Shown: positions 1 to 64,000 of the stretch, in pieces
Layout: every line of letters starts with the position of its first letter
Numbering within the stretch: position 1 is the first letter of the stretch
Assembly: GCF_013030985.1 (NCBI RefSeq)
Contig: NZ_WPYP01000011.1
Location: 62,001-126,000 of the forward strand
DNA length: 64,000 nt
DNA from: Ruegeria arenilitoris
Lineage (GTDB): Bacteria > Pseudomonadota > Alphaproteobacteria > Rhodobacterales > Rhodobacteraceae
Reading direction: 5' to 3'
Program-made: the position numbers and the translations under genes
Notes under the pieces: generated by a model
The model's input: the letters and a program-made list of their open reading frames with translations, nothing else
Databases searched by the model: none
What the model was told of the DNA's origin: nothing

Positions 1-2202
1 GATCTCGGCGTAACCGATGAACTTCTCACGGATCTCAGCGCTCAGCAGGCCAGAGGCGGCGGCTTTCACGTCGTCCACAAGGTCATAGATTACCGAGTAA
101 TAGCGGATCTCCACACCCTTCTGGTTCGCGGTGTTCCGTGCCGATGCGTTGGCACGGACGTTAAAGCCCATGATCGGTGCGCCGGACGCTTCGGCCAGAC
201 CGACATCCGTCTCGGTGATCGCACCCACGCCCGAGTGCAGCACACGCACGCGCACTTCGTCGTTGCCAATCTTTTCCATCGCCTGAACGATGGCCTCGGC
301 GGAACCCTGTACGTCAGCTTTGACGAGGATCGGCAGCTCGGCCACGTTCTCGTCTTCCTTGGCCTTCTGCATCAGCTGCTCAAGGGTGGTCGCGGCACCG
401 GCGGCGGCGCGTTTGTCCTTGGCGGCCTGCTCACGATAAGCGGCGATCTCACGGGCCTGCGCTTCAGTCTCGGTCACGTTCAGAACGTCACCGGCCTCGG
501 GCGTGCCGTTGAGACCCAGAACCTCGACCGGAACCGAGGGGCCAGCTTCCTGGACGCGTTCGCCCTTGTCGTTGATCAGCGCACGGACCTTACCGTATTG
601 CTCACCCACAACGAAGATATCGCCCTGACGCAACGTGCCGTTCTGAACCAGAACGGTGGCCACGGGACCGCGGCCCACGTCCAGCTGCGCCTCGATCACG
701 GCACCTTGGGCGGCGCGGTCGGGGTTGGCTTTCAGCTCCAGAATCTCGGCCTGCAGCGCGATGGCTTCCAGCAGCTCGTCCAGACCCTGACCGGTGACGG
801 CGGAGACTTCGACGTCCTGAACCTCGCCCGACATTTTCTCGACGATCACTTCATGCTGCAGCAGATCGGTGCGGACCTTGTCCGGGTTTGCGTCCGGCTT
901 GTCGACTTTGTTGATCGCCACGATCATCGGCACTTCGGCCGCCTTGGCGTGGTTGATCGCCTCGATCGTCTGCGGCATCACCGCGTCATCCGCAGCAACA
1001 ACCAGAACAACGATGTCCGTGACCTGAGCCCCGCGCGAACGCATCGAGGTAAAGGCCGCGTGACCCGGCGTATCCAGGAAGGTCAGCGTGGTGCCGCCAT
1101 CGGTTTTCACCTGATAGGCGCCGATATGCTGAGTGATGCCACCGGCCTCACCTGCCACAACGCGTGCGTCGCGGATCGCATCCAGCAGCGAGGTCTTACC
1201 GTGGTCAACGTGACCCATGATGGTAATGACCGGCGGACGCGGCTGCAGATCTTCCTCGCTGTCTTCGACCTCTTTGATGACGTCTTCAACATCCGAATCG
1301 GATACGCGGGTGACCTTGTGGCCAAATTCTTCGATGATCAGCTCGGCGGTGTCAGCATCGATGGTCTGGTTCTGCGTCACCATCATGCCCATCTGCATCA
1401 GCGCCTTGACGACATCAGCCACACGCTCGGCCATACGGTTGGCCAGTTCCGAGACCATGATCGCCTCGGGCAGCTGAACGTCGCGGATGACCTTTTCCCG
1501 CTCGACCGGGCCGCCCATGGCTTTCTGACGCGCACGCTCCTGCTTGCGTTTCATCGACGCCATCGAGCGTTGACGGTTGCCTTCGCCACCGGTGGCCTGA
1601 CCCAATGTCAGCTTGCCCGAGCGGCGGTTGTCGTCACGACCCTTGCCACGGCCACGCTGTTCGCGTTCGCGATCCTGCTTGCGCGGAGCGGCGGCGGGCG
1701 CCGGCTTGCTGGCCGGTGCACGGGCGGCTTTGGGTTCTTCGGGGGCCGGGGCGGCAGCAGCGCGTTTGGCGGCTTCTTCTGCCTCTTTGCGCTTGCGTTC
1801 TTCCTCTTCGGCCTTCTGACGTGCGCGTTCTTCAGCCTCACGCTGTTCGCGTTCCTTGGCTTCCTGCTCGGCACGGCGACGGGCGCGTTCTTCTTCACGC
1901 GCCTTTTCGGCAGCCTCGCGGGCGGCGGCCTCTTCGGCCTCGCGCGCTTTGGCGGCCTGCAGCGCCTTCATCCGGCGGGCCATTTCCGCGTCGGAAATCC
2001 CGGCAGGGCGGCGCGACGGATCACCCGAGGGCGTTGCTCCGCCACCCGGTTTGCCGGCGCCCGGCTTGGGAACCACCACGCGCTTGCGTTTGGTTTCCAC
2101 CACGACATTCTTGGTACGTCCGTGGCTGAAACTCTGTTTCACATTTCCGGGGCGTGCCCCGCCACGAAGACCCAATGTCTTTTTGCCGTCATTATCGCTC
2201 AT
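1..2202 (-). CDS. infB: Translation initiation factor IF-2 (3'-truncated by window edge)
   Basis: IF-2 is the GTPase that brings initiator tRNA to the 30S subunit. The reading frame opens at ATG 2202 and runs 734 codons off the left edge, so about the last 90 residues of a roughly 820-residue family member are missing. The N-terminal third is a low-complexity Ala/Lys/Arg/Glu-rich linker. The G domain follows, with the P-loop GHVDHGKT at about residues 330-337 (near 1194-1215). It is the last visible gene of rimP-nusA-ylxR-infB, 8 nt after ylxR. Identification is certain; the high-GC antisense frames over it are shadows. Confidence 0.97.
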
Positions 2203-2210
2203 AAAGCTTC

Positions 2211-2834
2211 TTACCCTTCCGCGCGGCCCCTGCCGCCGTCATCCGTTTCGCGCAAGCCACGCAGGCGCTGCGCTTCCTCTACAACACGTTTGGCGAGTCC
2301 ACCAGAGGCCAAGGCCGCATGAATCACCGTTTGGCGTCCAAATGCCTGTCCCAACTCGTCCGCAGTGAGCCATCCGATGTATTTTCCGAAGTGCGGCGTG
2401 CTGAGTTTCGACTTGCCGCGCCCCGATCCATCGATGGCCTGAATCAGCACCTGGGCCTCTTCCCGGTCCAGCCACGTCTTGACCTTTTCATATCCGGCAA
2501 CTGCGTCACCGGACTTGCGCGCAAGGCTCAGCAACTCGATCACCCGGCGCGCAACCTGCTTTTCGACCTCGTCCACCAGGTCCTGCGGCACGCTTACTTG
2601 CGCCTTGAACCCGCGGGCGAACAGCTTCTTGCCCACGGCCTTGTCCAGTGCAGCGCGATCCGCCGCCACATAGACCCCGCGCCCCGGCAGTTTCGCCGCG
2701 ACATCCGGAAAGACCTGACCGTCCGGCCCCGTCACAAAGCGGATCAGCCCGTATTTAGGCTGAATCTCGCCCGTGGCGATGCACTTGCGCTCAGGTCCTT
2801 CGGACCGATCCTTATGGACGCCACCGCGACCCAT
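2211..2834 (-). CDS. ylxR: YlxR-family RNA-binding protein (DUF448) with L7Ae-like C-terminus
   Basis: The protein has 207 residues from ATG 2834; a GTG at 2843 is an in-frame alternative. The N-terminal 90 residues carry the YlxR signature: RKCIATGE near residue 18 and a LPGRGVYV stretch near residue 50. The second half resembles the L7Ae/L30e RNA-binding fold, a common alphaproteobacterial fusion. It lies between nusA and infB, its usual place, and is probably translated from the same transcript. Family members bind nucleic acid or RNase P RNA in other bacteria; the role here is inferred from context only. Confidence 0.9.
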
Positions 2835-2857
2835 GTGTGCCACCCGAGGCCCTGAGA

Positions 2858-4471
2858 TCAGGCCTCGGCCTCCTCTTCAGCAATTTCGCCGTCTTCTTCG
2901 GCCTGCTCCAACTCGGCCGGATCGACCCAGCCCAGCATGATGCGGGCGGTCATGACCAGATCCTGCGCCTCTTCAAGCGTCACGCCGAAGGGCTCCAGTA
3001 CACCATCATCCTTGATGCGTTCGCCATCGACCGTGGTCCAGCCACCGGCCAGTTCCCAGTCGGCGCAGGTTGCGAAGTCTTCCAGGGTCTTCACATCGTC
3101 CTTGGCCAGCGCCTCTACCATCTGGGGTGTCAGGCCTTCGAATTCAATAAGGCTATCCTCGGCGCCCAGAGAGCGGGCCGCATCCAATGCCGCCTTGGCC
3201 TGTGCTTCCAGGAATTCCCGTGCGCGGGTCTGCAGCTCTTGCGCGGTGCCTTCGTCGACGCCGTCGATCACCAGCAGTTCGTCGAGCTCGACATAGGCGA
3301 CCTCTTCGAGGTTGGTGAAGCCTTCCGACACCAGCAGCTGCGCGAAGAACTCGTCCAGATCGAGGCTGTCCATGAACAGCTTGGTGCGGGCTTCGAATTC
3401 TTTCTGACGGCGCGCCGATTCTTCGGCCTCGGTCATGATATCAATGTCCAGACCGGTCAGCTGACTGGCCAAGCGCACGTTCTGACCACGACGGCCAATG
3501 GCGAGGCTCAGCTGCTCCTCGGGCACCACGACTTCGATCTTGCCGGCTTCTTCGTCCAGAACCACCTTGGAAACCTCGGCGGGCTGCAGCGCGTTCACCA
3601 GGAAGGTCGGCTGGTCTTCGTTCCACGGGATGATGTCGATTTTTTCGCCCTGCAGTTCGTTAACAACGGCCTGCACGCGGCTGCCGCGCATACCAACGCA
3701 GGCGCCGACGGGATCAATCGAACCGTCATAGGAAATCACGGCGATCTTGGCGCGCGATCCGGGGTCACGGGCCACGGCCTTGACCTCGATGATGCCGTCA
3801 TAGATTTCCGGCACTTCCATCTTGAACAGCTCGGCCATGAATTCCGGCGCGGTGCGCGACAGGAAGATCTGGTGGCCACGGACCTCGCGGCGAACTTCCT
3901 TGATGTACGCGCGCACACGGTCGTTCGGGCGATAGCTTTCGCGACCGATCTTGTCATTGCGGCGCAGAACGGCCTCGGCCCCGCCCAGATCGACGATGAC
4001 ATTGCCGAACTCTTCGCGTTTGACCGCACCGTTGATGATGGTACCGGCGCGATCCTTGAATTCCTCGTACTGACGATCACGTTCGGCTTCGCGCACCTTT
4101 TGCAGGATCACCTGCTTGGCGGACTGGGCAGCAATACGGCCCATTTCAACCGGCGGCACTTCTTCGACGAAGACGTCACCAACTTCGGGCGATTCCATAT
4201 ACTGTTTCGCCTGCTCGACGGTCATCTCGGCCTGGTAGTTTTCCAGCTCATCATCTTCGACAACGGTGCGGACGCGGGTAAAGGTTGCCTTGCCGGTCTT
4301 GCGGTCGATCGAGACGCGAATGTCCATCTCGGCGCCGTAACGGCTCTTGGCGGCACGGGCGAGCGATTCTTCCATCGCTTCGACGACCAGACCGGGGTCG
4401 ATCATCTTTTCGCGGGCCACGGCCTCGGCGGTCTGCAGCAGCTCCAGCTGGTTGGCTGAGGTGATTGCCAT
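2858..4471 (-). CDS. nusA: Transcription termination/antitermination factor NusA
   Basis: NusA binds RNA polymerase and nascent RNA, modulating pausing, intrinsic termination and antitermination. The 537 residues contain the N-terminal polymerase-binding domain (about 1-130), an S1 domain (about 135-200), two KH domains (about 230-350, including the [15 protein letters not shown] and [16 protein letters not shown] segments), and C-terminal acidic helix-hairpin repeats. The tail is very acidic. The start ATG shares one base with the rimP stop, indicating translational coupling. NusA is known to autoregulate its operon in other bacteria, which is relevant to the hairpin in the rimP leader. Confidence 0.98.
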
Positions 4472-5061
4472 CAGTTCGTCTCCTCTTCGGACCCTTCGGT
4501 CTCAATCTCGTCGAAAGCGTTTTCGTTCAGGGCACCGGCGTCCTTGCGCTGGCGCAGCATTTCCTTGATCAGGTCATCGGTCAGGACCAGCTTGGCGTCG
4601 CTCAGCCAGTCGAATTGCAGACCGATGGTAATCGTCTCAGCCCCCTCGGGGATGTTGATCAGAACCTCATCCCCTTCGATCCCGGCCAGTTCACCCTTAA
4701 AGCGGCGTCGGCCGTCGATCAGCTCGGCGGTCTCGATCTTGGCCTCATACCCTTCGAATGTCTCAAAGTCCTTGAGACGGGTCAGAGGGCGGTCGATGCC
4801 GGGGCTGGACACTTCCAGCGTGTAGGCATCAAGGATCGGGTCCTCGACATCCAGCGTGGCGCTGACCGCGTTGGAAATCTCGGCGCAGTCATCCACTTCG
4901 ATGCCGCCATCGGGCTTGTCGGCCATGATCTGCAGCGTGGTCTGCTTACCGCTCATCAGGCGGATGCGGACGAGCTCGTACCCCAGATCCTCGATCACGG
5001 GGGTGATGATCTCGGCCAGTCGCCGGTCAATGGCGGCTTTGGCAATAAGGTCGTTTGTCAT
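4471..5061 (-). CDS. rimP: Ribosome maturation factor RimP
   Basis: RimP assists 30S subunit maturation. The 196 residues match the family: an N-terminal alpha/beta domain with [14 protein letters not shown] near residue 21, the signature [12 protein letters not shown] near residue 81, and a C-terminal SH3-like domain (about 105-185). It is the first gene of the nusA-infB operon. The promoter at 5166-5194 and a terminator-like hairpin at 5089-5111 precede it, leaving a leader of about 100 nt. Confidence 0.97.
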
Positions 5062-5088
5062 CAGGTTCTCTACCCTTCAGCCGGGCAC

Positions 5089-5145
5089 AAAAAAACGGGC
5101 GCGCGGCCCGTCGAACTTTCCGGTGGAGCCCCGGACCGAAGCCCG
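5089..5145 (-). promoter_or_regulatory. rimP leader with intrinsic terminator and alternative hairpins
   Basis: Read on the minus strand, the leader first forms a C(UUCG)G-closed hairpin (CGGGC/GUCCG, 5132-5145). Its 3' arm overlaps a second possible hairpin (UCCGG/CCGGA, 5119-5135). A GC-rich stem ACGGGC/GCCCGU with a 5-nt loop (5095-5111) follows, then seven T residues (5089-5095). That last element is a good Rho-independent terminator. It lies downstream of the predicted rimP promoter and 28 nt before the start codon, so it looks like an attenuator rather than only the end of the upstream unit. Confidence 0.6.
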
Positions 5146-5165
5146 ACACGCCGCTGTTGAAACTG

Positions 5166-5194
5166 CATATACGCAGGGTTTACCGAAACTGCAA
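5166..5194 (-). promoter_or_regulatory. Sigma-70-type promoter of the rimP-nusA-infB operon
   Basis: On the minus strand there is a -35 TTGCAG (5189-5194), a 17-nt spacer and a -10 TATATG (5166-5171). Transcription would start near 5159. No other comparable pair was seen between the upstream substrate-binding gene and rimP. Confidence 0.6.
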
Positions 5195-5219
5195 CCCCCG
5201 GCACGAGTCGTGAACGAAT

Positions 5220-6041
5220 TTACGCCCGCCACCACCGCTCGGCAATGCGCCCGTCGTCCAGTGCGCGTCTTGCCCCGATCTGGCGCGGCATACCCACCTG
5301 CGGGGCTACGGCCAGCGCCACATCCGATTCGCTGGGGTGGTACCGCAGACCGCGCTGGCCTTTCAGATCATCGCCTTCGGGCAGGGCCGCCACATCTACA
5401 TAGCCGTCCCGCAACGCCTCGGCCCGGACGCGGGCATCCGGGATGACAATGATTTCGAACGTGTCGGCCCACCCGGCGGTGCCGTCCTTGTAATGCCCGG
5501 CAACCTTGCGGCCCAGGAAATTGCGATCATCCTCGGCCCGTTCGACACGATAACAACCGGTGCCATTGGCCGCGTGCAGAGGCGTCACGCCCTGACCCTC
5601 GCGCGTGATGACAAAGCGGTTGTCGGCCAACAGGAAAGGCAGGCCCGGATTGGCCTCGGCCAGTTCCAGCCGCACCGAGTCGGGCGTCAGCGCCTCGGCC
5701 CGTCCGACCTCGCGCAGCACCGAGACCACATCAGCCACGTCCAAAACCGTGCCATCGTGGAACGCCACGTCGCTGCGCAGGTCAAAACGCCAGACGCACG
5801 CGTCGGCATCGGTCTGCCAGCCGGTTGCCAGTTCACCGCGCAGGGTGCCGTCGGGCGCAATCTCGGTCAGGGTATCGAACACGGCCCCTCGGGCCACCTG
5901 TTCCAGACTGTCATCGCGCGGCACCGCAAGGCGCAGCGTGCCACCTTTCTTGGGCGTATCCGCCAACGAGGCCCCGGTCGCCGCCAGCAACGCAGCGGCA
6001 GCACCCGAGGCAAATAATGCGCGGCGGTCAATCCGGGTCAT
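5220..6041 (-). CDS. Short family-5 (peptide/nickel-type) ABC substrate-binding protein
   Basis: The 273-residue protein begins with a twin-arginine-like signal (DRRALFASG then a hydrophobic stretch ending ASLADT). It shows family-5 substrate-binding features: KKGGTLRLAVPRDD near residue 31, an ATGWQTDADACVWRFDLR stretch and VAFHDGTVLDVADVV. Family members usually have about 500-540 residues, so this is about half size and lacks most of the second lobe. No permease or ATPase gene is nearby. Its ATG overlaps the pip stop by 4 nt, suggesting a functional link to peptide use. The frame is intact, so it may be a reduced scavenger or a sensor-like relic. Confidence 0.75.
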   Translation of the reverse strand: MTRIDRRALFASGAAAALLAATGASLADTPKKGGTLRLAVPRDDSLEQVARGAVFDTLTEIAPDGTLRGELATGWQTDADACVWRFDLRSDVAFHDGTVLDVADVVSVLREVGRAEALTPDSVRLELAEANPGLPFLLADNRFVITREGQGVTPLHAANGTGCYRVERAEDDRNFLGRKVAGHYKDGTAGWADTFEIIVIPDARVRAEALRDGYVDVAALPEGDDLKGQRGLRYHPSESDVALAVAPQVGMPRQIGARRALDDGRIAERWWRA

Positions 6042-7015
6042 GCCACCCCCTCGGCCACGCGGTCCATGATCCGGACCAGTTCGGCGCTGATACCGGGTTC
6101 GGACAAGGCGTGGCCTGCGTTGCGCACCATTCTCAGGTCGGCGTTGGGCCAGCGTTCCGCCAAATTCCAGGCGGCCTGCGGCGGGCAGATCATGTCATAG
6201 CGCCCCTGCACGATATGGCCGGGGATATGGGCGATCTTCTCGACCTGATCCAGAATCTGCCCGTCTTTCTCAAGGAAGGCACCGTTGATGAAATAGTGAT
6301 TCTCAAGCCGCGCAAAGGCACGCGCATATTCGCCGGGGCTTTCCCCTGTTGCGCCGTTGGTGTGAATCGACGCCAGCGCATTTTCCCATGCCGACCACGC
6401 ACGCGCGTACAGGATTTCCGTTGCGCGATCCCCTGAGAACAGGCGCTTGTTGTAAGCCCCGATGGTGTCGGACAGCTCTTCCTCGGTCAGCAGAGCAGTG
6501 AATTTCGCCCATGGTTCGGGCCAGAACTTGCCCGCGCCGCCGCCATAGAACCAGTCCAGCTCAGACTTGGTGGCCAGAAACACACCGCGCAGCACCAGGC
6601 GATTGACGCGGTCTGGATGCGCCTGCGCATAGACCAGTGCCAGAGTCGCGCCCCAGCTGCCGCCGAACACGGTCCAATCCTCGATATCCAGCAAGGTCCG
6701 CAACCGCTCGATATCAGCGACCAGATGCCACGTCGTGTTGTCGGTCACTGACGCGTGCGGCCGCGACCGGCCACAGCCGCGCTGATCGAACAGAATCACC
6801 CGAAAGACGGCCGGGTCGAAATACCGCCGCATCGCCGGGCTGCAGCCGCCGCCCGGCCCACCATGCAGCACGACCACCGGCTTGCCGTTGGGATTGCCGC
6901 ATTGTTCCATATAGATACGGTGCCCGTCGCCCACATCGACCATGCGCTGATCGAAAGGATCGATCGGCGGGTACAGATATTGAACTGCGCGCTTTTGGTC
7001 CGGGTACTTGTCCAT
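6038..7015 (-). CDS. pip: Proline iminopeptidase (alpha/beta hydrolase, S33)
   Basis: The enzyme removes N-terminal proline from peptides in the cytoplasm. The 325 residues show the oxyanion segment HGGPGGG (about 51-57), the nucleophile elbow GGSWGA (about 118-123), a late DMICPP acid loop and the catalytic His in NAGHALSE near the C-terminus. Length fits the family (about 310-330). It is the first gene of a two-gene unit with the short substrate-binding protein and is divergent from ubiG; a TATATA element in the 48-bp gap could be the -10 for either direction. Confidence 0.95.
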   Translation of the reverse strand: MDKYPDQKRAVQYLYPPIDPFDQRMVDVGDGHRIYMEQCGNPNGKPVVVLHGGPGGGCSPAMRRYFDPAVFRVILFDQRGCGRSRPHASVTDNTTWHLVADIERLRTLLDIEDWTVFGGSWGATLALVYAQAHPDRVNRLVLRGVFLATKSELDWFYGGGAGKFWPEPWAKFTALLTEEELSDTIGAYNKRLFSGDRATEILYARAWSAWENALASIHTNGATGESPGEYARAFARLENHYFINGAFLEKDGQILDQVEKIAHIPGHIVQGRYDMICPPQAAWNLAERWPNADLRMVRNAGHALSEPGISAELVRIMDRVAEGVA

Positions 7016-7063
7016 TATGGGCCTATATAGTCCTTAAACGTAAAAGAGCATACGGAGACAGGA
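7016..7063. promoter_or_regulatory. Divergent pip/ubiG promoter region
   Basis: The short gap holds a CTATATAG element near 7022-7030, which reads as a -10 in both directions. No convincing -35 was found for either. A purine-rich GGAGACAGGA directly precedes the ubiG ATG, while pip would have a very short or absent leader if this -10 is used. Confidence 0.35.
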
Positions 7064-7810
7064 ATGCAAGCGCATCCGAACACGGTGGACCCTTCCGAGA
7101 TCGCAAAATTCGAAGCGATGGCGGCCGAGTGGTGGGACCCTCATGGGAAATTCAAGCCCCTGCACATGCTGAATCCGTGCCGTCTGGACTATATCACACA
7201 ACAGATTGCGGGCGAATTTGACCGTGATCTGAAGGCGCCGCGCCCGTTCGAGGGCTTGCGACTGCTGGATATCGGCTGTGGTGGCGGGTTGCTGAGCGAA
7301 CCGATGGCGCGTCTTGGGGCCACGGTCGTCGGAGCCGACGCCGCCGAAGGCAACCTGCCCGTCGCCCGCATCCATGCCGAGCAATCGGGGCTGGAAATCG
7401 ACTACCGCCACACCACCGCCGAAGACATGGCCGCTGCGGGCGAGCAATTCGACGTGGTTCTGAACATGGAGGTGGTCGAACACGTCGCCGACCCGGCGGG
7501 ATTTTTGACCGCATCACAACACTTGCTGAAACCGGGCGGTTTGCTGATCTGCTCGACCATCAACCGCAACCCGAAATCCTATGCGATGGCGATTTTCGGG
7601 GCCGAGGTCGTCATGCGCTGGCTGCCGCGCGGTACGCATGAATGGAACAAGTTCATCACGCCTGATGAGCTGTTTGACCTGCTGCGCCAGGCCGGGCTGG
7701 ACCCGGTGGACCGTAAGGGATTCGTGTTCAACCCGATCCTGTGGAGCTGGTCGATCTCGGACCGGGATCTGAGCGTGAATTATGTGACGGCGAGTGTGAA
7801 GCCGGGGTGA
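7064..7810 (+). CDS. ubiG: Ubiquinone biosynthesis O-methyltransferase UbiG
   Basis: UbiG catalyses both O-methylations of ubiquinone synthesis using S-adenosylmethionine. The 248 residues have the UbiG N-terminus ([20 protein letters not shown]), the SAM motif [20 protein letters not shown] near residues 68-87, the NMEVVEHV motif near 135 and the family segment [14 protein letters not shown] near 190. A GGAGA Shine-Dalgarno supports the start. It is transcribed alone and converges on the Imm11-like gene. Confidence 0.97.
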
Positions 7811-7831
7811 GTTTGGGTAATCACACCCGTC

Positions 7832-8509
7832 CTAAGCATTCTCAGCAAACCGGCACTCTTGAGCATTGAAGCCTGTCACGCCTGCAGACTTGAATGCAGA
7901 GTACAATTCATCTGATGCGATCAAGAATTGCGTCAGCCTCTTCTCGATCCAAAGGTGCCGGTTTAACACAACGCTTCGACGCCATTTCAGACGCGGCGGG
8001 CGCGCTTTCACAGCCAGAGAGTGTATCTCTGCAATACTTCCGTCTTTGCGGCGCAGCTTTCTGTGCCATTCAGCTACGTCAGACTCTTCAATAACAATGG
8101 CACCATCCAAGACATTTTCTGCCCCCAATTGGAAGCGAAAGAACTCTCCTCCAATTCCGAAGCGAAAAAATGGCGGCTCGGTTTGGAATGAACGATAAGG
8201 GCGACCAGTCACAGGCTTGCCATTTCGGGTAACAATTGTGTCGTGGAACTGGTGCGTCGATGGTTCGAGTTCCTCAATCAATCGACGAGCCGTTTCTCCT
8301 ACGTAGATATCGGTATAGCAATAGTTCGCAAACTCTGGCAGAGGATTAGGCGCTTCCCAGATGTCAAGCCGGAACGGAAGCAGTTCGGGCGGAACATCGG
8401 CAACAAAACCCGATAAGCAATGTGAATCAATCGGATTGTACTCGTTTGAGTAGCCGCCCTCTAAACCTAAACGAATGTTGGCAGATTGAACGTCTAGTAT
8501 CCAAGGCAT
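7832..8509 (-). CDS. Probable Imm11/DUF1629-family protein (orphan immunity-like)
   Basis: The 225-residue soluble protein has no signal peptide. Its C-terminal half, including LWIEKRLTQFLIASDELYSA and a GVTGF ending, resembles the Imm11 (DUF1629) family, many of which are immunity proteins of polymorphic toxin systems. The gene is visibly richer in A and T than ubiG and the marR run on either side, suggesting recent acquisition. No toxin gene adjoins it. The assignment rests on pattern recognition only, so an uncharacterised protein is the alternative. Confidence 0.5.
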   Translation of the reverse strand: MPWILDVQSANIRLGLEGGYSNEYNPIDSHCLSGFVADVPPELLPFRLDIWEAPNPLPEFANYCYTDIYVGETARRLIEELEPSTHQFHDTIVTRNGKPVTGRPYRSFQTEPPFFRFGIGGEFFRFQLGAENVLDGAIVIEESDVAEWHRKLRRKDGSIAEIHSLAVKARPPRLKWRRSVVLNRHLWIEKRLTQFLIASDELYSAFKSAGVTGFNAQECRFAENA

Positions 8510-8596
8510 AACTTAATTTCCTGCTCGCCGGTCACTCGTCAGCTTCTCAAACTCTTCCGAGACCTACTGAACCGTGTTGTTTCAATCCGTTAAGCC

Positions 8597-9037
8597 CTAT
8601 TCACCCTCAAGCTGCAACCGCAAATCCCGCAACACGGGCAGCGTGCTGCGGACGCGCTCCAGCCCCAGCTCTCCGACCACGCGGTTGATCAGAGGGGCAA
8701 TAGATGAAATCGCCTGATCCCGCGCCCTGCGACCGGCGGGGCTGATCGCGACCATCTTGCGGCGGGCGTCGTCCCAGTCGGGGCGGATGTGGATGTATCC
8801 GGCCCATTCCAGCTTGGCCAGGGTGTTGGTCATCGCCCCGCGCGTGACGTGGAAAGTGCTGGCCAATTGCGCCGGGGTGCGCTCGTCGCCCACAAACACC
8901 AGATGGTTCAGCACCGAGAAATGCGAGATTTCCATGCCCTTGGGCAGCACCCGGCTCAGCCGGTTCCGCAACAGTTGGTCGGCGGTCAGGATCTCGCTGA
9001 ATAGCGTGACCGCAAGGGCATTGTGTTCGTCAGTCAT
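8597..9037 (-). CDS. MarR-family transcriptional regulator
   Basis: The 146 residues form a winged-helix MarR protein: LNHLVFVGDERTPAQLASTF followed by the recognition helix VTRGAMTNTLAKLEWAGYI and the wing RPDWDDARRKMVAISPAGR. It lies 14 nt after the nitrilase-family gene and is probably the last gene of comF-grxC-nit-marR. The ligand and targets cannot be read from sequence. Confidence 0.92.
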   Translation of the reverse strand: MTDEHNALAVTLFSEILTADQLLRNRLSRVLPKGMEISHFSVLNHLVFVGDERTPAQLASTFHVTRGAMTNTLAKLEWAGYIHIRPDWDDARRKMVAISPAGRRARDQAISSIAPLINRVVGELGLERVRSTLPVLRDLRLQLEGE

Positions 9038-9051
9038 GTCTCGGTTCTGGG

Positions 9052-9882
9052 TCAGGGCCCGTCGAAAGGCCGCACGTGAGTCAGTGAGGGCACGCGACGG
9101 CGCGCCTCTGTCACAGAACTATCATCCAAATCGAAAAAGTGAATGCCCGGATCGGTGCCTGCGTCGATGACGACCTCTCCCCACGGGGCCACGACCATGC
9201 TGTGACCATAAGTATGGCGCGTCTTGCCGCGGGTTTTCGGATGCGTGCCGGTCTGTGCGGGCGCCAGCACCCAACAGCTGTTTTCAATCGCCCGGGCGCG
9301 CAGCAGAGATTGCCAATGGGCCGCGCCGGTCACCGGCGAAAACGCCGCCGGGACGGTCAGGATACGCGCGCCCGCGTGCGCCAAGGCCGCATAAAGATGC
9401 GGGAACCGGATGTCATAACAGATGGTCATGCCGACCGCGCCGAAATCGGTCGTGGCCAGCACCGCCCGGTCGCCGGGGCGGTAGTTCTTGGATTCGCGGA
9501 AGGTCTCGGACTCTGACACTTGCACATCGAACATATGTATCTTGTCGTACCGCGCCACGATCTGCCCCCGCGGGTCGACCATGAAAGAGCGATTGCCAAA
9601 GCGCCCGTCAGCATCGTGGGTTTTGATCCCCAATGAGCCGATCAGCAGCCACACGCCCAGCGCTGCGGCCTGATCTCGCAGTCCCGCCAGCGTCTGGTCA
9701 TCTTCTTCATGCTGCAAAACCTCGCGCTGCCGTGTCGTGCTGGTGGATACGCAGTTCGTCACCTCGGGCGTCAGGATGAACCGCGCGCCCTGCCCGGCGG
9801 CCTCGGCCATCATGGCGCGCACGGTTGCCAGGTTTTCGGCCGGATCATCCGACGAGGTGAGTTGCAGCAGCGCGGTTTTCAT
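9052..9882 (-). CDS. Carbon-nitrogen hydrolase, Nit1/omega-amidase type
   Basis: This nitrilase-superfamily amidase probably hydrolyses deaminated glutathione or a related omega-amide, by similarity to Nit1. The 276 residues carry the catalytic triad: Glu40 (FILTPE), Lys114 (RYDKIHMFD) and Cys155 (TICYDIRFP). Its start codon shares one base with the grxC stop, an arrangement that fits a thiol-metabolism role next to glutaredoxin. The exact substrate is inferred. Confidence 0.9.
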   Translation of the reverse strand: MKTALLQLTSSDDPAENLATVRAMMAEAAGQGARFILTPEVTNCVSTSTTRQREVLQHEEDDQTLAGLRDQAAALGVWLLIGSLGIKTHDADGRFGNRSFMVDPRGQIVARYDKIHMFDVQVSESETFRESKNYRPGDRAVLATTDFGAVGMTICYDIRFPHLYAALAHAGARILTVPAAFSPVTGAAHWQSLLRARAIENSCWVLAPAQTGTHPKTRGKTRHTYGHSMVVAPWGEVVIDAGTDPGIHFFDLDDSSVTEARRRVPSLTHVRPFDGP

Positions 9883-10139
9883 CAGGCCGCCAGCAGGCGA
9901 TCCAGCTTGCCCTGGCGCTCCAGCTCATAGAGATCATCGCAGCCGCCCACATGTTCGGTGCCGATGAATATTTGCGGCACGGTGCGTTTGCCGCCCGCGC
10001 GCTGAATCATCTCGGGCTTGCGTTTGGGGTGCAGCAAGACGTCGATCTCTTTGAATTCGACGCCTTTCTGTTTCAGCAGCCGCTTGGCCGCGTGGCAATA
10101 ACCGCATAGCGGCGAGGTGTAGAGTTCTACCGGCTTCAT
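9882..10139 (-). CDS. grxC: Glutaredoxin 3
   Basis: This small thiol oxidoreductase has 85 residues from ATG 10139. The active site CGYC is at residues 11-14, and the glutathione-binding segments RTVPQIFIG and GGCDDLYELE are present. A longer upstream frame exists but adds unrelated residues. The length is typical for GrxC. It lies 37 nt after comF and is coupled to the nitrilase-family gene. Confidence 0.96.
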   Translation of the reverse strand: MKPVELYTSPLCGYCHAAKRLLKQKGVEFKEIDVLLHPKRKPEMIQRAGGKRTVPQIFIGTEHVGGCDDLYELERQGKLDRLLAA

Positions 10140-10176
10140 ATTCCGTCCCTTCGGGTTTCGCGCAATCCTGAGCGAA

Positions 10177-10905
10177 TTAGGCATCCTTGGCAACGCGCGC
10201 CAGTACCAACACGAAAATATGATTTGCTCCCGCGGCAAGGCAGACACGGGCACAAGCCGCCAGCGTTGCGCCCGAGGTCATCACGTCATCCACCAACAGA
10301 ACATCACGCCCCTGCATCCGGTTACACCGTTTGGGATGCGCTACAATGGCGTCCGACAATGTCTCAGCCCGTTCCGCAGCGGTTTTGCCATCCAGAACCG
10401 GAGTCCGCACCCGTCGCACCAGCAAGTCCGGACACACGTCCTTCCCGGTCTGCCGCCCCAGATGCTGAGCAAGCAGCGCCGACTGGTTATAACGTCGTTT
10501 CAACAGCCGCGACCAATGCAGGGGTACCGGAGCAATCAGCATGTCGTCACGGAACAACTCTCGCCCGGCCTGCGCCATCCAGCGGGCCGCCGGTTTCGCC
10601 AACTCCGGCCTGTCCCCATGCTTCAACGCCAGAATCAGGGACCGCGCCTTACCGTCATACAAAAGCGCCGCGCGCCCGTCCTGCCAGGGGCGGGGCGCCT
10701 TCATGCAGTCATCACACTCGATCCGGTGGCCATCCGCCTCACCCGGCAGGGGCACGCCACAGCATTCGCACACCACCCCACCAATAAAGGGCGTGTCGCG
10801 CCAGCATTGGCCACACAGGCCGAAATCCTGTTCGGTCAGATCGCCGCATCCCAGGCAGCGCGGTGGATAGATCAGTTGAACAGCGGTTTGAATCCGCTGC
10901 CACAT
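10177..10905 (-). CDS. comF: ComF-family double zinc-ribbon phosphoribosyltransferase-like protein
   Basis: The 242 residues run from ATG 10905. The N-terminus has two CxxC pairs (CLGCG and CGQC), then CECCG and CDDC, forming a zinc-binding ribbon. The C-terminal half has the PRPP-type motif DVLLVDDVMTSGATL (about residue 200). Family members take part in DNA uptake for competence in some bacteria. It is the first gene of comF-grxC-nit-marR and starts only 16 bp from the divergent methyltransferase ATG. Confidence 0.93.
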   Translation of the reverse strand: MWQRIQTAVQLIYPPRCLGCGDLTEQDFGLCGQCWRDTPFIGGVVCECCGVPLPGEADGHRIECDDCMKAPRPWQDGRAALLYDGKARSLILALKHGDRPELAKPAARWMAQAGRELFRDDMLIAPVPLHWSRLLKRRYNQSALLAQHLGRQTGKDVCPDLLVRRVRTPVLDGKTAAERAETLSDAIVAHPKRCNRMQGRDVLLVDDVMTSGATLAACARVCLAAGANHIFVLVLARVAKDA

Positions 10906-10921
10906 GCGATAATTGCGCCCT

Positions 10922-11752
10922 ATGAAGCTGCCTGACTCCAACGCACCCTCTCTGTTCGACCACCTGGCCCTGACCCGGCACCGCGCCCGCGCGCAGGATG
11001 ACGCGCTGTTTCTGCACCACGCCGCCGTGGACGAGGTGCAGGATCGGCTCTCCATGGTTAACAAAACCTTTACGGCGCCCGCAGTGGTGACGCCGTTTGC
11101 GCAGATTTGGCAGGATGTGCTGCCCGGAGCACAGATCATCGCAGATGATGACGTACTGGACCTGACACCCGGCGCACATGATCTGGTCATACACGCCATG
11201 GCGTTGCATTGGGCCAATGATCCTGTGGGGCAGCTGATCCAATGCCACCGCGCCCTGCGTCCCGACGGGCTGCTGCTGGTGGTCTGCCTGGGTGGAGAGA
11301 CCCTGCACGAGTTGCGAGCCGCACTTGGGCAGGCCGAGATCGAAGTTGCCGGCGGCCTCAGCCCGCGCATCGCGCCTATGGCCGAGCTTCGCGATCTGGG
11401 CGGTTTGCTGCAACGGGCGGGGCTCGCTCTGCCGGTCGCCGACACCGCGCGCCTGACGGCGGAATATCGCGACCTGACCCACCTGATGCGCGATCTTCGG
11501 GCGATGGGAGAGACCAACAGCCTGTCGGGCCGCGTGAAACACCCAACAAGACGGCAGGTCTTTGCCCGGGCGCAGCAGATCTATGCCGACCACTTCACCA
11601 CGCCTCAGGGCCGTCTGGCCGCCACGTTCGAGCTGATCTGCCTGACCGGCTGGTCGCCGGACGAAAGCCAACAGAAACCCCTACGCCCGGGATCGGCCAA
11701 AGCACGTCTTGCCGATGCACTGGGTGCAAAAGAAGGCAAACTGCCCGATTGA
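10922..11752 (+). CDS. BioC/NDUFAF5-like SAM-dependent methyltransferase
   Basis: The 276 residues run from ATG 10922; a TTG at 10913 is unlikely. The N-terminus DHLALTRHRARAQDDALFLHH and later segments (DLVIHAMALHWANDPVGQL, RPDGLLLVVCLGGETLHELR) match the alphaproteobacterial group related to mitochondrial NDUFAF5, which modifies complex I. The glycine-rich SAM motif is poorly conserved, as is common in this group. The role is inferred from family resemblance. Confidence 0.8.
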   Translation: MKLPDSNAPSLFDHLALTRHRARAQDDALFLHHAAVDEVQDRLSMVNKTFTAPAVVTPFAQIWQDVLPGAQIIADDDVLDLTPGAHDLVIHAMALHWANDPVGQLIQCHRALRPDGLLLVVCLGGETLHELRAALGQAEIEVAGGLSPRIAPMAELRDLGGLLQRAGLALPVADTARLTAEYRDLTHLMRDLRAMGETNSLSGRVKHPTRRQVFARAQQIYADHFTTPQGRLAATFELICLTGWSPDESQQKPLRPGSAKARLADALGAKEGKLPD

Positions 11753-11809
11753 CGACCGGGTTTTTCCGGTTATCTCAGCTTGGCATAGAGAAATCTCAGG
11801 AAGCTCGAC

Positions 11810-12859
11810 ATGTTTGACGCCACTCGCCCATCCCACGCCCCCGCAGACCACCCCAAGGTCAAGATGGGCCGCGTCGGCATTCTGCTGGCCAATCTGGGCA
11901 CGCCGGACGATTACAGCTATTGGCCGATGCGCCGATATCTGAACGAGTTCCTGTCGGATCAGCGCGTGATCGATTATCCCAAGTGGAAATGGCAACCGAT
12001 CCTGCAGGGCATCATCCTGACCAAACGCCCCTTCAGCTCGGGCGAGGCCTACAAATCGATCTGGAACCACGACAAGGGCGAAAGCCCGCTGATGACGATC
12101 ACCAAGGACCAGACCGCCAAGCTGCGCGACGTGATGCAAGCGCGCTATGGTGATCGTGTGCTGGTCGATTTCTGCATGCGCTACGGCAACCCCTCGACCA
12201 AGTCCAAAGTGCGCGAGATGGTCGCCGCAGGCTGCGACCGCATCCTGTTCTTTCCGCTTTATCCGCAATACGCCGGTGCCACGACCGCCACCGCCAACGA
12301 CCAGTTCTTCCGCGCACTGATGGAGGAAGCCTGGCAACCGGCAACCCGCACCGTGCCCGCCTATTTTGATGAACCCGCTTATATCGACGCCTTGGCCGGA
12401 TCGGTGGAACAGGCCTATGCGGCGATGGAAGCAAAGCCCGACATTCTGGTCGTCTCGTACCACGGAATGCCGGAACGCTATTTACAGCAGGGTGACCCCT
12501 ATCACTGCCAATGCGCAAAAACCTCGCGGTTGCTGAAGGAACGGCTCGGCTGGTCGGATGACCAGCTTGTGTCAACCTTCCAGTCCCGATTCGGACCCGA
12601 GGAATGGCTGAAGCCCTATACGGTCGACCACGTGGCCGAGCTGGCCAAGCAGGGCAAAAAGAACATCGCCGTCATCGCTCCGGCGTTTTCTGCCGATTGC
12701 ATCGAAACGCTGGAAGAGATCAACGAAGAAATCCGGGAAAGCTTTGAAGAGGCGGGCGGTGAGAGCTTTACCTATATCCCCTGCCTCAACGACGATGATT
12801 CGCATATCGCGGCGCTCGGCAAGGTGATCGAAGACAACCTGAAGGGCTGGCTGGACTGA
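11810..12859 (+). CDS. hemH: Ferrochelatase
   Basis: HemH inserts Fe2+ into protoporphyrin IX in the last step of heme synthesis. The 349 residues contain ILLANLGTPDDYSYWPMRRYL near residue 24, RYGNPS near 124, the active-site stretch SYHGMPERYLQQGDPYHCQC near 219 (catalytic His in SYHG) and PAFSADCIETLEEINEE near 285, which holds the metal-ligand Glu residues. The length is normal. A strong terminator follows at 12897-12926. Confidence 0.98.
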   Translation: MFDATRPSHAPADHPKVKMGRVGILLANLGTPDDYSYWPMRRYLNEFLSDQRVIDYPKWKWQPILQGIILTKRPFSSGEAYKSIWNHDKGESPLMTITKDQTAKLRDVMQARYGDRVLVDFCMRYGNPSTKSKVREMVAAGCDRILFFPLYPQYAGATTATANDQFFRALMEEAWQPATRTVPAYFDEPAYIDALAGSVEQAYAAMEAKPDILVVSYHGMPERYLQQGDPYHCQCAKTSRLLKERLGWSDDQLVSTFQSRFGPEEWLKPYTVDHVAELAKQGKKNIAVIAPAFSADCIETLEEINEEIRESFEEAGGESFTYIPCLNDDDSHIAALGKVIEDNLKGWLD

Positions 12860-12896
12860 CCGGCCCTTCCATCAGGCCCACTCAACCAGACATGAA

Positions 12897-12926
12897 AAAA
12901 GGCGGTGGATTGCTCCACCGCCTTTT
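12897..12926. terminator. Bidirectional intrinsic terminator between hemH and the 60-residue peptide gene
   Basis: A 13-bp stem (AAAAGGCGGTGGA / TCCACCGCCTTTT) encloses a TTGC loop. The run of T is present in both directions, so it ends hemH on the plus strand and the small gene on the minus strand. Confidence 0.9.
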
Positions 12927-12947
12927 CTCTAGATGACGCCTGTCAAA

Positions 12948-13130
12948 TTAGCTTGCTGCAACAGCTGCGGCAACTACGACCAGCAGGATCAGCGGCAGGA
13001 TGATGCCCTGCGACGAACCTTGAGTTTCCTCAACAACAACCGGTGCTTCCACAACCGGCTCTTCCAGGTTACCGGCATAAGCGGTCGAAGCAGCAGCGGT
13101 CAGTGCAGCGGCGAGAACGAGTTTCTTCAT
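12948..13130 (-). CDS. Small secreted/membrane-anchored peptide (60 aa)
   Basis: The ATG at 13130 is chosen because GGAGG lies 6-10 nt upstream; a longer upstream frame has no such site. The peptide has a signal sequence (MKKLVLAAALTAAASTAYAG, cleavage after AYA), a short acidic Pro/Val/Glu segment and a C-terminal hydrophobic helix (IILPLILLVVVAAAVAAS). If the signal is cleaved, the mature form is a membrane-tethered peptide of about 40 residues. It converges on hemH. Function unknown. Confidence 0.75.
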   Translation of the reverse strand: MKKLVLAAALTAAASTAYAGNLEEPVVEAPVVVEETQGSSQGIILPLILLVVVAAAVAAS

Positions 13131-13270
13131 ATTAACCTCCAGAATTTGCACGGTTCCAAATAGCGAAACCGCACATCCAAGACTTACCTCGTAGGTTTTT
13201 TCTAATCAGCTATCCAACTGGAATGCAATTGCAACTTGCGCCGCAAGCGGGTTCGTGCGCGAAAATGTCG

Positions 13271-13870
13271 TCAAATAAGCAACACTTGCGTGCCGACCTT
13301 CGCCATAGAAAACAGTTCGGCAATGTCTTCGTTGAACAGGCCGATACAGCCATTTGACGATCTGCGGCCGATTTTGCGCGTATCGTGGGTGCCGTGGATA
13401 CGGTAATATTTCCAGCCCAGGTACAAAGCATGTGTTCCCAATGGGTTATCCGGTCCCGGTGGGATATAGTCCGGCCATTCCGGATTGCGCTTTTTCATCG
13501 ACGGCGTAGGCGACCAGCTGGGTCCTTCGACCTTGCGGACCACACTGGTGCGGCCGCGGCGGGTCAGCTCCTCGGTCAGAGGCACGGAAGAGGGATATAA
13601 TTTGTACACCCGCTGATCCTCGGACCAGTAATGCAGTGCGCGCGAGACGGTATCGACCAGAATGGCCCCATTATTGGTGTTGGAAAAATAGGGCTGCCAG
13701 TCCAGCGCACGGAACCCCGAGATATTGCGACGCACATCTGGTTCCGGCTCGGGCGCGGGGCGCAACGGGTCGCCGGGAATGTATTGGGCGACCGCGGGCG
13801 TGGCCAGCAGGGCCGACGCTCCGGCCAGGAATCCCCGGCGGGAGGGCGCATGAATGTGTTTTTTGACCAT
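13271..13870 (-). CDS. L,D-transpeptidase (YkuD/ErfK family), Tat-exported
   Basis: The enzyme would crosslink peptidoglycan or attach proteins to it in the periplasm. The 199 residues start with a twin-arginine signal (SRRGFLAGASALLATPAVA). The YkuD domain spans about 60-199 with YYRIHGTHD and the active site SSNGCIGLFNEDI. The catalytic Cys is preceded by Asn-Gly rather than the commoner His-Gly, a variant that keeps the catalytic His in the HGTH segment. It is divergent from the CAP lipoprotein gene. Confidence 0.93.
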   Translation of the reverse strand: MVKKHIHAPSRRGFLAGASALLATPAVAQYIPGDPLRPAPEPEPDVRRNISGFRALDWQPYFSNTNNGAILVDTVSRALHYWSEDQRVYKLYPSSVPLTEELTRRGRTSVVRKVEGPSWSPTPSMKKRNPEWPDYIPPGPDNPLGTHALYLGWKYYRIHGTHDTRKIGRRSSNGCIGLFNEDIAELFSMAKVGTQVLLI

Positions 13871-13982
13871 GACGGGCGGTCCTTTTCTAAGGCCAGTCTG
13901 AAATTCACGCGTATTTTATGGCCAGAATGCGTCAGTCGCAAATCAAACCGGCAGAATCATGCGGAACCGGGCCAATGTGCGT

Positions 13983-14011
13983 TTGCCCAAGGCGGCCTGT
14001 CGCGCTATGCC
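13983..14011 (+). promoter_or_regulatory. Candidate promoter of the CAP-domain lipoprotein gene
   Basis: TTGCCC (13983-13988), a 17-nt spacer and TATGCC (14006-14011) lie 29 nt before the ATG at 14040. Both hexamers are fair matches to sigma-70 consensus. Confidence 0.4.
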
Positions 14012-14039
14012 CTAGGTTAAACCAAATATCAGGTCGATC

Positions 14040-14555
14040 ATGACGCGTATCATTTCTTTGCTATTTGCCTGCTTTGTCGGGCTGGCCGCATGTACCCCCG
14101 GCAGCACTCCAACCTATGGATCGGACGGACGGCCACTGCCGACAGTCTATAAAATCCGGGGAAACCCCGAAAAACTGCAGTTCCGTATGCTTGATTCGGT
14201 CAACGCGCTGCGTCAGGCGCAGGGCCTGCAGGCGGTGCAGTTGAATTCGCAACTGAACGCCGCGGCGGCTACGCATGCCAAGGACATGGCACGCCAGAAC
14301 CGCCCCTGGCACTTTGGGTCGGACGGTTCATCGCCGATCGATCGCGCTCAGAGGGTTGGCTATTACGGCACATTCCTGGGTGAAGCGATCTCGGAAACCT
14401 ATGAGACCGAGACCGAAACTCTGGCCGCCTGGATGCAGGAACCCGGCCCGCGTTCGGTGATCATGGACCCCAATGCCACGCAGATGGGCTTTGCCTGGCA
14501 CCAGGAAGGCGGCGGTAAAATCTGGTGGACGCTGGAAATGGGCGCGGGCGGATAA
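14040..14555 (+). CDS. CAP/SCP-domain lipoprotein
   Basis: The 171 residues begin with a lipoprotein signal (MTRIISLLFACFVGLAAC, lipobox LAAC). A cysteine-rich-secretory/SCP-like domain follows: DSVNALRQAQGLQAVQLNSQ, AAATHAKDMARQN and WHFGSDGSS. Members are extracytoplasmic and often of unknown enzymatic role. It is monocistronic and ended by the terminator at 14576-14607. Confidence 0.88.
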   Translation: MTRIISLLFACFVGLAACTPGSTPTYGSDGRPLPTVYKIRGNPEKLQFRMLDSVNALRQAQGLQAVQLNSQLNAAAATHAKDMARQNRPWHFGSDGSSPIDRAQRVGYYGTFLGEAISETYETETETLAAWMQEPGPRSVIMDPNATQMGFAWHQEGGGKIWWTLEMGAGG

Positions 14556-14575
14556 CCGCAGCCCCAACCGAAAAC

Positions 14576-14607
14576 AAAAAAGCCCCCGGCAAACCGGGGG
14601 CTTTTTT
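14576..14607. terminator. Bidirectional intrinsic terminator after the CAP gene and ptsN
   Basis: The stem GCCCCCGG / CCGGGGGC (14582-14601) with a CAAA loop is flanked by A-runs on the left and six T on the right, so it serves both convergent genes. Confidence 0.92.
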
Positions 14608-14621
14608 GTATCTACAGGGGC

Positions 14622-15086
14622 TTAGGCCGCTTGCATGGACTGCGCTTCGGTCAGAATGGCGTACAGCTTGACCGGATCGGGATTGGCCCGCAGTTTCGCA
14701 CAAACCGAAGTGTCGCGCAGGGTTCGCGACACCAGAGCCAGCGCCTTCAGGTGATCCACCCCGGCCTCTTCCGGTGCGAACAGCGCAAAGGCGATATCCA
14801 CCGGCTGACGGTCGACCGACCCGAAATCAATCGGCTTTTCCAGCATCACGAACACGCCCGACACGCTTTCCAGCTCTGCCATGCGTGCATGTGGCAGTGC
14901 CACGCCATGCCCGACACCGGTGGGGCCGAGGCTTTCCCGCTCCAGCAGCCCGTCCACAACGATCTGGGCCCCAAGGCCCAGAGTTGCGTCGGCCACGTCG
15001 GCGATTTCCTGAAACAGCCGCTTCTTGCTGGACGCGGCCGACAGTACACGCACTGCTTCGGGCTTCAGTATGCTCGAAAGCTCCAT
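14622..15086 (-). CDS. ptsN: Nitrogen-related PTS EIIA protein (EIIA-Ntr)
   Basis: This phosphocarrier of the nitrogen PTS (PtsP-PtsO-PtsN) is regulatory rather than transport-linked. The 154 residues have the EIIA core with the phosphoacceptor His66 in GVALPHARM and the FALFAPEEAGVDHLKALALVSR stretch. It sits 62 nt after hpf, the conserved order downstream of the lpt genes. Confidence 0.96.
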   Translation of the reverse strand: MELSSILKPEAVRVLSAASSKKRLFQEIADVADATLGLGAQIVVDGLLERESLGPTGVGHGVALPHARMAELESVSGVFVMLEKPIDFGSVDRQPVDIAFALFAPEEAGVDHLKALALVSRTLRDTSVCAKLRANPDPVKLYAILTEAQSMQAA

Positions 15087-15148
15087 GATTACGCTCCATG
15101 GCGGAGCCCCCGCAGGATGCAGGGGCGAGCCTTTACTATTCTTGCCTG

Positions 15149-15712
15149 TTACGGATCGATCCAGCCGATGTTGCCATCATCCCGGCGGTACACGACGTTC
15201 AATCCGTCCTTGTTTTCATTCCGGAACACCAGCACCGGAGCGCCGGCCAGTTCCATCTGCATAACGGCTTCACCAACACTCAACGATGGGATCTTGGTTT
15301 CCATCTCAGCCACGATCATCGGCTGCAGGGATTCCGGCTCCGCTGCGGACTCAGACTCGTCAGAAGCGAGGATATATGAGGAAGCTCCGAAGAGTTCAAC
15401 CGGCTCGGACCGATCCTTGTGGTGATCCTTGAGGCGGCGTTTGTAGCGGCGCAATTGGGTTTCCATCTTGTCGCAGCAGCCCTCGAACGCCGCGTAGATT
15501 TCGGTTGCGTGAGCCTTGGCCTGCGCCGTCAGACCGGTGGAAAGATGTACGGTGGTTTCGCATACATATTCATGCGCAGAACGGGAAAAGACGACATTGG
15601 CATCGGTCGGACGCTGGGCGTATTTGCCCACGACCTCGCCCAGTTCGGTCTGCACATGAGTCTGGAGTGCAACACCGATGTCGATCTGTTTTCCGCTGAT
15701 TTGGTAACGCAT
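15149..15712 (-). CDS. hpf: Long-form ribosome hibernation promoting factor
   Basis: HPF dimerises idle ribosomes in stationary phase. ATG 15712 is chosen for the GGAG at -9 and because MRYQISGKQIDIGVALQTHV is the family N-terminus; a 64-codon upstream extension is spurious. The 187 residues include the N-terminal 30S-binding domain (1-100) and a C-terminal dimerisation domain (about 130-187, KIPSLSVGEAVMQMEL), so this is the long form. It lies in the lpt-ptsN group. Confidence 0.95.
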   Translation of the reverse strand: MRYQISGKQIDIGVALQTHVQTELGEVVGKYAQRPTDANVVFSRSAHEYVCETTVHLSTGLTAQAKAHATEIYAAFEGCCDKMETQLRRYKRRLKDHHKDRSEPVELFGASSYILASDESESAAEPESLQPMIVAEMETKIPSLSVGEAVMQMELAGAPVLVFRNENKDGLNVVYRRDDGNIGWIDP

Positions 15713-15964
15713 GTGATCTCCTTCACAATTCACACCCATTCTGACGTCACGTAACGCGACGCACTTCTTTTTATCGGGTGGGGGGTAGAGACATTTCCAG
15801 CGGTAGCCGCACCGTTCCCCTTTCCATGAAGGGGCATCGTGATCCAGACGGGAACCGAAGAAATGCCATGACCCAATTGAGGCAAGAGACGGCCGAAGAG
15901 TCAATCAAAACAGACGTGTATATACGTGATTTCCGCCATGCACTCGGCGCATTTCTGCGCAAGC
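15713..15964. other. Intergenic region between lptB and hpf
   Basis: This 252-bp gap has no credible gene. It holds a CCCCTT/AAGGGG hairpin (15817-15834) and an AT-rich TATATA element near 15917-15922, which could serve as an hpf promoter -10. No full promoter could be defined. Confidence 0.4.
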
Positions 15965-16723
15965 TTATGAAATCCGGAAATTTTCACCCAGATAGACGCG
16001 GCGGACGTTCTCATTTTCGACCACTTCGTCCGGGGTTCCGGACATCAAAACCTGCCCGTCATGCAGTATATAGGCGCGATCCACAATTTCCAGCGTTTCC
16101 CGCACGTTATGGTCGGTGATCAGAACGCCGATGCCGCGCTTTTTCAGATCCGCGACAAGGTGGCGGATATCGCCGACGCTGATCGGGTCAACACCCGCAA
16201 AGGGTTCATCCAAAAGCAAATATTTCGGATCAGCCGCCAGACAGCGGGCAATCTCAACGCGGCGGCGTTCACCGCCCGACAGTGCCAGGGCTGGTGCCCG
16301 GCGCAGGTGTTCGATCGAGAAATCCGACAGCAACTCTTCCAGTCGCTCCTTGCGGCGATGGGCGTGACGCACCGTAATGTCCAGAACAGCGGCGATATTG
16401 TCCTCGACGCTCATGCCGCGAAAGATCGACATTTCCTGCGGCAGATAGCCGATACCCAGTCGGGCGCGGCGATACATCGGCAGGGTCGTGACGTTCTGCC
16501 CGTCAATCGTGACCGTGCCCGCCTCGGGGAAAACCAGCCCGGCGACCGAGTAGAATGTGGTCGTCTTGCCCGACCCGTTCGGCCCCAACAGCGCCACAAC
16601 TTCGGACCGGGCAAGCGTCATCGACACATCCCGGATCACGGTCTTCTTGCGGTAGGATTTCCGCAGCTTTTCGATACTGAGGCCGGAATTGCCCTCGGCC
16701 ACGGTCAGTTCGGGGCGCGCCAT
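15965..16723 (-). CDS. lptB: LPS export ABC transporter ATPase LptB
   Basis: LptB is the cytoplasmic ATPase of LptB2FG, which extracts LPS from the inner membrane. The 252 residues have Walker A GPNGSGKTT (47-55), the signature LSGGE (148-152), Walker B LLLDEP (169-174) and an H-loop in LITDHNVRETL. The start overlaps the lptA stop by one base. Confidence 0.97.
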   Translation of the reverse strand: MARPELTVAEGNSGLSIEKLRKSYRKKTVIRDVSMTLARSEVVALLGPNGSGKTTTFYSVAGLVFPEAGTVTIDGQNVTTLPMYRRARLGIGYLPQEMSIFRGMSVEDNIAAVLDITVRHAHRRKERLEELLSDFSIEHLRRAPALALSGGERRRVEIARCLAADPKYLLLDEPFAGVDPISVGDIRHLVADLKKRGIGVLITDHNVRETLEIVDRAYILHDGQVLMSGTPDEVVENENVRRVYLGENFRIS

Positions 16724-17214
16724 CAGTTGTTGCCCTGCTGCAGGATGGTTTTGACATTGCCGGTCATCGTCGCGGTACCTGCGGTCAGGTCGGCATTCAT
16801 CTGATCGCCGCTGATGGTGCTGGGCCCCTGGTTCAGCAGCACATTGCCCTTCATCACGATCACGCCGGAATCGATGGTATATTCGGCCCAGTCGCCCTCG
16901 GCCGCGTCGGGCGGGCTGACCAGAACCACATCCTCGGTCGCTTCCATCCTCTCAATGCCCGAGCGGTCCTCGTTGTAGATGACCAGCACACGTTCGGCAG
17001 TCAGGCGCATTTCGCCCTGAATGACGATCACATTGCCCAGAAACTCGGCCGATCCGTCCTCTTGATTGACGTTCAGCTTTTCCGAGGTCACTTCAACCGG
17101 CAGGCTGGGGTCGGCCTGGGTCGCGCCAAACGCAACCTGAGTCTCCTGCGCCGCCGCAGAAAAGGCACCAAGGATCATAAATAGGCAAAGTGGCACAAAT
17201 CGGAAATCGAACAC
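16723..17214 (-). CDS. lptA: LPS periplasmic transport protein LptA
   Basis: The 163 residues have a signal peptide (to about AAAQ) and an OstA-like beta-jellyroll: VTSEKLNVNQEDGSAEFLGNV, MRLTAERVLVIYNE and GNVLLNQGPSTISGDQMNADL. LptA bridges LptC and the outer-membrane LptDE. It sits between lptC and lptB, its conserved place. Confidence 0.94.
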   Translation of the reverse strand: MFDFRFVPLCLFMILGAFSAAAQETQVAFGATQADPSLPVEVTSEKLNVNQEDGSAEFLGNVIVIQGEMRLTAERVLVIYNEDRSGIERMEATEDVVLVSPPDAAEGDWAEYTIDSGVIVMKGNVLLNQGPSTISGDQMNADLTAGTATMTGNVKTILQQGNN

Positions 17215-17217
17215 AGG

Positions 17218-17832
17218 TTATCTTTCTGCTCTTTGAGGCTCGTATATCAGCTTCACGCCATCTGTAAAAAGAATATGCACGGGGCCATCGGTTTTTTCCG
17301 TACCAAAGCTCATGCTGCCGGCGGTGAAATTGCCGATGATCCCGGTTCCGTTGACCTGACCGGGCGCGTCGCCCCGGATTTCGTCCAATGAGGTATTCAG
17401 CAGGTCGGTGGTGATTTCCGTGCCATCGGTCGAAGTGATAACGACGTCACCGACAAACGTGGCCGTGTTCTTGTCGGGCCGGATCATGCCCGAATTGGAA
17501 TCCAGCGTGATGACCCCACCGTCCAACAGGTTCATACGGCCACGGAATTCGGCCGCAGTGGGAATTGAGCCTTCGCGTCCCTGCGTTGCCCGGATCGCCT
17601 CGATCTGAACCTCTTCGCCCTTGCGGGTGGTGCCACGGTAATTCGGTTGCGTCACCACCTGATCGGCCAGCCGTTCATCGATGTCCTGCTGGGTAAACGG
17701 AACGCTGACATTGGTCTCGATACTGCGCGACAGAAGGAAAACGGTGGACAGCATCAGGATGGCCACCAACGGCAGCACCACCTTGAAGAACTGAACCATG
17801 CGGGAATGTCCGTCCACCGTGCGACCCTCCAC
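17218..17832 (-). CDS. lptC: LPS export protein LptC
   Basis: The 204 residues include one N-terminal membrane segment (VVLPLVAILMLSTVFLL) and a periplasmic OstA-type domain (TATFVGDVVITSTDGTEITTDLL). The start is GTG 17832, directly abutting the kpsF stop; an internal GTG or ATG could also be used. LptC is the membrane link between LptB2FG and LptA. Confidence 0.92.
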   Translation of the reverse strand: MEGRTVDGHSRMVQFFKVVLPLVAILMLSTVFLLSRSIETNVSVPFTQQDIDERLADQVVTQPNYRGTTRKGEEVQIEAIRATQGREGSIPTAAEFRGRMNLLDGGVITLDSNSGMIRPDKNTATFVGDVVITSTDGTEITTDLLNTSLDEIRGDAPGQVNGTGIIGNFTAGSMSFGTEKTDGPVHILFTDGVKLIYEPQRAER

Positions 17833-18795
17833 CTAGCCCAGACCGACGCGCAGGCAGTCGTGGATATGCAGCAACCCTTGTGCCGGGCCCTGCGTTTCGG
17901 GGTCGACCACGAACAGCGAGGTGATCTTGCGATCGTTCATGATCGCAACTGCCTCTTCTGCCATCGCATTGGGTGCGATGGTCAGCGGATTTTCGGTCAT
18001 CACTTCTTCGGTGGTCTTGTTCAGAAGCCCGTCCATGTTTCGACGCAAGTCGCCATCGGTCACGATGCCCATCAGGCGGCCCGCTTCATCCGTCACGCCG
18101 ACGACGCCGAAACTTTTCTGACTCATGACCAGCAGTGCCTCGGTCATGGGTGTGCCAACGGACACCAGAGGTAGGTCTTTATGCATCAGGTCACGTACGG
18201 TGGACAGCTGTGCGCCCAGCTTGCCGCCGGGATGGAAGGCGCGGAAATCTTCGGGTTTGAAGTCGCGGTATTTCATTAGCGCGATGGCCAGCGCGTCCCC
18301 CATCGCCAGCGTCAGCGTGGTGGAAATCGAGGGTACCATGCCGAAGCCACAGGCCTCACCCATCGACGGGATCAAAAGGTGCACGTCGGCCTGTTTCATC
18401 AGCGTGCTTTCCGGCTTGCTGGACAATCCGATCAGCGGAATGCCAAAGCGGCGGGTAAAGGCTAGCAGGTTCACCAGTTCCGGCGCCTCGCCCGAATTCG
18501 AAATGGCCAGAACCACGTCACCTTTCGACACCATGCCCAGATCACCATGGCTCGCCTCGGCCGGGTGCACGAAATAGGCGGGCGTGCCGGTGCTGGCCAG
18601 CGTCGCGGCAATCTTGTGGCCGATATGACCCGACTTGCCGATGCCGCTGATGATGATCCGGCCCGGCGCCTGCAGGATCAGTTGCACGGCCTCGGCAAAG
18701 TGTTCGTCCAGACTGTCGGCCAGAACGTCCAGCGCGCGGGCTTCGTCGGTGACGACCTGCCGGGCGGTTCTCAGGAATGCTTCGGTATCGGTCAT
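17833..18795 (-). CDS. kpsF: Arabinose-5-phosphate isomerase (KpsF/KdsD)
   Basis: The enzyme converts ribulose-5-phosphate to arabinose-5-phosphate for Kdo synthesis. The 320 residues run from ATG 18795, which overlaps the rnd stop by 4 nt. They contain a SIS domain (about 30-180, with GIGKSGHIGHKIAATLASTG and HPAEASHGDLGMV) and two CBS repeats (about 200-320). Placement beside the lpt genes fits an LPS-core role. Confidence 0.96.
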   Translation of the reverse strand: MTDTEAFLRTARQVVTDEARALDVLADSLDEHFAEAVQLILQAPGRIIISGIGKSGHIGHKIAATLASTGTPAYFVHPAEASHGDLGMVSKGDVVLAISNSGEAPELVNLLAFTRRFGIPLIGLSSKPESTLMKQADVHLLIPSMGEACGFGMVPSISTTLTLAMGDALAIALMKYRDFKPEDFRAFHPGGKLGAQLSTVRDLMHKDLPLVSVGTPMTEALLVMSQKSFGVVGVTDEAGRLMGIVTDGDLRRNMDGLLNKTTEEVMTENPLTIAPNAMAEEAVAIMNDRKITSLFVVDPETQGPAQGLLHIHDCLRVGLG

Positions 18796-19406
18796 GAGTG
18801 CGCAAAAATATCCGTTTCGGGCCAACCGGCGAGGTCGAGTTTCGCACGCATCGGCAGGAAGTCAAAACATGCCTGCGCCATTTCAGTGCGCCCTTCGCGG
18901 GCCAGACGCCCATCCAGCGCTTCGCGCAGGCGGTGCAGGTAAAGAACGTCCGATGCGGCATAGTCCAGCTGCGCATCGGTCAGGGTCTCGGCGCCCCAGT
19001 CGCTCATCTGCTGCTGCTTCGAGATATCGACGCCGATCAGCTCCTGACACAGGTTTTTGAGGCCGTGGCGGTCGGTGTAGGTACGCACCAGACGGCTGGC
19101 GATCTTGGTGCAATAGACCGGCGCGGCCAATGCCCCAAAGGTGTGGTACATCGCGGCAATGTCAAACCGACCGAAATGGAACAGCTTCAGCACATCTGGA
19201 TTTTCCAGCATTGCGCACAGGTTCGGGGCCTCTGTCTGACCCATTTCGACCTGTACGATATGGCTGTTGCCATCACCACCAGACATCTGGATCACGCACA
19301 GGCGATCCCGATGCGGGTTCAGCCCCATGGTTTCGCAGTCAATGGCCACAACAGGGCCCAGGTCCAACCCGTCCGGCAGGTCGTTTTTATAGAGATGGTT
19401 CGCCAC
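18792..19406 (-). CDS. rnd: Ribonuclease D (DEDDy exonuclease)
   Basis: This is a 3'-5' exoribonuclease. GTG 19406 is preferred: it is preceded by AAAGGAAGA and starts the conserved VANHLYKNDLP segment; upstream residues look unrelated. The 204 residues show AIDCETMG (Exo I), HFGRFDIAAM (Exo II) and LDYAASDVLYLHRL (Exo III, DEDDy tyrosine). The short form lacks HRDC domains, as is usual in this group. It heads the kpsF-lpt run. Confidence 0.92.
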   Translation of the reverse strand: MANHLYKNDLPDGLDLGPVVAIDCETMGLNPHRDRLCVIQMSGGDGNSHIVQVEMGQTEAPNLCAMLENPDVLKLFHFGRFDIAAMYHTFGALAAPVYCTKIASRLVRTYTDRHGLKNLCQELIGVDISKQQQMSDWGAETLTDAQLDYAASDVLYLHRLREALDGRLAREGRTEMAQACFDFLPMRAKLDLAGWPETDIFAHS

Positions 19407-19436
19407 GCGGGTCTTCCTTTGTCCGGTATCGCCCCC

Positions 19437-19465
19437 GAGATAGGGGGTTTGATCCCCGAACTCAA
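19437..19465 (-). promoter_or_regulatory. Candidate promoter of the rnd-kpsF-lpt run
   Basis: On the minus strand TTGAGT (19460-19465), a 17-nt spacer and TATCTC (19437-19442) lie about 30 nt before the GTG start. The spacer contains a GGGG/CCCC inverted repeat. Confidence 0.4.
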
Positions 19466-19579
19466 CGCTATCAATAGAATGCGGCCAAGTTGCGCGGATT
19501 TCTTGACCCTGAAGGTATTGACGGGAAAATGGATTCGGGCGCAACACTTCGGGTCACATGGGCTCCGGGGCGGGCTCGA

Positions 19580-20836
19580 ATGGTCAAAAGGTCCAACCGG
19601 CTGATGCTGAGTGTTCTGCGAAATCAAACGTATCGCCACCTGCTGGCGGCCCAACTGGTTGCCCTCACGGGCACCGGGCTGGCGACGGTGGCGCTGGGCC
19701 TGCTGGCTTATGATCTGGCCGGAGACGCGGCGGGCATGGTTCTGGGCACGGCCCTGACGATCAAGATGGTCGCCTATGTGACCATCGCCCCCCTCGCTGC
19801 GGCCTTTGCCGAACGGCTGGATCGCCGCCGGATGCTGGTGGCACTGGATCTGGTGCGCGCGCTGGTTGCGATCTGCCTGCCCTTCGTGACCGAGATCTGG
19901 CAGATCTATGTGCTGATCTTCGTACTGCAATCGGCTTCGGCCGGGTTCACCCCTGCTTTTCAAGCCACCATTCCGGACGTTCTGACGGACGAGCAGGACT
20001 ATACCAAGGCCTTGTCCCTGTCGCGGCTGGCCTATGATCTGGAAAGCCTGCTGAGCCCGATGCTGGCCGCCGCGCTGCTGTTGATCGTCAGCTTTGACAG
20101 CCTGTTCTGGGGCACCGGGCTGGGGTTCATCGCCTCGGCCCTGCTTGTGGTCTCGGTTGCCCTGCCTTCGCCCAAACCCACGCAACGCCGAGGCATCTAT
20201 GACCGGACCACACGGGGCATCCGCCTGTATCTGAACACGCCGCGCCTGCGGGGCCTGCTGGCGCTCAACTGGACGGCGGCGGCGCTGAGTTCGATGGTCA
20301 TCGTCAACACCGTGGTCATCGTCCGCGCCGATCTGGGTCTGTCCGAAAGCGCGGTTGCCATAGCTCTGGCCGGGTTTGGCGGCGGCTCGATGCTGGCCGC
20401 GTTCACCCTTCCCAAATTGCTGGATACCTACAAAGACCGCAGCGTCATGCTGACAGGGGCGGCGATCGGCACCCTGGCCATGGGGGTTACGACCGTTTCG
20501 TTTGCCGTCACACAAGTCTCTCTGATCGGGCTGGCAGTACTTTGGGCCTTCGTCGGGTTCGGCTATTCCGCAACCCTGACACCTTCGGGTCGCTTACTGA
20601 CCCGCTCGGCCCGCCCCGAGGACCGACCTGCCGTTTTTGCGGCGCAGTTCACGTTGTCTCATGCGTGCTGGCTGGTGCTGTACCCGCTGGCAGGATGGAT
20701 CATGACGACGACCAACACCGCAACGACGCTTGCGGTCATGTCTGTGGTCGCGTCGCCCGGCCTTGTGGCGGCGGCCCTGATCTGGCCGCGCCCGGGTCGG
20801 AAAGCCGTTTCAACAGAACGCTCTGACATGTCTTGA
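19580..20836 (+). CDS. MFS transporter (EntS-like exporter family)
   Basis: This inner-membrane transporter has about 418 residues from ATG 19580; ATG 19604 is an alternative. Twelve hydrophobic segments are apparent, with the loop RLDRRRMLVALD after segment two and FQATIPDVLTDEQDYTKALSLSRLAYDLESLLSPMLA typical of the enterobactin-exporter-like MFS_3 group. The substrate is unknown. It is followed 35 nt later by an Lrp/AsnC regulator, which may control it. Confidence 0.9.
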   Translation: MVKRSNRLMLSVLRNQTYRHLLAAQLVALTGTGLATVALGLLAYDLAGDAAGMVLGTALTIKMVAYVTIAPLAAAFAERLDRRRMLVALDLVRALVAICLPFVTEIWQIYVLIFVLQSASAGFTPAFQATIPDVLTDEQDYTKALSLSRLAYDLESLLSPMLAAALLLIVSFDSLFWGTGLGFIASALLVVSVALPSPKPTQRRGIYDRTTRGIRLYLNTPRLRGLLALNWTAAALSSMVIVNTVVIVRADLGLSESAVAIALAGFGGGSMLAAFTLPKLLDTYKDRSVMLTGAAIGTLAMGVTTVSFAVTQVSLIGLAVLWAFVGFGYSATLTPSGRLLTRSARPEDRPAVFAAQFTLSHACWLVLYPLAGWIMTTTNTATTLAVMSVVASPGLVAAALIWPRPGRKAVSTERSDMS

Positions 20837-20871
20837 GCCTCCCGCCCCCTGTGCATTACACCTTGGGGATC

Positions 20872-21300
20872 ATGGACCAACTAGACCGCCGCATTATCGC
20901 TGCCCTGCAGCACAACGCCCGCGAGACGACCTCAAAAATCGCCGCAAAACTAGGCGTGGCCCGAACCACCGTGCATGAACGCATTCGGCGGATGGAAGAA
21001 AACGGCGTGATCGCCGGATACTCGGTGGTTTTAAACAGCTCTGAAGACGCCCCGCGCGTGCAGGTCGTGGTGCTGCTGGAAGTGCAGCAAAAGGAAACCA
21101 GGCGCATCATCAAACGGCTCGAGGCCTATCCGGAAGTGAAACTCTGCCTGTCCATCAATGGCGAGTTTGACCTGCTGCTGTCGGCCGAGGCCCCAAGGAT
21201 CGAGGATCTGGACATTCTGGTCGACGATCTGGCCAAGATCCCCGGCGTGCTGCGCACCAATACCAGCGTTGTCTTCGGCCGCCGGATCGACCGGAATTAG
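20872..21300 (+). CDS. Lrp/AsnC-family transcriptional regulator
   Basis: The 142 residues run from ATG 20872, with GGGGA 3-7 nt upstream. The N-terminal HTH (MDQLDRRIIAALQHNARETTS, VARTTVHERIRRMEENGVI) and the C-terminal RAM/AsnC effector domain (VQVVVLLEVQQKETRRIIKRL) are complete. It probably shares a transcript with the preceding MFS exporter, an arrangement seen for amino-acid exporters and their regulators; the effector is unknown. Confidence 0.93.
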   Translation: MDQLDRRIIAALQHNARETTSKIAAKLGVARTTVHERIRRMEENGVIAGYSVVLNSSEDAPRVQVVVLLEVQQKETRRIIKRLEAYPEVKLCLSINGEFDLLLSAEAPRIEDLDILVDDLAKIPGVLRTNTSVVFGRRIDRN

Positions 21301-21373
21301 GTGGCTGATAACCCTCTGTAAACCCAAGCGGGACTAGCTTGGCCGGGACTGATCAGAATCCCGGACCGGCAGA

Positions 21374-22066
21374 ATGCCCCATCGTTTGATCTTTGGCCTG
21401 ACTTTCCTTGCGCTGTGTGCGGCGCAGCAGGGCTTTGCCATGCCTGATGCCCGTGTGGCCGGTGTCTGTGACTCAGCCGCGCAGCGGGCTGCGCGCTCCG
21501 AAGGCGTCCCGCTGGACGTTCTGCGCGCGATTGCAAGGGTGGAAACCGGACGCTTGCGGGACGGGCGCCTGGAACCCTGGCCCTGGACCATCAATGTCGA
21601 AGGGCAGGGGTTTTGGTTTACCTCTGAAATCGAGGCGAAATCCTACGTTTTCAACATCTTCAAGGCGGGCAAGCGCAGCTTTGACATCGGCTGCTTCCAG
21701 ATCAACTACCGCTGGCATGGTAAAGCGTTCCGGTCGATCGACGCCATGTTCGACCCGGATGAAAACGCCACTTACGCGGCCCGTTTCCTGAAAGACCTTT
21801 ATGCCGAGCTTGGCTCATGGCCCGCCGCTGTCGGGGCTTATCATTCACGCACACCGTCGCTGGCCAACGCCTATTCCGGCCGGTTCCAGACCGTTCTGGC
21901 GCAGCTGGGCCAAACCGTACCCGAAGCGCCCCTGCAGGTAGCGCGCGACCCGTTCACCACCGCCGCAAGCCCTCTGATCCCGGTCAACCTGCCCCAATCC
22001 GGCAGCGTTTTGGGGTCACTGGTTCCGCCCTCGGGCACCGCCACCGCCTTTATCTCGTTCAACTAG
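21374..22066 (+). CDS. sltF: Lytic transglycosylase, probable flagellar SltF
   Basis: The 230 residues have a signal peptide (to about GFAMP) and an SLT domain (about 28-165) with the catalytic Glu in AIARVETGR and the family segments FDIGCFQINYRWHG and WPAAVGAYHSR. It directly precedes flhA, 9 nt apart. In Rhodobacter sphaeroides, SltF is a flagellum-dedicated muramidase that opens peptidoglycan for the rod; the position here argues for the same role. The name is inferred from context and similarity. Confidence 0.8.
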   Translation: MPHRLIFGLTFLALCAAQQGFAMPDARVAGVCDSAAQRAARSEGVPLDVLRAIARVETGRLRDGRLEPWPWTINVEGQGFWFTSEIEAKSYVFNIFKAGKRSFDIGCFQINYRWHGKAFRSIDAMFDPDENATYAARFLKDLYAELGSWPAAVGAYHSRTPSLANAYSGRFQTVLAQLGQTVPEAPLQVARDPFTTAASPLIPVNLPQSGSVLGSLVPPSGTATAFISFN

Positions 22067-22075
22067 GAGGCCTGC

Positions 22076-24163
22076 GTGCCCAAGATCGACGCCCGTTCCC
22101 TGTTCTCTCCGACCGTGCTTCTGGCGCTGGCACTGATGACAGTCATCGTGATGATGATCCTGCCGATGCCCGCCTGGGTGCTGGACGTGGGGCTGGCGGC
22201 GTCCTTCGCGCTGGCGATCCTGATCTTCACGCTGACACTTTTTATCGAGCGGCCGCTGGATTTTTCCTCTTTCCCGACGATCCTGCTGGCCTCGCTGATG
22301 TTGCGGCTGTCGCTGAACGTCTCCTCGACCAAACTGATCATCGGAGACGGGCACACCGGCCCCAACGCCGCCGGAGACGTGATCGAGGGCTTTGCCGATT
22401 TCGTCATGGGCGGCAGCATCTTCCTTGGGCTGGTGGTGTTCGGCGTGCTGCTGATCGTGAATTTCATGGTCATCACCAAGGGCGCCGCGCGCATGGCCGA
22501 GGTTGGCGCGCGGTTCGCACTGGACGGGATGCCCGGCAAACAACTGGCCATCGACAGCGATATGTCCGCGGGCGCCATCGACCACCAACAGGCCAAAGAA
22601 CGGCGCGAGCGTGAGCAGCAGGAGACGACCTTCTTCGGCTCACTCGACGGGGCGTCGAAATTCGTCAAGGGCGACGCGGTTGCCGGGTTGCTGATCACAC
22701 TGCTGAACCTTGTGATGGGTCTGATCATGGGCGTGATCGTTCACGGGATGCCGATCTCAGCAGCGTTCGAAACCTATGCGATCCTGACTGTGGGGGATGG
22801 CCTGGTCTCGCAAATCCCCGCAGTGATCATTTCCATCGCCTCGGCCCTGCTGCTGGCACGCGGCGGCACGCAAGGGGCCACCGACAACGCCATTTTCTCG
22901 CAGCTGGGCAAGCATCCGGCGGCGCTGGGCACGGTTGCAATTCTGATGGTGCTGTTCGCGCTGGTTCCCGGCCTGCCCTTCCTGCCCTTCATTCTGGGCG
23001 CGGGCGTATTGGGCTATGCCGCCTTCAACGTGCACCGCAAACAAAAGGCCGAAGAAGAGGCGGCGCTGGAGCCCACGCCACAGGATGAAACGCCGGTCTC
23101 GCAGGCCATTGGCGACATCCTGGATCTGGACGACGTGCATCTGGAGTTCGCCCCCGATCTGGTCAGCATGGTTTTGAACCCCGGCACCGGCCTGGACGCG
23201 CGGATCGCCAATATGCGGACCTATGTCGCCTCAAGCTTTGGCCTGATCCTGCCTGATATCCGACTGACCGACCGCGCCGATCTGCCCATGGGCACCTATG
23301 TGGTCAAGGTGCAGGGGGTCGAACAGGCCCGCGGCGTTCTGAACCCCGATCTGGTACTGGCGCTGGTGCAGGATGACCGCGACATGCTGCCCGACGGCAA
23401 TGATGTGACCGAGCCGGTCTATGGCGCCCCCGCCCGTTGGATTCTACCCAAGGACCGGGAGGCCGCCGCGATGAGCGGGGCCACCATTGTCTCTCCGCCC
23501 GAGATTCTGGCGACCCATCTGCTTGAGATCATCAAACAGAACTTCTCGCGCCTGCTGACCCTGAAATCCCTGCGCCGCCTGCTGTCCGAGATGACGCGGC
23601 TCAGCGATCCGGTTCGGGCCGAGGCCAACCGCAAGCTGCTGGACGAATTGATCCCCGACAAGGTGCCGATCGACACGTTGCACGCGGTGTTGCGGCTGCT
23701 GCTGGACGAACGCGTCTCGATCCGCAACATGGCCCTGATCCTGGAAAGCGTGGCCGAGGCGCGTCTGACCACGACCCAACCCGAAGGTATCTGTGAGCTG
23801 GTCCGGCAACGGCTGGGCTTCCAATTGGTGGCCGAGATGAAACGCGAGGATGGCTCGATCCCGCTGATCCAGCTGGCCCCGGAATGGGAGGACACCTTCG
23901 CCACCTACCAGATCGACGCGCCGAATGCCGGGCTGGACGTGGCGCTGCCACCGAACCTGTTCAACAAGCTGGCCGACGGTGTGGTCGACAGTGTGGCGCA
24001 GTCCACCGATCACGGGGTGTTTCCGGCGGTGGTGACCTCGACCCGGCGGCGCAGGCTGCTGCGAACCATCATGCACGCGCGCGGCATCGCCAACCCGGTT
24101 CTGTCCTTCGAGGAAATCGGACTCGAGGCACGCCCCGCGCTGGTCGGAACGGTGCCCGCGTGA
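22076..24163 (+). CDS. flhA: Flagellar export gate protein FlhA
   Basis: FlhA is the nonameric core of the flagellar type III export gate. The 695 residues start at GTG 22076, with AGGAGG just upstream. The N-terminal half (to about 330) has the hydrophobic segments and the FHIPEP-type region (PTILLASLMLRLSLNVSSTKLI; MPGKQLAIDSDMSAGAI). The C-terminal half is the cytoplasmic chaperone/substrate-docking domain. It overlaps fliR by 4 nt. Confidence 0.98.
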   Translation: MPKIDARSLFSPTVLLALALMTVIVMMILPMPAWVLDVGLAASFALAILIFTLTLFIERPLDFSSFPTILLASLMLRLSLNVSSTKLIIGDGHTGPNAAGDVIEGFADFVMGGSIFLGLVVFGVLLIVNFMVITKGAARMAEVGARFALDGMPGKQLAIDSDMSAGAIDHQQAKERREREQQETTFFGSLDGASKFVKGDAVAGLLITLLNLVMGLIMGVIVHGMPISAAFETYAILTVGDGLVSQIPAVIISIASALLLARGGTQGATDNAIFSQLGKHPAALGTVAILMVLFALVPGLPFLPFILGAGVLGYAAFNVHRKQKAEEEAALEPTPQDETPVSQAIGDILDLDDVHLEFAPDLVSMVLNPGTGLDARIANMRTYVASSFGLILPDIRLTDRADLPMGTYVVKVQGVEQARGVLNPDLVLALVQDDRDMLPDGNDVTEPVYGAPARWILPKDREAAAMSGATIVSPPEILATHLLEIIKQNFSRLLTLKSLRRLLSEMTRLSDPVRAEANRKLLDELIPDKVPIDTLHAVLRLLLDERVSIRNMALILESVAEARLTTTQPEGICELVRQRLGFQLVAEMKREDGSIPLIQLAPEWEDTFATYQIDAPNAGLDVALPPNLFNKLADGVVDSVAQSTDHGVFPAVVTSTRRRRLLRTIMHARGIANPVLSFEEIGLEARPALVGTVPA

Positions 24164-24933
24164 TCGTGCTGCCGCCAGAGCTTCTGCCCCAGCTGGGCGA
24201 GGGTCTGTGGCACATGTTTGCCGTCTTTCTACGAATCTCTGCCATGGTCTCCTTACTGCCGGCTTTCGGAGAACGCAGCATCCCGGCCCGCGTCAAACTC
24301 GGGATCGCGGTGGCGTTCACACTGATTGTAGCGCCAGCAGTTCAGGCTGCGGGTACCGCATCCGACCTGTTTCCGTTGGCGCGGATGATTGTGGTTGAGA
24401 CGCTTATCGGCGTGGTTCTGGGCATGGGCCTGCGCTTGTTCGTGCTGGCCTTGCAAACGGCCGGGTCGATTGCGGCGCAGGCGACCTCATTATCTCAGAT
24501 TCTGGGCGGAGCCGCGGCAGACCCGGTCCCTGCGATGGGATATCTGCTGACCTTGGCGGGATTGGCCTTGGCGGTACTGCTGGGCCTGCACATCCGCGTC
24601 GCGCAGTTCCTGATCTACAGCTATACCCTGTTTCCGATGGGTATGGCTCCGATGGCGCCCGACCTGTCGCAATGGGGCGTGCAGCAGATCGCGCGCAGCT
24701 TTGGCATGGCTTTTGCGCTGGCCATGCCATTTGTCATAGCTTCGCTGATCTACAATCTCGCGCTAGGGGTCATCAATCGCGCGATGCCGCAGCTGATGGT
24801 GGCCTTTGTCGGTGCCCCGGCCATCACCTTTGCTGGCCTGTTTCTGTTATTCGCCGGAACCCCGCTGATTCTGTCCGTCTGGTCCGACGCCCTGTTCGCC
24901 TTCATGCTGAACCCGCTTGAGGGTGTACGATGA
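24160..24933 (+). CDS. fliR: Flagellar export protein FliR
   Basis: FliR is an export-gate membrane protein. The 257 residues start at GTG 24160, overlapping the flhA stop as GTGA. Hydrophobic segments and family signatures are visible: FLRISAMVSLLPAFGERSIPARVKLGIA, SIAAQATSLSQILGG and MPQLMVAFVGAPAIT. The length matches the family (about 255). It overlaps flhB by 4 nt. Confidence 0.96.
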   Translation: MIVLPPELLPQLGEGLWHMFAVFLRISAMVSLLPAFGERSIPARVKLGIAVAFTLIVAPAVQAAGTASDLFPLARMIVVETLIGVVLGMGLRLFVLALQTAGSIAAQATSLSQILGGAAADPVPAMGYLLTLAGLALAVLLGLHIRVAQFLIYSYTLFPMGMAPMAPDLSQWGVQQIARSFGMAFALAMPFVIASLIYNLALGVINRAMPQLMVAFVGAPAITFAGLFLLFAGTPLILSVWSDALFAFMLNPLEGVR

Positions 24934-26018
24934 GCGCAGCGGATGACGACAGTGACAAATCCTATGAGCCGACGCCGCAGAAACTGCAGAAAGCGCGGGA
25001 AAAGGGTGAAGTTGCCAAATCCAACGACCTGTCCGTTGTGGCTGCCTATACCGGGTTTCTCATCGCGTTGTTTGCAGCCGGCCAGTTTGGCGTCCAGCAC
25101 TTGGGGACGCTGTTTGTCGTGTTGATCGACCAAGCGGAAACCTTTGCCCCTTTATTGACTGACGGTCCGGCGGCCAGCCCGGTTGGTGGGATGTTGAAAG
25201 CCGCCTTGCTGTCGGTCTCGATCCTGTTCGCCCTGCCCGCCACTGCCGTATTGCTCAGCCTGATCTCCCAGCGCGCACTGATCTTTGCGCCCAGCAAGCT
25301 GAAACCAAAGCTGTCCCGCGTCTCAATCCTGTCAAACGCCAAAAACAAGTTCGGGCGAGGGGGCCTCTTCGAATTTGCCAAGAGCTTTGTGAAACTTGCG
25401 ATCTACGGCACCTGCCTGGCGCTTTTCCTGCGCGCGAACCTAAGCGAAATTCTATCGGCCAGCGCAGCCCCGGCGCGATCTTCGGTGATGCTGATGATGA
25501 ACCTGCTGTTTCGCTTCCTGTTCATCGTCATCGCCGTGGCCCTGGCAATCGGGGTGGTGGATTATCTGTGGCAATACGCCGAGCACATGCGCAAGAACCG
25601 GATGTCGCGCAAGGAAATCCAGGACGAAACCAAGGATGCCGAGGGCGATCCGCATGTGAAACAGCAACGCCGTCAGCGGGCGCAGGATATCGCGACAAAC
25701 CAGATGATGTCGGATGTGCCCTCAGCAGATGTGGTGATCGTCAACCCGACCCACTTTGCGGTGGCGCTGAAATGGGCCCGCACGGCGGGCTCGGCGCCGG
25801 TCTGCGTGGCCAAGGGCGTGGATGAGGTCGCCGCGGCAATCCGTGCACGCGCCGCCGAGTCTGGAGTTCCCATTCACTCCGATCCACCCACCGCGCGTGC
25901 GCTTCATGCCGCCGTCGAGATCGGACAGGAAATCGCCGAAGAGCACTATCGCCCCGTGGCCGCCGCGATCCGGTTTGCCGAGGCGATGCGCAAACGGGTG
26001 AAGGGACAGATCAGATGA
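24930..26018 (+). CDS. flhB: Flagellar export switch protein FlhB
   Basis: FlhB switches export specificity from rod/hook to filament. The 362 residues have the N-terminal signature EPTPQKLQKAREKGEVAKS, four membrane segments, and the autocleavage motif NPTH at residues 272-275 in a long cytoplasmic tail. It overlaps both fliR and the following small gene by 4 nt. Confidence 0.97.
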   Translation: MSAADDDSDKSYEPTPQKLQKAREKGEVAKSNDLSVVAAYTGFLIALFAAGQFGVQHLGTLFVVLIDQAETFAPLLTDGPAASPVGGMLKAALLSVSILFALPATAVLLSLISQRALIFAPSKLKPKLSRVSILSNAKNKFGRGGLFEFAKSFVKLAIYGTCLALFLRANLSEILSASAAPARSSVMLMMNLLFRFLFIVIAVALAIGVVDYLWQYAEHMRKNRMSRKEIQDETKDAEGDPHVKQQRRQRAQDIATNQMMSDVPSADVVIVNPTHFAVALKWARTAGSAPVCVAKGVDEVAAAIRARAAESGVPIHSDPPTARALHAAVEIGQEIAEEHYRPVAAAIRFAEAMRKRVKGQIR

Positions 26019-26398
26019 GACAGGGTGGATTTTCAGACCTCGAAAAAGTCACCGAAGCTGCGTTCCAGAAGGAATACAACACCCTTCGCCCACTGATCGA
26101 AGCCGAGGCCCGGGTGCAGCAACAACTGGCGCGGCTGGATGCTCAGGTGCTGCAATCCCGACAGGACAGCGCCTCAGCCGAAGGATACCGCGTCACCGGC
26201 ACGGACGTTCTGTGGAATGGGTGGGAATCAGCGACGCGCCGCCAACTGAACATGGAACTCGCCCGGCTGCGGGCGCAAAAGCTGACGGCGATGGGGGCGT
26301 TGCGCACGGCCTTTGGCCGCAAACAGGCTGTTTTAAACCTGTCAACGGCCCAGAAAGACGCGCGCAAACGTGCGCTAAACAAGAAACTTTCCGTTTAA
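26015..26398 (+). CDS. Flagellar-operon coiled-coil protein (FliJ candidate)
   Basis: The 127 residues are charged, helical and mostly coiled-coil (EAEARVQQQLARLDAQVLQ; RQLNMELARLRAQKLTAMGALR), without signal or membrane segment. It overlaps the flhB stop by 4 nt and is the last gene of sltF-flhA-fliR-flhB. Its size and coiled-coil nature are like FliJ, the export ATPase central stalk, and no other fliJ is visible although fliI is in the window. Function is inference from context. Confidence 0.6.
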   Translation: MRQGGFSDLEKVTEAAFQKEYNTLRPLIEAEARVQQQLARLDAQVLQSRQDSASAEGYRVTGTDVLWNGWESATRRQLNMELARLRAQKLTAMGALRTAFGRKQAVLNLSTAQKDARKRALNKKLSV

Positions 26399-26412
26399 CC
26401 GGCTACGACTGC

Positions 26413-26439
26413 GCCGCCCGGATCAAACATCCTGGCGGC
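26413..26439. terminator. Hairpin between convergent flhB-operon and fliL
   Basis: CCGCC-C-GGAT / ATCC-T-GGCGG around a CAAAC loop overlaps the fliL stop region. It lacks a T-run, so a Rho-independent role is doubtful, but it sits exactly where two convergent flagellar transcripts meet. Confidence 0.3.
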
Positions 26440-26941
26440 TGACACTCATGATCAAGACCTGCGAGACATCATCCCCGAGATCTCTGCGCGCCGTCTCCAG
26501 CAGTGCTTTTCGCAGCACTTTCAGGTTATCGGACTCGGTGAAGGCACCGTCGAAACCGCCCGTGTTGGCGTGATCGAACATGACCTGCAGGAACCCGTCG
26601 CGCAGCTTTGGCTCGACCGCGTAGAAAGCCTCGGTCATGCCGGGGGTGATCTCAAGGCTCAGCGACATGGTGACCAGCGCCTCGATACGCTCGGAATCTA
26701 CGACCGGCACCACAAACTGTTTGGTCAGCTTGAGATACTCATAGTCGCTTGGCTTGTCCTTTTTCGCCGCCCTGCCATCCTTGGCTTTGACAGATTTCTC
26801 CATTGGTTTTTCTGTCTTGGCGTCCGGCCTTTCCTGCTTTGCAGTCTCTTTCGATTCCGAGGGTGACAGCATGACGCCGGCACCGATACCGGCCCCCAGG
26901 CCGAGCAGCAGAAAGATGACGGGCAACAGTTTCTTCATCAT
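26423..26941 (-). CDS. fliL: Flagellar basal-body-associated protein FliL
   Basis: FliL lies around the stator and affects torque. The 172 residues have a single N-terminal membrane segment (LLPVIFLLLGLGAGIGAGVML), a Lys/Glu-rich linker and a periplasmic FliL domain from about 70 (YLKLTKQFVVPVV...SLEITPGM). It is the last gene of the minus-strand flgB-to-fliL unit, 9 nt after flgH. Confidence 0.9.
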   Translation of the reverse strand: MMKKLLPVIFLLLGLGAGIGAGVMLSPSESKETAKQERPDAKTEKPMEKSVKAKDGRAAKKDKPSDYEYLKLTKQFVVPVVDSERIEALVTMSLSLEITPGMTEAFYAVEPKLRDGFLQVMFDHANTGGFDGAFTESDNLKVLRKALLETARRDLGDDVSQVLIMSVSRQDV

Positions 26942-26950
26942 TTCTGCTCC

Positions 26951-27685
26951 TTAATACGGCAGCACGGCGTCAAGGATTTGCTGGCCATATCGCGGCTGCT
27001 GCACATCGGTGATCTGCCCGCGCCCACCATAAGACACACGAGCCGAGGCGATCTTGTCATAGGTGATCTCATTCTGCCGCGAGATATCTTGCGGCCGCAC
27101 ATAGCCTGCCACCAACAGCTCGCGCAGTTCGAAGTTCACACGCAGTTCCTGCGAGCCCGAGATCGACAAAACGCCGTTCGGCAGCACATCGACGACGGTG
27201 GCGGCCACGCGCAGGGTCAGCTTCTCCTTGCGTTTCACCGATCCTTCGCCCGTGCTTTCCGAGGACGAGTCGATCTCGACCGCGTCAGCAAGCGACGCAC
27301 CCTCCGGCAGATGCTTGGCCGCGCGCTGCGGCAGGCCGAACAGGCCGACGATCCCCAGACTTTCCGAGGCCGAGCGCGAACGTTCCGTGTCATTCGAGAA
27401 TTCGGCTTTCTCGTCCAGCTCGATCACAACCGTCAGGATATCACCCTTTTTGATCGCCCGCTGATCGCCCAGCAGCGATTGCTGGCCACCGCTCCACAAC
27501 GAGGACCGGTCGACATTGCGCTGCGGTTGTGTGTGCAGCGGCAGGCCCGGCCACAACATGGCGACATGTTCGGGCGAGTCCTCATTCGGGGTGAAACTGG
27601 GTGGCTTTCCCAGATGATCCACCCGACCACAGGCCGAAACGGCAAGAACCGCAAGCAACAGAGATTTCGAAAGAGCTGACATCAT
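26951..27685 (-). CDS. flgH: Flagellar L-ring lipoprotein FlgH
   Basis: The 244 residues have a lipoprotein signal (lipobox VSAC) and FlgH signatures: SLWSGGQQSLLGDQRAIKKGDILTV, a Ser/Glu-rich NDTERSRSASES region, GSQELRVNFELRELLVAGYVRP and IASARVSYGGRG. FlgH forms the outer-membrane L ring. The start overlaps the flgA stop (ATGATG), so the second ATG is also possible. Confidence 0.96.
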   Translation of the reverse strand: MMSALSKSLLLAVLAVSACGRVDHLGKPPSFTPNEDSPEHVAMLWPGLPLHTQPQRNVDRSSLWSGGQQSLLGDQRAIKKGDILTVVIELDEKAEFSNDTERSRSASESLGIVGLFGLPQRAAKHLPEGASLADAVEIDSSSESTGEGSVKRKEKLTLRVAATVVDVLPNGVLSISGSQELRVNFELRELLVAGYVRPQDISRQNEITYDKIASARVSYGGRGQITDVQQPRYGQQILDAVLPY

Positions 27686-28101
27686 TTCACCTCGATTTGG
27701 CCGTCGGGCCGGATAAGACCAGTCACGGTTGTACGGGAGGACAAGTTCATGACCCGGATGCGCTCCCCGGCGGCCCCGCGCCCCAGCGCGCGGCCTTCGG
27801 CGGTGATCGACAGCGGTTTGCGGTCAAAGATCAGCACAACCAGATCGTTGCGATCCACCAGCGCCGGCGCGCCAACATCCCCGGCGTGGATCGGGCGCCC
27901 GGGGTAGAGCGCGACGCGGGCCTCTTGCCCGATCAGAATTTCGGGATCGGTCACCGCTCCGGGCACTTGCTGCGCCTTGATTTCGAGATCGGTGGCCGAG
28001 ATGATTTCCTTTGCGCGAATGGTGCGTGTCGGCACAACGATGTCAGCTTGCGCCAACACCGGTATCAGCAACCCTAGTACCAGGATCAGGACCCGCATCA
28101 C
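27682..28101 (-). CDS. flgA: P-ring chaperone FlgA
   Basis: The 139 residues have a signal peptide (ending AQAD) and the SAF-type C-terminal domain (ATDLEIKAQQVPGAVTDPEILIG, GRPIHAGDVGAPALVDRNDLV). FlgA helps P-ring (FlgI) assembly in the periplasm. This is a short form with only the C-terminal half of longer FlgA proteins, as in other alphaproteobacteria. It overlaps flgG by 4 nt. Confidence 0.93.
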   Translation of the reverse strand: MMRVLILVLGLLIPVLAQADIVVPTRTIRAKEIISATDLEIKAQQVPGAVTDPEILIGQEARVALYPGRPIHAGDVGAPALVDRNDLVVLIFDRKPLSITAEGRALGRGAAGERIRVMNLSSRTTVTGLIRPDGQIEVK

Positions 28102-28883
28102 CGCACCTGCGTCGTTGCGCCCATCATCTGATCGACGGCGGAAATGACCTTGGCGTTCATCTCATATCCGCGCTGCGCCTCGATCAGTTCGGTCACCTCG
28201 CGGATCGCATCGACCGAGCTGTCCTCCAGGTAGCCCTGCCGCAAGGTGCCCAGCCCGTCTTCGCCCGGGGTTCCGACCACCGGCGCGCCGGACGCTTCGG
28301 TTTCTTTGAACAAGTTGCTGCCGATCGCCTCGAGCCCCTTGGCGTTCGAGAAACTGGCCAGCGTAATTTCCCCTAACAGCTGCCCCTCGGGCGCATCGTC
28401 GAAATAGGCATAAACTTCGCCGGAGGCGTTGATCGAGATTGAATGCGCATCGTCGGGAATGGTGATCTCGGGCGCCACCGCGTACCCGTCGGACGTCACG
28501 ATCAGCCCCTCGGCCGAGCGTTTCAGACTGCCATCGCGGGTAAAGCCGGACTGGCCGTTGGTCAGCGTCACCTCAAGATAACCGCGGCCTTCGATGGCGA
28601 CGTCCAGATCATTGCCAGTGGCCGACAACCCGCCCTGCGCCAGTTGCACCGTGACAGCCGCCGGGCGCACGCCCAGGCCCAGCTGAATGCCGGTGGGCAG
28701 GACCGTGCCGTCATTGGCGTTCACTGTCCCGGCCCGTGCCATCTGCTGATAGTGCAGATCCGCGAACTCGGCCCGGCGGGCGTTGTAGCCGGTGGTGTTC
28801 GTGTTCGCCAGATTGTTCGAGATCGTCTCGACCCGCATCTGCTGCGCAGCCATGCCCGTCGCTGCGATTTTCAATGCCCGCAT
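28098..28883 (-). CDS. flgG: Flagellar distal rod protein FlgG
   Basis: The 261 residues carry the N-terminal rod-protein motif (ISNNLANTNTTGYNARRAEFADL), the FlgG-type central domain (LDVAIEGRGYLEVTLTNGQ) and the C-terminal SSVDAIREVTELIEAQRGYEMNAK motif. The length is exactly that expected for FlgG. The gene is followed by flgA-flgH and preceded by flgF. Confidence 0.97.
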   Translation of the reverse strand: MRALKIAATGMAAQQMRVETISNNLANTNTTGYNARRAEFADLHYQQMARAGTVNANDGTVLPTGIQLGLGVRPAAVTVQLAQGGLSATGNDLDVAIEGRGYLEVTLTNGQSGFTRDGSLKRSAEGLIVTSDGYAVAPEITIPDDAHSISINASGEVYAYFDDAPEGQLLGEITLASFSNAKGLEAIGSNLFKETEASGAPVVGTPGEDGLGTLRQGYLEDSSVDAIREVTELIEAQRGYEMNAKVISAVDQMMGATTQVR

Positions 28884-28905
28884 GTTGAACTCTCCTTTTC
28901 ACAAA

Positions 28906-29616
28906 TCAACGCATCAGCGCCTTGAGCGCGCCGCGCACTCGTTCGTCTTCGGTTTCCAGAAAGCTCTGCCCCAGCTCATAGGCGCGCTGGATTTCGACCA
29001 GCCGGGTCACCTGATGAACGGCGTTGACGTTGGACCCTTCGAGGAAACGATGCACAACCACCGGGCTTTCCACCGGTTCAATCTCATCCTCGGCGCGGAA
29101 ATGCGTGCTGCCTTCGCGCACCAGCGTGCTGGGGTCGGCCACGCGGTAGACACCGATCTGCCCCAGCGGCTGCCCTTCGATACTGAGCGTGCCGTCACTG
29201 CCCACATCGATCGAGGCCGCATCCGGCGGGATGAAAACAGGCGCGCCGTTCACATCCAGCACCCGGTGCCCATCCATCGTGACCAGATCACCCTCGGCGC
29301 TTGGGGAAAAGGCACCCGCCCGCGTCAGACGGTTGCCCGACTCGGTTTCGACCATGAAAAACCCGTCCCCTTCGATGGCGAAATCGAACTGGCCTCCTGT
29401 TTCGGTCAGCAACCCCTGCTGCTGCGAGGTATTGCGCGCCTCGGCCCGGCTCATCGACAGGGACGGGTTGCCCGGTATGTCCTGGACGAATTCGGAAAAC
29501 ACCAGACCCTGCGCGCGGTATCCGGTTGTGTTGGCATTGGCGATGTTATTCGCCACCAGCCGCATTTCATTCATCAGTCCGGACTGGCGGGACAGGGTGA
29601 CATAGGCGGTATCCAT
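28906..29616 (-). CDS. flgF: Flagellar rod protein FlgF
   Basis: The 236 residues run from ATG 29616, supported by GGAGG upstream and by the family N-terminus; the longer upstream frame is antisense noise over fliQ. Rod motifs are NNIANANTTGYRAQG, FAIEGDGFFMVET and the C-terminal NVNAVHQVTRLVEIQRAYELGQ. FlgF is part of the proximal rod. It shares one base with the fliQ stop. Confidence 0.95.
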   Translation of the reverse strand: MDTAYVTLSRQSGLMNEMRLVANNIANANTTGYRAQGLVFSEFVQDIPGNPSLSMSRAEARNTSQQQGLLTETGGQFDFAIEGDGFFMVETESGNRLTRAGAFSPSAEGDLVTMDGHRVLDVNGAPVFIPPDAASIDVGSDGTLSIEGQPLGQIGVYRVADPSTLVREGSTHFRAEDEIEPVESPVVVHRFLEGSNVNAVHQVTRLVEIQRAYELGQSFLETEDERVRGALKALMR

Positions 29617-29888
29617 CAGCGGCCTCCTGCGATCAGTGGGATGAGGGTTGTGGTGAAAAACGTCACCAGCGTCTGGGTCATGAAACCCATCGAAATCCAG
29701 AACACGACGACAATGGCGATCAGCTTGGGCACGAAGGTCAGCGTCATCTCCTGCACCGAGGTCAGCGCCTGGAACAGGCCGACGATCAGGCCCGACACCA
29801 GCGCCACCGCCAGGATCGGGACCGAGGTGATCACCGCGACCCACAGCGCCTGACGCACGATGTCATAGAAGAGACCTTCGCTCAGCAT
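29616..29888 (-). CDS. fliQ: Flagellar export protein FliQ
   Basis: The 90 residues have two transmembrane helices (ALWVAVITSVPILAVALVSG; LIAIVVVFWISMGFMTQTLV) linked by the conserved IVGLFQALTSVQEMTLTFVPK. FliQ is a small export-gate component. It lies between fliE and flgF rather than beside fliP/fliR, a roseobacter arrangement. Confidence 0.96.
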   Translation of the reverse strand: MLSEGLFYDIVRQALWVAVITSVPILAVALVSGLIVGLFQALTSVQEMTLTFVPKLIAIVVVFWISMGFMTQTLVTFFTTTLIPLIAGGR

Positions 29889-29892
29889 CTCG

Positions 29893-30183
29893 TCAGACCG
29901 GCATCCGCAGGATTTCCTGATAGGCCTCGACCACCTTGTCGCGCACGACCACGGCCGTTTCGACGGCCAGCTCGGTCTGCGCCAGCGCCTGCACCAGCGC
30001 GTGCGGATCGGCCTGCCCGGTCATGGCGGCCTGCGAGACCTGCTCGCTTTGTTTCAACGTTGCCGCAAAATCCTGAAACGTGTTGCGCAGCCCCTGTGCC
30101 AGTCCGGCGTGGTTGGGATCGGCCTGCGTGGCCGGGCGCGCAACGGCATAATTCTGAGCTGCGGTCAGGGATCGGATATCCAT
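29893..30183 (-). CDS. fliE: Flagellar hook-basal body protein FliE
   Basis: The 96 residues match FliE, the MS-ring/rod junction: FQDFAATLKQSEQVSQAAMTGQADPHALV then QALAQTELAVETAVVVRDKVVEAYQEILRMPV. No signal peptide, as expected for a type III substrate. It lies between flgC and fliQ. Confidence 0.95.
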   Translation of the reverse strand: MDIRSLTAAQNYAVARPATQADPNHAGLAQGLRNTFQDFAATLKQSEQVSQAAMTGQADPHALVQALAQTELAVETAVVVRDKVVEAYQEILRMPV

Positions 30184-30195
30184 TCTGGTGTCCTT

Positions 30196-30582
30196 TTATC
30201 TTCTGAGAAGTTCCATCAGGCTCGACGACATCTGGCGTGTCTGGTCGAACATCTTGAGATTGGCTTCGTAGCTGCGCTGCGCCTCGCGGGCGTCGGCGAT
30301 CTCGATCATCAGATCGACATTCGAGCCGCGATAATGACCGGTTTCATCGGCCATCGGGTGCCCGGGATCATAGATGCGTGTCCCGTCGCGGCGGTCCAGC
30401 TTGACGCGCCCGGCCTGCACCACTTCGCGCCCGTCCTTCTGCACCGTCTCAAACGGCACTGTCTTGCGGCGATAGCCCGGTGTGTCGGCGTTCGAGATGT
30501 TTTCGGATACATGCCGCAGCCGTGCTGATTGCGCGCGCAAGGCGCTGGTCGAGGCCGCAAGGGAATGGGAAAAATCACTCAT
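30196..30582 (-). CDS. flgC: Flagellar proximal rod protein FlgC
   Basis: The 128 residues have the N-terminal rod motif HVSENISNADTPGYRRKTVPF and the C-terminal SNVDLMIEIADAREAQRSYEANLKMFDQTRQM. Size and order (flgB-flgC-fliE) are canonical. Confidence 0.97.
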   Translation of the reverse strand: MSDFSHSLAASTSALRAQSARLRHVSENISNADTPGYRRKTVPFETVQKDGREVVQAGRVKLDRRDGTRIYDPGHPMADETGHYRGSNVDLMIEIADAREAQRSYEANLKMFDQTRQMSSSLMELLRR

Positions 30583-30594
30583 GTTCCTGCCCCC

Positions 30595-30981
30595 CTATGA
30601 CCGGCCAATACTGCTGCGCAGAATGTTCATCGAGGATTTATAGATTGTCAGCGCGCGGTCATGCTGGCGCTTGACCTCGACCGCTTTGAACATCTCTTCC
30701 TCGACGGACACGCCGTTACCATTGGGATCGCCCGAGGGCGCGACCTCATATTCGGCCCAGGGCTGAGGGCCTGAGGCACCGTTCAGGTGACCCGCCCGCG
30801 TGGCGGTCATGGCGACCTCGCGGCCCGCGTTTTCGAATGCTTTCTGAAAGGCCTCGATATCGCGCGGCTGGTAGCCCGGCGTATCCGCATTGGCCATGTT
30901 GCGCGCGATGACGGCCTGCCGTTGCCCGGCATGGGTTGCCATTGCGTGCGCTGTCTTAAAGACGTTCAGGTCATAGAACAT
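30595..30981 (-). CDS. flgB: Flagellar proximal rod protein FlgB
   Basis: The 128 residues run from ATG 30981, chosen for the GGGAGAAG upstream; a 9-codon extension exists. The N-terminal motif ARNMANADTPGYQPRDIEAF and the C-terminal SVEEEMFKAVEVKRQHDRALTIYKSSMNI fit FlgB. It is the first gene of the minus-strand run to fliL and is divergent from fliI. Confidence 0.96.
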   Translation of the reverse strand: MFYDLNVFKTAHAMATHAGQRQAVIARNMANADTPGYQPRDIEAFQKAFENAGREVAMTATRAGHLNGASGPQPWAEYEVAPSGDPNGNGVSVEEEMFKAVEVKRQHDRALTIYKSSMNILRSSIGRS

Positions 30982-31004
30982 CGGGGCTTCTCCCTCGATC
31001 AATT

Positions 31005-31019
31005 TCAATCAAGGCTTAA
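31005..31019. promoter_or_regulatory. CtrA-like box between flgB and fliI
   Basis: On the minus strand this reads TTAA-N7-TTGA, one mismatch from the alphaproteobacterial CtrA consensus TTAA-N7-TTAA. It lies in the 87-bp divergent region, 24 nt upstream of flgB and 50 nt upstream of fliI. Confidence 0.4.
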
Positions 31020-31068
31020 CCCCGATTCCTTTAGAAAGCGTTTTCAGAAACCCGTTGGAGAACCCACG

Positions 31069-32406
31069 ATGTCCGATCTCGACCCGATGCTTCTGAAATG
31101 CGAATTCGATCGCCTGTCGGCTGTGCGCCATATGGGCCGCGTGTCCGGCGTGGCGCGGGGTGTCATTGAAATACAGGGGCTTGAGGGGCAGGCGCGGATC
31201 GGCGACCACCTGACGCTGCGGCGGCGCAGCGGGCCGGATTTGCCGGGTGAAGTGCTGCATGTCGAGGCCGAGGTGATTCACATGATGCCGACCGCTGCAC
31301 CCGATGGAGTCTGTTTGGGTGATCGGGTGATTCTGGACCAGACACCGGCTTTTGCACCTGGGATGCACTGGCTGGGGCGTGTGATTGATCCGTTCGGCAA
31401 ACCGCTGGACGGAAAGCCCCTGCTGCCGGGTGTGCAGGAGCAGGACATCATGCGTGCGCCGCCCCCGGCGGTGGCACGCAAACCGCTGGGCGCGCGGATG
31501 GAGACCGGGTTGGCGATGCTCAACACCATGCTGCCCGTGGTGCAAGGACAGCGCATTGGCCTGTTCGCCGGGTCGGGTGTGGGCAAGTCCACCCTGCTGG
31601 CGACGCTGGCACGTTCGATGCAAGCGGACGCTGTCGTGGTGGCGCTGGTGGGCGAACGCGGGCGCGAGGTGAATGAATTCGTCGAACACGCGCTGGGGGC
31701 CGAGGGGATGAAACGCTCGGTCGTGGTAGCGGCGACCTCGGATCAGTCGGCGCTGGCCCGCAGACGCTGCGCGTGGTCGGCCATGTCGGTGGCGGAATAC
31801 CTGCGTGACCAAGGGTTGAACGTGCTTTTTCTGGCCGATTCGGTCACCCGCTTTGCCGAAGCACATCGGGAGATTGCCGTCGCGATGGGCGAAGCGCCCT
31901 CACTGCGCGGCTTTCCCCCGTCGGTCACGCCGCTGATCGCCGGGCTGTGCGAACGCGCGGGTCCGGGCACCGCCGATCAGGGCGATATCACTGCCGTGTT
32001 CAGCGTTCTGGTCGCCGGGTCGGACATGGATGAACCCGTCGCCGACATCCTGCGCGGCGTGTTGGACGGGCATATCGTGCTGAACCGCGACATTGCCGAG
32101 CGCGGGCGGTTTCCGGCCATCGACCTCAGCCGCTCAGTCTCGCGCAGCCTGCCGGGCGCGGCGACACCGGAAGAAAACCAGATGATCTCGGAAACCCGCA
32201 AGCTGGTCGGCAGCTATGAACAGTCCGAGGTGATGATCAAGGCCGGGCTTTATACGGAAGGCGCAGACCCGCTGCTGGATCAGGCCGTGCGGGTGCACGA
32301 GGAACTGGATGCGTTCTTCGGCAAGGCTGAGCCCGACGGCATCCAGAACAGTTTTAACCGACTGCAACTGATCCTGCGGCGGGCCAGCGCCAACCTGCCG
32401 CGCTAG
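31069..32406 (+). CDS. fliI: Flagellar export ATPase FliI
   Basis: FliI is the F1-beta-like ATPase that energises flagellar protein export. The 445 residues run from ATG 31069 (TTGGAG upstream); a longer frame over flgB is spurious. Walker A FAGSGVGKST lies at about 164-173, with VVVALVGERGREVNEFVEH and LFLADSVTRFAEAHREIAVAMGE (Walker B region). No fliH is adjacent. Confidence 0.97.
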   Translation: MSDLDPMLLKCEFDRLSAVRHMGRVSGVARGVIEIQGLEGQARIGDHLTLRRRSGPDLPGEVLHVEAEVIHMMPTAAPDGVCLGDRVILDQTPAFAPGMHWLGRVIDPFGKPLDGKPLLPGVQEQDIMRAPPPAVARKPLGARMETGLAMLNTMLPVVQGQRIGLFAGSGVGKSTLLATLARSMQADAVVVALVGERGREVNEFVEHALGAEGMKRSVVVAATSDQSALARRRCAWSAMSVAEYLRDQGLNVLFLADSVTRFAEAHREIAVAMGEAPSLRGFPPSVTPLIAGLCERAGPGTADQGDITAVFSVLVAGSDMDEPVADILRGVLDGHIVLNRDIAERGRFPAIDLSRSVSRSLPGAATPEENQMISETRKLVGSYEQSEVMIKAGLYTEGADPLLDQAVRVHEELDAFFGKAEPDGIQNSFNRLQLILRRASANLPR

Positions 32407-32429
32407 AGAAGTCCGGACAGTTTTAAGTG

Positions 32430-32444
32430 TTAAGCCCACCTTAA
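32430..32444 (+). promoter_or_regulatory. CtrA box upstream of motB
   Basis: TTAAGCCCACCTTAA is a perfect TTAA-N7-TTAA match to the CtrA consensus, 49 nt before the motB ATG. CtrA is known to be needed for flagellar gene expression in roseobacters. Confidence 0.55.
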
Positions 32445-32450
32445 GACCTG

Positions 32451-32472
32451 CCCGGCTACGCCTGTAGTCGGG
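32451..32472 (+). other. Hairpin just upstream of motB
   Basis: CCCGGCTAC / GTAGTCGGG (one G-U pair) around a GCCT loop. It is followed by an A-rich stretch, not T, and ends 8 nt before the motB Shine-Dalgarno, so it is more likely a leader structure than a terminator for fliI. Confidence 0.4.
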
Positions 32473-32492
32473 TGATAAAAAAGGTGGTGGAG

Positions 32493-33329
32493 ATGGGTGC
32501 GCAATCCAATGCGGCGCCAATCATCATCAAGAAGAAACGTGTGTCAGGTGGCGATGGTCACCACGGTGGCGCGTGGAAGGTCGCATATGCCGACTTTGTC
32601 ACGGCCATGATGGCGTTCTTCATGTTGATGTGGCTGCTGAATGCAACGACTGAGAAACAACGCAAGGGGCTGGCGGATTATTTCTCGCCGACGATTCCGG
32701 TCAATCCAGTCACGGGCGGTGGCGACGGAGCCTTTGGCGGCAATAACATGTTTTCCGAAAAGACCATGGTGATGGATGGCTCGGGGGCGGCCAAACGACA
32801 TCCCACAGTCGCCCGGCAAGCGCGGGGTTCGATTGGGGTTCATCCGGATGGCGGCAAAGAAGTGTCCGACGAATTCTCGACGCTCGAGGCCCAGCTTCTG
32901 GGGCATACCGGCGAAAGTATGGTCTCGGACAAGGTACTGAAACACATCGTCACGCGCGTCACCGACGAAGGTCTGGTGGTCGAGCTGTTCGACACCGAGG
33001 ATCAACCGCTGTTCGAATCGGGTACCGATGAACCGACAACGATGATGCGGGCGCTGGCGTTGCTGGTGGCGCGGTCTTCGGATCTGGTGACCAATGACGT
33101 GGCGGTCGAAGGCCATGTCAGCGCCTCGCCCGTGGTTCTGGCACACGATCCGTCCTGGGAGATATCGACCTCACGCGCGCAGGTGGTGCGTCAACTGCTT
33201 GAAGATAAGGGGTTTACGACGTCGCGACTGGATCGCGTGACCGGCCACGCCGACCGGGAGTTGTCAGATGAGAACCCGATGGCCGTGCGCAACAACCGGA
33301 TCGAGATCATCTTCCTGCGCGAGACCTGA
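32493..33329 (+). CDS. motB: Flagellar motor stator protein MotB
   Basis: The 278 residues run from ATG 32493 (AAGGTGGTGGAG upstream). There is one membrane segment (about 31-50) containing the proton-relay Asp34 in YADFVTAMMAFFMLMWLL. The C-terminal OmpA-like peptidoglycan-binding domain spans about 140-278 (VEGHVSASP, STSRAQVVRQLLEDKGF, NRIEIIFL). Its partner motA is not in the window. Confidence 0.95.
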   Translation: MGAQSNAAPIIIKKKRVSGGDGHHGGAWKVAYADFVTAMMAFFMLMWLLNATTEKQRKGLADYFSPTIPVNPVTGGGDGAFGGNNMFSEKTMVMDGSGAAKRHPTVARQARGSIGVHPDGGKEVSDEFSTLEAQLLGHTGESMVSDKVLKHIVTRVTDEGLVVELFDTEDQPLFESGTDEPTTMMRALALLVARSSDLVTNDVAVEGHVSASPVVLAHDPSWEISTSRAQVVRQLLEDKGFTTSRLDRVTGHADRELSDENPMAVRNNRIEIIFLRET

Positions 33330-33357
33330 AGGCCAGAGGATAGACGCATTTTACCTG

Positions 33358-33372
33358 TTAGCGCGCTGTTAA
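33358..33372 (+). promoter_or_regulatory. CtrA-like box upstream of flgE
   Basis: TTAG-CGCGCTG-TTAA, one mismatch from TTAA-N7-TTAA, 54 nt before the flgE ATG. It mirrors the site and spacing in front of motB. Confidence 0.45.
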
Positions 33373-33426
33373 GGGGCAGTGCGTTAGCTGTTGCATCAAA
33401 GATTGACGCAACAGAAGGGCGTGCCA

Positions 33427-34722
33427 ATGACGATTTCCTCCTCGCTGAATGCCGGTGTGGCTTCATTGAAGGCCAACGCCAACCGGCTGGCCACCATTTC
33501 GGACAACATCGCGAACTCTTCGACCTTCGGCTACAAACGGGTCGAAACGGATTTTCATTCGATGGTCACGTCGGGCCAGGGCGGCAGCTATTCTGCGGGC
33601 GGGGTCAGAACCACCAGCCAGCGCCTGATCGACCAGCGCGGATCGCTGGTGACCACCAACAACTCGACCGATCTGGCGGTGCGCGGGCGCGGCATGTTGC
33701 CGGTGCGCCCAAGCTCGCAGATCGCGGGCGGATCGAATGAGATGCAGCTGACCACCACCGGATCGTTCCGCACCAATGAAGAAGGGTATCTGGTCACCGA
33801 ATCCGGCCTTGTCCTGCTGGGCTGGCGGGCCAATCCGGACGGAACGATTCCGGCGGTGCCACGGGACACTCCGGCGGCGCTGGAGCCCATCCAGCTTAGC
33901 GTCAATCAGCTGTCCGGCTCTCCGACCACGGCAATGAACCTGCGCATGAACTTGCCGGCAACGGCAACCGAAGCCGGCGCGCCGGGTGACACGCAGCCCC
34001 TGTCGGTTGAGTATTTCGACAACCTTGGCAAATCCGAAAGCGTCGATATCGAGCTTGTGCCAACCGTGCCCGCAGCCGGCAGCAGCAATGAATGGACCAT
34101 GATCCTGCGCGATTCGGCTTCGGGCGGGGCGGTGATCGGAGAATATACGCTGACCTTCACGGACAGCCGGACAGCGGGCGGCACGCTGGCAAGTGTGACG
34201 ACCGTATCTGGCGGGGCTTACGATCCGACCACGGGCGGTCTTGTGGTGAACGTGGCCGGTGGCCCGATGGAGGTCAATATCGGCCAGATCGGCGACGCCG
34301 ATGGCATCACACAGCTGTCCGACACTTTCGCTCCGGTTTCGATCACGCGCGATGGGTCGGCCGTGGGGACTATGACCAGCGTTCAGGTGGATGAGAATGG
34401 CTATGTCTACGCGTTTTATGACACTGGTGTCAGCCGACGCATGTTCCAGATTCCGCTTGCGGATGTACCCAACCCCAACGGTCTGACCGCACTGGACAGC
34501 CAGACCTACGCGCCGTCCCGTGAAAGCGGCACCTTCTTCCTGTGGAACGCGGGCGAAGGGCCAACCGGCGATCTGGTGTCCTTTGCACGCGAGGAATCGA
34601 CCACCGACATCGCGACCGAACTGACCTCTCTGATTCAGACCCAACGCGCCTATTCCTCGAGCGCGACGGTGATCAAAACGGTCGACGAGATGCTGCAGGA
34701 AACCACCAACATCAAACGCTGA
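33427..34722 (+). CDS. flgE: Flagellar hook protein FlgE
   Basis: The 431 residues run from ATG 33427. The N-terminal rod/hook motif (TISDNIANSSTFGYKRVETDF), a variable central region (about 150-330) and the C-terminal TSLIQTQRAYSSSATVIKTVDEML motif are complete. FlgE builds the hook. It starts flgE-flgK-flgL-flgI. Confidence 0.94.
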   Translation: MTISSSLNAGVASLKANANRLATISDNIANSSTFGYKRVETDFHSMVTSGQGGSYSAGGVRTTSQRLIDQRGSLVTTNNSTDLAVRGRGMLPVRPSSQIAGGSNEMQLTTTGSFRTNEEGYLVTESGLVLLGWRANPDGTIPAVPRDTPAALEPIQLSVNQLSGSPTTAMNLRMNLPATATEAGAPGDTQPLSVEYFDNLGKSESVDIELVPTVPAAGSSNEWTMILRDSASGGAVIGEYTLTFTDSRTAGGTLASVTTVSGGAYDPTTGGLVVNVAGGPMEVNIGQIGDADGITQLSDTFAPVSITRDGSAVGTMTSVQVDENGYVYAFYDTGVSRRMFQIPLADVPNPNGLTALDSQTYAPSRESGTFFLWNAGEGPTGDLVSFAREESTTDIATELTSLIQTQRAYSSSATVIKTVDEMLQETTNIKR

Positions 34723-34755
34723 TTTGGGTTTTGACCCGGAAAGGGGGGCTGTCCG

Positions 34756-36207
34756 ATGAATATGACGACGGCATTCAACAACGCAGTAAGCGGTCTGACA
34801 GCCGCGGGCCGAGGCACGTCGGTTGTATCGGACAATATCGCCAATGCGCTAACCCCCGGCTTTGCCCGCCGGTCGCTGGAGCTGACGACAAACGCGATAT
34901 CGGGTCACGGGGTGCGACCGGTTGGCGTGGTGCGCAACCAGGATCCGGTTCTGACCGCCAATCGCCGCGCCACCGACGCGGATCTGGCCTTCCAAACCGC
35001 CGTGTCGAACTTTCACACCAGCATCGAAGGTTTCATTGGCGTGGCTGATGATCTGTCATCGCTTTCCGCCCGGTTGGCGGATTTCGACAGCAGCCTTATC
35101 ACGGCGGCCAGCCTGCCGGACTCGTCCGAACGGTTGGATCAGGTCGCCCGCACCGGGCGCGATCTGGCCAGCAGGATCAATTCCGCCTCCGAAGGCGTGC
35201 GGCAGCTACGCTCGGACGCGGACCGTACCATTGGCAAGCAGGTGGACAGCCTGAACCAGACCCTCAAGGATATCGAGAAGCTGAACGCCAGAATTCCCTC
35301 GGTCAAACATTCGGGCGGTGACATCGGGGCCTTGCTGGACCAACGGCAGGTTCTGATCGATCAGGTCAATGAATTGGTGCCTGTCAACGCGGTGCCACGG
35401 GCGAACGATCAGGTCTCGCTGTATTCCGATGGCGGCTTGATCCTGCTGGAAGGCACTGCAGCGCAGTTTTCCTTTACCACCACCGGCGACACCAAGCCTC
35501 ATATGACGGTCGGAAACGGCCTGCTGTCGGGGTTGGAGATGAACGGAAATCCGGTGCGCACCAGTGGCGACACTGCCCAAATACGTGGCGGCGCGCTGAT
35601 GGCACAGTTTCAGATTCGCGATGAGCTGGCGGTTGAAGCGCAAGCTCATCTGGACTCGGTCGCCCGGGACCTGATCGAACGGTTCGAAACCCCCGGTCTG
35701 GACCCCACCGCGCTGCCTACCGACGCGGGCCTGTTCACCGACGCCGGTAACCGGTTCGACGTGGCGGCCCCGGCGGGGCTGGCTTCGCGCCTTAGCCTGA
35801 ACACGATTGTCGATCCCGACAATGGCGGCGACAGCTGGCGGCTGCGTGACGGGCTGGGCGCGGCGGCCCCCGGCGATCCGGGTGATGCTACACAGCTGCA
35901 GGCCTTTGGCGCCATTCTCAGCGACGCACGCCCGGTTGCGGGATCGCCTTTCGGCACCGGTGCCATGCGCGCCTCTGACCTGACCGAGGCGCTTTCGTCC
36001 AAAGCTGGGGCAAACGCCCACACCGCCGGCCAGCGCCTGACCTTCGCCAACAGCGCCCAACTGGAAATGGCCCGGATTGAGGCCGAGGATGGCGTCGATA
36101 CGGATCAGGAACTGCAGCGCCTGATGGAGATCGAGCAGGCCTATGCCGCCAATGCCCGAGTCATCTCGGTGGTGGATGAACTGATGAACACACTGTTGAG
36201 GTTGTGA
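34756..36207 (+). CDS. flgK: Hook-filament junction protein FlgK (HAP1)
   Basis: The 483 residues have GGGGGG 10-15 nt upstream of the ATG, the N-terminal motif VVSDNIANALTPGFARRSLEL and the C-terminal DTDQELQRLMEIEQAYAANARVISVVDELMNTLL, with FlgK-type central DIGALLDQRQVLIDQVNELV. FlgK caps the hook before filament growth. It overlaps flgL by 4 nt. Confidence 0.95.
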   Translation: MNMTTAFNNAVSGLTAAGRGTSVVSDNIANALTPGFARRSLELTTNAISGHGVRPVGVVRNQDPVLTANRRATDADLAFQTAVSNFHTSIEGFIGVADDLSSLSARLADFDSSLITAASLPDSSERLDQVARTGRDLASRINSASEGVRQLRSDADRTIGKQVDSLNQTLKDIEKLNARIPSVKHSGGDIGALLDQRQVLIDQVNELVPVNAVPRANDQVSLYSDGGLILLEGTAAQFSFTTTGDTKPHMTVGNGLLSGLEMNGNPVRTSGDTAQIRGGALMAQFQIRDELAVEAQAHLDSVARDLIERFETPGLDPTALPTDAGLFTDAGNRFDVAAPAGLASRLSLNTIVDPDNGGDSWRLRDGLGAAAPGDPGDATQLQAFGAILSDARPVAGSPFGTGAMRASDLTEALSSKAGANAHTAGQRLTFANSAQLEMARIEAEDGVDTDQELQRLMEIEQAYAANARVISVVDELMNTLLRL

Positions 36208-37217
36208 TGATGAATTTGACGTCTATCGGTGATCTGGCGCGGGGCATGACATTGAAGACCCGCTCAGCCGAACTGAAAACCCAGATCGAAACCCTGTCCT
36301 ATGAGATGTCCACCGGCAAGGTTCAGGACGTGTCCGGACGTCTCGACGGAGATTACTCACACCTGCTGGATCTGGATCGCAGCCTGTCGCGGCTGGACGC
36401 CTATCGGGTCTCGACGGCCGAGGCCGGGCTGTTCACCGACGCCATGCAACTGAGCCTGACGACAATTGACGGATCTGTCAGCGAGTTCACCGCATCCCTG
36501 CTGTCTTTTGGCACGTCGAACCAGGCGGTCAGCCATGAAAATGCGTCCGTGCAGGCGCGCAACGAACTGGATACGCTCATTTCGGCGCTGAACACGCGGG
36601 CCGGCGGGCGCAGCCTGTATTCCGGCATCGCAACGGATGTTTCGCCGCTGCCCTCAACCGACACGTTGCTGACTGCACTGGAGGCAGAGCTGACCGGACA
36701 CGTCACTGCGTCGGATATCCGGCAGGCGGCGGAGGATTGGTTCAACGACCCCGCCGGGTTTGACGCGGTGATCTATCAGGGATCGGACACCGCCTTGGCG
36801 GCGATGCAGATCTCCGAGAATGAAAGTGTCCGTATCCCCATCACGGCAACCGACCCTGCGATCAAGGATGCGTTGCGCGATATTGCCGTTGCGGCGCTGG
36901 TGTCTGACGACGCGCTGAACCTGCCGCGTGATCAGCGCACGGCGTTGTTCACGCAATTGGGCGTCGATCTGGCCAATACCCAGAATGATATCGTCAATCT
37001 GCGCGCGCAGGTGGGATCGGCCGAGGCGCGGATCGAACAGGCCGCAACGCGCAACAGTGCGGCGCAAACCAGCCTGGAATACAGCCGGAACAAGCTGATC
37101 GCGGCGGACCCCTACGAAACCGCGGCGCAGCTGCAAACCGTGCAGTTCCAGTTGGAAAGCCTCTATTCCGTCACCGTTCGCAACGCAAACCTTTCGCTGG
37201 TGAATTTCCTGAGATGA
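36204..37217 (+). CDS. flgL: Hook-filament junction protein FlgL (HAP3)
   Basis: The 337 residues are flagellin-like at both ends: LKTQIETLSYEMSTGKVQDV near the N-terminus and FQLESLYSVTVRNANLSLVNFLR at the C-terminus, with a helical FLG-type segment before it. It directly follows flgK and overlaps flgI, which supports FlgL rather than flagellin. Confidence 0.92.
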   Translation: MMMNLTSIGDLARGMTLKTRSAELKTQIETLSYEMSTGKVQDVSGRLDGDYSHLLDLDRSLSRLDAYRVSTAEAGLFTDAMQLSLTTIDGSVSEFTASLLSFGTSNQAVSHENASVQARNELDTLISALNTRAGGRSLYSGIATDVSPLPSTDTLLTALEAELTGHVTASDIRQAAEDWFNDPAGFDAVIYQGSDTALAAMQISENESVRIPITATDPAIKDALRDIAVAALVSDDALNLPRDQRTALFTQLGVDLANTQNDIVNLRAQVGSAEARIEQAATRNSAAQTSLEYSRNKLIAADPYETAAQLQTVQFQLESLYSVTVRNANLSLVNFLR

Positions 37218-38308
37218 AACTCATTGTTTTCCTGTTGATGCTGCTGCCCGGAATCGCCACTGCTGGTGCGATCCGCCTGAAAGACCTTGTGGATTTCGAC
37301 GGGGTGCGAGGCAATGATCTGGTGGGCTATGGTCTGGTTGTGGGGTTGAACGGCACCGGCGACGGGTTGCGCAACTCGCCCTTCACCGAAGAGATCATGT
37401 CGAACATCCTCGAAAGGCTTGGCGTCAATGTGAACGGCGAGGATTTTCGCCCCAAGAACGTTGCGGCCGTGTTGGTGACCGCCAGCCTGCCGCCATTTGC
37501 CCGGGTCGGCGGGCAGATCGACGTGACGGTGTCGGCCATTGGTGATTCCAAAAGCCTGTTGGGCGGGACGCTGGTCATGACACCGCTGAACGCGGCTGAC
37601 GGGCAGATTTACGCCGTAGCGCAAGGCTCGGTTCTGGCCGGTGGCGCCGTGGCCGAGGGCGAGGCCGCCTCGGTCGTGCAGGGGGTTCCGACCTCTGGCG
37701 TGATCCCGTCCGGTGCGCGGGTGGAGCGAGAGATCGACTTTGACCTCTCGACACTGACGCAAATGCGCCTCGCCCTGCGCGAGCCGGATTTCACCACCGC
37801 CAGCCGCATTGAGGTTGCGATCAACACCGAATTCAACCGGGCGGTGGCGATCATGCGCGACTCCGGCACGGTGGAACTGAACATCGCTGCAACGCAGGCG
37901 ATTTCGACGGCGCACGCATTGGGTCGGATCGAAAACATCCTGGTCGAGCCGGAAACCAAGGCCCGCGTGGTCGTTGATCAGCGTTCGGGCACCATCGTCA
38001 TGGGTCAAGAGGTCCGCATCTCGCGCGTGGCGGTATCACAGGGCAATCTGACCCTGACGGTCGAGGAATCGCCAATCGCCGTCCAGCCCAACCCGTTTGC
38101 CCGCGGCGAAACGGTTGTGGTCCCCCGCACATTCGCCGGGATCGAAGAGGAAGAAGGCACCGGACTGGCCGAAATCCCCGAAGCCACCACCCTGTCCGAG
38201 GTTGTGGCAGGCCTGAACGCGCTTGGGGTGTCGCCCCGCGACATGATCGACATTTTGAAAACGATCAAGGCCGCCGGGGCGCTGCATGCCGAGTTCGTGG
38301 TCAGATAA
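37214..38308 (+). CDS. flgI: Flagellar P-ring protein FlgI
   Basis: The 364 residues have a signal peptide (ending ATAGA), the N-terminal IRLKDLVDFDGVRGNDLVGYGLVVGLNGTGD signature and the C-terminal LGVSPRDMIDILKTIKAAGALHAEFVV. FlgI forms the periplasmic P ring, assembled by FlgA. It is the last flagellar gene in the window. Confidence 0.97.
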   Translation: MKLIVFLLMLLPGIATAGAIRLKDLVDFDGVRGNDLVGYGLVVGLNGTGDGLRNSPFTEEIMSNILERLGVNVNGEDFRPKNVAAVLVTASLPPFARVGGQIDVTVSAIGDSKSLLGGTLVMTPLNAADGQIYAVAQGSVLAGGAVAEGEAASVVQGVPTSGVIPSGARVEREIDFDLSTLTQMRLALREPDFTTASRIEVAINTEFNRAVAIMRDSGTVELNIAATQAISTAHALGRIENILVEPETKARVVVDQRSGTIVMGQEVRISRVAVSQGNLTLTVEESPIAVQPNPFARGETVVVPRTFAGIEEEEGTGLAEIPEATTLSEVVAGLNALGVSPRDMIDILKTIKAAGALHAEFVVR

Positions 38309-38318
38309 CGGAAGCCGC

Positions 38319-38346
38319 GGGGGCATGGGTCAAACGACCCGCGCCC
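38319..38346. terminator. Hairpin between convergent flgI and the DUF1523 gene
   Basis: GGGGC-at-GGGTC / GACCC-gc-GCCCT around an AAAC loop sits between the two stop codons. There is no T-run, so intrinsic termination is uncertain. Confidence 0.35.
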
Positions 38347-38994
38347 TCACTTTGATTTCCAACTGTCCAGCCATCGGCGAAAACCGTTGCGTTTCTCTTC
38401 AATCGCGTCGCCTGCTGCATAAAAGCCGTCTTCGACATTTTCCAGCATCGGGTCGATGCGGCGTTGCCGGAACCTGCGCCAGCGCACCCAGATCGCCCAG
38501 ATGATGGCAAAGAACACCGTCAGGAAGATGATGTTGAACCACGGGATCAGCCGGACATCGGGGCTGTCCACCGGGCGCACCGACACCACGTTGGGGAAAA
38601 TCGACATGAGCTGGTTGCGCCAGCCATAGTGGCGTATCACCACCCATTGCGGGTCTGCGGCCGTCGACACAAGATTGGTCAGTTCCGCCTGCAGGTTCGA
38701 GCTGTCGAGCTTGAAATAGGGCGGCCAGCCCCAGCCGGTATCCTCGTTCCGATAAACGCGCGGCTTACCGTTGGGGCGGAAGGTTTCGACAAAACGCACA
38801 TCGCGGTTGGTGGTTTGGGCCCCTTCCTGGCCGGTGTCCTGCTGCGCCCAGAAAATCGAATTCTCACCGAAATCGACGCGCCTCACCTCGGTTTTGACGA
38901 TCCGCACCACATCCTGCTGCGGCAGGGTGTATTCCAGCACTGCGGCGACCAAGCCCCAGAAAACTATGATGAACGCCCATTTGACATAGACCAT
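38347..38994 (-). CDS. DUF1523-family membrane protein
   Basis: The 215 residues have an N-terminal transmembrane helix (KWAFIIVFWGLVAAVLEYTL), a periplasmic middle (about 25-150, with WGWPPYFKLDSSNLQAEL and WVVIRHYGWRN), and a second helix near 155-175 (FNIIFLTVFFAIIWAIWV) followed by a basic tail. This matches DUF1523 of alphaproteobacteria, function unknown. It is the last gene of the ten-gene minus-strand operon that begins at 46163. Confidence 0.85.
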   Translation of the reverse strand: MVYVKWAFIIVFWGLVAAVLEYTLPQQDVVRIVKTEVRRVDFGENSIFWAQQDTGQEGAQTTNRDVRFVETFRPNGKPRVYRNEDTGWGWPPYFKLDSSNLQAELTNLVSTAADPQWVVIRHYGWRNQLMSIFPNVVSVRPVDSPDVRLIPWFNIIFLTVFFAIIWAIWVRWRRFRQRRIDPMLENVEDGFYAAGDAIEEKRNGFRRWLDSWKSK

Positions 38995-39005
38995 CTATCC
39001 GGCCC

Positions 39006-39272
39006 TCACATAAAATTCGTAATATAGATCAGCAGGGCAATTGCCCCAAGCGGAACGACATAGACGCCCAGCAACAGTTTCCTGCGAAAGGAGTTGTCGT
39101 ATTTCTTCAACCCCCGCGCGACAAAGGCATCGCGATCGCCGGTCAGCCCCTTCTTCTCCCAATGCGCGATCAGCTTGCGCCGCCGAACCAGACGGGAATA
39201 GATCGACAGCCCGACATAGATCACCGTGAGAATGATCAGCAGCGGAATCAGAAAGCGGATTGCAACGATCAT
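39006..39272 (-). CDS. Small membrane protein (88 aa), unknown
   Basis: Two hydrophobic helices (FLIPLLIILTVIYVGLSIYS at about 7-26; LLLGVYVVPLGAIALLIYIT at the C-terminus) flank a basic segment (RLVRRRKLIAHWEKKGLTG). The start abuts the stop of the DUF6638-like gene, so co-translation is likely. No family recognised. Confidence 0.8.
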   Translation of the reverse strand: MIVAIRFLIPLLIILTVIYVGLSIYSRLVRRRKLIAHWEKKGLTGDRDAFVARGLKKYDNSFRRKLLLGVYVVPLGAIALLIYITNFM

Positions 39273-40610
39273 TCAGTTCCTCCCAACGGCACCCCATGGC
39301 CCGACACGCGCGATGATGTCATCGCTGGCCCGGTCATTGCCGCTCATGTCCGGTTCATGGCCGAACAGCGCGGCGCGGGCGCCTGCCTTGTCCACCTGAT
39401 ACTCGCGCGCGAGGAAGTCGGCAACATAGGCTTTCTTGGACTCGGGCCAGGTGGAATAGGTGCTATAGAACAACTCCTTATGGCAGATGAACATCTGGCG
39501 CGGATCCAGTGGGGCCAGTTCCGCCAGAAGCATGTTCACCAGATCGCGGTTGGGCGTATCCGCCGCGCGCAGCGTATAGAAATAGGCCGGATGGTCCGAG
39601 GTGATGCGCGGCCACGGTCCGCCATCGCTGGCCCAGCGCAGCAATTGGGCAAGACCGTGAAACGCATTGGGCAGACGGTCGGCGTGGTTCCGGGCCAAAC
39701 GGCGCATGTCGCTGCGGTCCAGCCCGGTCAGGTCCACGCCCGCGTCGGCTGCGGCGTGGACGGTCAGAAAATCCATCTTCTGCTGCAGAACGGCGGCCGA
39801 GTTCACGCCGCGCGCCTCGATGATCGTTTCGACCAGATCGTTGTCGTTCAGAAATGCCGCAATCCGGTGCCGTTGCGTGGGATCGAATACGTTCTCGATC
39901 GGCATGTCATCGGGCCGTTCTCCCATGCAAATTGCAGCCGGATCATCCAGATCGGGGAACAGGTAAAGCCCGCCGAAATGCGCCGTCCAGAAGTTGCGCT
40001 GCTCAAACGCCGTGTGGCGCAGATGGACGGGGTTGCGGGTGACGTCGCCGGTTTCCCTGGCCGTCTCGATCATTTTCGCAATCAGCACATCGTCGAACCA
40101 GGCGTCCTCTTTGGTTTTGAACCGTTCGACCATGCCCGCCAATTGCTCGGCTTTGCGCAGGGTGCCGCCAACCGTGTCGGCCTCGATCTCGATCTTGCGC
40201 AGGTTCAGCAGGTCGCGTGGCGTGGTGAGTTTGAAGACCGAGTTCACCAGCTCTCCGGCCACCGCATCGGTGGCGGTCAGGGCAAACAGCTGCGCCTCGT
40301 TCATTTCGATGAATTCGCGCAGGATATCGCGCGAGGTCGAGAATTTGACGTTCAGCAAAGGCGCGCGTTTCTGCTCGGTCGTCAGCAGGATGAACTGCCG
40401 GTTAACCCCGTTGGGGTTAAGGTAGAGCGGATCGTCCAACTCAATCCCCACCTCGGGCGAATAACCCGAGATATCGACATGGAAATCCGAAAGCTGAGTG
40501 GTTTTGCCCGCCAGATGCTGCAGCGCGCGGTTATACCGCTCGACTAAGGCCGGGCTGGAGATGTGGACGAGGTTGCCAAACATCAGGCCTTTTTTGATGA
40601 GGCGGATCAT
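39273..40610 (-). CDS. DUF6638-like soluble protein, unknown function
   Basis: The 445-residue soluble protein has no signal, membrane segment or recognisable catalytic motif. It begins IRLIKKGLMFGNLVHISSPALVERYN and is rich in charged helices; I associate it with the roseobacter DUF6638 group with moderate certainty. Its ATG overlaps the preceding membrane gene by 4 nt. It is a conserved-looking member of the AAA+/TelA-like operon. GC content is like the genome, unlike the two small genes just upstream. Confidence 0.7.
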   Translation of the reverse strand: MIRLIKKGLMFGNLVHISSPALVERYNRALQHLAGKTTQLSDFHVDISGYSPEVGIELDDPLYLNPNGVNRQFILLTTEQKRAPLLNVKFSTSRDILREFIEMNEAQLFALTATDAVAGELVNSVFKLTTPRDLLNLRKIEIEADTVGGTLRKAEQLAGMVERFKTKEDAWFDDVLIAKMIETARETGDVTRNPVHLRHTAFEQRNFWTAHFGGLYLFPDLDDPAAICMGERPDDMPIENVFDPTQRHRIAAFLNDNDLVETIIEARGVNSAAVLQQKMDFLTVHAAADAGVDLTGLDRSDMRRLARNHADRLPNAFHGLAQLLRWASDGGPWPRITSDHPAYFYTLRAADTPNRDLVNMLLAELAPLDPRQMFICHKELFYSTYSTWPESKKAYVADFLAREYQVDKAGARAALFGHEPDMSGNDRASDDIIARVGPWGAVGRN

Positions 40611-40999
40611 ACTTCGCTCCCATTCGCCTCAAGACTGGCGCACTCAACTTCATACAATTTTCTTTTGAAGTAGGCGAATACTACGCCCGAGAATACCAAC
40701 CAAGGAAGCGTAAGCACGATTGCGCCAACGAACCACCACCACCACGCGGACACGACTTCAAAGTCCTCTGAGGCGATCAGAAGCCATGTCAGAGATGTCA
40801 TTAGCATCGGCACGATAGTCATATTTAATAATAGAGACCATCCTGCGATCGGCCCTAGTTCAAAACCCTCATAGCGACGTTCCTGCGCCTTATGATGCTC
40901 GAATTTTGTACGCGCAACAAAGTAGACAACCACCAAGCCCAAAACAGCTGGTAGGGCTAAAAGCAATGCCACAAGAGGTAAGGCGCTGATTTGACTCAC
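40607..40999 (-). CDS. AT-rich three-helix membrane protein (130 aa), unknown
   Basis: The start is GTG 40999, overlapping the previous stop by 3 nt (GTGA). Hydrophobic helices lie near 6-28 (LVALLLALPAVLGLVVVYFVA), 52-76 and 86-112, the last after a WWWWF run. Base composition is clearly more AT-rich than the flanking ATPase and DUF6638-like genes. The gene is probably part of an insertion into the operon. No family recognised. Confidence 0.75.
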   Translation of the reverse strand: MSQISALPLVALLLALPAVLGLVVVYFVARTKFEHHKAQERRYEGFELGPIAGWSLLLNMTIVPMLMTSLTWLLIASEDFEVVSAWWWWFVGAIVLTLPWLVFSGVVFAYFKRKLYEVECASLEANGSEV

Positions 41000-41445
41000 C
41001 CTTTCCCCTCCAAATACCGCCGCTTGGCCTCTTCCATCCGGCTTTTCTGAGCACTTATTCGACTTTGCAGTTCTCGCCGCGAAACAACGTCTTCAACGGC
41101 TGCGCGACGCCCTAGAGCGTGGTTCAATAGGCAGACCGCAACGCTCGAAACTACGAGGAGCAGTAGGAACTCAGCCCCTCCTTCAGAACCGGTAGAAATA
41201 AGTAACGCCCAGCCCCACAAACTCAATAGAGACGGAACACTACCGAACCCTTCCGATAGTATTGACGAAATAATGGCCGGTCCAATTGGCACGACAACGA
41301 ATACAAGAAACAAACTTACGAGTACCGCTCCCATTCCGGTGTGTTCGTCTCTCTTCAAACGAAGTTTTCCGGCGTGCCAACCCACAACCGCCGAAATCGC
41401 GACGCTTAAGGAGTAATACGTAACGAGCGGCAGAAGATCATTCAT
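40996..41445 (-). CDS. AT-rich membrane protein carrying a copy of the ATPase C-terminal tail (149 aa)
   Basis: ATG 41445 follows the ATPase stop by 1 nt, and the Shine-Dalgarno GGAGGGG lies inside the ATPase 3' end. There are about four hydrophobic helices. The last 11 residues, MEEAKRRYLEG plus KG, repeat the ATPase ending MEEAKRRYLEG plus N; the DNA repeat is 37 of 40 bases (41003-41042 against 41451-41490). The body is AT-rich. This looks like an inserted gene whose end was rebuilt from the ATPase gene. Function unknown. Confidence 0.78.
   Translation of the reverse strand: MNDLLPLVTYYSLSVAISAVVGWHAGKLRLKRDEHTGMGAVLVSLFLVFVVVPIGPAIISSILSEGFGSVPSLLSLWGWALLISTGSEGGAEFLLLLVVSSVAVCLLNHALGRRAAVEDVVSRRELQSRISAQKSRMEEAKRRYLEGKG
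41003..41042 (-). repeat. Direct repeat copy 1 (end of the 149-aa gene)
   Basis: A 40-bp segment coding for the MEEAKRRYLEG tail and containing GGAGGGG, which serves as ribosome-binding site for the GTG start at 40999. It differs from copy 2 at three positions only. Confidence 0.9.
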
Positions 41446-41446
41446 T

Positions 41447-43375
41447 TCAGTTCCCCTCCAGATACCGACGCTTAGCCTCTTCCATCCGGCCCATCTCGCG
41501 GACGGCGTTTTCGATGGCGACCTCGTCGCTCTTGTCGGCATAGCGGAACTCGCTGTCTGCGTAGCGGTTGATCTCCTGTATCACCATCTCAACCGTGATC
41601 GGCTGGCGCAGGTCCTCGATCATGGCCTTCTTGGTGTCGTAGTCGCAGAACAGGAACAGGTCGGGGGTTTCCATCCATTCGTCGGGCAGTTCGAAATCCA
41701 TCGCGCGGACCTTGACCGCGTCGGTGATGTTCTTGATCGCGCGACCGGTGAAACGCTCATCCGCCTGCTGGATCGCCTTGAGGTAGGTACCCAGCTTGGC
41801 GATCGTGTCCATCTGGCCGATATCGCCGGAAACCCGGTCATAGACCTGCAGCAAGGCGTCCTCGTGCGGGCGGGAATGACTTTCGAAACTGGCGGCGACG
41901 GCCTTTTTGATTTCCTGCGCGGCATAGGCGTCGTGCTCGCCCAGAGGGATGTCGTGGTTGCGGCCCATCAGCAGATGCAGGATGTCGATGTAATCCTCAC
42001 GCGTTTGCGGCCCGTCCACCAGAAACCGAGCGCCGGCGCGCTGGCGCAGGGCGTCGTCCACATTCTCGGGGTAGTTCGAGAACATGCCAAAGGTGCAGTT
42101 GCCACGCACGACGGTGTTGGCACCCGCAAAGCTCTCCATCAGCACAGCCGTGATTTCCAACTGCCCGGCGCTGGACTGCCGGTCGCCGCGTTTGCCTGCC
42201 AGTTGGTCGATATCATCGATGGTGCCGAAACCAATGACCGAGGGGTCGATGATCGTGTTGATAAACGCTTTGGCGTTTTGGCCGGATTTACCCTGATAGC
42301 TGTCGATATTATCGGTGCTCAGGTTCTGATAGCGGAACGGATAGCCCGCGTTCTGGCAATAGTCGTTGATCAGCCCGGCCATCATCTGGATCAGGGTGGT
42401 CTTGCCGGTGCCCGGTTTGCCGTCGCCCATGAAGGTAAAGATGAACCCACCCAGTTCGGCAAACGGGTTCAGGCGGCGGTCGAAATCATAGGCCATCACC
42501 ATTTTGGCCAGCTTCATGGCCTGATACTTGGCGATATGGTTGCCGACCACCTCGTTCGGTTTCTTGAACGTCATGGTCAGGGTTGTGGATTTGGCCTTGG
42601 AGGCCGGTTCGAACCCCCGGATCGTCAGGTCATCCGCCTCGATATGCCAGGCGGCGTTCTGGAACGGGGCCAGATGGCCTGCGGATTGGGCACGCAGTGC
42701 GGCCTTCTCCATCAGTTGCTCGGCATAGGCGCTGGTGGCCGCGATCAGATGCGCGTCGTCGGGGGCGTGTTTGGCCAGCGTCTGGTCCAGCTCCCACAAC
42801 GCGCCGTGCAGGGCGAGTTGACCATTGTCAGTCAGAACCTCTTCGATCTCACCGATATCGGCAGTGGTCTCGCCCAGGTGCGAGGACATCAGATAAGCCA
42901 GCGCATTGCCGAAGGTGTGTAGCGTGATCAGCGCCTCGGCTGTCAGCAGTTCCGAGAATTCGGTCTTGCGCGCAGCGGGCAGGTCCCCGGCCAGATTGGC
43001 GCGTTTCAGATCGGCCAGCGGGGTCTGTTCCGCATAGGCCTCAGCCACGGCCAGAGCGACGGCGATAGCGCGCCGGATCGCCTGTTGTGTGGTCGCCTGG
43101 GGCGGAGACACCAGCGCGTCCCCATCGTCCGACGTCTCGATGCGCTCGACCAGATGCACGCCGTCCGCGCGCACGGTACGACGTGTGACCAGCCCCGGAG
43201 TCGTAGATCGGAACCGTCGCCCGGTCGACACGCCCGGAGACCGTTCAACAGCGGCCTCAACGGGTTTGGCAATACGCGGCGCGTGCTCGAACCCGTTCAG
43301 CAAGGCGGTCGCAGCCGGATAGTGTTTGCGAATATCGTCTTCGCGCAATTCCATCTGATCTGACGTCAAACTCAT
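41447..43375 (-). CDS. AAA+ ATPase of an uncharacterised operon (642 aa)
   Basis: The N-terminal 270 residues are helical and unrecognised. The AAA+ core has Walker A GKPGTGKTT (about 319-327), Walker B IGFGTIDDID (381-390), a sensor-1-like Asn434 in MFSNYPENVDD and arginines 444-450 (RQRAGAR) as candidate fingers. The lid and tail follow to 642, ending MEEAKRRYLEGN. It is a cytoplasmic ATPase, possibly a remodelling or chaperone-type machine. Neighbours suggest that it works with the TelA-like coiled-coil protein and membrane partners. Specific function unknown. Confidence 0.85.
   Translation of the reverse strand: MSLTSDQMELREDDIRKHYPAATALLNGFEHAPRIAKPVEAAVERSPGVSTGRRFRSTTPGLVTRRTVRADGVHLVERIETSDDGDALVSPPQATTQQAIRRAIAVALAVAEAYAEQTPLADLKRANLAGDLPAARKTEFSELLTAEALITLHTFGNALAYLMSSHLGETTADIGEIEEVLTDNGQLALHGALWELDQTLAKHAPDDAHLIAATSAYAEQLMEKAALRAQSAGHLAPFQNAAWHIEADDLTIRGFEPASKAKSTTLTMTFKKPNEVVGNHIAKYQAMKLAKMVMAYDFDRRLNPFAELGGFIFTFMGDGKPGTGKTTLIQMMAGLINDYCQNAGYPFRYQNLSTDNIDSYQGKSGQNAKAFINTIIDPSVIGFGTIDDIDQLAGKRGDRQSSAGQLEITAVLMESFAGANTVVRGNCTFGMFSNYPENVDDALRQRAGARFLVDGPQTREDYIDILHLLMGRNHDIPLGEHDAYAAQEIKKAVAASFESHSRPHEDALLQVYDRVSGDIGQMDTIAKLGTYLKAIQQADERFTGRAIKNITDAVKVRAMDFELPDEWMETPDLFLFCDYDTKKAMIEDLRQPITVEMVIQEINRYADSEFRYADKSDEVAIENAVREMGRMEEAKRRYLEGN
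41451..41490 (-). repeat. Direct repeat copy 2 (end of the AAA+ ATPase gene)
   Basis: This encodes the same tail at the ATPase C-terminus and the GGAGGGG that serves the ATG at 41445. Copies 1 and 2 are 448 bp apart, in the same orientation and frame, and bound the inserted 149-aa gene. Confidence 0.9.
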
Positions 43376-43431
43376 TTCAAAACAGTCCTTGCTTCATCTT
43401 TTCGAACATACTCTCGCCGAAGGCGAAAACC

Positions 43432-44556
43432 TCAATACCTCAACACCTGTCCGGTCTTGCTGACCACGAACTTGCGTACATCGGCGAAACCCGGCGGGTT
43501 GCGTTCGGCCAGCACCTGAAACGGGCGCTGGGGCAGGATGATCGACCGCTGGGTGCGCGTCGCCCCGGTCTCGGCCCCCTGTCCGCCGAACGGATCCAAA
43601 GCGAAGACCTCGCGTTCGACGGTCGAGAACCACCCGGCGCGTTCTTCGATCACCTCTTCGCTTTCCAGCTCTTCCGTGGTCCAGGCCAGCGCCCAATCCT
43701 GACCTTCGGGTGCCTGCGCGTCCTCAAGCACCTGCCGCAGGGGGCCGGATTGCTCGGTATAGGCCGAGGAATACATTGGCCCCACATGGATACGGCGCAG
43801 ATGCTTGGGGTGCAGGTCGTCGAAATCCTGATCGAACCCTTTGGCAATGGTCACCAGCTTCAACCCGCCTAAGGACTGCGCCATCAGATGCGCCTGCACT
43901 TCGGGCCAGCGGCGCTGATCCTTGGGCAGGGCCGTCTTGCCGCTGTCCTCCAACTGCATCAGGTAGATGACCGGCAAGTTGATCTGGCTGTCATAGACCG
44001 CCCAGTGGATCATGAACCTGCGCCGATCCCCCTCATTCCCGATCCAGTGGCACTCGGGGTCGTTGCGGGACCAGAACAGCTGACCTTTCAGCAATTCCTC
44101 GTAATAGAGCCTTTGCGACAACGCGAATTGCAGTTTGGTGGGGATTTCCTGATCCCCGATGATGGTGCGCACCATATCGGTTTTCAGGTCATCCTCGGAT
44201 GGCATATTCGCCAGATGCACCTGCGCTTGCTGTGCGTCATTGGCCATGGTCAGCAACTCGGCCGCCACCGGAAACCCGCTGTCGCGTTTATCCATGGCGA
44301 GGCTGCCAAAGAACCGTCCCGTATCGCGTCCGACCAGCAGGTATTTCATGGACAGCGCACGGAAGGTGTAGAGTAATCCTGAGAGGTAGCGCGACACGAT
44401 CCGCACCTCTTGTTTGCTGATCGCACCCTCGGCCTCCATCGTAGCGGCCACGCGCAGGAGGTGGACGGTGATCACCTCGAATTTGCGGAAATAACGGCGC
44501 GAGGCGAAGGTGTCGGTCAAGCCGACATGGTCTTGGGTGGGGTCGGTTTTAGTCAT
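43432..44556 (-). CDS. Uncharacterised soluble protein of the AAA+/TelA-like operon (374 aa)
   Basis: ATG 44556 is used; it overlaps the preceding 76-aa gene by 8 nt. No signal or membrane segment. Helical N-terminal half (RYFRKFEVITVHLLRVAATMEAEG, LSGLLYTFRALSMKYLLVGRDTGRFF), then a mixed domain with RRFMIHWAVYDSQINLPVIYLMQLEDSG. No nucleotide-binding or catalytic motif seen. The ATPase gene follows 56 nt downstream. Not recognised; probably a conserved partner of the ATPase. Confidence 0.75.
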   Translation of the reverse strand: MTKTDPTQDHVGLTDTFASRRYFRKFEVITVHLLRVAATMEAEGAISKQEVRIVSRYLSGLLYTFRALSMKYLLVGRDTGRFFGSLAMDKRDSGFPVAAELLTMANDAQQAQVHLANMPSEDDLKTDMVRTIIGDQEIPTKLQFALSQRLYYEELLKGQLFWSRNDPECHWIGNEGDRRRFMIHWAVYDSQINLPVIYLMQLEDSGKTALPKDQRRWPEVQAHLMAQSLGGLKLVTIAKGFDQDFDDLHPKHLRRIHVGPMYSSAYTEQSGPLRQVLEDAQAPEGQDWALAWTTEELESEEVIEERAGWFSTVEREVFALDPFGGQGAETGATRTQRSIILPQRPFQVLAERNPPGFADVRKFVVSKTGQVLRY

Positions 44557-44779
44557 TTTCGTATTGCTGCTTAGTCGAGTGCCACTTTTGAGGCGATCCT
44601 GAAAACATTCGAGCAACTGCGCCGATCAAAGTGCAAACCAAAATTGTCCAAAAAGAATACATCGGGATGAACGCAACCGAACTTGGAGTAAGACCTGCCA
44701 AGTCCAGCCCTAGAAACATCGCGCAAATCAGAATTAGCCAACTACTCGCCAAAAACGTTTTTTGTGCAACGCGCTTCAT
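44549..44779 (-). CDS. AT-rich small membrane protein (76 aa), unknown
   Basis: There are two hydrophobic helices (TFLASSWLILICAMFLGLDL and FWTILVCTLIGAVARMF). It abuts the 109-aa gene stop and overlaps the next ATG. AT-rich relative to neighbours. No family recognised; together with the 109-aa gene it looks inserted. Confidence 0.7.
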   Translation of the reverse strand: MKRVAQKTFLASSWLILICAMFLGLDLAGLTPSSVAFIPMYSFWTILVCTLIGAVARMFSGSPQKWHSTKQQYEND

Positions 44780-45109
44780 TTATTCACCTTGCCGTTTGAT
44801 TTCTTTCTGATCGAACATCTCCCTTTTGACCCAAGCCAGTATCCAGAAACTCAAACCAAACAAGACAACGATGAAAAGAGCATAGCGTGCTAGGAAGTAC
44901 AGCCAGAACTGCCAGATAGACACTGAAACCCAATGCTCCTGCGGATCTCGAATGAGCAATTCGTAGCCCGCACCGAGTTCTCGATGATCCAACACAACCC
45001 CGCCGATCAGCATGTTAGACATCACGAAGAATGCGAGAAGCCCCCAAACCACAAAGGTACTGGAACGACCAGTTCTTAACGCCTTACCTACCATACAAAT
45101 TTTTATCAT
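44780..45109 (-). CDS. AT-rich membrane protein (109 aa), unknown
   Basis: ATG 45109 (GAGAAG upstream) lies inside the last codons of the coiled-coil gene, overlapping it by 26 nt; ATG 45094 is an alternative. Two transmembrane helices (FVVWGLLAFFVMSNMLIGGVV; FLARYALFIVVLFGLSFWILAW) flank a polar loop. Base composition becomes AT-rich right at this junction. Function unknown. Confidence 0.68.
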   Translation of the reverse strand: MIKICMVGKALRTGRSSTFVVWGLLAFFVMSNMLIGGVVLDHRELGAGYELLIRDPQEHWVSVSIWQFWLYFLARYALFIVVLFGLSFWILAWVKREMFDQKEIKRQGE

Positions 45110-46163
45110 GCTTCTCGACAATCGACGCGAACCGGCGGGCAAAGCGTTCATCTGCCTTGGCCTTTTTCTCCAGCACGTCGCGGGCAAAGACCATGTGGTC
45201 CTCATGCGCCTCGAGCATGTCGGCCATCTTCTGGTTGGTCGCGGTGCCGATGGCAGCCATGGCGGTTTGCGCCTCTTGGTCGGTCTGCACGCCGATCTCG
45301 TTGATGCGGTGGGCCACGTCCTGCTGCTGTGCGGTTTTCAGCGATTTGGTCAGGGCGTCATACAGCACCACACGCTGCTGCGTGTCTGTCTGCAACTTGT
45401 TGATCAGAACCATCTGCGTCGCCGCCTGGTTCTGTAGGGAATCGACCCAGGTTTTGCCCTTTTCGATGTAACGCTCCAGAGTCTGGGATTTGGCCAGCTT
45501 GACCTGCTCTTCCTGAACCTTGGCGTTGTACTGCTTGTTCAACTCGGCCAGTTCGGTTTCCAGCTGGGTGCGCGCGGCGGCGTCCTGTTCGACGCTGATC
45601 TTGTTTTCCAGCGTGATGATCGTCGGGTCCATGCCCTGAATTTCAGCGCGCAGCGATTCCAGCTCGGCCACGGTCGCCTCGCGGTCATCCAGTGTGCCGG
45701 TCAGGTTGTCCTCGACCTTGACGCGTTGTTCCTCCAGTACGGACAACTGCCCGTCCAGCAGTTTCACGATCACGTCGGATTTTGCGATCAGGTCCTGCAG
45801 CTTGTCGTCGATATTGGCGGTGCGCATCCGCTCCTGCCGCATCGATTCCGATTTGCCGCGTGAGAAGATGCCGACAAAGCTCTCCCACCCGGTTTTCGAG
45901 CGCATCTCGTCGAAATCCTTGGAAAACGCGTTGGTGACGTCGTCCAGCCCCATGATCAGCTCGGCGATGTTGGCGTTCATCACCTCGGTATGGGCGTGCA
46001 CGTCCTCAAGCGTGGCATTTTCGATGTCGATATCCGCCTCGGCGGTGCCAATCTTGGCGCGCGCGGCTTCGATCCGCGACGTCAGGCTTTCGATCTGCGA
46101 CTGGCTTTCCCGCACTTTGGTCTGAGTCTCTTCGATCAAGGCGTCAAATTGATGGTTCGACAT
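45084..46163 (-). CDS. Coiled-coil protein, TelA/toxic-anion-resistance-like
   Basis: The 359 residues are almost entirely helical coiled coil. The segment from about 120 on (IAKSDVIVKLLDGQLSVLEEQ, LERYIEKGKTWVDSLQNQAATQMVLINKL, QRVVLYDALTKSLKTAQQQ) has the spacing and character of TelA (PF05816) proteins of tellurite/stress operons. No membrane segment. AGGGGA precedes the ATG. It is the first gene of the operon, so its promoter must lie in 46164-46435. TelA assignment is by pattern only; a PspA-like scaffold is an alternative. Confidence 0.65.
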   Translation of the reverse strand: MSNHQFDALIEETQTKVRESQSQIESLTSRIEAARAKIGTAEADIDIENATLEDVHAHTEVMNANIAELIMGLDDVTNAFSKDFDEMRSKTGWESFVGIFSRGKSESMRQERMRTANIDDKLQDLIAKSDVIVKLLDGQLSVLEEQRVKVEDNLTGTLDDREATVAELESLRAEIQGMDPTIITLENKISVEQDAAARTQLETELAELNKQYNAKVQEEQVKLAKSQTLERYIEKGKTWVDSLQNQAATQMVLINKLQTDTQQRVVLYDALTKSLKTAQQQDVAHRINEIGVQTDQEAQTAMAAIGTATNQKMADMLEAHEDHMVFARDVLEKKAKADERFARRFASIVEKHDKNLYGR

Positions 46164-46435
46164 CTCTGCTATCCCCTTTTTTTCTTTAATTACCCAATAA
46201 GATAGGGAATGTTACGATGATTTACATCCCCTCGGGTCCAAAAATCATCCAGACTTTGGCAAACTCATCACGAAAAAGATAGCGCCATGATGCCGCCGTT
46301 TGCGATCTGTTGGACATCTGCAAAGCCAGATTTTTGATCAAATCTGGATTGATCCGCAGGGCACAGTGGACATAGACAATCCAGACCCCACCTGATTGGG
46401 TGCGCGTGAACTAAATTCCTGCCGGAGGCCGACCC
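46164..46435. other. Divergent intergenic region between the TelA-like operon and gabD
   Basis: The 272 bp are AT-rich near 46164-46260, where the promoter of the minus-strand operon must lie although no clear -35/-10 pair was found. The gabD side holds an inverted repeat (46326-46347). No ORF is credible here. Confidence 0.5.
46326..46347. promoter_or_regulatory. Inverted repeat upstream of gabD (possible operator)
   Basis: CCAGATTT-TTGATC-AAATCTGG has perfect 8-bp arms around 6 nt, about 90 nt before the gabD ATG. Its length and symmetry fit a dimeric repressor site; there is no T-run to suggest a terminator. Confidence 0.4.
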
Positions 46436-47911
46436 ATGCTGGACGCAACAACCGACCTGAAATCGATCCTGAAGAACCCCGATCTGCTGGTGACCAAAGC
46501 CTATATCGGCGGCCAGTGGGTGGATGGCGACAATGGCACCTTTGCGGTGACCAACCCGGCCCGCGGTGATGTGGTGGCCGAGGTCGCCGATGTCAGCCGC
46601 GCGCAGGTGGCCGGGGCCATTGCTCAGGCTGAAGCCGCTCAAAAGGAATGGGCCAAACTGACCGGCAAGGAACGCGCGGCGATCCTGCGGCGCTGGTTCG
46701 ACCTGATGATGGAAAACGCCGAGGATCTGGGCAAGATCCTGACTGCGGAACAAGGCAAGCCCCTGGCAGAAGCCGTTGGCGAGATCGGCTATGGCGCGTC
46801 CTTCATCGAGTTCTTCGGCGAAGAGGCCAAGCGGGTTTATGGCGAGACCATCCCCGGCCATCAGCGCGACAAGCGGATCATGGTTTTGAAACAGCCCATC
46901 GGGGTGGCGGCCTCGATCACGCCGTGGAACTTCCCCAACGCGATGATCACCCGCAAGGCCGGGCCTGCCTTGGCGGCGGGATGTGCCTTTGTCGCGCGCC
47001 CGGCGGCCGAGACCCCTCTGTCTGCACTGGTGTTGGCCTTGCTGGCCGAGCAAGCCGGTGTGCCCGCGGGTGTGTTCAACGTCGTGCCCTCGTCGCGCGC
47101 CAGCGAAGTCGGCAAGGAGTTCTGCGAAAACCCCGGCGTGCGGAAACTGACCTTTACCGGCTCGACCGAGGTGGGGCGCATCCTGCTGCGGCAGGCCGCG
47201 GATCAGGTGATGAAATGCTCGATGGAGCTGGGTGGCAACGCGCCCTTCATCGTGTTCGACGACGCCGATCTGGATGCCGCCGTCGAAGGGGCGATGCTGT
47301 GCAAGTTCCGCAACAATGGCCAGACCTGCGTCTGCGCCAACCGCATCTATGTTCAGGCCGGGGTGTATGACGCATTCGCCGCCAAGCTGAAAGCTGCGGT
47401 CGACGCGTTGAAAGTCGGGGACGGCCTGACCTCTGGCACCACCACCGGTCCGTTGATCAATGCCGATGCGGTCGCCAAGGTCGAAGAGCATATCAAGGAC
47501 GTCACCGACAAAGGGGGTTCGGTTCTGACCGGCGGACTGCCCCATGATCTGGGCGGCACCTTCTTCCAGCCGACCATCGTGACCGGTGTGACACAGGACA
47601 TGATGGTCGCGCAGGACGAAACCTTTGGCCCGCTGGCCCCGCTGTTCAAGTTCGAGGATGAGGATGACGTGATCGCCATGGCCAATGACACGATCTTCGG
47701 TCTGGCCTCGTACTTCTATGCCAAGGACCTGAGCCGCGTGTATAAAGTGGCCGAAGCGTTGGAATATGGCATCGTCGGCGTGAACACCGGCATCATCTCA
47801 ACCGAGCTTGGGCCGTTCGGCGGCGTCAAGCAATCCGGCCTGGGCCGCGAAGGCAGCCATCACGGCATGGAGGACTATCTTGAGATGAAATACGTCTGCA
47901 TGTCGGTCTAA
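46436..47911 (+). CDS. gabD: NAD(P)-dependent succinate-semialdehyde dehydrogenase
   Basis: The enzyme oxidises succinate semialdehyde to succinate, the last step of GABA degradation. The 491 residues show the aldehyde dehydrogenase fold: ITPWNFPNAMITRKAGPALAAG, the nucleotide motif FTGSTEVGRIL, the catalytic Glu in MELGGNAPF and catalytic Cys in NNGQTCVCANR. GGAGG precedes the ATG. No gabT is adjacent, so the gene seems to stand alone. Confidence 0.94.
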   Translation: MLDATTDLKSILKNPDLLVTKAYIGGQWVDGDNGTFAVTNPARGDVVAEVADVSRAQVAGAIAQAEAAQKEWAKLTGKERAAILRRWFDLMMENAEDLGKILTAEQGKPLAEAVGEIGYGASFIEFFGEEAKRVYGETIPGHQRDKRIMVLKQPIGVAASITPWNFPNAMITRKAGPALAAGCAFVARPAAETPLSALVLALLAEQAGVPAGVFNVVPSSRASEVGKEFCENPGVRKLTFTGSTEVGRILLRQAADQVMKCSMELGGNAPFIVFDDADLDAAVEGAMLCKFRNNGQTCVCANRIYVQAGVYDAFAAKLKAAVDALKVGDGLTSGTTTGPLINADAVAKVEEHIKDVTDKGGSVLTGGLPHDLGGTFFQPTIVTGVTQDMMVAQDETFGPLAPLFKFEDEDDVIAMANDTIFGLASYFYAKDLSRVYKVAEALEYGIVGVNTGIISTELGPFGGVKQSGLGREGSHHGMEDYLEMKYVCMSV

Positions 47912-47919
47912 ATAAATCA

Positions 47920-47943
47920 GGCCATCGCATATGGGCGATGGCC
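47920..47943 (+). terminator. Terminator-like hairpin after gabD
   Basis: GGCCATCGC / GCGATGGCC around ATATGG, followed by ATTTCTC. The stem is strong and the T-run weak. Confidence 0.55.
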
Positions 47944-47956
47944 ATTTCTCATACCC

Positions 47957-48000
47957 TTGTCATCAAACTGAATCCAAAACGTCACAAAAGCGCAATCAAT
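47957..48000 (+). promoter_or_regulatory. PHO-box-like array upstream of the phytase-like gene
   Basis: Four consecutive 11-bp units are in phase: TTGTCATCAAA, CTGAATCCAAA, ACGTCACAAAA, GCGCAATCAAT. PhoB sites consist of 11-bp direct repeats of the type CTGTCAT plus four A/T. The first and third units match best. The array ends 44 nt before the ATG at 48045. Confidence 0.5.
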
Positions 48001-48044
48001 GGCGGTCATCCCTCTCGCATCCAAGTAAGAGGGAAAACCTACTG

Positions 48045-50228
48045 ATGTCACTGCGCCTTGTCTGCCTGACATCTGCCCTTGCCCTGACCACAGGTCAGGC
48101 CATGGCAGAGATGAATTTCAACCGAATTGCGTCCTTCCCGGTCGTCAAGAATATGGCCGAGGGGGCCGATACCACCCGTGAGACCTCGCCCGAGATCATT
48201 GCGGCGACTGCGGATGGCATGACGCTGGTCTATACCGACAGCCCGCTGGGCGTGATCGGCATGGTCGACATCACAAACCCCGCGCACCCGGCACCTTTGG
48301 GCGCGATGGACGTGGGCGGTGAGCCGACATCCGTGGGCATCGTCGGCGCGACGGCTTTTGTGGGTGTGAACACGTCCGAAAGCTATACAGCCCCCTCGGG
48401 CAAGCTGATCTCGGTCGATATCGCAGGCAAGTCCGAAACAGGTGCCTGTGATCTGGGCGGCCAGCCTGACAGTGTCGCCATCGCCCCCGATAGCAGCTTT
48501 GTTGCCGTAGCCATCGAGAACGAGCGTGACGAAGACCTCAACGACGGCATCATCCCGCAACTGCCCGCCGGGTCGCTGGCTCTGGTGCCGCTGAAAGATG
48601 GCGCGCTGGACTGTGCGGGCATGAAAATGGCCACGCTGACCGGTCTGGCCGACGTTGCCCCGACCGACCCCGAGCCGGAATTCGTTGACATCAACGGCCT
48701 GGGCGAGACCGTCGTCACCTTGCAGGAAAACAACCACATCGCGGTTGTCGACAAGGGCGGCAACGTGGTCACCCATTTCTCGGCGGGCGCGGTGGATCTG
48801 GAAGGCATCGATGCCACCGACGAGCGCGGCGCGCTGATCTTCACCGAAAGCCAACCGGGCCGTCTTCGCGAGCCGGACGCGGTGAAATGGATCGACGACA
48901 ACCACTTCGCCACCGCCAACGAAGGCGACTACCAAGGCGGATCGCGCGGCTGGACCATCTTCCACAAGGACGGCACCGTTGTTTACGAGAACGGCACCGA
49001 TTTCGAGAAAGCCATCATTCAGATCGGGCACTACCCCGACAAACGCTCGGACAGTAAAGGCGTTGAGCCCGAAAGCGTGACCGCAGCGACCTTTGGCGGC
49101 ACACCGATGATCTTTGTGGGTGCCGAGCGCGCCTCGGTCGTGGGTGTCTATGACGCTACTGATCCGGCGAACCCGGTTCTGAAGCAACTGCTGCCCTCGG
49201 GTGTGGGCCCGGAAGGCTATGTTGCAATCCCGGACCGCAACCTGTTGATCTCGGCCAACGAAAAAGACCTGGTCGGAGATGGCGGCCCGCGGGCGCATGT
49301 GTCGATCTTCGAATATCAGGACGCCCTTGCCGCCTACCCGCATCTGACCTCGGAAGGCGCGGATGAGCTGATCGGATGGGGGGCTCTGTCCGGTCTGGTC
49401 GCGGATGAGGACGGCATGATCTACGCGGTCAACGACAGCTTCTACGGCTTCCAGCCCTCGATCTTCAAGATCGATCCCAGCCAACAGCCTGCCCGCATCG
49501 TGGACGTGATCCGCATCCACCGTCAGGACGGGAACCCGGCGCAGAAGCTGGACCTTGAAGGCATCACGCTGGACGGCAAGGGTGGCTTCTACGTCGCCTC
49601 CGAAGGTCGTACCGACCGCGTTATCCCGCACGCGATCTACCACGTCTCGGCCGAGGGCAAGATCAAGGACCGCAAGGGTGAGATCGGCCTGCCGCCGGAA
49701 CTGATGGCGGTCGAAAAACGCTTTGGGTTCGAAGGCATCACCAAGGTTGGCGCCACCCTTTGGATGGCCGTTCAGCGCGAATGGAAAGACGACCCGGAGA
49801 ACCACGTGAAACTGGTCGCCTACAATCTGGACACCAAGGAATGGGGCGCCGTGCACTATCCCAAGGCGGACCCGGAAAAAGGCTGGGTCGGTCTGTCGGA
49901 GATCGTGGCCTTCGGTGATTTTGTCTATGTCATTGAGCGTGACAACCAACACGACCACCGCGCGGTGACCAAGAAGATCTACCGCATCCCGCTGTCCGAG
50001 ATGACTCCGGCCCCGCTGGGTGGTGAACTACCCGTGGTCAGCAAGCAAGAGGTCCGCGACCTGCTGCCCGACCTGACCTCGACCGGCGGTTACGTTCTGG
50101 ACAAGATCGAAGGTCTGGCCATCCTGCCCTCGGGTGAGGCGTTCGTGATGACCGACAATGACGGCGTCGACGATGCTTCGGGCGAAACGATGTTCTGGTC
50201 GATCGGGTCGATGACAGCTGGGAACTGA
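48045..50228 (+). CDS. Secreted phytase-like esterase with N-terminal beta-propeller domain
   Basis: The 727 residues begin with a signal peptide (MSLRLVCLTSALALTTGQAMA). The first part, to about 430, is a repeat/propeller region of the choice-of-anchor type (MTLVYTDSPLGVIGMVDITNP, GGQPDSVAIAPDSSFVAVAIENERDE). The second part, about 440-720, is the phytase-like esterase domain (GALSGLVADEDGMIYAVNDSF, KLDLEGITLDGKGGFYVASEG, GYVLDKIEGLAILPSGEAFVMTDND). It is periplasmic or exported and is likely to release phosphate or act as phosphodiesterase; the upstream PHO-like repeats suggest phosphate-starvation control. Confidence 0.85.
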   Translation: MSLRLVCLTSALALTTGQAMAEMNFNRIASFPVVKNMAEGADTTRETSPEIIAATADGMTLVYTDSPLGVIGMVDITNPAHPAPLGAMDVGGEPTSVGIVGATAFVGVNTSESYTAPSGKLISVDIAGKSETGACDLGGQPDSVAIAPDSSFVAVAIENERDEDLNDGIIPQLPAGSLALVPLKDGALDCAGMKMATLTGLADVAPTDPEPEFVDINGLGETVVTLQENNHIAVVDKGGNVVTHFSAGAVDLEGIDATDERGALIFTESQPGRLREPDAVKWIDDNHFATANEGDYQGGSRGWTIFHKDGTVVYENGTDFEKAIIQIGHYPDKRSDSKGVEPESVTAATFGGTPMIFVGAERASVVGVYDATDPANPVLKQLLPSGVGPEGYVAIPDRNLLISANEKDLVGDGGPRAHVSIFEYQDALAAYPHLTSEGADELIGWGALSGLVADEDGMIYAVNDSFYGFQPSIFKIDPSQQPARIVDVIRIHRQDGNPAQKLDLEGITLDGKGGFYVASEGRTDRVIPHAIYHVSAEGKIKDRKGEIGLPPELMAVEKRFGFEGITKVGATLWMAVQREWKDDPENHVKLVAYNLDTKEWGAVHYPKADPEKGWVGLSEIVAFGDFVYVIERDNQHDHRAVTKKIYRIPLSEMTPAPLGGELPVVSKQEVRDLLPDLTSTGGYVLDKIEGLAILPSGEAFVMTDNDGVDDASGETMFWSIGSMTAGN

Positions 50229-50247
50229 TTGGCTGCCTGAATGATAG

Positions 50248-50277
50248 GCCCCACTCGGCTACGAGTGGGGCTTTCTT
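50248..50277 (+). terminator. Intrinsic terminator after the phytase-like gene
   Basis: GCCCCACTC / GAGTGGGGC around GGCTAC, followed by TTTCTT. Confidence 0.8.
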
Positions 50278-50330
50278 GAACCTGACGTCAAACCACTCTG
50301 GGGCACCTGCCGAAGCCTCAGGGTGTTGGT

Positions 50331-52307
50331 TCAGTCCCAAGGCTCGTATCGCACGTCGGAATAGTGACTGTTGGACCAATCAGGATCGACGCGACCCATC
50401 CAGGGGCACTGCCAGGCTGCGCCAAGCAGCGCGTCAATCTCGTCGCTGCGAATCTTGTTGGTTGCACCGTTTGGCACCAGCGTAATCTCACCCAGATAAA
50501 TCTGATTCACTCTCAGGAACATGTCGACGCGAATGAAGTCAAAATTCCGTCCGATCCCTTCCGCGACCTGAATCATTGTCGGCAGGCAATCCGGAATGGA
50601 AACCGGATCACCGGATCTGAAATACAATTCCTTCTCGATGAAATTGCCGTCACGATCATAGATTGTCTGGATGTGATGGGTATGGCGGCCTGTGTCGACC
50701 TGAAACAGCGCAACCCGACCGTTGGCCACGAAGAATTTCCAGTCCGGTGCGTCGCCGCCCTCAAGGCTCAGATCTTCTTCTAAGTAGATGTTGCGCGGCA
50801 TGGCTTCATACCACCAGAGCGAGCGCACTTCATCATGCACCTTTGTCAGCCACTCAGTCGAGATTTCTGCGGCCTCATCACGCAATTGATCGGATGCCGG
50901 CAAAGCGACCGGCATATTCGTTCCGGAACTGTGGTTCGATTTAAAGAAATAAACGCCATCAGGAAGTTCGTCATCCGCGGGTAAACCCGGTCGATCTGAA
51001 ATCCATGGCCTTTGCGGTATGGTTACCTTTTCCCGCAAATCTCGCGGCAGATATCCGGCACTTCGCAATTTGTCAGACGGGCTTGGCTCGGGTATCGGGC
51101 CGAAGAACTTGAACAGAACCTGCTTTTCGGTGAAGGTCGTCGGCGCAATCAGGTTCGGCAACCGTTTGTGAAACCGAAGGTATTTTCGAATGGACTGCGC
51201 CAAGGCAACCGGTAGGGATTCGCCAATGACATCAATCCCTCGTTGAAAACCGGGCGGAGGATCCAGATCCACACCGTGCAGGCCATTGTCGCGAATGATC
51301 CTCAGCGCATCCCGTGAATAATGTATCGGCTTTTGTTGGTCCGGAGGCTGCCACACGCTCAGATAATCTGCTCTGATCCGCGCACGCAGTTCGCGCAAGC
51401 CGCAGGCTTTCGTGAGCCGGTCCATTTCTTGACCGGTCTGCTCTTCCCACCTGAGGATGGACGTATCCTTGGCCTCATTAAGGTTCCATTTTTTGTAGAA
51501 GTTCTGCGTGTGTCGATCACTCGACTTTTTGTATCCACGACCCCTTTTTGCCTTGAGGCTGAACGAATGCGGGTCCCGCACCATATAATGATTGATCTGC
51601 GCGATTTCATATCTGTCGACCCGACCGAAAAAGCTCCCCATCGGGCTCTGCCCGGTTTGAACCCAGCGTTTGAGCCAGTTCCTTTGGCGGTCGTTCACGT
51701 TGGCATCGTCCAGAGACAGGGCCTCGCCTGTCGGGGTCGAAAACCGATCCAGCCGAGAGGCGGCCGGTTCAAGATCACAGAGGTGCAGGAACTGGGAAAA
51801 TCCTCCAGTCTCTTTGTTCTTTTGGAAAAACGTCTTGAATTGCGTCCTTTCCAGGCCTGCGTCACAATGCGTGTAGTCGCCGGAAATATACCGGCCGTTA
51901 AAGACAAGGTTTCCGGAATCTCCAAAGACACGCCAATTAATCAGCATCCCGATACGGTCCTGCGAACTGAGGTGATGCGCTAGATCTCCGACGGTGCCGC
52001 TGCCGATATGAATGTTCAGAAACTCGTCGGCATCCAGAAAAATACCCCAGTCGCCTTCCTTTAGAATTCCCATTTCCGCTACTAACCGGGTGGCATTTTC
52101 TTGCGCAGAGCGGTCAGTCGGTACGTCCTGGCGAATGGCCTTGACTTCGCCCCGTTCGGAAAGAGCCCGCAGCAGATCGTCCGTGGCGTCAACAGAATCA
52201 TTCGAAACGACAACAATTTGATCGAACCCAATCGCTTTGTGGTAGGCGACCCATTCCAACAGAAAGGGGGCTTCGTTCTTCATCGCCGAAAACAGTATGT
52301 TCGCCAT
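50331..52307 (-). CDS. Glycosyltransferase family 2 / TupA-type ATP-grasp fusion
   Basis: The 658 residues run from ATG 52307; a longer frame to 52484 exists and no start has a good ribosome-binding site. Residues about 1-300 form a GT2 (PF13704-like) domain: ILFSAMKNEAPFLLEWVAYHK, VVVSNDSVDATDDLL and the DAD motif in GIFLDADEFLNIH. Residues about 400-650 match TupA-like ATP-grasp: FFKSNHSSGTNMPVAL, RNIYLEEDLSLEGGDAPDWKF and FDFIRVDMFLRVNQIYLGEITLVPNGA. It probably makes or amidates/peptidylates a surface polysaccharide. It stands alone. Confidence 0.8.
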   Translation of the reverse strand: MANILFSAMKNEAPFLLEWVAYHKAIGFDQIVVVSNDSVDATDDLLRALSERGEVKAIRQDVPTDRSAQENATRLVAEMGILKEGDWGIFLDADEFLNIHIGSGTVGDLAHHLSSQDRIGMLINWRVFGDSGNLVFNGRYISGDYTHCDAGLERTQFKTFFQKNKETGGFSQFLHLCDLEPAASRLDRFSTPTGEALSLDDANVNDRQRNWLKRWVQTGQSPMGSFFGRVDRYEIAQINHYMVRDPHSFSLKAKRGRGYKKSSDRHTQNFYKKWNLNEAKDTSILRWEEQTGQEMDRLTKACGLRELRARIRADYLSVWQPPDQQKPIHYSRDALRIIRDNGLHGVDLDPPPGFQRGIDVIGESLPVALAQSIRKYLRFHKRLPNLIAPTTFTEKQVLFKFFGPIPEPSPSDKLRSAGYLPRDLREKVTIPQRPWISDRPGLPADDELPDGVYFFKSNHSSGTNMPVALPASDQLRDEAAEISTEWLTKVHDEVRSLWWYEAMPRNIYLEEDLSLEGGDAPDWKFFVANGRVALFQVDTGRHTHHIQTIYDRDGNFIEKELYFRSGDPVSIPDCLPTMIQVAEGIGRNFDFIRVDMFLRVNQIYLGEITLVPNGATNKIRSDEIDALLGAAWQCPWMGRVDPDWSNSHYSDVRYEPWD

Positions 52308-52517
52308 CTTGAAAAGTATTCTCTTGCCTGCCCAACCGACCCCAGCCGCGATCATGTACATTGAACCAAAACATGCGGGCTTCACCGGGTTGTCACGTAC
52401 TAACAGCCCAGTCGCCGCTATGAAATACCGTAGTGCTCGCGGAACTCGGGGGATGAGTTCAATCGCCAGACGGGTTGTTTGCATCTGTCCATTGCAAACG
52501 CAGACATTTTCATCCCT

Positions 52518-52555
52518 GAAAAAACAACGCCCCGCGCCTGGAGGTGCGCGGGGCG
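52518..52555 (-). terminator. Intrinsic terminator of hsp20
   Basis: On the minus strand the stem CGCCCCGCGC / GCGCGGGGCG is followed by TTGTTTTTTC. Confidence 0.85.
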
Positions 52556-52563
52556 TGCAGTCT

Positions 52564-52592
52564 GCGACAGTCCAGAGAGGCGGGACTGTCGC
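52564..52592. other. Second hairpin in the hsp20 3' region
   Basis: Perfect 10-bp arms GCGACAGTCC / GGACTGTCGC enclose 9 nt, between the hsp20 stop and its terminator. It could protect the mRNA 3' end or act as a tandem terminator. Confidence 0.6.
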
Positions 52593-52608
52593 TTTGGGGT
52601 CAACGGCC

Positions 52609-53076
52609 TCAGTTCACGGCCTTGGCGTCGACCACGTCCTTTTCGATGGCCTTGGCCGAAGAAATCTCGATCCGGCGCGGTTTCAGGGCCTCGGGCACTT
52701 CGCGCTTCAGGTCGATGTTCAGCATGCCGTTCTCATGGCTCGCGCCGGTGACGCGCACGTGATCGGCCAGCGCAAAGCGGCGCTCGAACGCGCGGGTGGC
52801 GATGCCACGGTGCAGGTAGCTGCGTTCTTTGTCCTCGGCGGCTTTCTTGCCGGCGACGATCAGCGCGTTTTCCTTCATTTCGACCGACAGGTCATCTTCC
52901 GAAAAACCGGCGACAGCGACCGAGATGCGATAGGTGTCGGCATCGGTTTTTTCGATGTTGTAAGGCGGATAGCTGGGCTGAGCCACGTCATTGGTCAGGA
53001 CGCGGTCCATCATGTCGGCGATCTGGTCGAACCCAATGGTGGCGCGGTGCAGCGGTGCAAAATCAAACGTACGCAT
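52609..53076 (-). CDS. Small heat-shock protein (Hsp20/IbpA family)
   Basis: This ATP-independent holdase has 155 residues. The N-terminus MRTFDFAPLHRATIGFDQI is typical of IbpA-type proteins of alphaproteobacteria; the alpha-crystallin domain spans about 35-130 (YRISVAVAGFSEDDLSVEMKE, FALADHVRVTGASHENGMLNIDL) and an IEI motif lies in the tail. A sigma-32 promoter precedes it at 53175-53203. Confidence 0.95.
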   Translation of the reverse strand: MRTFDFAPLHRATIGFDQIADMMDRVLTNDVAQPSYPPYNIEKTDADTYRISVAVAGFSEDDLSVEMKENALIVAGKKAAEDKERSYLHRGIATRAFERRFALADHVRVTGASHENGMLNIDLKREVPEALKPRRIEISSAKAIEKDVVDAKAVN

Positions 53077-53174
53077 GTGTCATATCCTCATGTCTGAGCG
53101 ATCTGTGTTTTGCCCTCCGTTCGGACGGGCGGTTCAGAATGCCGGGCCCCGTTTGCGGCGACCCGGTACAGTTC

Positions 53175-53203
53175 ACATGGGGAGCATTTTGACCGAGTTC
53201 AAG
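53175..53203 (-). promoter_or_regulatory. Sigma-32 (RpoH) promoter of hsp20
   Basis: On the minus strand CTTGAA (53198-53203), a 15-nt spacer and CCCCATGT (53175-53182) match the heat-shock consensus exactly. The -35 overlaps the stop codon of the upstream protease gene. The leader would be about 90 nt. Confidence 0.8.
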
Positions 53204-54014
53204 ACCCGTCGGACGAGATGAATTTCGCACCCGAACTGGACTTGCCGGACCCCACCTGCAACCGCCGGATCGCGGCCTTGGGTTTGGGTGCATCGCGGCG
53301 CAGATCGGCTTTGAGTTCCGAAATGATTCCAACCAGTTCCATTCCGAACCCGACCTTTTGCCGCCCGTCGGTTCCGACTGCGGAAACGACCGACAGGATC
53401 TGCCAGCGCGGGCCGTTCTGGGCCAGCAGCGCCGAACCGGACGAGCCAAAGGTAATGTCGCAGTTGAAGGTGATCAGACCCTGCCGCCGTTGCAGAATAC
53501 GGCAGGACCGCTCGCGGGTGATCGCCTCGGACCGGCCGCGCCCGTATGAGGCAAGGCTGACCTCTTTTCCTGCCACGCCGCCGTTGAACAGCACAAAGGG
53601 GTCAGCGACGGAATAAGGAATGGGCTGTTCCAACCGCATCAGGGCAACATCTGCCCGAACGGACGCGGCTGAAAGCTCGGGGTGTTTGAGGTAATCCGGA
53701 TGCACCGCGATCTGGACAACTTTGCGGTCGGCCAGCGATTTGCCATAGCTCAGCCCGGCCCGAAAGGTCACCTCGCCCGGGGCATAGGATTGGCCCGTTT
53801 TCTTGTCGATCGCGCAATGGGCAGCGGTCAGAACCAGATCCTGCGCAATCAGCGTGCCCGTGCAGAAGCCCCGCTTGCCAATGTCCAGACGACCGATGGC
53901 TTCCCAGCCGAACAGGTCCTCGCGGTCGGTCAGTTCACGCTTGCTGCTTTGAGCATGGGACATGGTGGCAAAAAGCGACAGACCCAGAAAGGCCGCCAGC
54001 AGGAATCGTGTCAT
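53199..54014 (-). CDS. Secreted trypsin-like serine protease (copy 2)
   Basis: The 271 residues have a signal peptide (ending SHAQ). The S1 triad is complete: His66 (LTAAHC), Asp122 (RADVALM) and Ser192 in FGSSGSA, a variant of GDSGG. The enzyme would be periplasmic or secreted. It is a tandem paralogue of the next gene and overlaps it by 4 nt. The C-terminal tail is basic and Ser-rich. Confidence 0.9.
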   Translation of the reverse strand: MTRFLLAAFLGLSLFATMSHAQSSKRELTDREDLFGWEAIGRLDIGKRGFCTGTLIAQDLVLTAAHCAIDKKTGQSYAPGEVTFRAGLSYGKSLADRKVVQIAVHPDYLKHPELSAASVRADVALMRLEQPIPYSVADPFVLFNGGVAGKEVSLASYGRGRSEAITRERSCRILQRRQGLITFNCDITFGSSGSALLAQNGPRWQILSVVSAVGTDGRQKVGFGMELVGIISELKADLRRDAPKPKAAIRRLQVGSGKSSSGAKFISSDGS

Positions 54015-54802
54015 GGTTTGATGAACCTCGCGCCAATGTTCCTGTTGCGCCCCCCATTGGGTGTGGCGGCAAGAAATCCGCGACCGGCCAACAATTCGGC
54101 CTGCAACAGGGGCAATGACCCCTCGACCGCTGTGCCGACCGCGACCCGCTGGCCGTTGAACTCCGCCTTTGCGGCCACTACCGACACGATGCGCGGGCGG
54201 TCGCCGTCAAAGGAAAATACCGGCGCACCGGATGAGCCGAACTCGACATCGCAGGACATCACCAGAACCTCGGACTGACGGGTCATGACCGAACAGACCT
54301 CTTGCAGTGACGGGGCCTCGGCCCGGTCCCGCGCATAGGAAACCACCCCCACCTCGGCCCCCCGGCGCGGCCTGTCGCCGGTTTCAAAGGGAATCACGGT
54401 GGTATTGCGTATTGGTTGCCACAGCTCGATCAGGGCGATGTCATTGCCCAGCCGCGCCGTCGGGGTTTCGCGGCTGTAGCGGTAATCCGGATGAATCACC
54501 GCCTGCCGCGCCGCTCGGTAGGCCGAGGCCCGGCCCAGACGCCACGCGGCCAGAAACTCGACCTCGGACAAATCGACCCGCTGGCCCGTCGCCTTGTCAA
54601 ACAGGCAATGAGCGGCGGTCAGAACCAAAGTTGGTGAGATCAGCGTTCCGGTGCAGAATCCTGCACCGTTGATGTCCAGCCGACCCACAGCCATCCACGC
54701 CCGCCCGGCATCGGTGGTGTCCAGGCTTTTCAGCCCGCTGTCCTGCGCCATGGCGGCCATCGGCATCAATGCCAGCGCGATTGCCCTGATCCAGTTTCGC
54801 AA
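54011..54802 (-). CDS. Secreted trypsin-like serine protease (copy 1)
   Basis: The 263 residues have a signal peptide (ending AMAQ) and the triad His65 (LTAAHC), Asp121 (GNDIALIEL) and Ser191 (FGSSGAP). The layout matches the downstream copy throughout (VGRLDI...GFCTGTLI, DKATGQ, FGSSG), so the pair arose by tandem duplication with later divergence. First gene of the two-gene unit. Confidence 0.9.
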   Translation of the reverse strand: MRNWIRAIALALMPMAAMAQDSGLKSLDTTDAGRAWMAVGRLDINGAGFCTGTLISPTLVLTAAHCLFDKATGQRVDLSEVEFLAAWRLGRASAYRAARQAVIHPDYRYSRETPTARLGNDIALIELWQPIRNTTVIPFETGDRPRRGAEVGVVSYARDRAEAPSLQEVCSVMTRQSEVLVMSCDVEFGSSGAPVFSFDGDRPRIVSVVAAKAEFNGQRVAVGTAVEGSLPLLQAELLAGRGFLAATPNGGRNRNIGARFIKP

Positions 54803-54920
54803 GCGGTTCTCCGGCGTTGCTGTTGGGTTACCTTCCTACGGACCCGGTGGGGCGAAAATAGGGCGGCAACGCCGGATGCGGTTTCCCCCGGAACCTGATG
54901 CACCGCTGCATCATTGACGT

Positions 54921-56237
54921 CTACCTGAGGATCGGAACCTCAGGTGCACGGTCACCTTGCAGGGTCCTCGGTTCGGGACCACCGGTGGCCCAGTCCAACA
55001 GTTCGACCGTGTGCAGAACCGGAACATCCGTTCCCGAACCGATCTGCATCATGCAGCCAATATTGCCAGCAGCGATCACATCAGGATTTTTCGCCTCAAG
55101 CGTTCTGACCTTGCGCTGCTTTAACTGGCCCGAAATTTCAGGCTGCATCAGGTTATACGTTCCCGCGCTGCCACAGCACAGATGGCTGTCTGCAGGCTCT
55201 AACACGGCAAAACCGGCCCTTTTTAACAGGTCCTTGGGATGGGACTTGACCTTTTGCCCGTGCTGCAGGGAACAGGCTGCGTGATAGGCGACGGTCAAGC
55301 CCTTGTCGGTGCCTTCGGGCAGGTCCAACTGCACCAGAAGCTCGCTGATATCCATTGCAATGCGCGACACCTGCGCCGCGTCCTCGGCCAGAGGATCATT
55401 GCGAAACATATGCCCGTAATCCTTGACGGTGGTGCCGCAACCCGAGGTGTTGATAACGATGGCGTCCAGACCGCCATTATCCATCTCGGCTATCCAGGCT
55501 CTGATATTGGCTTTTGCCGCTTTGTGGCTGTCTTTCACTTTGCCCATGTGATGGGTCAGCGCGCCGCAGCACCCGGCGCCTTCGGCCACCACGACCTCGC
55601 ATCCCAGCCGCGTCAGCAGGCGGATCGTTGCGTCGTTGATATCGGTGTTCAGCGCCTTTTGCGCGCATCCCGTCATCAGCACCACCCGTTTGATACGCGA
55701 CCCCTTCGGCGCAAAACTCTGCGGGTCGTCATTGCGACTGACCGGAGGAATATGCTTCGGCGCCATGTCCAGCATCGCCCGCAGCCGGGCATCCGGCATC
55801 AGGAAGCGAAACGGGCGACCCAGCTTGGCTCCGATCAGCGCCCAGCGGAACCGCATCGGATAGGGCAGGATCTGCGCCAGCACCCAGCGCAAGACGCGAT
55901 CCGTCAGGGGGCGTTTGTAGTTGGCCTCGATATATTCCCGCGCATGGTCGACCAGATGCATGTAATGCACGCCCGAAGGACAGGTCGTCATGCAGGCCAG
56001 ACAGGACAGGCAGCGGTCGACGTGCTTGACGGTTTTTTCATCCGGCACACGCTCGTTTTCCAACATGTCCTTGATCAGGTAGATACGCCCGCGCGGGCTG
56101 TCGAGTTCATCCCCCAACACTTGGTAAGTCGGACACGTGGCGGTGCAGAACCCGCAATGCACACAGCTGCGCAATATCTCGTTCGAGCGCTGGATTGCCG
56201 GGTCTTGCAGTTGTTTGTCGGTGAACGTCGTCTGCAT
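54921..56237 (-). CDS. glcF: Glycolate oxidase iron-sulfur subunit
   Basis: The 438 residues carry two 4Fe-4S motifs, C25-x2-C28-x2-C31-x3-C35 and C76-x2-C79-x2-C82-x3-C86, then two CCG-type domains (GAGCCGALTHHMGK, SHLCCGSAGTYNL). It passes electrons from GlcD/GlcE flavins to the quinone pool. Last gene of glcDEF, 4 nt after glcE. Confidence 0.97.
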   Translation of the reverse strand: MQTTFTDKQLQDPAIQRSNEILRSCVHCGFCTATCPTYQVLGDELDSPRGRIYLIKDMLENERVPDEKTVKHVDRCLSCLACMTTCPSGVHYMHLVDHAREYIEANYKRPLTDRVLRWVLAQILPYPMRFRWALIGAKLGRPFRFLMPDARLRAMLDMAPKHIPPVSRNDDPQSFAPKGSRIKRVVLMTGCAQKALNTDINDATIRLLTRLGCEVVVAEGAGCCGALTHHMGKVKDSHKAAKANIRAWIAEMDNGGLDAIVINTSGCGTTVKDYGHMFRNDPLAEDAAQVSRIAMDISELLVQLDLPEGTDKGLTVAYHAACSLQHGQKVKSHPKDLLKRAGFAVLEPADSHLCCGSAGTYNLMQPEISGQLKQRKVRTLEAKNPDVIAAGNIGCMMQIGSGTDVPVLHTVELLDWATGGPEPRTLQGDRAPEVPILR

Positions 56238-56241
56238 CGGC

Positions 56242-57342
56242 TTACCCCATCAGCCCGGGATTGAACACACCGCGGGGATCGAAACGTGCTCGTAACCCCC
56301 GTGTTAGAGCCTGAACGCCAGTGGGTTCAGGTTGAAACCGGTCCAAGGTCTCGGCAGTTTTTGCGTCTGCTCGCACCAACGTCGCGTGACCTTCGAATGC
56401 GCCCAACCGAGCACGCAGATCGGTGCCCTCGGGAACGCGTGCCCAGATCAGACCACCGCCCCAATCCAGCAGAATCTGATCCGCCTCAAGACGGGTCACA
56501 ACATCTGGCGCATCAGTTGGTTTGACCGAAATCCGCCAGACATCGCCTTCCTGCCCGTGAAACGGCATGACATCGCGCAGACCCTGCCACAGTTCGGTGG
56601 GGTCCGGGATATCGGTGATCTCGCCAATCAGCGAAAGCGTGGATTTCAACTGTTCTGTCCGGTAGGTCACCGAGTCCGAGAACCCCTCAACCCGCAACAG
56701 CGCCTGCCCATTCTGTGGATCATAGGCGGCCCCGCTGACTTCGAACGGGGATTTCAGCGCGGCAGACAAGGCCTGTATCGCATCCCCGGCACTCGCGACG
56801 TGAACGGCATTGGTTGCAACGGCCTCGGGCTTGGGCAGCACCTTCAGCGACACCTCGGTCAGAACCCCAAGCGTGCCCCACGACCCGGCCATCAGCTTGA
56901 CCAGATCGTAGCCGGTCACGTTCTTCATTACCCGGCCGCCATTCTTGATCACCTGTCCCATGCCGTCGACATAACGCACGCCCAGCAGGAAATCGCGGCA
57001 CGCCCCGGCCTGAATACGGCGCGGGCCCGAGATATTGGCGGCCACAACACCGCCAATGGTCGGCGTCCCGCTGGTGCCCAGCAGCCCGCGATGATCCATC
57101 GGCTCAAAGGCCAGTTGCTGCCCTTCCGCCGCCAAAGCGGCCTCGATATCGGCCACCGGCGTGCCCGCTTGCGCCACCAGCGTCAGCGCGCCAGGCTCAT
57201 AGAGGGTAATCCCGCTCAGCCCCGCGGTCTCAAGCACCGCCTCCGGCCCGCCCACCCCGCGTGTACCGCCGCCGACAATCCGAACCGGCTCCGTCAGCCC
57301 GGCCACCATTTCGGCCAGTTCGGCCTCTGTCTCAGGTTTCAT
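56242..57342 (-). CDS. glcE: Glycolate oxidase FAD-binding subunit
   Basis: The 366 residues have the PCMH-type FAD-binding region (VGGGTRGVGGPE; GTPTIGGVVAANISGPRRIQAGACRDF) and the short GlcE-type C-terminal domain ending RARFDPRGVFNPGLMG. It works with GlcD and GlcF. Confidence 0.96.
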   Translation of the reverse strand: MKPETEAELAEMVAGLTEPVRIVGGGTRGVGGPEAVLETAGLSGITLYEPGALTLVAQAGTPVADIEAALAAEGQQLAFEPMDHRGLLGTSGTPTIGGVVAANISGPRRIQAGACRDFLLGVRYVDGMGQVIKNGGRVMKNVTGYDLVKLMAGSWGTLGVLTEVSLKVLPKPEAVATNAVHVASAGDAIQALSAALKSPFEVSGAAYDPQNGQALLRVEGFSDSVTYRTEQLKSTLSLIGEITDIPDPTELWQGLRDVMPFHGQEGDVWRISVKPTDAPDVVTRLEADQILLDWGGGLIWARVPEGTDLRARLGAFEGHATLVRADAKTAETLDRFQPEPTGVQALTRGLRARFDPRGVFNPGLMG

Positions 57343-57367
57343 CGCAAAACTTCTTTGTTAGAGCCTG

Positions 57368-58816
57368 TTATTCCGCAGCCACCCGCACTTCCCGACGGGA
57401 TTCGGACGCATCCAGAGGGAACACCTTGGCGGGGTTCAGCAGCCATTTGGGATCGAACACATCCTTGACGGCCATCTGCGCCTCAAGGTCTGCAGGCGCG
57501 TATTGATGGGACATCAGGTCTCGCTTTTCGATGCCCACACCATGCTCACCGGTCAAACAACCACCGACATCGACGCAGAGTTTCAGGATATCGGCCCCGA
57601 ACGCCTCGCATTTTTCCAGATCGCCGGGCTTGTTGGCATCGAACAGGATCAACGGGTGCATATTGCCGTCACCCGCATGGAACACGTTGCCCACGGGCAG
57701 GCCATATTCCGCGCTCAGTTCACCGATCCGGCGCAGAACTTCGGGCAACGACGACACCGGGATTGTTCCATCCAGACACATGTAGTCGTTCATCTGACCC
57801 ATCGCACCAAAGGCCGATTTGCGCCCCAGCCAGATCTTGGCGCTTTCCTCGGCCGACTGGCTTTCGCGCAGTTCTACCGGGTTGTGGCGTTTGGCGATCT
57901 CGATGATTTTCGACAACTGATCGTCGATCTCGGCTTCCGACCCTTCGACCTCGACAATCAGCAGCGCGTGGCAATCCGGATAACCCGCGTGGGCAAAATT
58001 CTCGCAGGCCTTGATGCAGAGCGTATCCATGAACTCGATCGCCACCGGTAGAATACCGGACTTTATGATATCAGACACGCATTGGCCCGCGACCTCATTA
58101 TCATCGAACCCCATCAGCACCGGCCGTGCGCCCTCGGGTTTGCGCAGGATGCGCAGCGTGGATTCGGTCACCACGCCCAACTGCCCTTCGGACCCACAGA
58201 TGACGCCCAGCAGGTCCAGCCCGCCCGCGTCCAGATGCGCGCCGCCGATCTCGACCACGCTGCCATCCATCATCACCATTTTCACGCCCAGCAGGTTGTT
58301 GGTGGTCACGCCGTATTTCAGGCAATGCGCCCCGCCCGAGTTCATCGCGATATTGCCGGCAATCGCGCAGGCCAGTTGCGAGGACGGATCGGGCGCGTAG
58401 AAAAAGTCTTCTTCCTCGACCGCGCCGGTCACGCTCAGGTTGGTGCGACCGGTTTGAACCCGGATGAAACGGTTGTCATAGTCCGTTTCCAGCACCTCAT
58501 TCATCCGGGCGACGCCCAGAATGACGCTATCCGCAGTGGGCAGCGCCCCACCCGCCAGCGAGGTACCCGAGCCGCGCGGCACCACCGGCACGCCTTCCTC
58601 ATGGCAGATGCGCAGCACGTCCGAGACCTCTTGCGTATCCGACGGCAGCACCGCCAGCATCGGCGGACAACGATAAGCGGTCAGCGCGTCACATTCATAG
58701 GCGCGGGTTTCAGCCGGGTCATGGATCACGGCATCCGCAGGCAACACCTGCAACAGGCGCGATAATACGGCCTGTTTACGCGCCAGGATTTCAGGGTTTG
58801 GCCTGGGCATTTCCAT
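57368..58816 (-). CDS. glcD: Glycolate oxidase catalytic subunit
   Basis: This FAD enzyme oxidises glycolate to glyoxylate. The 482 residues show the FAD motif VPRGSGTSLAGGALPTADSV, NSGGAHCLKYGVTTNNLLG and the C-terminal GGCLTGEHGVGIEKRDLM. GGAGG precedes the ATG. First gene of glcDEF, directly behind the promoter/operator at 58831-58867; no glcC or glcB in the window. Confidence 0.97.
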   Translation of the reverse strand: MEMPRPNPEILARKQAVLSRLLQVLPADAVIHDPAETRAYECDALTAYRCPPMLAVLPSDTQEVSDVLRICHEEGVPVVPRGSGTSLAGGALPTADSVILGVARMNEVLETDYDNRFIRVQTGRTNLSVTGAVEEEDFFYAPDPSSQLACAIAGNIAMNSGGAHCLKYGVTTNNLLGVKMVMMDGSVVEIGGAHLDAGGLDLLGVICGSEGQLGVVTESTLRILRKPEGARPVLMGFDDNEVAGQCVSDIIKSGILPVAIEFMDTLCIKACENFAHAGYPDCHALLIVEVEGSEAEIDDQLSKIIEIAKRHNPVELRESQSAEESAKIWLGRKSAFGAMGQMNDYMCLDGTIPVSSLPEVLRRIGELSAEYGLPVGNVFHAGDGNMHPLILFDANKPGDLEKCEAFGADILKLCVDVGGCLTGEHGVGIEKRDLMSHQYAPADLEAQMAVKDVFDPKWLLNPAKVFPLDASESRREVRVAAE

Positions 58817-58830
58817 TGCTGATCCTCCGT

Positions 58831-58867
58831 TTGGTAAAATAATATTACCAATTTACCTATCTGGCAA
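58831..58867 (-). promoter_or_regulatory. glcDEF promoter with overlapping palindromic operator
   Basis: On the minus strand TTGCCA (58862-58867), a 17-nt spacer and TATTAT (58839-58844). The inverted repeat TTGGTAA-N7-TTACCAA (58831-58851) covers the -10. TTGGT...ACCAA arms are typical for GntR/FCD regulators such as PdhR, so a GlcC-type regulator is likely. Confidence 0.65.
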
Positions 58868-58897
58868 GTTCTGATCTCTGGCCCTACTGTCGCCGAC

Positions 58898-59608
58898 ATG
58901 ACATGGATCGACCGCGCCCTATTATTCTCATCGCTGGATTATACTGCCGTGCTGCTGTTGGTGGGCGCGTGGCAGTGGATTGGCTGGCGGATCGAGCATC
59001 CCACGCCAAACCGGCAATCGGTCGCGATGATGATGGACGACTTCCGGCGCGCCTGGATGCACGAGATGGTCACGCGGCAACCCCGGATGTTCGACGCACA
59101 GGTCGTGGCGGCGATGCGGCAGGGCAGCACGTTCTTTGCCTCGACCACCATGATCGCCATCGGCGGTGGGCTGGCACTGTTGGGCAACACCGAACGGTTG
59201 GCGGGCGTCGCCAGTGATCTGGCCATCGGCAGCGCCCCGGCGATGGTGTGGGAAATCAAGATTCTGGTGGTGATCCTGTTCCTGGCCAACGCCTTCCTGA
59301 AATATGTCTGGGCGCATCGGCTGTTCGGCTATTGCGCGGTGCTGATGGCCGCCGTCCCGAACGATCCTGACGACCCGCAAGCCTATCCGCGCGCGGCGCA
59401 AGCGGCCGAGATTTGCGTCACCGCAGCGCGCAGTTTCAATCGCGGCCTGCGTGCCACCTATTTTGCGCTGGCCTCGCTGGCGTGGATACTGGGGCCGCTT
59501 GCCCTGATACTCGGGACGGTCATCACACTGGGCGTTCTGTATCGGCGCGAATTCGCATCCCATTCCCGGTCGGTGCTGTTGACCCTGCCGCCCAACACAG
59601 AGTCGTGA
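58898..59608 (+). CDS. DUF599-family membrane protein
   Basis: The 236 residues have about four membrane segments (YTAVLLLVGAWQWIGW, TFFASTTMIAIGGGLALL, EIKILVVILFLANAFLKYVW and two near the C-terminus) and the conserved NRQSVAMMMDDFRRAWMHEMVTR loop and SFNRGLRATYFALA. This matches DUF599, function unknown. It is divergent from glcD with 81 bp between them. Confidence 0.88.
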   Translation: MTWIDRALLFSSLDYTAVLLLVGAWQWIGWRIEHPTPNRQSVAMMMDDFRRAWMHEMVTRQPRMFDAQVVAAMRQGSTFFASTTMIAIGGGLALLGNTERLAGVASDLAIGSAPAMVWEIKILVVILFLANAFLKYVWAHRLFGYCAVLMAAVPNDPDDPQAYPRAAQAAEICVTAARSFNRGLRATYFALASLAWILGPLALILGTVITLGVLYRREFASHSRSVLLTLPPNTES

Positions 59609-59643
59609 TGACGTCGCCGCGCATCGCGCCTTAAGGTCGCCTT

Positions 59644-59991
59644 ATGCGATACCTGATTCTCAGCGCCGTTCTGGCCGCACCCGCCTTTGCCGATCCTGCT
59701 GTGATCGAGAATATCTCGACCCGGCAGAACGGCGATACATGGCGATTCGACGTGACGATCCGGCATCCGGACACCGGCTGGGATCACTACGCCGACGGGT
59801 GGCGTGTTCTGGACATGGACGGCAACGAACTGGGGATGCGTGTGCTGCACCACCCGCATGAGACCGAGCAACCCTTTACCCGTTCACTCAGTGGTGTCGT
59901 GATTCCCGAGGGCGCTACTCAAGTGCAGGTTCAGGCACGGTGCAATGTGGATGGCTGGAACGAAATCACCACGGTTGTTGATCTGAACTGA
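59644..59991 (+). CDS. Small periplasmic protein (115 aa), unknown
   Basis: A signal peptide (MRYLILSAVLAAPAFADP) precedes a beta-rich domain with WRFDVTIRHPDTGWDHYADGWRV and VLHHPHETEQPFTRSL, rich in His and Trp. Similar small proteins occur in roseobacters; no function known. 35 nt after DUF599. Confidence 0.8.
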   Translation: MRYLILSAVLAAPAFADPAVIENISTRQNGDTWRFDVTIRHPDTGWDHYADGWRVLDMDGNELGMRVLHHPHETEQPFTRSLSGVVIPEGATQVQVQARCNVDGWNEITTVVDLN

Positions 59992-59994
59992 GGG

Positions 59995-60480
59995 TCAGAA
60001 AACACCCAGACTCAGGCCTGCGGCCAAGGCGGCGCCGATTTCGCGACATTTTTCCAGCTGATCATCAGGGATGGTCTTTTCCGCCAGGATCGCCTTGGGC
60101 GATTGGGCGTGGGTGCAGATGATCAGGGGCGGTTGCACCTCTTTCAGCCGCCAGCCGGTGGCAATCCGGGCCATCTGGCGGGCCGCGTTTTCCCCATCAG
60201 ATCCGGCACAGACCATCTGGGCGTAAGGACGCCCTTCGATCTGACCCAGGACCGGATAGTAGCTGCGGTCGAAAAACTCTTTCATCAGACCCGAAATCGC
60301 CGCAAGATTCTCGGGCGCGCAAAAGATATAGCCATCGGCGCGCAGCAGATCGTCAGGTCCGGCCTGATCGGCGGGTTTCAGAATAGTCTCGGCTTCATCC
60401 CGTGCGGCCTCAGCCGCCGCTTCGGCCATCTGTCGGGCACCGCCGGTGCGCGAATGGTAAACGATTAAAAGCTGCGCCAT
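59995..60480 (-). CDS. Flavodoxin-like / NAD(P)H-dependent oxidoreductase-family protein
   Basis: The 161 residues start with the FMN phosphate-binding motif YHSRTGGARQMA and contain DGYIFCAPENLAAISGLMKEFFDR, as in flavodoxin-fold proteins. The redox partner is unknown. It lies directly after rlmH, 1 nt apart. Confidence 0.85.
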   Translation of the reverse strand: MAQLLIVYHSRTGGARQMAEAAAEAARDEAETILKPADQAGPDDLLRADGYIFCAPENLAAISGLMKEFFDRSYYPVLGQIEGRPYAQMVCAGSDGENAARQMARIATGWRLKEVQPPLIICTHAQSPKAILAEKTIPDDQLEKCREIGAALAAGLSLGVF

Positions 60481-60481
60481 G

Positions 60482-60952
60482 TCAGACCCGGTGATAGGGG
60501 CCGCCTGACAGGATGGTTGCGGCCCGATAGAGTTGCTCGGCCAGCATCACACGGACCAGCATATGGGGCCAGACCATCGACCCGAATGAGATGGAAAAAT
60601 CGGCCTCGGCCCGCAGATTAGGGTCTATTCCGTCCGCGCCGCCAATGATCAGCGCCAAATCCTGCCGCCCGGCGTCACGCCAACCACCCAGTTTCTTGGC
60701 GAATTCCGGCGAGGACATGACCCGCCCGCGCTCATCCAGCGTGCAGATCACGGCACCTTTGGGCAGCGCCTTGCGCAACAGCGTGGCCTCGGTCCCCATG
60801 CCGGCGTTTTTCTTGTCTTCGACCTCGATCACCCGCGCGGGACCAAGGCCTAAACTGCGGCCGGTCCGGTCAAATCGGGTCAGGTAATCGTCAAGCAGGG
60901 TCTTTTCCGGTCCGGCACGCAATCGCCCGACCGCACAAATGCTTATACGCAT
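60482..60952 (-). CDS. rlmH: 23S rRNA pseudouridine-1915 methyltransferase RlmH
   Basis: This SPOUT methyltransferase modifies helix 69 of 23S rRNA. The 156 residues have [26 protein letters not shown] and the C-terminal [23 protein letters not shown]...GGPYHR. It forms the classic rsfS-rlmH pair, 44 nt after rsfS. Confidence 0.97.
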
Positions 60953-60996
60953 ATTTCTCTCGCCTCCGGTCTGTTATTGCAGACCGGGATGGCGCC

Positions 60997-61356
60997 TCAG
61001 TTGGCTGAGGCGCTGCCGCCCTGGGGCAGCCACATCTTTTCCAGCTGGTAGAATTCACGCACTTCGGGGCGGAAGATATGGACGATAACGTCGCCCGTAT
61101 CGATCAGCACCCAGTCGCCGGCATCCTTGCCTTCGACCTTCGAGGTGAAACCGAATTCCTGCTTGATGCGATCCGTCAGCTTTTCCGCCATGGCCGAGAC
61201 CTGACGGGTCGACCGACCCGAGGCAATCACCATGTGATCCGCAACCGAGGATTTGCCTTGCAGGTTGATCTGCACGACGTCTTCGGCCTTGTCATCGGAA
61301 AGTGAGGAAAGGATGCGTTCAAGCAGCTTGTCGCTGATTGACTGAGAGTGAGCCAT
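60997..61356 (-). CDS. rsfS: Ribosome silencing factor RsfS
   Basis: RsfS binds L14 and blocks subunit joining in starvation. The 119 residues run from ATG 61356, with GGAG about 10 nt upstream. Family motifs: KAEDVVQINLQGKSSVADHMVIASGRSTRQV and DAGDWVLIDTGDVIVHIF. The start shares a base with the stop of an 18-codon upstream ORF that has its own GGAGG. Confidence 0.95.
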   Translation of the reverse strand: MAHSQSISDKLLERILSSLSDDKAEDVVQINLQGKSSVADHMVIASGRSTRQVSAMAEKLTDRIKQEFGFTSKVEGKDAGDWVLIDTGDVIVHIFRPEVREFYQLEKMWLPQGGSASAN

Positions 61357-61412
61357 TACACCGGCTCCGTCATCGGCGGGCAAACCCGCCTGGGTATGTA
61401 GAGACAGGACAT
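61356..61412 (-). CDS. Upstream ORF/leader peptide coupled to rsfS (18 aa)
   Basis: ATG 61412 is preceded by GGAGG (61416-61420). The reading frame MSCLYIPRRVCPPMTEPV ends with TAA at 61356-61358, forming TAATG with the rsfS start. A GGCGGG/CCCGCC hairpin (61375-61390) lies within it. Translation of this ORF would melt the hairpin and deliver ribosomes to rsfS. It is not recognised as a known protein. Confidence 0.5.
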   Translation of the reverse strand: MSCLYIPRRVCPPMTEPV

Positions 61413-61520
61413 AGTCCTCCTTTGCTGCGCGCCGCCAAACCCCGGCGCAGGGGTACTAATAAGGTAACAAGGGGAATGCAACATTTCAATGAAAGGCCGC
61501 CGGGCGGGGCGCACGGGCGG

Positions 61521-62873
61521 TCACTCTTTGGCGACCTGTTGCGCGTCTGCGCTGTCGGACAACAGCCGAACTTCGCGCTGCGGGAAGGGGATCGAGATGC
61601 TTTCGTCCTTAAAGGCGTCCCATAGTGCAAGATAGACATTGCCCCGAATATTGGTCAGCCCCTTGGTCGGATCGCTGATCCAGAAACGCAGCACATAGTC
61701 CACACTGCTGTCGCCGAAGCCGGTGATGTGACAGACAGGCTCATGGGAACCGCCGCTCAATACACGGGTGACGGATTTGACCGCTTTGATCGCCGTGGCC
61801 CTTACCTTGTGCGGGTCGTCGTCATAGCTGGTGCCGAACTCCAGATCCAGCCGCACGAACTTGTCCGAATGCGACCAGTTCACCACCTGATTGGTGATCA
61901 GATCTTCGTTCGGGATCAGGTACTCCCGCCCGTCCCGCGTGACCACCGAGACATAGCGGGCGCCCAGCGCGTTGATCCATCCGAACGTATCGCCCAACGA
62001 GATCACGTCGCCCGGCTTGATCGACCGGTCCATCAGGATGATGATCCCCGAGATCAGGTTCGATACCACCTTTTGCAGCCCGAAACCAATCCCCACACCG
62101 ATCGCACCGGACAGCAGCGCGATCCCGGTCAGGTCGAACCCAAGCGTGCGGATGGCCGCCAGAAAGACCGCGCCATACAGCAGCACCTGAATGCCCTTGG
62201 CCAGCAGCACCTGCATCGACGGGGTGATGTCATCATTGCTCATCAACCCCCGTTCGGCGGCGCGGGTGCCGACACGGGCCAGCGTCAGCAGGACACCGAT
62301 CAGCAAGATCGCCTTGAGAATCCCCAGCGCCGAGATGTGCAGATCGCCAATGGAAATCGCCACGCCGTCCAGAAACTCGGCCACGTCATCGGTCAGATTC
62401 AGGGCCACAAGCGTTGCATAGACCCACATTGCCCATTTGAAGATGCGCCGCAGGGTCCGGTTGCGCACCAGCCGCGCCACCAGCGCAATGGCCAGCCACG
62501 CCAGGGCCAAAGTCGCCACAACACCGATGATATAACTGCGCGAGGGCCATGTGATCTGCTGCATCAACAGATACAGCGCCCAGGACAACAGCACGAAATA
62601 GACCAGCGTCAGGCGCTGCATCAGTTGCACCAGAATCCGCAATCGCCATTTCGGCCAACCTTCGCGGGCACGGGCCCAGGCCTCCCACCGGCCTTGTGTC
62701 GTCAGCTTCAGAACAAAGGCCAGCGCCCACAGGCCCAGAATGATAACCAATTGGTGCTGACGCCAGCCCGGCGTGACGACCAGCTCGACAAGGTTTTCGA
62801 TTTGCACGGAAAAGCCCGCGACCATGTTGTCATAGAGGTCCGACAGCGAGCTGGGGATCAGATCCTGATTCAT
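61521..62873 (-). CDS. MscS-family mechanosensitive channel
   Basis: The 450 residues have several N-terminal membrane helices and then the MscS core near 255-430: GAIGVGIGFGLQKVVSNLISGIIILMDRSIKPGDVISLGD, RDGREYLIPNEDLITNQVVNWS and a C-terminal cytoplasmic alpha/beta domain ending IPFPQREVRLL. The extended N-terminus makes it larger than E. coli MscS. It is probably involved in osmotic protection. Confidence 0.92.
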   Translation of the reverse strand: MNQDLIPSSLSDLYDNMVAGFSVQIENLVELVVTPGWRQHQLVIILGLWALAFVLKLTTQGRWEAWARAREGWPKWRLRILVQLMQRLTLVYFVLLSWALYLLMQQITWPSRSYIIGVVATLALAWLAIALVARLVRNRTLRRIFKWAMWVYATLVALNLTDDVAEFLDGVAISIGDLHISALGILKAILLIGVLLTLARVGTRAAERGLMSNDDITPSMQVLLAKGIQVLLYGAVFLAAIRTLGFDLTGIALLSGAIGVGIGFGLQKVVSNLISGIIILMDRSIKPGDVISLGDTFGWINALGARYVSVVTRDGREYLIPNEDLITNQVVNWSHSDKFVRLDLEFGTSYDDDPHKVRATAIKAVKSVTRVLSGGSHEPVCHITGFGDSSVDYVLRFWISDPTKGLTNIRGNVYLALWDAFKDESISIPFPQREVRLLSDSADAQQVAKE

Positions 62874-62962
62874 TGCCCCAGCTTGGACAGCGTTTCCGCG
62901 CGATGCAAGCCCATCGGGGATTGAACCTTGATTGACGGCCAGACGCGATATATCTGGTGCGC

Positions 62963-63061
62963 ATGAGACTCACCTTGGCCCCTGCACCGACGTTGCAAGA
63001 CCGCACGCGCCTGCGTGAACGGTTCTTTGGGGCCGCCCGCACGGTTCTGGCCCGCCTATAA
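62963..63061 (+). CDS. Possible 32-codon leader ORF upstream of leuC
   Basis: The ORF opens with [20 protein letters not shown] and closes with TVLARL, then TAA; it is rich in Leu (6 of 32) and Arg. It has no ribosome-binding site, but a TATATC -10-like element (62949-62954), with TTGATT (62928-62933) 15 nt before it, would place transcription start on the ATG, so leaderless translation is conceivable. It ends 53 nt before leuC. Low certainty. Confidence 0.3.
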
Positions 63062-63114
63062 GCGGCGTCCAGCCACTCGCCAGCTATTTCTCATTTAAAT
63101 ACGGGAGAGGACCG

Positions 63115-64000
63115 ATGTCCCCCAAAACACTCTATGACAAGATCTGGGATGCCCATGTCGCGCACGAAGCCGATGATGGCACCTGCCTGCTGTATATCGA
63201 CCGCCATCTGGTGCACGAAGTGACCAGCCCGCAGGCGTTCGAAGGCCTGCGCATGGCGGGCCGCAAGGTGCGCGCGCCGGAGAAGACCATCGCTGTGCCG
63301 GATCACAACGTTCCCACAACGCCGGATCGTGTGAACGGGATCGAAAACCCGGAATCGCGCATTCAGGTCGAAGCGCTGGACAAGAACGCCAAGGATTTCG
63401 GCATTCACTATTACCCGGTGCATGACGTGCGTCAGGGCATCGTCCATATTGTCGGACCGGAACAGGGCTGGACCCTTCCCGGCATGACCGTGGTCTGCGG
63501 CGACAGCCACACAGCCACCCACGGCGCGTTTGGCGCGCTGGCCCACGGCATCGGCACGTCCGAAGTGGAACACGTTCTGGCCACCCAGACGCTGATCCAG
63601 AAGAAATCCAAGAATATGAAGGTGGAAATCACCGGCAAACTGCAGCCGGGCGTGACCGCCAAAGACATCACTCTGGCCGTGATCGGCGAGACCGGCACCG
63701 CCGGCGGCACCGGCTACGTCATCGAATATTGCGGCGAAGCGATCCGCGATCTGTCGATGGAAGGCCGCATGACCGTCTGCAACATGGCCATCGAAGGCGG
63801 CGCCCGCGCCGGTCTGATCGCGCCGGACGAAACCACCTATGAATATGTCCAAGGTCGCCCGCACGCCCCGAAAGGCGCACAGTGGGAAGCGGCTCTGGCG
63901 TGGTGGAAAACGCTCTATACCGACGAAGACGCGCATTTCGACAAGGTCATCACCCTGCGCGGCGAAGATATCGCACCGGTCGTCACATGGGGCACCAGCC
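63115..64000 (+). CDS. leuC: 3-isopropylmalate dehydratase large subunit (3'-truncated)
   Basis: LeuC with LeuD isomerises 2- and 3-isopropylmalate in leucine synthesis. The ATG at 63115 has GGGAGAGG upstream. The visible 295 residues contain [50 protein letters not shown] and [14 protein letters not shown]. The full protein is about 466-468 residues; the 4Fe-4S cysteines in the C-terminal part lie beyond the window. Confidence 0.97.

Follow-up and report, generated by a model that had tools for sequence, protein, structure and literature searches.

The repeated end of an ATPase gene in Ruegeria arenilitoris is probably a recombination scar, which joins two versions of an often-exchanged slot within an operon conserved among marine Ruegeria. 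The operon lies in the window, i.e., the whole 64,000-nucleotide stretch of contig NZ_WPYP01000011.1 that was analysed, and its features are collected in Table 1. Cargo A and cargo B are separate cargo genes in the hypervariable slot 2, between the ATPase and the DUF6638 protein.

Table 1. Features of the operon, listed by position within the window.
Feature	Coordinates	Strand	Remarks
P359	45084..46163	(-)	ORF; conserved coiled-coil protein; first core operon gene as described here
Slot 1	44557..45083	(-)	Second hypervariable slot; holds P141 and P76
P141	44780..45205	(-)	ORF in slot 1; true start uncertain
P76	44549..44779	(-)	In slot 1; self-match only among 102 loci
P394	43432..44556	(-)	Conserved protein of the core; length 374 aa with the ATG chosen here
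AAA+ ATPase	41447..43375	(-)	642 aa; flanks slot 2 on the left; PF00004, E 1.3e-11
Tail copy 1	41451..41490	(-)	ATPase gene end; carries the Shine-Dalgarno-like GGAGGGG
Slot 2	40611..41446	(-)	Hypervariable cargo slot; 836 bp; ATPase-to-DUF6638 interval
Cargo A	40996..41445	(-)	149 aa; 3 predicted membrane segments; C-terminus replaced by tail
Tail copy 2 (putative scar)	41003..41042	(-)	In-frame fusion with cargo A; gives GGAGGGG to cargo B
Putative joint	41027..41042	(-)	16 nt; tail versus end of L043 cargo A, 13/16 identical
Cargo B	40607..40999	(-)	130 aa; 3 predicted membrane segments; 4-base overlap of its GTG start with the end of cargo A
DUF6638 protein	39273..40610	(-)	Right flank of slot 2; PF20343, E 1.2e-225
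P88	39006..39272	(-)	ORF; small hydrophobic protein
DUF1523 protein	38347..38994	(-)	Last core gene; PF07509, E 2e-73

The initial annotation had reported that the end of the ATPase gene is repeated at the end of the next gene, and this was borne out: the two copies agree at 37 of 40 bases, both encode MEEAKRRYLEG, and each contains GGAGGGG just upstream of a start codon. A 27-base tail pattern, searched with up to three mismatches, has the two window copies as its sole matches in the 4.76-Mb genome, and the reversed pattern, serving as a control, has 0. In the tail test, each ATPase 3′ end was compared without gaps with the slot of the same locus; the window scored 31, and the best of 168 codon-shuffled controls 14. 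The insert had also been described as AT-rich; the G+C content of the slot (0.51) is indeed below that of the ATPase end, yet it is not extreme.

The slot that contains the second copy varies greatly between loci. Measured in 172 related loci, the distance from the ATPase to the DUF6638 gene ranges from -4 to 2382 bp with a median of 687 bp. For two gaps further down the operon the medians are 1 and 10 bp (96 loci); between P88 and DUF6638 the median is 1 bp and the range -5 to 197 bp. Slot 2 holds 225 called ORFs in 97 families, 69 of them singletons. These ORFs are our own calls of at least 60 aa, whose starts may be wrong (e.g., L075_2), membrane segments were predicted with a simple hydropathy rule, and one cargo family may mix architectures because the families are single-linkage BLAST clusters. 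The 51 Ruegeria slots (ATPase identity of at least 89%) display 29 arrangements; all of them measure at least 333 bp, with one to three genes packed tightly between the flanks. Cargo sharing does not follow ATPase identity (means 0.885 and 0.884). Slot 1 is variable as well, the interval from P359 to P394 spanning -10 to 774 bp (79 loci).

Empty versions of slot 2 occur outside Ruegeria, in L032 (gap -4) and L101 (gap -1). There, as had been predicted for relatives lacking the cargo, a single ATPase tail leads directly to the start of DUF6638. In addition, G459, an alphaproteobacterium of another family, carries a compact core operon without slot genes. The ATPase was found in 51 of 54 genus genomes and in 83 of 198 family genomes; some contig-edge loci from these 83 were not included, so the usable loci are fewer. 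Identical loci were counted once, and the 172 loci exclude those with no usable DUF6638 start (L008, L121, L122, L130, L159, L160, L172) and L083, a 100-base placeholder. One search contributed 80 named loci, the best of at least 580.

The joint in the window can be read from a relative of cargo A. Cargo A is 70% identical to L043_1, the sole gene of the L043 slot (dN/dS 0.39 over 132 codons), and among the 54 genomes searched 3 others contain relatives of it. The L043 homologue has a different C-terminus and no tail. Since copy 2 occupies the place of the L043-type C-terminus of cargo A, it is to be read as a joint and not as the flank of an intact insert. The earlier view that the repeats bracket an inserted gene is right in recognizing a site of gene gain, but not in taking copy 2 as the border of an intact insert. 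Cargo B was found in the window only: neither the 53 further genomes of the genus nor the 393 further ones of the family yielded a relative, and the search for its donor (54 genus and 394 family genomes) found none. Copy 2 itself, which has 3 mismatches to its own ATPase tail, is identical to the tail that 6 other Ruegeria have on their ATPase gene.

The tail test, which covered 168 of the 172 slots (four slots shorter than 60 bp were left out), detected a second tail in four of them, namely the window, L070, L071, and L075; the latter three joints were examined by inspection only. All four second tails are closer to the best ATPase end of another species than to their own, with 0 versus 3 mismatches in the window, 9 versus 13 in L070, 10 versus 15 in L071, and 8 versus 13 in L075. 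Among 179 tails, the own ATPase end ranks 38th, 29th, 45th, and 28th, respectively. For the window, 3 sites enter the donor test. Restricted to third positions, the test gave 6/6 for L070 (P 0.02), 9/10 for L075 (P 0.02), 7/9 for L071 (P 0.12), and 2/2 for the window (P 0.36). The case is clearest in L071. The last 46 nt of its second tail, with the bases that follow, differ from its own ATPase end at 26 positions (20/46 match), and from L045, L074, and L035 at 3, 4, and 6 positions (40–43/46 match). In these three genomes the Mrr-type gene of L071 sits directly after the ATPase; thus, tail and cargo arrived together. Moreover, L070 and L071 have second tails with a common left end at the same slot position and a joint spacer that is identical at 33 of 34 bases, followed by different cargo, a 171-aa gene in one and a 301-aa gene in the other. 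Different cargo at the same repeats was what the initial annotation had suggested looking for.

An origin in situ, in which slippage or unequal crossover duplicates the tail and later divergence separates the copies, would need no donor, and we consider it unlikely. In the window it could account for the three differing sites of 40: at one of them only 3 of 50 others share the allele of the window's own ATPase and at another none does, so that later change in this ATPase could explain them. However, the copy-2 allele is present in other Ruegeria at all three sites, the tail end of L071 resembles the three Mrr-slot genomes far more than its own ATPase, and different cargo behind one joint requires further exchange.

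Still less probable is the mechanism proposed in the initial annotation, by which a mobile element or a dedicated process would insert cargo A and duplicate the ATPase tail as its target, thereby rebuilding the ribosome-binding site. It would explain why cargo A is followed in frame by another tail whose Shine-Dalgarno site is usable, and it is consistent with the existence of empty sites. The tail contains the ribosome-binding site of the next gene, and none of the four second tails has lost the open ATPase frame, in line with the proposal that translation is kept, although by random change each would be open with a chance of 0.6–0.9. Against this mechanism, a second tail is present in just 4 of 168 slots, and the copies measure 40, 95, 104, and 144 nt, which does not fit a constant target-site duplication, an explanation that was dropped for this reason. 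The C-terminus of cargo A was lost at the joint, none of the inverted repeats of at least 20 nt reported between positions 38000 and 45000 has an arm in the slot, and the second tails resemble other species' ATPase ends more than their own, that of L071 having clearly come with its downstream gene from another genome. A transposon or insertion sequence was likewise rejected, as the copy lengths are not constant and no such inverted repeat has an arm in the window slot.

It is very improbable that protein-level selection maintains the tail as a functional C-terminal peptide of the ATPase and its partners: the peptide is conserved across the ATPases of the genus, in the window the copy continues the reading frame of cargo A, and the other three copies are still open, but these three are small separate ORFs unjoined to any cargo protein (for which reason a shared protein motif was dropped), the L043 homologue of cargo A lacks the tail, and the tail test detected no copy in 164 of 168 slots.

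The flanking genes also bear signs of recombination. In Ruegeria, 4-fold divergence falls from 0.5–0.6 to about 0.13 beside slot 2 and to 0.2 beside slot 1. Among 23 Ruegeria, it declines in DUF6638 from 0.51 at the 3′ end to 0.129 at the 5′ end, while in the ATPase the 5′ part is at 0.50 and the two final intervals are down to 0.129 and 0.192; codons 501–550 of the ATPase, near the slot, are an exception (0.307). The FlgI-like neighbour has values of 0.59–0.69 in the same set, and the trend is the same in 51 Ruegeria. In three other small genus sets the minimum is weak or one-sided. Flank identity is no higher among genomes with common cargo, and a search for the donor of the DUF6638 5′ end of the window gave no single genome. 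Stronger synonymous constraint near the slots may also produce such a minimum.

The recombination scar can be placed in the following scheme. Slot 2 is a hypervariable site for small cargo inside a conserved, co-directional operon, and recombination in the flanking core genes would swap its cargo between species. The ATPase 3′ end would travel with the cargo, because the Shine-Dalgarno site of the first cargo and the stop codon lie there. We infer for the window an order of events in which donor DNA of the arrangement ATPase tail–cargo B–DUF6638, by whichever route it came, entered an L043-like chromosome with ATPase–cargo A–DUF6638. One crossover would presumably have used ordinary homology in or beyond DUF6638, and the other the 16-nt stretch in which the end of cargo A imperfectly matches the tail. 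Cargo A and cargo B would thus have been stacked with the second tail between them, and translation coupling would have been kept.

A similar exchange has been described for the effector–immunity modules of the Vibrio cholerae type VI secretion system (T6SS), for which homologous recombination was proposed; the authors also invoke a rarer, homology-facilitated illegitimate recombination, after which older genes remain as a stack (PMC5361080). Both systems have variable cargo at a fixed site adjoining conserved machinery genes (PMC5361080). The present loci likewise have non-homologous cargo between conserved flanks (172 loci, 97 families), signs of flank recombination in the 4-fold minimum beside both Ruegeria slots, and a short-homology joint (13/16 in the window, with second tails in three further loci). 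Unlike in the T6SS, the anchor here is the 3′ end of an AAA ATPase gene within the operon, and the scar would be a second end of this anchor gene. Furthermore, the cargo is not known to form effector–immunity pairs, and a scan of the ten operon proteins returned AAA, DUF6638, DUF1523, and weak other matches, with no VgrG/Hcp/PAAR-type delivery genes beside the cargo. Defence hotspots between core genes of the E. coli pan-genome contain mobile elements and have a median occupancy of 8% (PMC10121019). They share with the present slots conserved flanks and variable cargo that seems defence-like in part (PMC10121019). In contrast, the 51 Ruegeria slots are all at least 333 bp long, and integrases and transposases are absent from the Pfam matches of 107 cargo representatives. 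With regard to an integron or gene cassette array, neither these Pfam matches nor a scan of the ten operon proteins contained an integrase.

The slot carries a wide range of small genes that are unrelated to one another; judging from sequence matches, a minority appear similar to known virus-defence genes. Five of ten cargo proteins scanned singly gave a defence-type match (Mrr, putAbiC/AbiP, AbiJ_NTD4, DrmA-like, HNH), the PADLOC label PDC-S02 being the match of the Mrr-type protein in such a single-member scan. The 107 cargo representatives yielded 15 Pfam and 22 PADLOC families, each matching one member only; two members of cargo family C1 were also scanned one by one, and putAbiC was matched by L010 but not by L033. 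Among the core proteins, the ATPase matches AAA modules in the PDB, namely those of i-AAA protease, fidgetin, Vps4, and katanin (best E 1.5e-5). The AlphaFold2 model of the DUF6638 protein (mean pLDDT 79.1) has no useful fold match in the PDB (Foldseek best E 1.1), nor is there a sequence match at E of 1 or below. P394 (39 sequences aligned; model mean pLDDT 77.5) gave no useful PDB match by fold (Foldseek best E 0.21) or by sequence (best E 0.82). P359 is well conserved (mean column identity of 86% over 29 sequences), with weak coiled-coil matches only and nothing significant in a profile search.

CBASS, Thoeris, and Zorya are defence systems that combine a constant core with variable effectors, and by analogy interchangeable neighbours around a constant core would be a common logic. 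Unlike theirs, the core described here matches no described PADLOC system; the ten operon proteins gave just weak hits to AAA modules (TRIP13, E 6.2e-6; IetA) and coiled coils. We tentatively suggest that the order P359–slot 1–P394–AAA ATPase–slot 2–DUF6638–P88–DUF1523 could represent an undescribed modular conflict system, in which a conserved AAA+ machine that almost all of the Ruegeria genomes examined possess might control interchangeable effectors in two recombination-fed slots, usually small membrane proteins, with nucleases or Abi-like proteins as alternatives.

The scars would constitute a natural record of cargo swaps within an operon whose downstream translation is preserved. If the slots feed effectors to the ATPase, many Rhodobacteraceae genomes would each hold, at one constant position, a sample from a large pool of small and mostly unnamed genes. 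This would offer a simple route to membrane-active or anti-phage proteins that are new, and it would make testable what DUF6638 and its partners do.

The 40-bp end of the AAA+ ATPase gene (41451-41490) recurs at the 3' end of the following gene (41003-41042) with 37 of 40 bases identical, as the initial annotation had noted, and this observation is sound. A 27-base pattern of the tail, with at most three mismatches allowed, has no further match in the 4.76-Mb genome, and the repeat scores 31 in the window, a value that none of 168 codon-shuffled controls approaches, the highest of them scoring 14. The ATPase belongs to an operon of core genes interrupted by two variable intervals, or slots, whose contents are here called cargo. 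Beyond DUF1523 lies a gene which, judged by eye from its sequence, we take to be flagellar FlgI-like.

Features of the operon and its slots
Feature	Coordinates	Strand	Remarks
P359		minus	coiled coil; first in the operon, followed by a short variable stretch
Slot 1 (P359 to P394)	44557-45083		second hypervariable slot of the operon; its flanks show a divergence minimum too
P394		minus	after the variable stretch, before the ATPase
AAA+ ATPase		minus	PF00004, E 1.3e-11
Cargo A (149 aa) and cargo B (130 aa)		minus	between the ATPase and DUF6638 (slot 2)
DUF6638		minus	E 1.2e-225
P88		minus	after DUF6638
DUF1523		minus	after P88

The ATPase was found in 51 of the 54 genomes of the genus, Ruegeria, and in 83 of 198 family genomes sampled (82 of 197 genera). 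Its AAA module is similar to remodelling AAA proteins, and it matches TRIP13 weakly in PADLOC. Sequence and fold searches found no solved relative of DUF6638 or P394; a literature search found no paper naming DUF6638, and papers naming DUF1523 concern, judged by title, other subjects.

The interval between the ATPase and DUF6638 is highly variable. Across 172 distinct loci collected with both flanks, it spans -4 to 2382 bp (median 687), while the gaps between DUF6638 and P88 (median 1 bp, -5 to 197) and between P88 and DUF1523 (median 10 bp, 2 to 18; 96 loci each) are short, and that between P394 and the ATPase varies moderately (15 to 510 bp, median 71; 80 loci). By our own calls the cargo comprises 225 ORFs that fall into 97 families, of which 69 are singletons, and the 51 Ruegeria slots hold 29 arrangements at a mean G+C of 0.487, versus 0.608 in the final 600 bases of the ATPase gene. 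The longest ORF lies on the operon strand in 49 of these 51 slots; in 27 the start of the first cargo, as called, overlaps the ATPase stop by 4 bases, and in 35 the end of the last cargo overlaps the DUF6638 start by 4 bases. With dN/dS between relatives at 0.10 to 0.56 in seven of nine pairs (the remaining two being saturated), the cargo ORFs look like real genes. Small membrane genes of families C8, C2, C7, C10 and C19 recur in varying combinations, as if shuffled, at L042, L044, L048, L051, L060, L063, L069 and L080.

Small membrane proteins make up much of the cargo: at least two membrane segments are predicted in 102 of 142 cargo ORFs of up to 160 aa. Some cargo families are found only at the slot and others are general: one 98-aa family has 11 hits in the genus and cargo A has four, every one of them between the ATPase and DUF6638, and an Mrr-type gene, present altogether in 10 of 54 genomes, has four strong hits at the slot, its hits in other places being weaker or split. 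At L028 (3435-4369) the Mrr-type cargo is broken into two ORFs, suggesting decay in place; a relative outside the slot (G247:C9:35544-36393) is likewise in two pieces. When ten larger cargo proteins were scanned one by one, five gave defence-type matches: Mrr (E 1.2e-32), putAbiC (3.2e-16) with AbiP (1.9e-6), AbiJ_NTD4 (8.4e-9), DrmA-like (7.6e-9) and HNH, which at 0.0011 falls short of its curated cut-off. Since the 15 Pfam and 22 PADLOC families found among 107 cargo representatives each match only one member, the defence label covers a minority of the cargo.

Slot 1 ranges from -10 to 774 bp (79 loci) and contains variable small proteins, many of them hydrophobic; for the window's 76-aa gene in this slot, a comparison across 102 loci gave no match other than itself. 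Outside the family, the alphaproteobacterium G459 carries P359, P394, ATPase, DUF6638 and DUF1523 in order as a compact operon without slot genes (L224, 4935-11234), with 67 bp separating P359 from P394 and 8 bp separating the ATPase from DUF6638, a likely outgroup state. In the class-wide sample that includes G459, no more than 5 of 289 genomes have a DUF6638 match over the cut-off.

Recombination in the flanks is suggested by divergence at 4-fold sites among 23 Ruegeria. The FlgI-like gene stands at 0.59-0.69, P88 at 0.49-0.52 and DUF1523 at 0.46-0.60. Within DUF6638 divergence falls from 0.51 at the 3' end to 0.129 at the 5' end, by slot 2; in the ATPase it reaches 0.50 in the 5' part and is 0.192 and 0.129 in the last two analysis windows, with 0.307 in the one preceding them. 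Beside slot 1 it dips as well, to 0.235 where P394 begins and to 0.20-0.22 where P359 ends. At slot 2 the trend is present in 51 Ruegeria too, and is weak or one-sided in three other small genus sets. Cargo sharing does not track ATPase similarity, and the flanks of cargo-sharing genomes are no closer than those of others.

Of 168 slots, four contain a second tail, namely those of the window, L070, L071 and L075. These tails point to two slots having been joined by recombination, a reading drawn from four sequence comparisons. First, at L043 a relative of cargo A, 70% identical, stands alone in the slot with a different C-terminus, and the window's joint falls in a 16-base stretch over which this gene's end and the tail have 13 bases in common. 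The ATPase of L043 ends in RRFRKELE, with a 2-base gap relative to the window, and the cargo start is kept. Second, all four second tails are closer to some other species' ATPase end than to their own, with mismatches of 0 versus 3 (window), 9 versus 13 (L070), 10 versus 15 (L071) and 8 versus 13 (L075); the own end ranks 38th, 29th, 45th and 28th, respectively, among 179 tails. A stricter donor test, asking at third positions only if the changes are known variants, was weak for the window (2/2, P 0.36) and L071 (7/9, P 0.12); L070 and L075 gave moderate results (both P about 0.02).

Third, a 46-nt stretch of L071, comprising the close of its second tail and the opening of its Mrr-type gene, differs at 3, 4 and 6 sites from L045, L074 and L035, where the Mrr-type gene directly follows the ATPase, and at 26 sites from L071's own ATPase end. 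The protein end of this second tail, GKNIE, agrees with those of the three ATPases (GKNID, GKNFD, GKNIG), L071's own being GKG. GKN-type endings are not exclusive to Mrr slots, as they also occur at L037 and L094, which lack the gene; the ATPase end of L028, an Mrr slot of another genus, is not of this type. Fourth, the joints of L070 and L071 lie in the identical place, their spacers agree at 33 of 34 bases, and they have scar alleles in common (alignment positions 193 and 211) that are absent from the 50 other ATPase ends. The genes behind this joint differ, which means that a further exchange of cargo took place behind the scar.

The initial annotation had proposed instead an insertion mechanism that rebuilds the ribosome-binding site and so keeps downstream translation. 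The single-tail empty site it predicted does exist, in L032 and L101, where the ATPase stop overlaps the DUF6638 start; slots without a called ORF of 60 aa number 14 of 172, none of them in Ruegeria. The ATPase frame is open in all four second tails, which fits maintained coupling: it is fused to cargo A in the window, L070 and L071 carry a small ORF whose ATG overlaps the upstream stop, and in L075 an ATG follows that stop. Each tail would stay open under random change with a chance of 0.61 to 0.86, so the open frames are suggestive only. As for the mechanism, the best explanation is that the repeat arose as a by-product of exchanging cargo, rather than as a device for restoring the site.

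Tight gene coupling and conserved position lead us to infer that the core may drive the cargo as effectors. Two parallels are known: in V. cholerae type VI secretion, effector modules are exchanged beside conserved genes, with occasional illegitimate joints proposed (PMC5361080), and in E. coli, defence hotspots lie between core genes and hold mobile elements (PMC10121019). A literature search found no description of the present locus. More interesting than the repeat is the locus itself, with two apparently recombination-fed slots inside a conserved operon.
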